Positions 1 through 13,490 of a DNA stretch of 13,490 nt are shown here, piece by piece; position 1 is the first letter of the stretch, and every line of letters starts with the position of its first letter. The DNA lies in NCBI GenBank assembly GCA_021800575.1, contig JAJYYW010000003.1:1-13490 (forward strand). Direction: 5' to 3'. Origin of the DNA: a bacterium. Lineage in GTDB: Bacteria; JAMCPX01. The position numbers and the translations under genes were made by a program. The notes below the pieces were generated by a model. It saw only the letters and a list, made by a program, of their open reading frames with translations. It did not search any database and was not told the DNA's origin.

Positions 1-204
1 GAACAGTCCTTCGATCGTTGCCTCGTGTGCGCCCTCCCGGACGACCCCGGCGTCTGTCCGCGTGCCAAGCAGTGCAAGCATGCCGTCGACCATGATGGAT
101 TTGCCCGCGCCGGTTTCCCCGCTGATGATGCACAGGCGATCTGAAAACGGTACCGTGATGTCTTTAAAGATCGCAAAATCCTTCAGGCGTAAGGATTTCA
201 GCAT
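1..204 (-). CDS. recN: DNA repair protein RecN, N-terminal part (cut by window edge)
   Basis: Only the first 68 codons are inside the window; the gene continues past position 1. The translation begins MLKSLRLKDFAIFKDITV and has a Walker A P-loop, GETGAGKS, at residues 29-36, followed by a VDGMLALLGTRTD segment. This is the typical start of RecN, an SMC-like ATPase that helps repair double-strand breaks by recombination. The opening 'L..L.LK.FAI...' strand is typical of the family. The ATG directly abuts the TAG stop of nadK (no intervening base), with a GGTGAG purine stretch inside the end of nadK as a likely ribosome site, so the two are probably co-transcribed and translationally coupled. 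nadK-recN adjacency is common in bacteria. The coiled coil and C-terminal ATPase half are not visible, so integrity cannot be judged. Confidence 0.9.
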   Translation of the reverse strand, partial: MLKSLRLKDFAIFKDITVPFSDRLCIISGETGAGKSIMVDGMLALLGTRTDAGVVREGAHEATIEGLF

Positions 205-1059
205 CTACCGCTCACCCCATTTCAGCTTCTCGCGCAGTATCTGGAAATAGTTTCTGAACGGCGATTTGATGACCGTCACCGAATGGGGTGATTTTGAAAC
301 AACGATCCGGTAGTCCCTCTTTATGGGTCTCGATACCTGGCCGTCGAGCGTGATGACGACGTCCTTCTCGTCGGACTCAAGCGCGACCTCGATGACCGCC
401 TCGGACGAGAGCACGATCGGCCTGTTGGTCAGGGTGTGCGGCGATATAGGGGCAAGGATGATCGTGTCCGTTGTCGGGTATACGATGGGACCGCCCGATG
501 CCATGGAATACGCTGTTGATCCCGTGGACGTCGACATGATGAGTCCGTCAGCTTTGTACGTCGTCAGATAGTTGCTGTCAACACTCGTCCTGAGCAGGAT
601 CATGCGTGCTATGGTACCCTTGGTTATCACCGCGTCGTTCAGAACATCGTACGTGAACTGGGGTGTGCCGTTATCCATGATCTGCGTGCGCAGGCGCATC
701 CTTTTTTCGTACACGGCAGCCCCGGATATGACGAGGTCCGTGACCGTGTACAGCTCGTCCATGGTGATCTCGGTCAGAAACCCCAGGCCCCCGATGTTCA
801 CACCGATGATGGGTATGTTCTGCTCGCCCATGAGGCGTATGGCCCACAGGAACGTGCCGTCCCCGCCGAATACCACGACAATGTCCACGTCGGCCGGGAT
901 CCGATCTTTGAAGCGCACGAGGTCCGGGTTGACGGAATCTGCCATGCTCGCTTCGATGATTACGCTGATGCCGCGGCTGTCGAGGTAGTTCGTAAACCGT
1001 TTTATCTCTTCATAGATGTCCGTTGTTTTTTTATTTTTTACAACCAGTGCAATCTTCAT
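205..1059 (-). CDS. nadK: NAD kinase
   Basis: This 284-residue protein phosphorylates NAD to NADP in the cytosol, the only de novo NADP source in most bacteria. The diagnostic GGDGT motif is at residues 65-69 (VVVFGGDGTFLW), followed by NIGGLGFLTE at 89-97. NDAV is at 141-144, and the NAD-binding segment ADGLIMSTSTGSTAYS with following GGP spans 170-191. The usual family wording is TPTGSTAY; here it is STSTGSTAY, a mild change. Length is normal for the family. The ATG at 1059 has a GGGAAAGG purine run about ten bases upstream and overlaps, as ATGA, the stop of a possible leader ORF at 1056-1103. recN follows with no gap. Function is secure; the only uncertainty is how translation is initiated. 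Confidence 0.96.
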   Translation of the reverse strand: MKIALVVKNKKTTDIYEEIKRFTNYLDSRGISVIIEASMADSVNPDLVRFKDRIPADVDIVVVFGGDGTFLWAIRLMGEQNIPIIGVNIGGLGFLTEITMDELYTVTDLVISGAAVYEKRMRLRTQIMDNGTPQFTYDVLNDAVITKGTIARMILLRTSVDSNYLTTYKADGLIMSTSTGSTAYSMASGGPIVYPTTDTIILAPISPHTLTNRPIVLSSEAVIEVALESDEKDVVITLDGQVSRPIKRDYRIVVSKSPHSVTVIKSPFRNYFQILREKLKWGER

Positions 1060-1103
1060 CGCAACGATACCTTTCCCGTCTTTGTACAGCCTGCGTTTTT
1101 CAT
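1056..1103 (-). CDS. Possible 15-residue leader peptide upstream of nadK
   Basis: A very short ORF, MKNAGCTKTGKVSLR then TGA, starts at an ATG preceded by AAGGA with a seven-base spacer (1115-1111), a better ribosome site than that of nadK itself. Its stop codon overlaps the nadK start as ATGA, the usual arrangement for translational coupling. I cannot match it to a known peptide, and an ORF this short can occur by chance. The argument rests on the ribosome site plus the overlap. It may serve only to bring ribosomes to nadK, or may be a chance reading frame in the untranslated leader. Confidence 0.35.
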   Translation of the reverse strand: MKNAGCTKTGKVSLR

Positions 1104-1133
1104 ATCCTCTTCCTTCGTGGTTAATTTTCTGAT

Positions 1134-1162
1134 AGCATAAAACAGGGTAAATATTAACACAA
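1134..1162 (-). promoter_or_regulatory. Candidate sigma70-type promoter for nadK-recN
   Basis: On the minus strand, TTGTGT (1162-1157) and TATGCT (1139-1134) are separated by 17 bases. Each matches consensus only partly (first three -35 bases, four of six -10 bases). It sits in the divergent gap with rarA, whose own weak candidate (TTTTCT at 1125-1130, TAAATA at 1148-1153) would overlap it. Predicted by eye only. Confidence 0.33.
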
Positions 1163-1166
1163 TTAT

Positions 1167-2441
1167 ATGAAACAGCCTCTCGCCCATAGACTGAGGCCGC
1201 GCAGCCTCGATGAACTCGTCGGCCAGGAACACGTGCTTGGTCCGGGGAAACCGCTTCGCGAGACCCTTGATGCGGGCGTCCTGCCTTCCCTCATCATCTG
1301 GGGCCCCCCGGGGTCAGGCAAAACATCGTTCATCAGGATCATCACCGCGACGCCGGGCTACGATCCTGTTTTTATGACTGCGGTCTCCGCGGGCACCAAG
1401 GAGATCAACAGCGTTCTGAGGCAGGCCGGCAGCCTCACGCTCGGCGGTAAAAAGACCGTCCTGGTGCTCGACGAGCTCCAGCACCTCAACCGCTCCCAGC
1501 AGGAGATCCTGTTGCCGTACGTCGAGGACGGCAGCATCGTGTTCATCGGCATTTCCACGGACAACCCGTCCTTCGCGCTCAACCGGGCGCTGTTGTCACG
1601 GACAACGCTGGTGGTATTCGAGTCATTAAACGAGCAGGCACTGAAGGCCATCATCGGGCACGCACTTTCGGACACAGAGCGCGGCCTCGGCAGCGAAGGC
1701 ATAACGATCGACAAGGATGCAATGGACTACCTCATCGTTATGAGCAACGGTGACGCACGAAAGGCCCTCAACGCGGTCGAGATCCTCGCAGGCATCGCGG
1801 CGAAGAAAACCGAAAGGCTGATAACGCTGAAGGACGCGTCGAAGCTGTCCGAGGTCAACCTTTTGCCGTACGACCGGAAGGAAGACGAGCACTACCACAC
1901 CATTTCTGCATTTATCAAGAGCATGCGCGGCTCGGACCCGGATGCAGCCATGTATTACCTTGCCCGGATGCTCGAATCCGGAGAGGACCCGCGGTTTCTC
2001 CTGCGGAGGATGATCATATTCGCGTCAGAGGACATCGGCAATGCAGACCCGGCCGCTCTCACGGTCGCCGTTTCCGCGTTCCATGCGTTCGAGGCAGTGG
2101 GCATGCCAGAGGGCTTCATCCCCATAGCGCACGCGGTCGCCTACCTTGCGTCGTGTCCGAAGAGCAATGCGTCCTACAAGGCATATCTGAACGCGAAGGC
2201 CGACCTCAAGCGCCACGGCTACCTCGACATACCGAAGCACATCATCAACCCGGTCACGGAATTGGGCGAGCGGCTCGGCTACGGCGACGGGTACAAGTAT
2301 CCCCATGATTTCGAAGGAGGGTACGTGGAACAGCAATACCTGCCGGACAAACTGAAGGGCACGCACTACTACCTCCCGAAAGACATCGGGTACGAAAAGA
2401 TCATCAAGGCATATCTGGAAAAGATACGGAAGAAAAGCTGA
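1167..2441 (+). CDS. rarA: Replication-associated recombination protein A (RarA/MgsA), AAA+ ATPase
   Basis: This 424-residue cytosolic AAA+ ATPase is related to clamp-loader subunits and eukaryotic WRNIP1/Mgs1 and acts at stalled replication forks. The N-terminal [12 protein letters not shown] box is followed by Walker A GPPGSGKT at 46-53 and Walker B LVLDELQ at about 98-104. Sensor 1 GISTDNPSF is at 128-136 and the arginine-finger segment ALLSR at 141-145. The C-terminal tetramerisation half contains the family wording SEDIGNADP and [14 protein letters not shown]. Odd points: Walker B reads DELQHLN where most RarA have DE(I/V)HRFN, and sensor 1 has STDN for TTEN; both are conservative. The ATG at 1167 has no Shine-Dalgarno sequence; the nearest AGGG is about 19 bases away. 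The message may therefore be nearly leaderless. It is divergent from nadK and stands alone. Confidence 0.94.
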
Positions 2442-2489
2442 CTGTACCGCAGAGGCTTCCATAGTTGCGATCGTGTCTGAACGCGCCTT

Positions 2490-2542
2490 GTTGACAACAT
2501 GTAGACAACTTTATATATACCTATTATAAGAAAGTTGTCTAC
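2490..2542 (+). promoter_or_regulatory. Promoter embedded in a paired inverted repeat (operator-like module, copy 1)
   Basis: TTGACA (2491-2496) and TATATA (2514-2519) are separated by exactly 17 bases, a near-perfect sigma70-type promoter for the HTH-ATPase-STAS gene. Superimposed is a perfect 12-base inverted repeat: GTAGACAACTTT (2501-2512) in the promoter spacer and AAAGTTGTCTAC (2531-2542) at about the transcription start, with arms 30 bp apart centre to centre. A third related 9-mer, GTTGACAAC (2490-2498), covers the -35 box. A protein on these arms would block RNA polymerase. Autoregulation by the downstream HTH protein is my inference. Confidence 0.7.
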
Positions 2543-2558
2543 TGTAGGGAGGGAGAGG

Positions 2559-3584
2559 GTGGACATTGTCAAGCTCATAGAAAGTGTTTTAAAAAAGAAA
2601 GGAGAGGTGAGAGTTGCCGATATTGTTACTGTTACCGGATTCTCCCGCTCCTATATAAACCGTTATTTTAAAGACCTGAAGGACCAGGGGCGGCTCGCAC
2701 TGATCGGTAAGGCGAACAGGGCGCGATATGTTTCCGCTTCGGCATCCGCCGTCCACCGGATAAAGAATGCAGAATTGACCTACACCAGGATCTTAAAGAA
2801 CAGTGGTCTTTCGGAGGATATCATTCTGGATGACATCCGGCGTGAAACGGGAATATTTCTTCATCTCCGCCGGAATGTCACGGAAATAGCCGGGTATGCT
2901 TTTACCGAGATGTTGAATAACGCCATAGAGCATTCGCAATCTGACCGGATTACGGTAAAAATGAAATTAGAAAATGATGGAATTTTGTTTTCCGTGGCGG
3001 ATCGCGGCGTCGGGATTTTCGATAACATCATGAAAAAATACGGCCTTGACAGCAGAATGAGTGCGATTCAGGAGCTTTTAAAGGGTAAACAGACGACAGC
3101 ACCGCACAGCCATAGCGGGGAAGGGATTTTCTTTACCTCAAAGGCCGTTGACCTGATGACGATAAAAAGCTCCGACAAGAAGCTGATCTTCGATAACCGG
3201 GTCGATGATCTCTTCATCACAGACATCAAACCGCTCACCGGGACCACGGTGGAATGCTGGATCGGTCATACCTCAAAGAGGGACCTGCAGACGATATTCA
3301 GACAGTATACCGGAGAAACATCCGAATTTAAAAAAACTCTGGTCACGGTAAATCTTTACAAAGAAAAGTTTGAGTATATTTCCCGTTCCCAGGCGAGACG
3401 GATCATGAGCGGGCTCGAACGATTTTCCACCATCGTTCTGGATTTCAAGGATGTTGAATCCATCGGGCAGGCGTTCGCCGACGAGGTTTTCCGCGTATGG
3501 CAGGGCCGTCATCCCGGCATCAGGATCGAACTTAAAAACGCGAATGAGAACGTCCACTTTATGATCCATCACGTGACCGGTTGA
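2559..3584 (+). CDS. HTH + GHKL ATPase + STAS-like (DUF4325) regulator, three-domain fusion
   Basis: Predicted protein of 341 residues. Start chosen as GTG at 2559, because GGAGG (2548-2552) lies six bases upstream; a further in-frame TTG at 2535 lies inside the operator arm and has no ribosome site. Residues about 1-62 form a winged helix-turn-helix (VADIVTVTGFSRSYINRYF, then DQGRLALIGKANRARY). Residues about 105-235 form a GHKL/histidine-kinase-like ATPase: N box EMLNNAIEHS with E117 and N121, G1 box DRGVG at 148-152, G2 region HSGEGIFFTSK around 185-195. No phosphoacceptor-histidine (DHp) segment is evident. Residues about 257-337 match the STAS-like DUF4325 fold (LDFKDVESIGQAFADEVF). ATPase plus STAS resembles the SpoIIAB/SpoIIAA or RsbW/RsbV partner switch, but fused and joined to DNA binding. 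Target and signal are unknown. Base composition is visibly more AT-rich than rarA. It stands alone on the plus strand. Confidence 0.85.
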   Translation: MDIVKLIESVLKKKGEVRVADIVTVTGFSRSYINRYFKDLKDQGRLALIGKANRARYVSASASAVHRIKNAELTYTRILKNSGLSEDIILDDIRRETGIFLHLRRNVTEIAGYAFTEMLNNAIEHSQSDRITVKMKLENDGILFSVADRGVGIFDNIMKKYGLDSRMSAIQELLKGKQTTAPHSHSGEGIFFTSKAVDLMTIKSSDKKLIFDNRVDDLFITDIKPLTGTTVECWIGHTSKRDLQTIFRQYTGETSEFKKTLVTVNLYKEKFEYISRSQARRIMSGLERFSTIVLDFKDVESIGQAFADEVFRVWQGRHPGIRIELKNANENVHFMIHHVTG

Positions 3585-3632
3585 CGGCTTGTATACAACT
3601 TTTAAAACTCATTCTGCTGTAAAGCTGTCAAC
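3580..3632 (+). promoter_or_regulatory. Second copy of the paired inverted-repeat module, over the stop codon
   Basis: GTATACAACTTT (3591-3602) differs from the upstream left arm at one base, and AAAGCTGTCAAC (3621-3632) differs from the right arm at two. The arm spacing is again exactly 30 bp, and TTGAC again starts ten bases before the left arm, so every element is shifted by 1,090 bp. Outside the 18-base spacer I count 29 of 35 identical bases; within the spacer only 5 of 18. There is no good -10 box here. The TGA stop of the gene lies within the module. It may be a second operator (looping), or a remnant of a duplication or insertion. Confidence 0.6.
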
Positions 3633-3644
3633 TCCGCGTATAAC

Positions 3645-3680
3645 CGATGCAGGGGCGCATGATCATTCGCCCCTGCATCG
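3645..3680. terminator. Strong hairpin between convergent genes
   Basis: CGATGCAGGGGCG (3645-3657) pairs perfectly with CGCCCCTGCATCG (3668-3680) around a ten-base loop that itself contains the palindrome ATGATCAT. It lies just before the convergent lipoprotein gene end and could stop transcription from both sides, although neither side has a T-run. AGGGGCG/CGCCCCT palindromes of this look can also be dispersed intergenic repeats. Confidence 0.55.
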
Positions 3681-3687
3681 TGCAACC

Positions 3688-6054
3688 TCAGTAATTCCCT
3701 CCGCCCGGGAACACCGGGCCTGGATACGGCCAGTACTGGGGGCCCTTCGCAGCACCGACAAGCTCATATAACACGGTGATACCCCCCGGATTCGTAAGCA
3801 CCAGGACATCCCCTGCTGCATCGATGCTGATACCCACCGGTCCTGAACCCACTGCATACACCCCCAGGGTTTCGCCGGCAGGACTTAATTCAGTTACCGT
3901 AAAATCACCGCTATTCGTTACCCAGATATTGCCGGATGCGTCTATGGCAATACCGTCCGGATAATAGCCCACAGTATAGGTACCTATAGTTATGCCGGTA
4001 GGGCTTAATTCAGTTACCGTATTATCTCCATTATTCGCAACCCAGATATTGCCTGATGGATCTATGGCGATACCCTCCGGATAATTGCCCACGGTATATG
4101 TTCCGATACTGACACCGTCAGCGTTCAATTCCGTCACGGTATTGTAACTATTGTTCGTGACCCAGACATTGCCGGACGCATCTATTGCTATGCCCCATAT
4201 CCACGATCCGGAGTTAGGACTCGCAGGATACGTCCCCACGGTTACACCGGTCGCGCTTAATTTCGTTACCGTGCTGTCTCCCTCATTGACGACCCAGACA
4301 TGACCCGTGGCGTCTATGGCAATGTTACTCGGCGATGAGCCCACACTATACGTTCCAAGGGTGATACCGGTAGCGCTTAATTCGGACACCGTACCGTCAT
4401 TCTGGTTCACGACCCAGACGTCACCGGTGAAGTCTATGGCAACGCCAACAGGGCCGTTGCCGACCGTATAGGTCATGGTTGTGCCGGTAACTGTCAGTTC
4501 GTTTATTGTATTATTGTTGTTATTGGTGACCCAGATATTACCGTATGCATCTATGGCAGGGGCACCCCAGCTAAAAGCACTTGAGGTGCTGACTTGATTG
4601 GTGTTTGTCGTCACCGGCGTCGCACTTATTTGGCTGGAATATGCGCTTTCTATACCCTGAGTATCAACGGTGGTAACAACGAAGTAGTACCGTGAGCCGT
4701 CCGTCAGCGGCGATACCGTGTATCCCGTTGACGTTGTAAAGCACGCCAGTGTATACGGCCCACCCGGTGTTGCCGATTCATAAACATTGTAGCCTTTCAT
4801 ATTGCGGACCAATTCGGTTACGTTGTGACCGTAATAATTAGCGACCCAGACGTTGCCCGATGCGTCTATGCCGATTCCAATCGGTACTGAGCCCACGCCA
4901 TACGTTCCAAGGGTGATACCGGTAGAGGTTAGTTCTGTTACGGTATTATCATTGGCATTGGTGACCAAGATATCGCCCGATGCATCTATGGCAATTCCAG
5001 CCGGTGCTGAGCCGACCGTATACGTCCCAACGGTCGTGCCCGTAGGGCTGAGTTCGGATACCGTGTTGGTCCCGTTATTCGCAACCCAGACGTTGCTCGA
5101 GGCATCTATCGTAACTGCAACCGGCACTGAACCCACGCCATACGTTCCAAGGGTGATGCCGGTAGAGCTGAGTTCCGTAACTGTATTATTTCCACTATTC
5201 GCAACCCAGACATTCCCCGAAGCATCGATGGCAATGCCGGCCGGTCTTGAGCCCACGCCATACGTTCCGAGCGTGATACCGGTAGAGCTGAGTTTGGTTA
5301 TGGTGTTGTCATTATTATTCGCAATCCAGATATTACCGGATGCATCTATCGCAATTCCAGTCGGCCCTGAGCCCACGGTAAATGTTTCAAGGGTGGTGCC
5401 GGTCGGACTTAATTCTGTTACTGTGTCGCTTCCATAATTCGCAACCCATACATTACCCGAAGCGTCAATAGCCGTGGCCCATGGACCGTACCCGACCGTA
5501 GCTGTTGTTATCGTTGTGCCCGTGGGACTTAATTCGGTAACCGTGTTGGCTCCGTAATTCGCAACCCAGACATTTCCTCCGGCATCTATGGAAATCCAGT
5601 GCGGTTGTGGGCCTACCATATAGGTATTCCAGCCCAGCGACACCAACGAATCACCGGCGATTGCCGTAAGGTTGTTCGGCCCTGGTCTGGATGGTGTTGC
5701 GCTCACCTCGTTCGAGTAACCGCTCTGCCCGACGCTGTTCACCGCAGTCACCACGAAGTAATACTTGGTACCGTTCTTCAGCCCAGTAATTGAGCTGTCC
5801 ACTACCGAAGTCATTGTAAACGGTGTTGTGGAATACGTGCCTGACGTGGTCGAGGTATAGACATTATAGCTCGTTGCACCTTTTGATGCGCTCCATTGCA
5901 GTGTCACCTGCGAGTCAGCAGGCGTTGCAATGAGACCCGTTGGTGCCAATGGCTTCGATGTACCGCCTCCGCTGCTCTTGCTGCCACATCCGCTTCCTAT
6001 GCCAAGAGAAATAACCAGGGTGATTGCGAAAAGGGTTTTTACTGCATTTTTCAT
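3688..6054 (-). CDS. Large lipoprotein: FN3 domains with two seven-repeat NHL/Vgb-like beta-propellers
   Basis: Predicted 788-residue exported lipoprotein. A positively charged, hydrophobic signal (MKNAVKTLFAITLVISLGIG) ends at C23 in GSGC; glycine at -3 makes the lipobox slightly atypical. A Ser/Gly-rich tether follows, then FN3 domain 1 (about 36-121). Residues 124-142 give the first strands of FN3 domain 2, and 418-480 give its remainder (YNVYES...YYFVV...ATP). Between them, 143-417, sit seven 40-residue repeats of the type IAIDASGNVWVANxGxNTVTELSxTG. A second set of seven repeats spans about 495-766 (spacing 39-44), followed by a Pro/Gly/Tyr-rich tail. Such NHL/streptogramin-lyase-like repeats build propellers used for binding; I see no enzyme residues I would trust and assign no substrate. 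An AAGGAG ribosome site (6065-6060) precedes the ATG with a good spacer. Monocistronic, own promoter. Confidence 0.88.
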   Translation of the reverse strand: MKNAVKTLFAITLVISLGIGSGCGSKSSGGGTSKPLAPTGLIATPADSQVTLQWSASKGATSYNVYTSTTSGTYSTTPFTMTSVVDSSITGLKNGTKYYFVVTAVNSVGQSGYSNEVSATPSRPGPNNLTAIAGDSLVSLGWNTYMVGPQPHWISIDAGGNVWVANYGANTVTELSPTGTTITTATVGYGPWATAIDASGNVWVANYGSDTVTELSPTGTTLETFTVGSGPTGIAIDASGNIWIANNNDNTITKLSSTGITLGTYGVGSRPAGIAIDASGNVWVANSGNNTVTELSSTGITLGTYGVGSVPVAVTIDASSNVWVANNGTNTVSELSPTGTTVGTYTVGSAPAGIAIDASGDILVTNANDNTVTELTSTGITLGTYGVGSVPIGIGIDASGNVWVANYYGHNVTELVRNMKGYNVYESATPGGPYTLACFTTSTGYTVSPLTDGSRYYFVVTTVDTQGIESAYSSQISATPVTTNTNQVSTSSAFSWGAPAIDAYGNIWVTNNNNNTINELTVTGTTMTYTVGNGPVGVAIDFTGDVWVVNQNDGTVSELSATGITLGTYSVGSSPSNIAIDATGHVWVVNEGDSTVTKLSATGVTVGTYPASPNSGSWIWGIAIDASGNVWVTNNSYNTVTELNADGVSIGTYTVGNYPEGIAIDPSGNIWVANNGDNTVTELSPTGITIGTYTVGYYPDGIAIDASGNIWVTNSGDFTVTELSPAGETLGVYAVGSGPVGISIDAAGDVLVLTNPGGITVLYELVGAAKGPQYWPYPGPVFPGGGNY
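3757..4572 (-). repeat. Second propeller array: seven about 120-bp coding repeats
   Basis: The core Asn/Asp/His-hydrophobic-Trp/Leu-Val motif recurs at residues 506, 545, 585, 629, 669, 709 and 749 of the lipoprotein, giving steps of 39, 40, 44, 40, 40 and 40. The 44-residue step comes from an insertion, PASPNSGSW, before the fourth repeat. Repeats are more diverged than in the first array. Seven repeats would close a seven-bladed propeller. Confidence 0.85.
4804..5628 (-). repeat. First propeller array: seven exact 120-bp coding repeats
   Basis: The NVWVAN-type motif recurs at residues 161, 201, 241, 281, 321, 361 and 401 of the lipoprotein, exactly every 40 residues. DNA identity between some units is high; for example, the plus-strand string CCATACGTTCCAAGGGTGAT recurs in units near 4890 and 5130, with a one-base variant near 5250. 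Very regular spacing and high identity suggest recent amplification or gene conversion among units. Confidence 0.85.
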
Positions 6055-6163
6055 ATTCGCTCCTTTTTGTTTACATATTTTGAACAGTCTTTTTTCCTCT
6101 GCCGAAAACCCCTCTTGATCCCCATTTCAAAAGGTAAAAAAGCAGAACCTTCCCCTTGTCGTT

Positions 6164-6193
6164 AACATACCCGTCTATTACTATTTCTGTCAA
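6164..6193 (-). promoter_or_regulatory. Promoter of the propeller lipoprotein gene
   Basis: On the minus strand, TTGACA (6193-6188) is a perfect -35 box and TATGTT (6169-6164) a four-of-six -10 box, with an 18-base spacer. Transcription would begin near 6157 and leave an A/T-rich leader of about 100 bases before the ATG at 6054. I see no convincing riboswitch fold in that leader. Confidence 0.55.
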
Positions 6194-6219
6194 ACCTCAT
6201 GGAACTTTAAGTCTTTTCC

Positions 6220-6234
6220 GTACACGTACTGTAC
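6220..6234. promoter_or_regulatory. Short palindrome upstream of the lipoprotein promoter
   Basis: GTACACGTACTGTAC has five-base arms (GTACA/TGTAC) around a five-base centre, in the 274-base gap between the lipoprotein and hydrolase genes. It begins 27 bp upstream of the -35 box, a position usual for activator binding. No regulator is recognised, and chance is possible for a palindrome this short. Confidence 0.25.
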
Positions 6235-6290
6235 TTTATTTCTCACGCGGCGTCATACAAAAAACCTGTCAGCACCGGGGTGAAATTTGA

Positions 6291-6320
6291 TAAAAACGAA
6301 CCATTCCGCAGGAACGATGG
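6291..6320 (-). terminator. Weak intrinsic terminator after the alpha/beta hydrolase gene
   Basis: Read on the minus strand, CCAT and GGA-type arms (CCATCGTTCC, loop TGC, GGAATGG) form a bulged hairpin, followed by TTCG and a five-T run. It starts eight bases past the hydrolase stop. The bulge weakens the stem, so efficiency is uncertain. Confidence 0.4.
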
Positions 6321-6328
6321 GCGGGCAA

Positions 6329-7138
6329 TTATGCCTGAATTCCCGATAAAAATTCCTGCATACGTCTGTTGACCTGTTCAGGTGCTTCAAGGCAGCTCAG
6401 GTGACCCGCATTCTGAATGACCTCCAGCCTTGACCGTTTTATCTTTGCGGCCATTGCCTTTGCATCATCGACCGGCGTAAGCCGGTCTTGTTCGCCCACC
6501 ATGATCAGGACGGGGCAGGTTATGTCCCTGAGCATCGGCGTAGAGTCCGGCCGCTCCATCATGCCCAGCGCCGCGCCGGCAATGGCTTCCGGTGCACTGC
6601 GGGAGATAGCGTTTTTTACCTTGAGCACGATATCCGGCTTTGTTGTGATCGTTGACGCTGTAAACAGCTTCTCAATCCATTCGTCTGCGATCCTGCCCAT
6701 CTCCCCGCCGCGCGCCCTGCGTGCGAGGTCCATCCTGCCTTTCCTGCCTTCCTCGGAATCAGCACCCGCGCGCGTGTCGAGCAGAACCAGTGCTTTGACC
6801 GTGGCAGAAAATAACCGGTAAAAGCTCAAGGCAATGTAGCCGCCCATGGAGATACCGGCCAGCACTGCCGTTTCTATGCGCAGGGCGCCGAGCAGGCCTT
6901 TCAGATCACGGGCGAACATATCCATGGAATAGGGACCGGCGGTGACACCGGATTTTCCGAAGCCCCTGAGGTCCGGCACGATCACCCGGGCACGAGAGCT
7001 CAGGGCCTCTGCCTGGTATCGCCAGATGTCCCCGGTCAGCGGGAATCCGTGGATGAACAGCACCGGTGTGCCGTTCCCGAGGTCACGGTAAAACAGGTCA
7101 ACCCCGTTTATCGTTGTCAATCCTTCGCCCTGTTCCAT
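6329..7138 (-). CDS. Alpha/beta hydrolase (esterase/haloperoxidase-like)
   Basis: Predicted 269-residue cytosolic alpha/beta-hydrolase fold enzyme, no signal peptide. The oxyanion-side motif FIHGFPL is at 28-34, the nucleophile elbow GISMGG at 95-100 places Ser97, the acid is Asp218 in VGEQDRLTP, and the base is His246 in NAGHLSCLEAPE. All three catalytic residues and the RGFGKS loop are present, so it should be active. Substrate cannot be told from sequence; esters, lactones or peroxidase-type chemistry are all possible. I chose the ATG at 7138 because GAGAGG lies nine bases upstream; longer in-frame starts at 7162 (ATG) and 7180 (GTG) have no ribosome site. It follows the radical SAM gene after about 104 bases and probably shares its transcript, though the gap could hold a promoter. 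Confidence 0.87.
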   Translation of the reverse strand: MEQGEGLTTINGVDLFYRDLGNGTPVLFIHGFPLTGDIWRYQAEALSSRARVIVPDLRGFGKSGVTAGPYSMDMFARDLKGLLGALRIETAVLAGISMGGYIALSFYRLFSATVKALVLLDTRAGADSEEGRKGRMDLARRARGGEMGRIADEWIEKLFTASTITTKPDIVLKVKNAISRSAPEAIAGAALGMMERPDSTPMLRDITCPVLIMVGEQDRLTPVDDAKAMAAKIKRSRLEVIQNAGHLSCLEAPEQVNRRMQEFLSGIQA

Positions 7139-7242
7139 GGTCCTTATCCTCTCGCCGATCATCCATTTTCCCGTCAACACCGGCCCGCTGTTAATCCGCC
7201 TCCCGCGGCGTTTGTCAATCCGGAACGCGGGACGTTTTTCGG

Positions 7243-8679
7243 TTATTTCGTAGCCACCCGCTTCGCGGCAACCTGTGCCTGCTCCAGCCGGTCGCCGAAT
7301 AACTGCATGTAATCCTCTGCTGTGCCGTTTCCTATGTGGTGTTCGGTGCCGGTTTCTTTGGGACCCTTGTACTCGTTGTCCCAGATTGGTGTTGATAACG
7401 CCTCATACTCGCGCGCGTACGCATCGAGCTGGGGACCAAGCGTCGTGACCGTATCCCATCCGCCGCCCTGCGACGGCACAGCGCCATGCCGGGCAACAAC
7501 GTCCCGCAGCACCTGCGGCCGGTCGATAACCATACAGGGCCGAAGGAGGTTGGTGTACTCTTCCTGACGTTTGCGGATGGCGGTGAAGAACGGGGAGCGC
7601 AGGATGTCGATCACCTTCTTGTCCAGAATGTTGTCCGTGTGGTACTGCACAAACACGCAGGGATCAACGTCGCCGCTCGCGGTCACGTGAAAATACCCGC
7701 GCCCCCCGGCGAGACACGCATGCCCCTGCGATCCTGCAACCGTACCGTCCATCCAGAAGTCAACGATCGGGAGCTGCCGTGTTTTCCTCAATTCGCGTAT
7801 CCGCCGGCCACGGTAATCCCGCTGCTGCGGTGTTGGCATCAGATCCATGGCAGGGCTGCGGCCGATGGGCATGTAGTTGAAATACCATCCCACGTAGCAT
7901 CCTTTCTTTTCGAAGAAGTCAACGAACCCGTCGCTCACGATAAGCTCGTTGTTGTCCCGGGTCGCTGTTGCGGAGTACCCGTACAGCCCGCCGAGATCAT
8001 GCAGTTCGTCCATCAACGACATGACCGTCTGAAACACACCCTTTCCCCTGCGTGCATCCGTCTGCTCTTCATACCCTTCGACCGAAAAGCACGGGATGAT
8101 ATTGCCGAGGCCGACGATGTCCTTCGCGAGCCGGTCCTTCTCGATGTAAACGCCGTTGGTGTAGACCTGGAATATCATGTCGTTGTGTTTTTCGAAGATC
8201 TTCATCATGTCCCTGCGTATGAACGGCTCGCCGCCGGTAATGACGGCGAAGTACATACCGTATTCCTTGCCCTCGGTCAGGATCCTGTCGATGGTTGCAA
8301 AGTCCAGCACGTCATCCTGTGCGTAGTTGGCCGAATAACAGCCGTAGCACTTGAGATTGCACCGGAACGTCGGGCTGATCACGGTCAGCGACGGCGGTAT
8401 GAATCCGTACGTCTTCGTGAATGTGTCGATCTTGCTGGATGCAAACAGCATGGCGTTGCCGAACAGGTTTTCCACAAATCTTTTTTTGACGGTCGGTGCA
8501 AGGCGGCCGTACTGGCGCTTGAAGTTGAGCAGGAGCAGGTTGATAAAATCGCGTGCATCCGGGTACTGGATGAGATCCACCTGCGGCTTGACCAGTGACA
8601 GGAATGCCCGGTCGGGTATGCGTGCTGCGATTCCCGTTACCCCACGTAACAACCCCCTGTTGAGCTTTGTGTTCTTCAT
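7243..8679 (-). CDS. Radical SAM protein with SPASM-like C-terminal cluster region
   Basis: Predicted 478-residue radical SAM enzyme. The cluster motif FRCNLKCYGCY supplies Cys107, Cys111 and Cys114 (CxxxCxxC) for the SAM-binding [4Fe-4S] cluster, and GGEP at 149-152 is the SAM-binding motif. The C-terminal part has CLAGGRGYFHVTASGDVDPC (Cys322, Cys341), then DNIL and Cys382. This matches the SPASM/twitch pattern 'C..G.....i...G.v.PC......Nil' but has fewer cysteines than a full SPASM domain, suggesting one auxiliary cluster. Residues 1-95 are an extra helical N-terminal region, and the last 80 residues are a Trp/Tyr-containing tail. No small precursor-peptide gene is visible next to it, so a peptide-modifying role is not supported; substrate unknown. 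The ATG at 8679 has an excellent AAGGAGG site with an ideal spacer. It is the first gene of a likely two-gene unit with the hydrolase. Confidence 0.88.
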   Translation of the reverse strand: MKNTKLNRGLLRGVTGIAARIPDRAFLSLVKPQVDLIQYPDARDFINLLLLNFKRQYGRLAPTVKKRFVENLFGNAMLFASSKIDTFTKTYGFIPPSLTVISPTFRCNLKCYGCYSANYAQDDVLDFATIDRILTEGKEYGMYFAVITGGEPFIRRDMMKIFEKHNDMIFQVYTNGVYIEKDRLAKDIVGLGNIIPCFSVEGYEEQTDARRGKGVFQTVMSLMDELHDLGGLYGYSATATRDNNELIVSDGFVDFFEKKGCYVGWYFNYMPIGRSPAMDLMPTPQQRDYRGRRIRELRKTRQLPIVDFWMDGTVAGSQGHACLAGGRGYFHVTASGDVDPCVFVQYHTDNILDKKVIDILRSPFFTAIRKRQEEYTNLLRPCMVIDRPQVLRDVVARHGAVPSQGGGWDTVTTLGPQLDAYAREYEALSTPIWDNEYKGPKETGTEHHIGNGTAEDYMQLFGDRLEQAQVAAKRVATK

Positions 8680-8779
8680 TTCAACCTCCTTACAGGAAAG
8701 CTACACTACCTTGTGCCCATCTGATGATCGGAGTTTGTTGAATTAACAGTTGAGTAGACGTGCGTGTTATACTGTATTG

Positions 8780-8808
8780 AACTTAGATCCTCGCTCCTGT
8801 GTTGTCAA
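8780..8808 (-). promoter_or_regulatory. Candidate promoter for the radical SAM gene
   Basis: On the minus strand, a perfect TTGACA (8808-8803) is followed after 17 bases by TAAGTT (8785-8780), which matches only three of six -10 positions; TATAAC (8771-8766) lies just downstream. The leader to the ATG at 8679 would be about 95-100 bases. Confidence 0.38.
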
Positions 8809-8822
8809 CCCGGATTGCCACT

Positions 8823-8841
8823 GGCCCCGCCTGCGCGGGCC
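8823..8841 (-). terminator. GC-rich hairpin right after the deacylase stop codon
   Basis: GGCCC/GGGCC arms plus an inner GC/GC pair, with one bulged base and a four-base loop, abut the TAA at 8842-8844. No T-run follows, so it could be a weak terminator or simply an mRNA 3'-end structure. Confidence 0.35.
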
Positions 8842-10428
8842 TTACCTGGTTTTTCTGAGTATCTTCCCGGGCAGTGCCTTGGTGTGGACGCCCTTTCTGA
8901 CCACGGGGACGCCGTTAACGATGACCGTATCGATGCCCCGCGGGTACACGTGCGGTTGCACATAGGTTGCCCGGTCTTCCATCTGCTCCGGCGAAAATAC
9001 GACGATGTCTGCAAACCACCCTTCCCTGATTAAGCCCCGGTTCTGTATACCCGCACGCTGTGCCGGCAAGGACGTCATCTTGAAGACCGCCTGCTCGAGG
9101 CTGATGATGTTTGTTTTCACAAAATCTGTAAAAACCCTGGGGTAGGTGCCGTAGGACCTCGGATGCGGTTTACCCTCGAACAAGGGGCCGTAATCCGCAC
9201 GCAGACCTGCATCGGAACCGATGGAAACGTACGGCTTCGCGAGTATGTGCTTCAGGTTGTCGCCATTCATGGCAAAGTAGATCGCGGTCGTGAGGAGCTT
9301 TTCCTCTCTCAGCAGGTAATACACTGCATCGAGCGGATCCATGCCGAGCTCAGATCCTATCTCGACCATGGTTTTCCCTTCAAATCTTTTGTGTGCATCC
9401 GTAAAACACTGTGAGATCATGATCCGCGACAGGTAATCCTTCATGTCTGCGTGCTGTTCGTTCAATTCGGCTTCGATCCGGTGACGGACCGTTTTGTCCT
9501 GGAGCCGCTGGATCGCAGCCTCCGTGGAATCCGCAAACACCCAGTCCGGCATGACCGAAGCAAGCCCCGTATACGCGGACAGGTACGGATACCGGTCCGC
9601 GGCCACATCGACGCCCTGCTGCTGTGCGGCCTCGATCAAACCGAACACCGTTTCGATCTTGTGCCAGTTTTCCGGATGCATGGTCTTGAGGTGGCTTATC
9701 TCGACCGGCAAACCGGCGCTCTTTCCTATGGCAAGGGCCTCTTCCACGGACTCCACGAGCGTTCTGCCCTCGGAGCGCATGTGCGTTGCATAGATGCCTT
9801 TGTGATCTGCAACAACAGTGGCAAGCTCAATGACCTCCTGCGTATCGGCATACGCGTCGGGCGTGTAGGCGAGCCCTGTCGACATACCGAACGCACCGGC
9901 CTCCATGGACTCCCTGACCAGGGCCCGCATCCGGTTCCGCTCTTTATCTGTGGGCCTGCCGGTCTTTCGTCCCATGACAGACCCGCGTATGGTGCCGTGC
10001 CCTACGAGCATGGCATTGTTGATGGACATGCCGTGCTTGTCGACCATCCGGAAATAATCGGCAAGGCTTTTCAGATCGAGATTGAGCTGGTAGCTTTCGT
10101 AGTACTGCTGTTCCCGTTCCTGCTTGATGAGACCGTCCACCGGCGCGATCGAGTAACCGCAGTTCCCGTTTACCTCTGTGGTAACGCCCTGCCGGACCTT
10201 GCTTTCGGCGTACGGGTTCAGCAGGACGTGATAATCCGAGTGTGCATGGATGTCGATGAATCCCGGAGAAACGGTCATGCCCGCTGCATCGATAACCTCG
10301 TCCGCTGCAATCCCGGACCTCGATATCCGGCTGATGGTATCTCCGTTCACCTCGATGTCGGCGGCAAAGCCGGGCTGTCCGCTCCCGTCCACCAGAAAAC
10401 CGTTCTTGATAACATACCGTGCCGTCAT
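8842..10428 (-). CDS. N-acyl-D-amino-acid deacylase (D-aminoacylase family, amidohydrolase superfamily)
   Basis: Predicted 528-residue metal-dependent hydrolase that removes acyl groups from N-acyl-D-amino acids, releasing the D-amino acid. The metal ligands expected from characterised D-aminoacylases are all visible: His61 and His63 in GFIDIHAHSD, the bridging Cys90 in VNGNCGYS, His216 in ATHMRSEG, His246 in EISHLKTMH, and catalytic Asp406 in SIGSDAGLR. The small beta-sandwich domain is formed by the N-terminus (VIKNGFLVDGSG) and the C-terminus (GWFADIVVFSPE...TVIVNGVPVV). Length fits the family. No signal peptide, so cytosolic. Acyl-D-Glu, acyl-D-Asp and general D-aminoacylases, and some dipeptidase-like members, share these motifs, so exact specificity is open. 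The ATG has no strong ribosome site and starts 16 bases after the methyltransferase stop, implying co-transcription. Confidence 0.9.
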   Translation of the reverse strand: MTARYVIKNGFLVDGSGQPGFAADIEVNGDTISRISRSGIAADEVIDAAGMTVSPGFIDIHAHSDYHVLLNPYAESKVRQGVTTEVNGNCGYSIAPVDGLIKQEREQQYYESYQLNLDLKSLADYFRMVDKHGMSINNAMLVGHGTIRGSVMGRKTGRPTDKERNRMRALVRESMEAGAFGMSTGLAYTPDAYADTQEVIELATVVADHKGIYATHMRSEGRTLVESVEEALAIGKSAGLPVEISHLKTMHPENWHKIETVFGLIEAAQQQGVDVAADRYPYLSAYTGLASVMPDWVFADSTEAAIQRLQDKTVRHRIEAELNEQHADMKDYLSRIMISQCFTDAHKRFEGKTMVEIGSELGMDPLDAVYYLLREEKLLTTAIYFAMNGDNLKHILAKPYVSIGSDAGLRADYGPLFEGKPHPRSYGTYPRVFTDFVKTNIISLEQAVFKMTSLPAQRAGIQNRGLIREGWFADIVVFSPEQMEDRATYVQPHVYPRGIDTVIVNGVPVVRKGVHTKALPGKILRKTR

Positions 10429-10444
10429 TGCCGTACCAGCATGG

Positions 10445-11011
10445 TCATTTCATAGCGAGGATGCCATACTGGCGGTCCCCGGACGGTCCCTTCACGACGA
10501 TATCGAAATAGTTCTTCAGCAGATCGACGGCCTCTTCGTAGGCAACCCGGTCTTCCAGTGGTGGTCCCGTCAGGCCGGGCTCCTTCTTATGATCGATGAT
10601 GAGCAGGCGGCCGTTGTCCTTCATGAGCCGTTTCAGCTCCTTGATAAAGGCGTCGCGGTCAACCGGCTCGTGGAGCATGTTGACGTTGATCAGCATATCC
10701 GCGACCTTGTCGGGAAGCGGTATACGTGTTTCCTGGGAAAGAACCGGCTGAACATTGCGTACCCCGCGTTGTTCTTTGTCTTTCTCCAGGAGGGCGATCA
10801 TGTCCTTTGATAGATCAACCGCATATACCAGCCCGTGCGCTCCCACGATCTTCGCAAGGGGAAACGAATAAAAACCTGTGCCGCAGCCGACATCGACGAC
10901 AACCATGTTCTCCGCAGCGCCCGCTGCCTTGACGATGACCTCGGGCTTCTCGTGCTCGAGACGCTGGGGGCTCGTGAGATTTTTGGCATGTTCGGGATTA
11001 AATTTGTGCAT
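10445..11011 (-). CDS. Class I SAM-dependent methyltransferase (UbiE-like)
   Basis: Predicted 188-residue small cytosolic methyltransferase with a Rossmann-type SAM site. Motif I is VVDVGCGTGFYS at about 38-49, the acidic end of strand 2 is YAVDLSKDM at 63-71, and a later strand reads GRLLIIDHKKEP, where a hydrophobic-strand-then-acidic pattern is usual. The short N-terminus (HKFNPEHAKNLTSPQRLE) resembles the cap of UbiE/arsenite-methyltransferase-like proteins, but no cysteine pattern typical of arsenite methylation is present. Substrate unknown. The ATG has no Shine-Dalgarno sequence, and a promoter at 11023-11050 would start transcription only about five bases upstream, so the message may be leaderless. 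It is the first gene of a pair with the D-aminoacylase. Confidence 0.87.
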   Translation of the reverse strand: MHKFNPEHAKNLTSPQRLEHEKPEVIVKAAGAAENMVVVDVGCGTGFYSFPLAKIVGAHGLVYAVDLSKDMIALLEKDKEQRGVRNVQPVLSQETRIPLPDKVADMLINVNMLHEPVDRDAFIKELKRLMKDNGRLLIIDHKKEPGLTGPPLEDRVAYEEAVDLLKNYFDIVVKGPSGDRQYGILAMK

Positions 11012-11022
11012 GATTGTATGTT

Positions 11023-11050
11023 AAGATAACCACACTCCCCTGAGAGTCAA
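11023..11050 (-). promoter_or_regulatory. Promoter of the methyltransferase-deacylase pair
   Basis: On the minus strand, TTGACT (11050-11045; five of six) and TATCTT (11028-11023; four of six) are 16 bases apart. Start of transcription would fall near 11016, leaving at most a handful of bases before the ATG at 11011. Confidence 0.45.
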
Positions 11051-11086
11051 CGATGCGGTTCACGGGTTTGTTGTCTCCGTACGGCG

Positions 11087-11113
11087 CAGGGGGCAGGATC
11101 GCCCTGCCCCCTG
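11087..11113 (-). terminator. Very stable hairpin after dodecin gene
   Basis: CAGGGGGCAGG (11087-11097) and CCTGCCCCCTG (11103-11113) form a perfect 11-bp, almost all-GC stem with a five-base loop, 14 bases past the dodecin stop. It probably ends the TPR-pgsA-dodecin transcript or protects its 3' end. There is no T-run, as with the hairpin at 3645-3680. Confidence 0.5.
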
Positions 11114-11127
11114 ATCTGCTGATGGTG

Positions 11128-11331
11128 TCAATCCTCGAGTATGAAGGTGATGTTCATGGTGACGCGGTATTCGGAAACCTTCCCGTCCTGGATCTTCGCC
11201 TTCTGCGATACGATCTCCGCACCGGTCAGATTTCTCAGTGTCTTGTTGGCCCTCTTCAGACCGTCGTTGAATGCCTCCTGCCATCCCTTGGTGGATGACG
11301 CTACAACCTGTGTTACGCGTGCTACTGCCAT
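11128..11331 (-). CDS. Dodecin family protein
   Basis: Predicted 67-residue protein matching the dodecin family along its whole length: a beta strand (MAVARVTQVVASS), a helix (WQEAFNDGLKRANKTLRNL), then two strands (GAEIVSQKAKI and YRVTMNITFILED). Dodecins assemble into hollow dodecamers that store flavin in the cytosol. The segment TLRNLTGAEIV lacks the tryptophan that stacks on flavin in characterised members (around TLRxLDWFEV or TLRNIxGAWV); the only Trp is W17 in the helix, so flavin binding is doubtful. The ATG has a fine GGAGGTG site that lies inside the end of pgsA, whose stop is one base upstream, so translation is probably coupled. Family assignment is firm; flavin storage is not. 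Confidence 0.9.
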   Translation of the reverse strand: MAVARVTQVVASSTKGWQEAFNDGLKRANKTLRNLTGAEIVSQKAKIQDGKVSEYRVTMNITFILED

Positions 11332-11332
11332 A

Positions 11333-11932
11333 TTACACCTCCGTTTTTAGTGTTTTGGCGAAGTTAACAAAATAGTTTACCCCGGACCACATTGTCACGA
11401 TCAGGGCAACCCATATAAACAGCATGCCCACTCTCTGAAAATCCACGTCAAGATAGGTATAGTGTATCAGGAGACCAATCAGCGCCGCTATCTGAAAGTT
11501 TGTCTTGTACTTTCCTTCGAGTGAAGCCGGGATGATAAGCCCGGCGCTCGCGGAGAGCGCCCGCAGGCCGGTCACCGCGAGTTCCCTGCCGACAATGAGG
11601 ACCACGATCCACGCGTGGAGCCGGTTGATCGAGACCAGCATGATCAGGGTCGTTGCAATGAGGAGCTTGTCCGACAACGGGTCGAGCAGCTTGCCGAGAT
11701 TTGTGGTCCCGCCGTACTTACGGGCAAAGTACCCGTCAAAAAAATCCGTGAGTCCGCCGATACCGAACAGGAGAGCGCATACGAAGCTTATCCACCGGAG
11801 CACGGCCGCGTGCGATGGCGGGGTATACCTGATAATCTCGAACAGGACCACGATAAAGGGAATGATAAAAACGCGCGACAGGCTGAGGAGGTTCGGGAGA
11901 GACTTCAGATCGCTGGAAAGGTCTTCACGCAT
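11333..11932 (-). CDS. pgsA: CDP-diacylglycerol--glycerol-3-phosphate 3-phosphatidyltransferase
   Basis: Predicted 199-residue inner-membrane enzyme that joins CDP-diacylglycerol and glycerol-3-phosphate to give phosphatidylglycerol phosphate, the committed step to phosphatidylglycerol and cardiolipin. The full CDP-alcohol phosphotransferase signature D-x2-DG-x2-AR-x8-G-x3-D-x3-D is present, from TDFFDGYFAR through NLGKLLDPLSDK. An N-terminal LPNLLSLSRV segment is typical of PgsA, and about five to six hydrophobic segments follow. Other family members (phosphatidylserine or cardiolipin-type synthases) share the signature, but the length and the PNLLSLSR start favour PgsA. The ATG overlaps the stop of the upstream TPR gene by eight bases (ATGCGTGA), and the dodecin gene follows after one base, so the three form a coupled operon. 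Confidence 0.92.
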   Translation of the reverse strand: MREDLSSDLKSLPNLLSLSRVFIIPFIVVLFEIIRYTPPSHAAVLRWISFVCALLFGIGGLTDFFDGYFARKYGGTTNLGKLLDPLSDKLLIATTLIMLVSINRLHAWIVVLIVGRELAVTGLRALSASAGLIIPASLEGKYKTNFQIAALIGLLIHYTYLDVDFQRVGMLFIWVALIVTMWSGVNYFVNFAKTLKTEV

Positions 11933-13490
11933 CGATAAAAACCACCCCTTCCCCGTGAAACGAGATAGAGTTACCGTTGCTGGAATGCCTGACCGAGGAC
12001 TGACGCGGTATGAGCTTTCCGTACCACCCGACCAGCGTACTCAGCTTCACGGAAACGGGCTGATCCGCGGAAACGCGGATGCTGTGCAGGCTGTCGTGCA
12101 CACCGATGAACACGTCCGCCGCACCACGGATCTGGGTCACGTTGATGGTTTTGTCCGTCTGGATCTCCACCCTGCCGTTCTCCCACTCGAGGTCGCCCTG
12201 GAATGCCACCAGGCGTTCGTCATCAAAAAACATGGATTCGTTTTTTAGGTTGAACTGCCGCACCGCCGCATACTCGCTCCTGAGAACCACCGTGCCCTTT
12301 CCGTAGACCAGCACCACGGGGTCATCTTTTTTTTCTGCAAAAAGAGACTTCGTGTCCTTGCCCCGGTACCGCTTGTACGCGGGTTCGATCGTAAGGCTCT
12401 CCGCCAGGGATACGATCCCTTTATCCCGCACGTACACCACGGTCCCGTTCAGATTGAACAGGAGCAGGGCGTCACTGACCGTGCGGACCGGTGCACTGGC
12501 GCGCAGCAGTGCTGTCTGATCGGCCAGCAGGCGCAGGCCATCGGCTGGCTGTTCACCGGCGGGTTCCTGTTCCTGCGGCTGCGCGGACGGCTGTTCTTCC
12601 TGGTGTGTGATGGGTGGGGTTTCCTGCGCGGCTGTCTGCGCTTCCCCGGAAACCGGCTGTTCCTGACCCGTCGTATGCTCCGCTTCCTGCGCCGGATGTG
12701 GGGACTGCTCGTCCTGGTGTTCCCGGGGTTGCTCCCGCACCTGTTCACCGGGAAGTTCTTCGGACGCAGCGGCCTGTTCTGCAGGGTGCTCGTTCTCCGC
12801 GGTGTACTGTTCGTTCATAAATTCCTGCTCGTCCGTCGCTGACGGCCCCCGCTCTGTCTCAATGGCCGGCTCTTCTGCGGGCTGGACGGCCAGGGGTTCT
12901 GCCGGTGCCTGCGGTTGCGCCTCCGGTGGTGCTTCGGGTGCATGCGCCGCTTCCTCGGGATGTTCCGGTTCCTGCTGTGCGCCGGGCTCCAGGACAACCG
13001 CCGCGCCGTGATCCCCGTGTATCCGGTCCTTGTCCATCGCGTCCTGCACCATGTCATCGGTCGACAGATCGGATTCGACGGATTCGCTCGTACCGCCCTT
13101 CTGTATCTTTTTTACATAGTCCTCCATGCCCGCCCTGGTAAACATCTCGATCGCCTCATCTTTTTTACCAAGCTGGAGCAGCGCCTTTCCGTACAGCTTC
13201 AGGATCGTTTTGTTGTCCGGTTCTTTCTGCAGGACAAAGGTAAACTCCTTGATCGACTCATCCTGCTGATTGTTCTTGAGGTAGGCAACGCCGAGGTTCG
13301 TCCGCAGGGAGACGGTCTGGGGATAGCGGGCAATCAGCTCCTCGTAGATCTTGACCGCACGGTTGAACTGTTCGAGCTTGAGCATGATGATTGCAAGGAG
13401 GTTGAGTGCCCGGTCGTCTGTCGGGTTCGAGTCGAGCACGCGCTCGACCTCCTCCTTGGCATCCACGTAATTTTCCGCCGCAATGAACTT
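11925..13490 (-). CDS. TPR protein with Pro/Glu/Gln-rich linker and AIM24-like C-terminal domain (5' end missing)
   Basis: The reading frame is open to the window edge. The residues before the GTG at 13466 (KFIAAENY) complete a TPR helix, so the true start lies beyond 13490 and 521 codons are visible. Residues about 1-130 hold TPR motifs (for example FNRAVKIYEELIARYPQ, KDEAIEMFTRAG), which mediate protein-protein contacts. Residues about 165-318 are a low-complexity linker of Glu, Gln, Pro, Ala and His. Residues about 320-521 are beta-rich, ending VSVKLSTLVGWYGKLIPRQ then GEGVVFIDA, and resemble the AIM24/TRAP-like double-sheet domain; I hold that match as tentative. No membrane segment is visible in this part. 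It is co-transcribed with pgsA (eight-base overlap). Role unknown; scaffold or envelope-related function is a guess from domains and neighbour. Confidence 0.78.
   Translation of the reverse strand, partial: KFIAAENYVDAKEEVERVLDSNPTDDRALNLLAIIMLKLEQFNRAVKIYEELIARYPQTVSLRTNLGVAYLKNNQQDESIKEFTFVLQKEPDNKTILKLYGKALLQLGKKDEAIEMFTRAGMEDYVKKIQKGGTSESVESDLSTDDMVQDAMDKDRIHGDHGAAVVLEPGAQQEPEHPEEAAHAPEAPPEAQPQAPAEPLAVQPAEEPAIETERGPSATDEQEFMNEQYTAENEHPAEQAAASEELPGEQVREQPREHQDEQSPHPAQEAEHTTGQEQPVSGEAQTAAQETPPITHQEEQPSAQPQEQEPAGEQPADGLRLLADQTALLRASAPVRTVSDALLLFNLNGTVVYVRDKGIVSLAESLTIEPAYKRYRGKDTKSLFAEKKDDPVVLVYGKGTVVLRSEYAAVRQFNLKNESMFFDDERLVAFQGDLEWENGRVEIQTDKTINVTQIRGAADVFIGVHDSLHSIRVSADQPVSVKLSTLVGWYGKLIPRQSSVRHSSNGNSISFHGEGVVFIDA

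Follow-up and report, generated by a model that had tools for sequence, protein, structure and literature searches.

The window, by which we mean the whole stretch of 13,490 nucleotides analysed here, carries a gene for a 341-residue protein in which a winged helix-turn-helix (wHTH), a GHKL ATPase, and a STAS-like domain stand in one chain, and it raises the question of what such a protein would switch and by which route. In Bacillus, the SpoIIAB/SpoIIAA and RsbW/RsbV pairs consist of separate chains with a sigma-factor partner and work through a phosphoserine. A preliminary description of the locus had read the protein as such a partner switch contained in a single chain, autoregulated and without described precedent. 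Our analysis leads to a related answer, to which we give a probability of about 0.58: the protein would be a single-chain autorepressor related to the CapKS and VapKSC kinase-STAS switches, its wHTH binding its own operators under the gating of the GHKL and STAS-like domains.

The three-domain architecture in one chain is real, as the preliminary description had it, and Pfam, a MarR-family profile, AlphaFold2, and Foldseek agreed on the wHTH, the GHKL ATPase with its N, G1, and G2 boxes, and the DUF4325 domain (Table 1). The GTG or ATG equivalent to position 2559 is the start codon in the closest relatives, and an in-frame TTG at 2535 falls within the predicted upstream operator. In Pfam, DUF4325 (PF14213) matched residues 278–332 with E 1.3e-15 and 57.3 bits against a gathering cut-off of 23, and HATPase_c_2 (residues 111–207, E 8.1e-8) and HATPase_c (E 2.2e-6) also scored above their cut-offs. 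No individual Pfam HTH model scored above its cut-off at the HTH, the best being HTH_24 (E 0.01). A profile built from 28 family sequences, namely the window protein, L002–L004, and proteins from 24 of 26 viral-contig loci (without L066 and L072), matched MarR-family repressors among PDB sequences (8za5, E 3.4e-5) and also, from E 5.6e-4, ATPase domains of histidine kinases. The AlphaFold2 model made from the same alignment (mean pLDDT 87.1, pTM 0.79) contains helices at residues 3–14, 19–26, and 30–42 and strands at 46–49 and 56–59 in its N-terminal domain. In Foldseek, SpoIIAB (1til_E, E 4.8e-5) was the PDB entry that the whole model matched best, and the six matches at E ≤ 0.001 included the SpoIIAB chains 1til_E, 1l0o, and 1tid, so that the ATPase part is of the anti-sigma kinase type; structure prediction, proposed earlier as a check, thus bore out both the HTH and the GHKL fold. 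Compared with viral structures, the whole model had two matches at E ≤ 0.001, each of them partial, with TMq 0.22 and 0.26.

Table 1. Features of the locus, with positions counted from the first letter of the window
Feature	Position	Strand	Basis or remark
Candidate half-site-like TTGTTGACAA, one helical turn 5' of the left arm	2488..2497	.	
Alternative promoter: TTGACA 2491-2496, 17 bp, TATATA 2514-2519		+	by eye
Predicted upstream operator dyad GTAGACAACTTT-N18-AAAGTTGTCTAC around the promoter	2501..2542	.	perfect 12-bp inverted repeat; spacing in subfamily; genome scan
Likely promoter: TAGACA 2502-2507, 17 bp, TATAAG 2525-2530	2502..2530	+	by eye
Gene for wHTH - GHKL ATPase/kinase-like - DUF4325 (STAS-like) protein, 341 aa, GTG start	2559..3584	+	ORF, Pfam, AlphaFold2
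N-terminal winged HTH, ~residues 1-60; recognition helix ~30-42	2559..2738	+	MarR-family profile, AlphaFold2
GHKL ATPase/kinase-like domain, ~residues 105-237	2871..3269	+	Pfam, Foldseek, hhalign
Codons Ser275-Arg276-Ser277 (SRS motif)	3381..3389	+	invariant in 46/46 fused relatives
DUF4325 STAS-like domain	3390..3554	+	Pfam, weak-E STAS fold matches, hhalign
Codon Gln304, VapS phosphoserine position	3468..3470	+	Q in 45/46 fused relatives
Predicted downstream operator dyad GTATACAACTTT-N18-AAAGCTGTCAAC	3591..3632	.	1 mismatch in 20 fixed positions
Segment missing from the RarA / NHL-protein intergenic site of congener G002 (L119)	2442..3650	.	1209 bp in the window, 73 bp in G002

Modelled by itself, the C-terminal domain (pLDDT 80.2) matched no PDB structure at E ≤ 0.001 in Foldseek; its top match was the STAS protein RsbS (6jhk, E 4.3e-3, probability 1.00), followed by the non-STAS protein Hda (E 9.9e-3) and, at ranks 3–5, by prestin STAS domains (E 1.3e-2 to 1.9e-2). 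Profile comparison with hhalign found the ATPase part homologous to VapK-type kinases (probability 95.1, E 3.5e-8) and the DUF4325 domain homologous to stand-alone DUF4325 proteins (probability 91.5, E 8.7e-7). The boxes of the ATPase domain consist of E117, N120, N121, and H125, of D148, G150, and G152, and of G187 and G189. Among 46 of the 47 fused relatives (the fragment L072 was left out of all residue counts), E117 was kept in 44 and N121, D148, G150, G152, G187, and G189 in all 46. Deviations at E117, N120, or H125 were confined to L003, which is partial with a gap at E117, and L046, a fused-type protein whose C-terminal half matches the family and whose N-terminal half does not, with E117, N120, and H125 replaced; the latter is possibly a rearranged or decayed copy. 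No His-acceptor domain was found among the Pfam matches, in agreement with the phosphoacceptor histidine having been reported as not evident.

The DNA at 2490–2542, named in the preliminary description for a check of DNA binding, holds a perfect 12-bp inverted repeat (2501–2512 and 2531–2542) with 18 bp between its arms, and the resulting dyad pattern, GTNNACAACTTT-N18-AAAGTTGTNNAC, overlaps the promoter of the gene. An automatic promoter scan, which requires a T at the last -10 position, called neither of the two promoter candidates. Within the window subfamily, defined as proteins at least 52% identical to the window protein, ACAA-N26-TTGT occurred at the exact window spacing in all six representatives with upstream DNA, and twice in two of them. 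Two congeners (L034 and L035) also have dyads at both gene ends, with 0 and 3 mismatches in G001 and 0 and 4 in G003. In these loci, the second dyad (L034:7661-7702 and L035:2173-2214) separates the gene from an enoyl-CoA hydratase gene and is followed directly by a -35/-10-like pair and a GC hairpin, as judged by eye, which makes a second target or a short transcript possible. The window itself has an 18-bp near-perfect hairpin at 3645–3680 between convergent genes, and by eye a related one stands at the same place in a gene-less congener (L119).

As for the specificity of the dyad, the 42-bp pattern with up to three mismatches was found in the available part of the window's own assembly (G000; 1.86 Mb, 80% complete) only at 2501–2542 and 3591–3632, and a reversed control pattern gave no match there; this placement suggested that the switch would act mainly on its own cassette. 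In 137.7 kb of loci, which were picked around the gene and are no fair sample of genomes, all 12 dyads at three mismatches or fewer lay at a family gene except one, which is at a contig end and is identical to the dyad of L002, and five mononucleotide shuffles contained none. Locus L043 contains a contig-end dyad only.

Own promoters were then compared across the family, using 42 of the 47 unique members, reduced to 38 representatives at less than 80% identity; L003, L072, L047, L052, and L046 were left out (no upstream DNA, fragments, or an unlike N-terminus). Direct 9-mer repeats within 110 bp 5' of the gene were found at lag 11 in 8 of the 38 (shuffles, 0.90), at lag 21 in 11 (0.78), at lag 22 in 10 (0.67), and at lag 43 in 8 (0.47), all lags in helical phase. 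With lags 11, 21–24, and 43 pooled, 27 of 38 own promoters carried such a repeat as against 19 of 182 control promoters, which belong to other ORFs of these loci (Fisher p 5e-14, only indicative because the lags were chosen after the repeat test and relatives are not independent). This pooled test and the control-promoter comparison replaced a motif-blind 9-mer count in single promoters, which was underpowered and reached p < 0.05 in 9 of 43 promoters, a mostly negative outcome. The phased direct repeat was absent in 11 of the 38 representatives, five of which (L004, L006, L008, L009, and L012) have dyads or TAGTTATAA repeats.

The promoter motifs followed the recognition helix. Proteins with a helix of the [ST]RQA[VLI][NH]xH class had two or more TTGACAAT in 9 of 9 promoters versus 0 of 29 others (two of the 29 have one), the class of the window protein had AAAGTTGT in 6 of 6 versus 1 of 32, and the TTVHRH class had TAGTTATAA in 2 of 2 versus 0 of 36; 21 of the 38 representatives belong to no class, and the tests were not blind, because classes and lags were picked after the promoters had been viewed and class members are related. 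That the helix class predicts the motif of the protein's own promoter is the strongest indication from sequence that each protein reads its own promoter. Taken together, the dyads at the gene, the helix-motif match, and the genome scan strengthened the earlier proposal of autoregulation, and, as far as sequence goes, autorepression of the own promoter appears well supported.

On this basis, a mechanism can be proposed. Acting as a dimer or a larger multimer, the N-terminal wHTH would bind the paired AAAGTTGTNNAC half-sites that bracket the region from -35 to the start, the dimer spanning two half-sites, and would also occupy the second dyad after the gene, thereby repressing its own transcription; this is the best supported step. 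The SpoIIAB-like and STAS-like domains, held in cis, might form a nucleotide-dependent clamp or a dimer interface that positions the wHTHs, and ATP or a ligand could exert control through this pair. A signal would change the state of the protein and free the operator, upon which the protein would make a burst of itself. Single-stranded DNA or DNA damage may be suggested as this signal by analogy with CapK only; it counts against single-stranded DNA that the window protein is without CapK's N-terminal STAS domain.

The distribution of the gene bears on whether the protein might do more than silence itself. Among 98 genomes, the window's own included, 13 matched at E ≤ 0.001, and nine of these matches span the greater part of the protein; the eight near-full matches besides the window's own are 37–68% identical, several of them in distant genera. 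A profile search gave matches in 19 of 386 genomes (17 of 325 genera) at E ≤ 1e-70 and, in the phylum of G093, in 2 of 4 genomes at E ≤ 1e-30. One scan of genome contigs with the single protein gave three loci (Portnoybacteria twice and Parcubacteria) and one scan of predicted viral contigs gave 26; tblastn of the window protein against phage and plasmid record collections gave no match. The HTH-GHKL-DUF4325 family is widespread but sporadic.

The gene also appears to be mobile. It lies between the genes for RarA/MgsA (1167–2441) and an NHL-repeat protein, and the corresponding site of congener G002 is empty (Table 1); congener G001 likewise has the RarA/NHL site without the gene, which stands on another contig beside the hydratase gene. 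RarA was present in six of eight relatives searched. In G008, from another genus of the same taxonomic family, a tail-like stretch is directly followed by a dyad with three mismatches. The stretch is out of frame, and its tblastn match (75% over 8 residues, E 8.8) is not significant alone; because the order matches that behind intact genes and the DNA is alike by eye, it may be a relic of the gene tail and the downstream dyad. A search for shared neighbours gave little: at 11 gene-holding loci (the window, L004, and L034–L042), the only adjacent neighbour in common was the enoyl-CoA hydratase of the congeners G001 and G003 (L034 and L035). No immune operon was found beside the gene at these loci or among the four window neighbours scanned (RarA/MgsA, NAD kinase, the NHL-repeat protein, and an alpha/beta hydrolase), and no toxin gene was seen beside the window gene. 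The NHL-repeat neighbour (3688–6054) is a 788-aa fn3 and NHL/Vgb-lyase-like beta-propeller protein with strong internal repeats. Some look-alike pairs farther from the gene included radical-SAM or methyltransferase-like ORFs. Directly behind the gene of one relative (L036:2717-3170) come a toxin gene, HicA by Pfam, and a HicB-like ORF, and in another relative (L042) DUF5674 adjoins the gene; neither arrangement recurs.

These data bear on a reading, compatible with autorepression and in our view somewhat unlikely, in which the protein is an autonomous accessory effector that acts on the cell or on a phage once derepressed, the operators serving only to silence it. An accessory gene of this kind is called a moron, and our classification of this gene as moron-like is an inference from its sporadic occurrence, the empty site in G002, the possible relic in G008, and the 26 viral-contig loci, around which terminase, integrase, tail-fibre, and baseplate proteins were found at varied map places. 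The neighbour set comprised 59 proteins, three from the window and most from a list of 94 neighbour ORFs, with a few from farther out, and was searched with PHROGs and PADLOC. Against an effector, Pfam found no domain in the 341-aa protein besides the regulator domains, PADLOC gave only weak CasR-model matches to its HTH region, and among the 59 neighbours PADLOC recognised three families with one protein each.

The route by which an autorepressor of this kind might be switched depends on the STAS-like domain. DUF4325 was found in 41 of 386 genomes, and the stand-alone sample consisted of 13 of 32 places with open frames under 200 aa. The link to VapS was made through these stand-alone proteins because the C-terminal profile found nothing relevant among PDB sequences. 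The VapS-like protein of L100 matched the solved Escherichia VapS (9z7o) with E 3.6e-10 and carries DUF4325 (Pfam, E 8.5e-15), and by profile alignment VapS Ser48 corresponds to Ser54 of the L100 protein and to Gln304 of the window protein, with a deduced offset between chain and protein numbering. In five loci (L090, L097, L100, L102, and L113), the DUF4325 gene is followed by a PIN-like ORF, as judged by eye and confirmed by Pfam in L097, L100, and L102; where the preceding ORF was read, it was GHKL-like, and three of four tested matched HATPase_c, each under the cut-off. The order of these loci appears vapKSC-like.

Among the 46 fused relatives, position 304 is Gln in 45 and Pro in one (L068, which has Ser at 305), and position 305 is Ala in 28, Gly in 17, and Ser in one. 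When 24 fused and 13 stand-alone DUF4325 domains were aligned jointly, column 304 held Q in 23 and P in one of the fused proteins, as against S in 6, T in 4, and P, V, and A in one each of the stand-alone proteins, 12 of which have Ser or Thr at 304 or 305 by eye. The reverse was seen in column 277: all 24 fused proteins have Ser there, and the 13 stand-alone proteins have mixed residues and never Ser; column 275 is Ser in 24 of 24 and 7 of 13, respectively. As judged from these alignments, the older Ser/Thr is gone from the fused family, which has its own Ser at 277. An acceptor Ser of the CapK/CapS type at the start of STAS helix 2 is absent from the window protein, which is not classed as a CapS because the conserved phospho-acceptor is missing. 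Since the serine is replaced by Gln304, the canonical phosphoserine output is probably unused, and the CapKS route of phosphorylation would be closed in the fused family unless another residue, e.g., Ser277, is the acceptor.

The invariance of Ser277 keeps phosphorylation a live option, and it leads to a phosphoswitch in cis, which we regard as unlikely, with a moved acceptor: the GHKL domain would be an active Ser/Thr kinase whose target lies elsewhere in the same chain or in the dimer partner, in the first place Ser277, the last residue of the SRS motif, where helix 1 begins, and phosphorylation would release the operator as in CapS. The ATP-site motifs, kept in at least 44 of 46 relatives, the invariant S275, R276, and S277, and the exchange between the columns (Ser at 277 in 24 of 24 versus 0 of 13, Ser/Thr at 304 in 0 of 24 versus 10 of 13) point in this direction, and SpoIIAB is a kinase. 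CapK is one too (PMC13373217). Ser275 is, on the other hand, also Ser in 7 of 13 stand-alone proteins, so the SRS motif may be structural. A bolder generalization, which we put forward tentatively and at somewhat less than even odds, is that the fused proteins are solitary, self-addressed switches, in which sensor, kinase-like motor, STAS interface, and DNA reader share one chain and the target is the two operators at the ends of their own mobile cassette; the canonical phosphoserine would have been given up, and ATP state, a ligand, or a phosphosite moved to Ser277 would gate DNA binding.

Sites away from the gene were examined in 13 genomes, several of them incomplete, so that isolated or variant sites could be missed. 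In the gene-holding genomes, dyads with three mismatches or fewer numbered two each in G000, G001, G093, G095, and G098 and one each in G003 and G100. They lay only at the gene in G000, G001, G003, G093, G095, and G100, and at the gene and one contig end in G098; the reversed control pattern gave a forward count of one over all 13 genomes. Of the genomes in which no copy of the gene was found, G002, G004, and G008 contained one dyad each (3, 2, and 3 mismatches) and G005, G006, and G007 none. The G004 dyad (L136:1436-1477; G004:C331:3835-3876) precedes a 50-aa ORF on the minus strand and may be a relic or a separate target. The half-site AAAGTTGTNNAC occurred five times in G000, three of them at the window locus, seven times in G001, two of them at the gene, and twice in G003, both at the gene; the control pattern occurred 3, 9, and 5 times, so that genome-wide counts are not raised and only the placement is unusual. 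The two remaining half-sites of G000 lie in a long open frame and, beside an N run, just before a TPR-like gene (L129:646-657; G000:C27:5945-5956), and the five of G001 lie in long open frames (four) and before an aconitase-like gene (L135:603-614; G001:C71:43902-43913). Both intergenic half-sites stand singly in promoter-like stretches, their genes are named by eye, and both are candidate further targets. A looser operator pattern was rejected; its matches in G093, G095, and G100 were unrelated repeats, and in G000 it matched as often as the control (1 and 1).

The weak dyads in the gene-less G002, G004, and G008 and the extra half-sites in G000 and G001 count against a reading in which the protein acts on its own promoter only. 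They raise the alternative of an ordinary global or local regulator with its main targets at other genes and autoregulation as a side effect, which the intergenic half-sites, the two-mismatch dyad of G004, and the second dyads of G001 and G003 (3 and 4 mismatches), set before a hydratase gene about 180 nt on, would favour. We consider it improbable, given the confinement of dyads to the gene, with one contig end in G098, and a hydratase shared by only two congeners as the sole common adjacent neighbour at 11 loci. Finally, the sequences do not support the canonical form of the earlier proposal, a classical SpoIIAB/RsbW-type partner switch with its STAS part phosphorylated on the usual Ser, which has the shared fold families and the Pro-Ser of L068 (1 of 46) in its favour and is made highly improbable by Gln304 and Ala/Gly305 in 45 of 46 relatives each, by Ser/Thr at one of these positions in 12 of 13 stand-alone proteins, and by the finding of no recognisable sigma-factor gene among the four scanned window neighbours.

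The preferred reading, a single-chain autorepressor, ties a large unnamed HTH-GHKL-DUF4325 family, present both on predicted viral contigs and on chromosomes, to the CapKS/VapKSC switches of stress and immunity and places VapS in Pfam DUF4325. It also raises the question of what a kinase-like domain does when the classical acceptor of its own STAS partner is missing. The predicted operators can be tested in vitro at once, and a self-contained one-gene switch, if true, would be a useful regulatory part.

Several known systems resemble parts of this arrangement. Like MarR-family autorepressors, the window protein combines a wHTH with an operator-like dyad over its own promoter; MarR proteins are not known to carry GHKL and STAS domains. 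SpoIIAB is the best fold match of the ATPase part, in which the ATP motifs and the fold of SpoIIAB and RsbW are both present, and the C-terminus is of the STAS type, as are SpoIIAA and RsbV. Those pairs have separate chains, a sigma-factor partner, and a phosphoserine (PMC13373217).

The nearest relatives are CapK/CapS and VapKSC, published in EMBO J on 9 June 2026 (PMC13373217). There, VapS is described as a stand-alone antitoxin with a phospho-Ser48 and a PIN toxin partner (PMC13373217). The likeness to VapK-VapS-VapC lies in the homologous kinase domains and in the VapS-like L100 protein falling within Pfam DUF4325; STAS homology was tested and found for VapS only. In contrast to the stand-alone VapS, the DUF4325 domain of the window is fused, and no toxin gene was seen beside it. 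The term DUF4325 is absent from the main text of that paper and, in the open-licence literature accessible to us, is named in two papers, in passing. The earlier claim of novelty went too far: a two-protein system with a STAS-wHTH repressor of its own promoter was already published (PMC13373217), and no description of a single-chain form with its own operators at both ends was found in the accessible open-licence literature, that paper included.

CapK and CapS form a two-protein DNA-damage switch (PMC13373217). CapS joins a STAS domain to a wHTH, recognises palindromes within the promoter of its own gene, and, as an unphosphorylated dimer, represses this promoter and that of an immune operon; CapK, activated by single-stranded DNA, for which the groove that its N-terminal STAS domain forms with the GHKL domain is the predicted site, phosphorylates CapS at Ser54, and the dimer splits (PMC13373217). 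Of 443 capKS cases, 348 stand ahead of an immune operon, either known or predicted (PMC13373217), whereas no such neighbour was seen at the window gene. CapK has an N-terminal STAS domain of its own and is activated by single-stranded DNA, and the window protein is without that domain. The phosphorylated Ser54 of CapS is absolutely conserved, whereas the window protein has Gln at the corresponding position as derived from VapS. The half-sites are TTAA for CapS and AAAGTTGTNNAC in the window, and the domain order is wHTH-GHKL-DUF4325 in the window protein, HTH-STAS-GHKL in CapK, and STAS-wHTH in CapS (PMC13373217). In both systems, a GHKL kinase-like, a STAS-type, and a wHTH domain would jointly control transcription, through two proteins in CapK/CapS and through one chain in the window, whose protein appears, from its sequence and its sites, to be a single-protein relative of the published switch, acting mainly on its own promoter.
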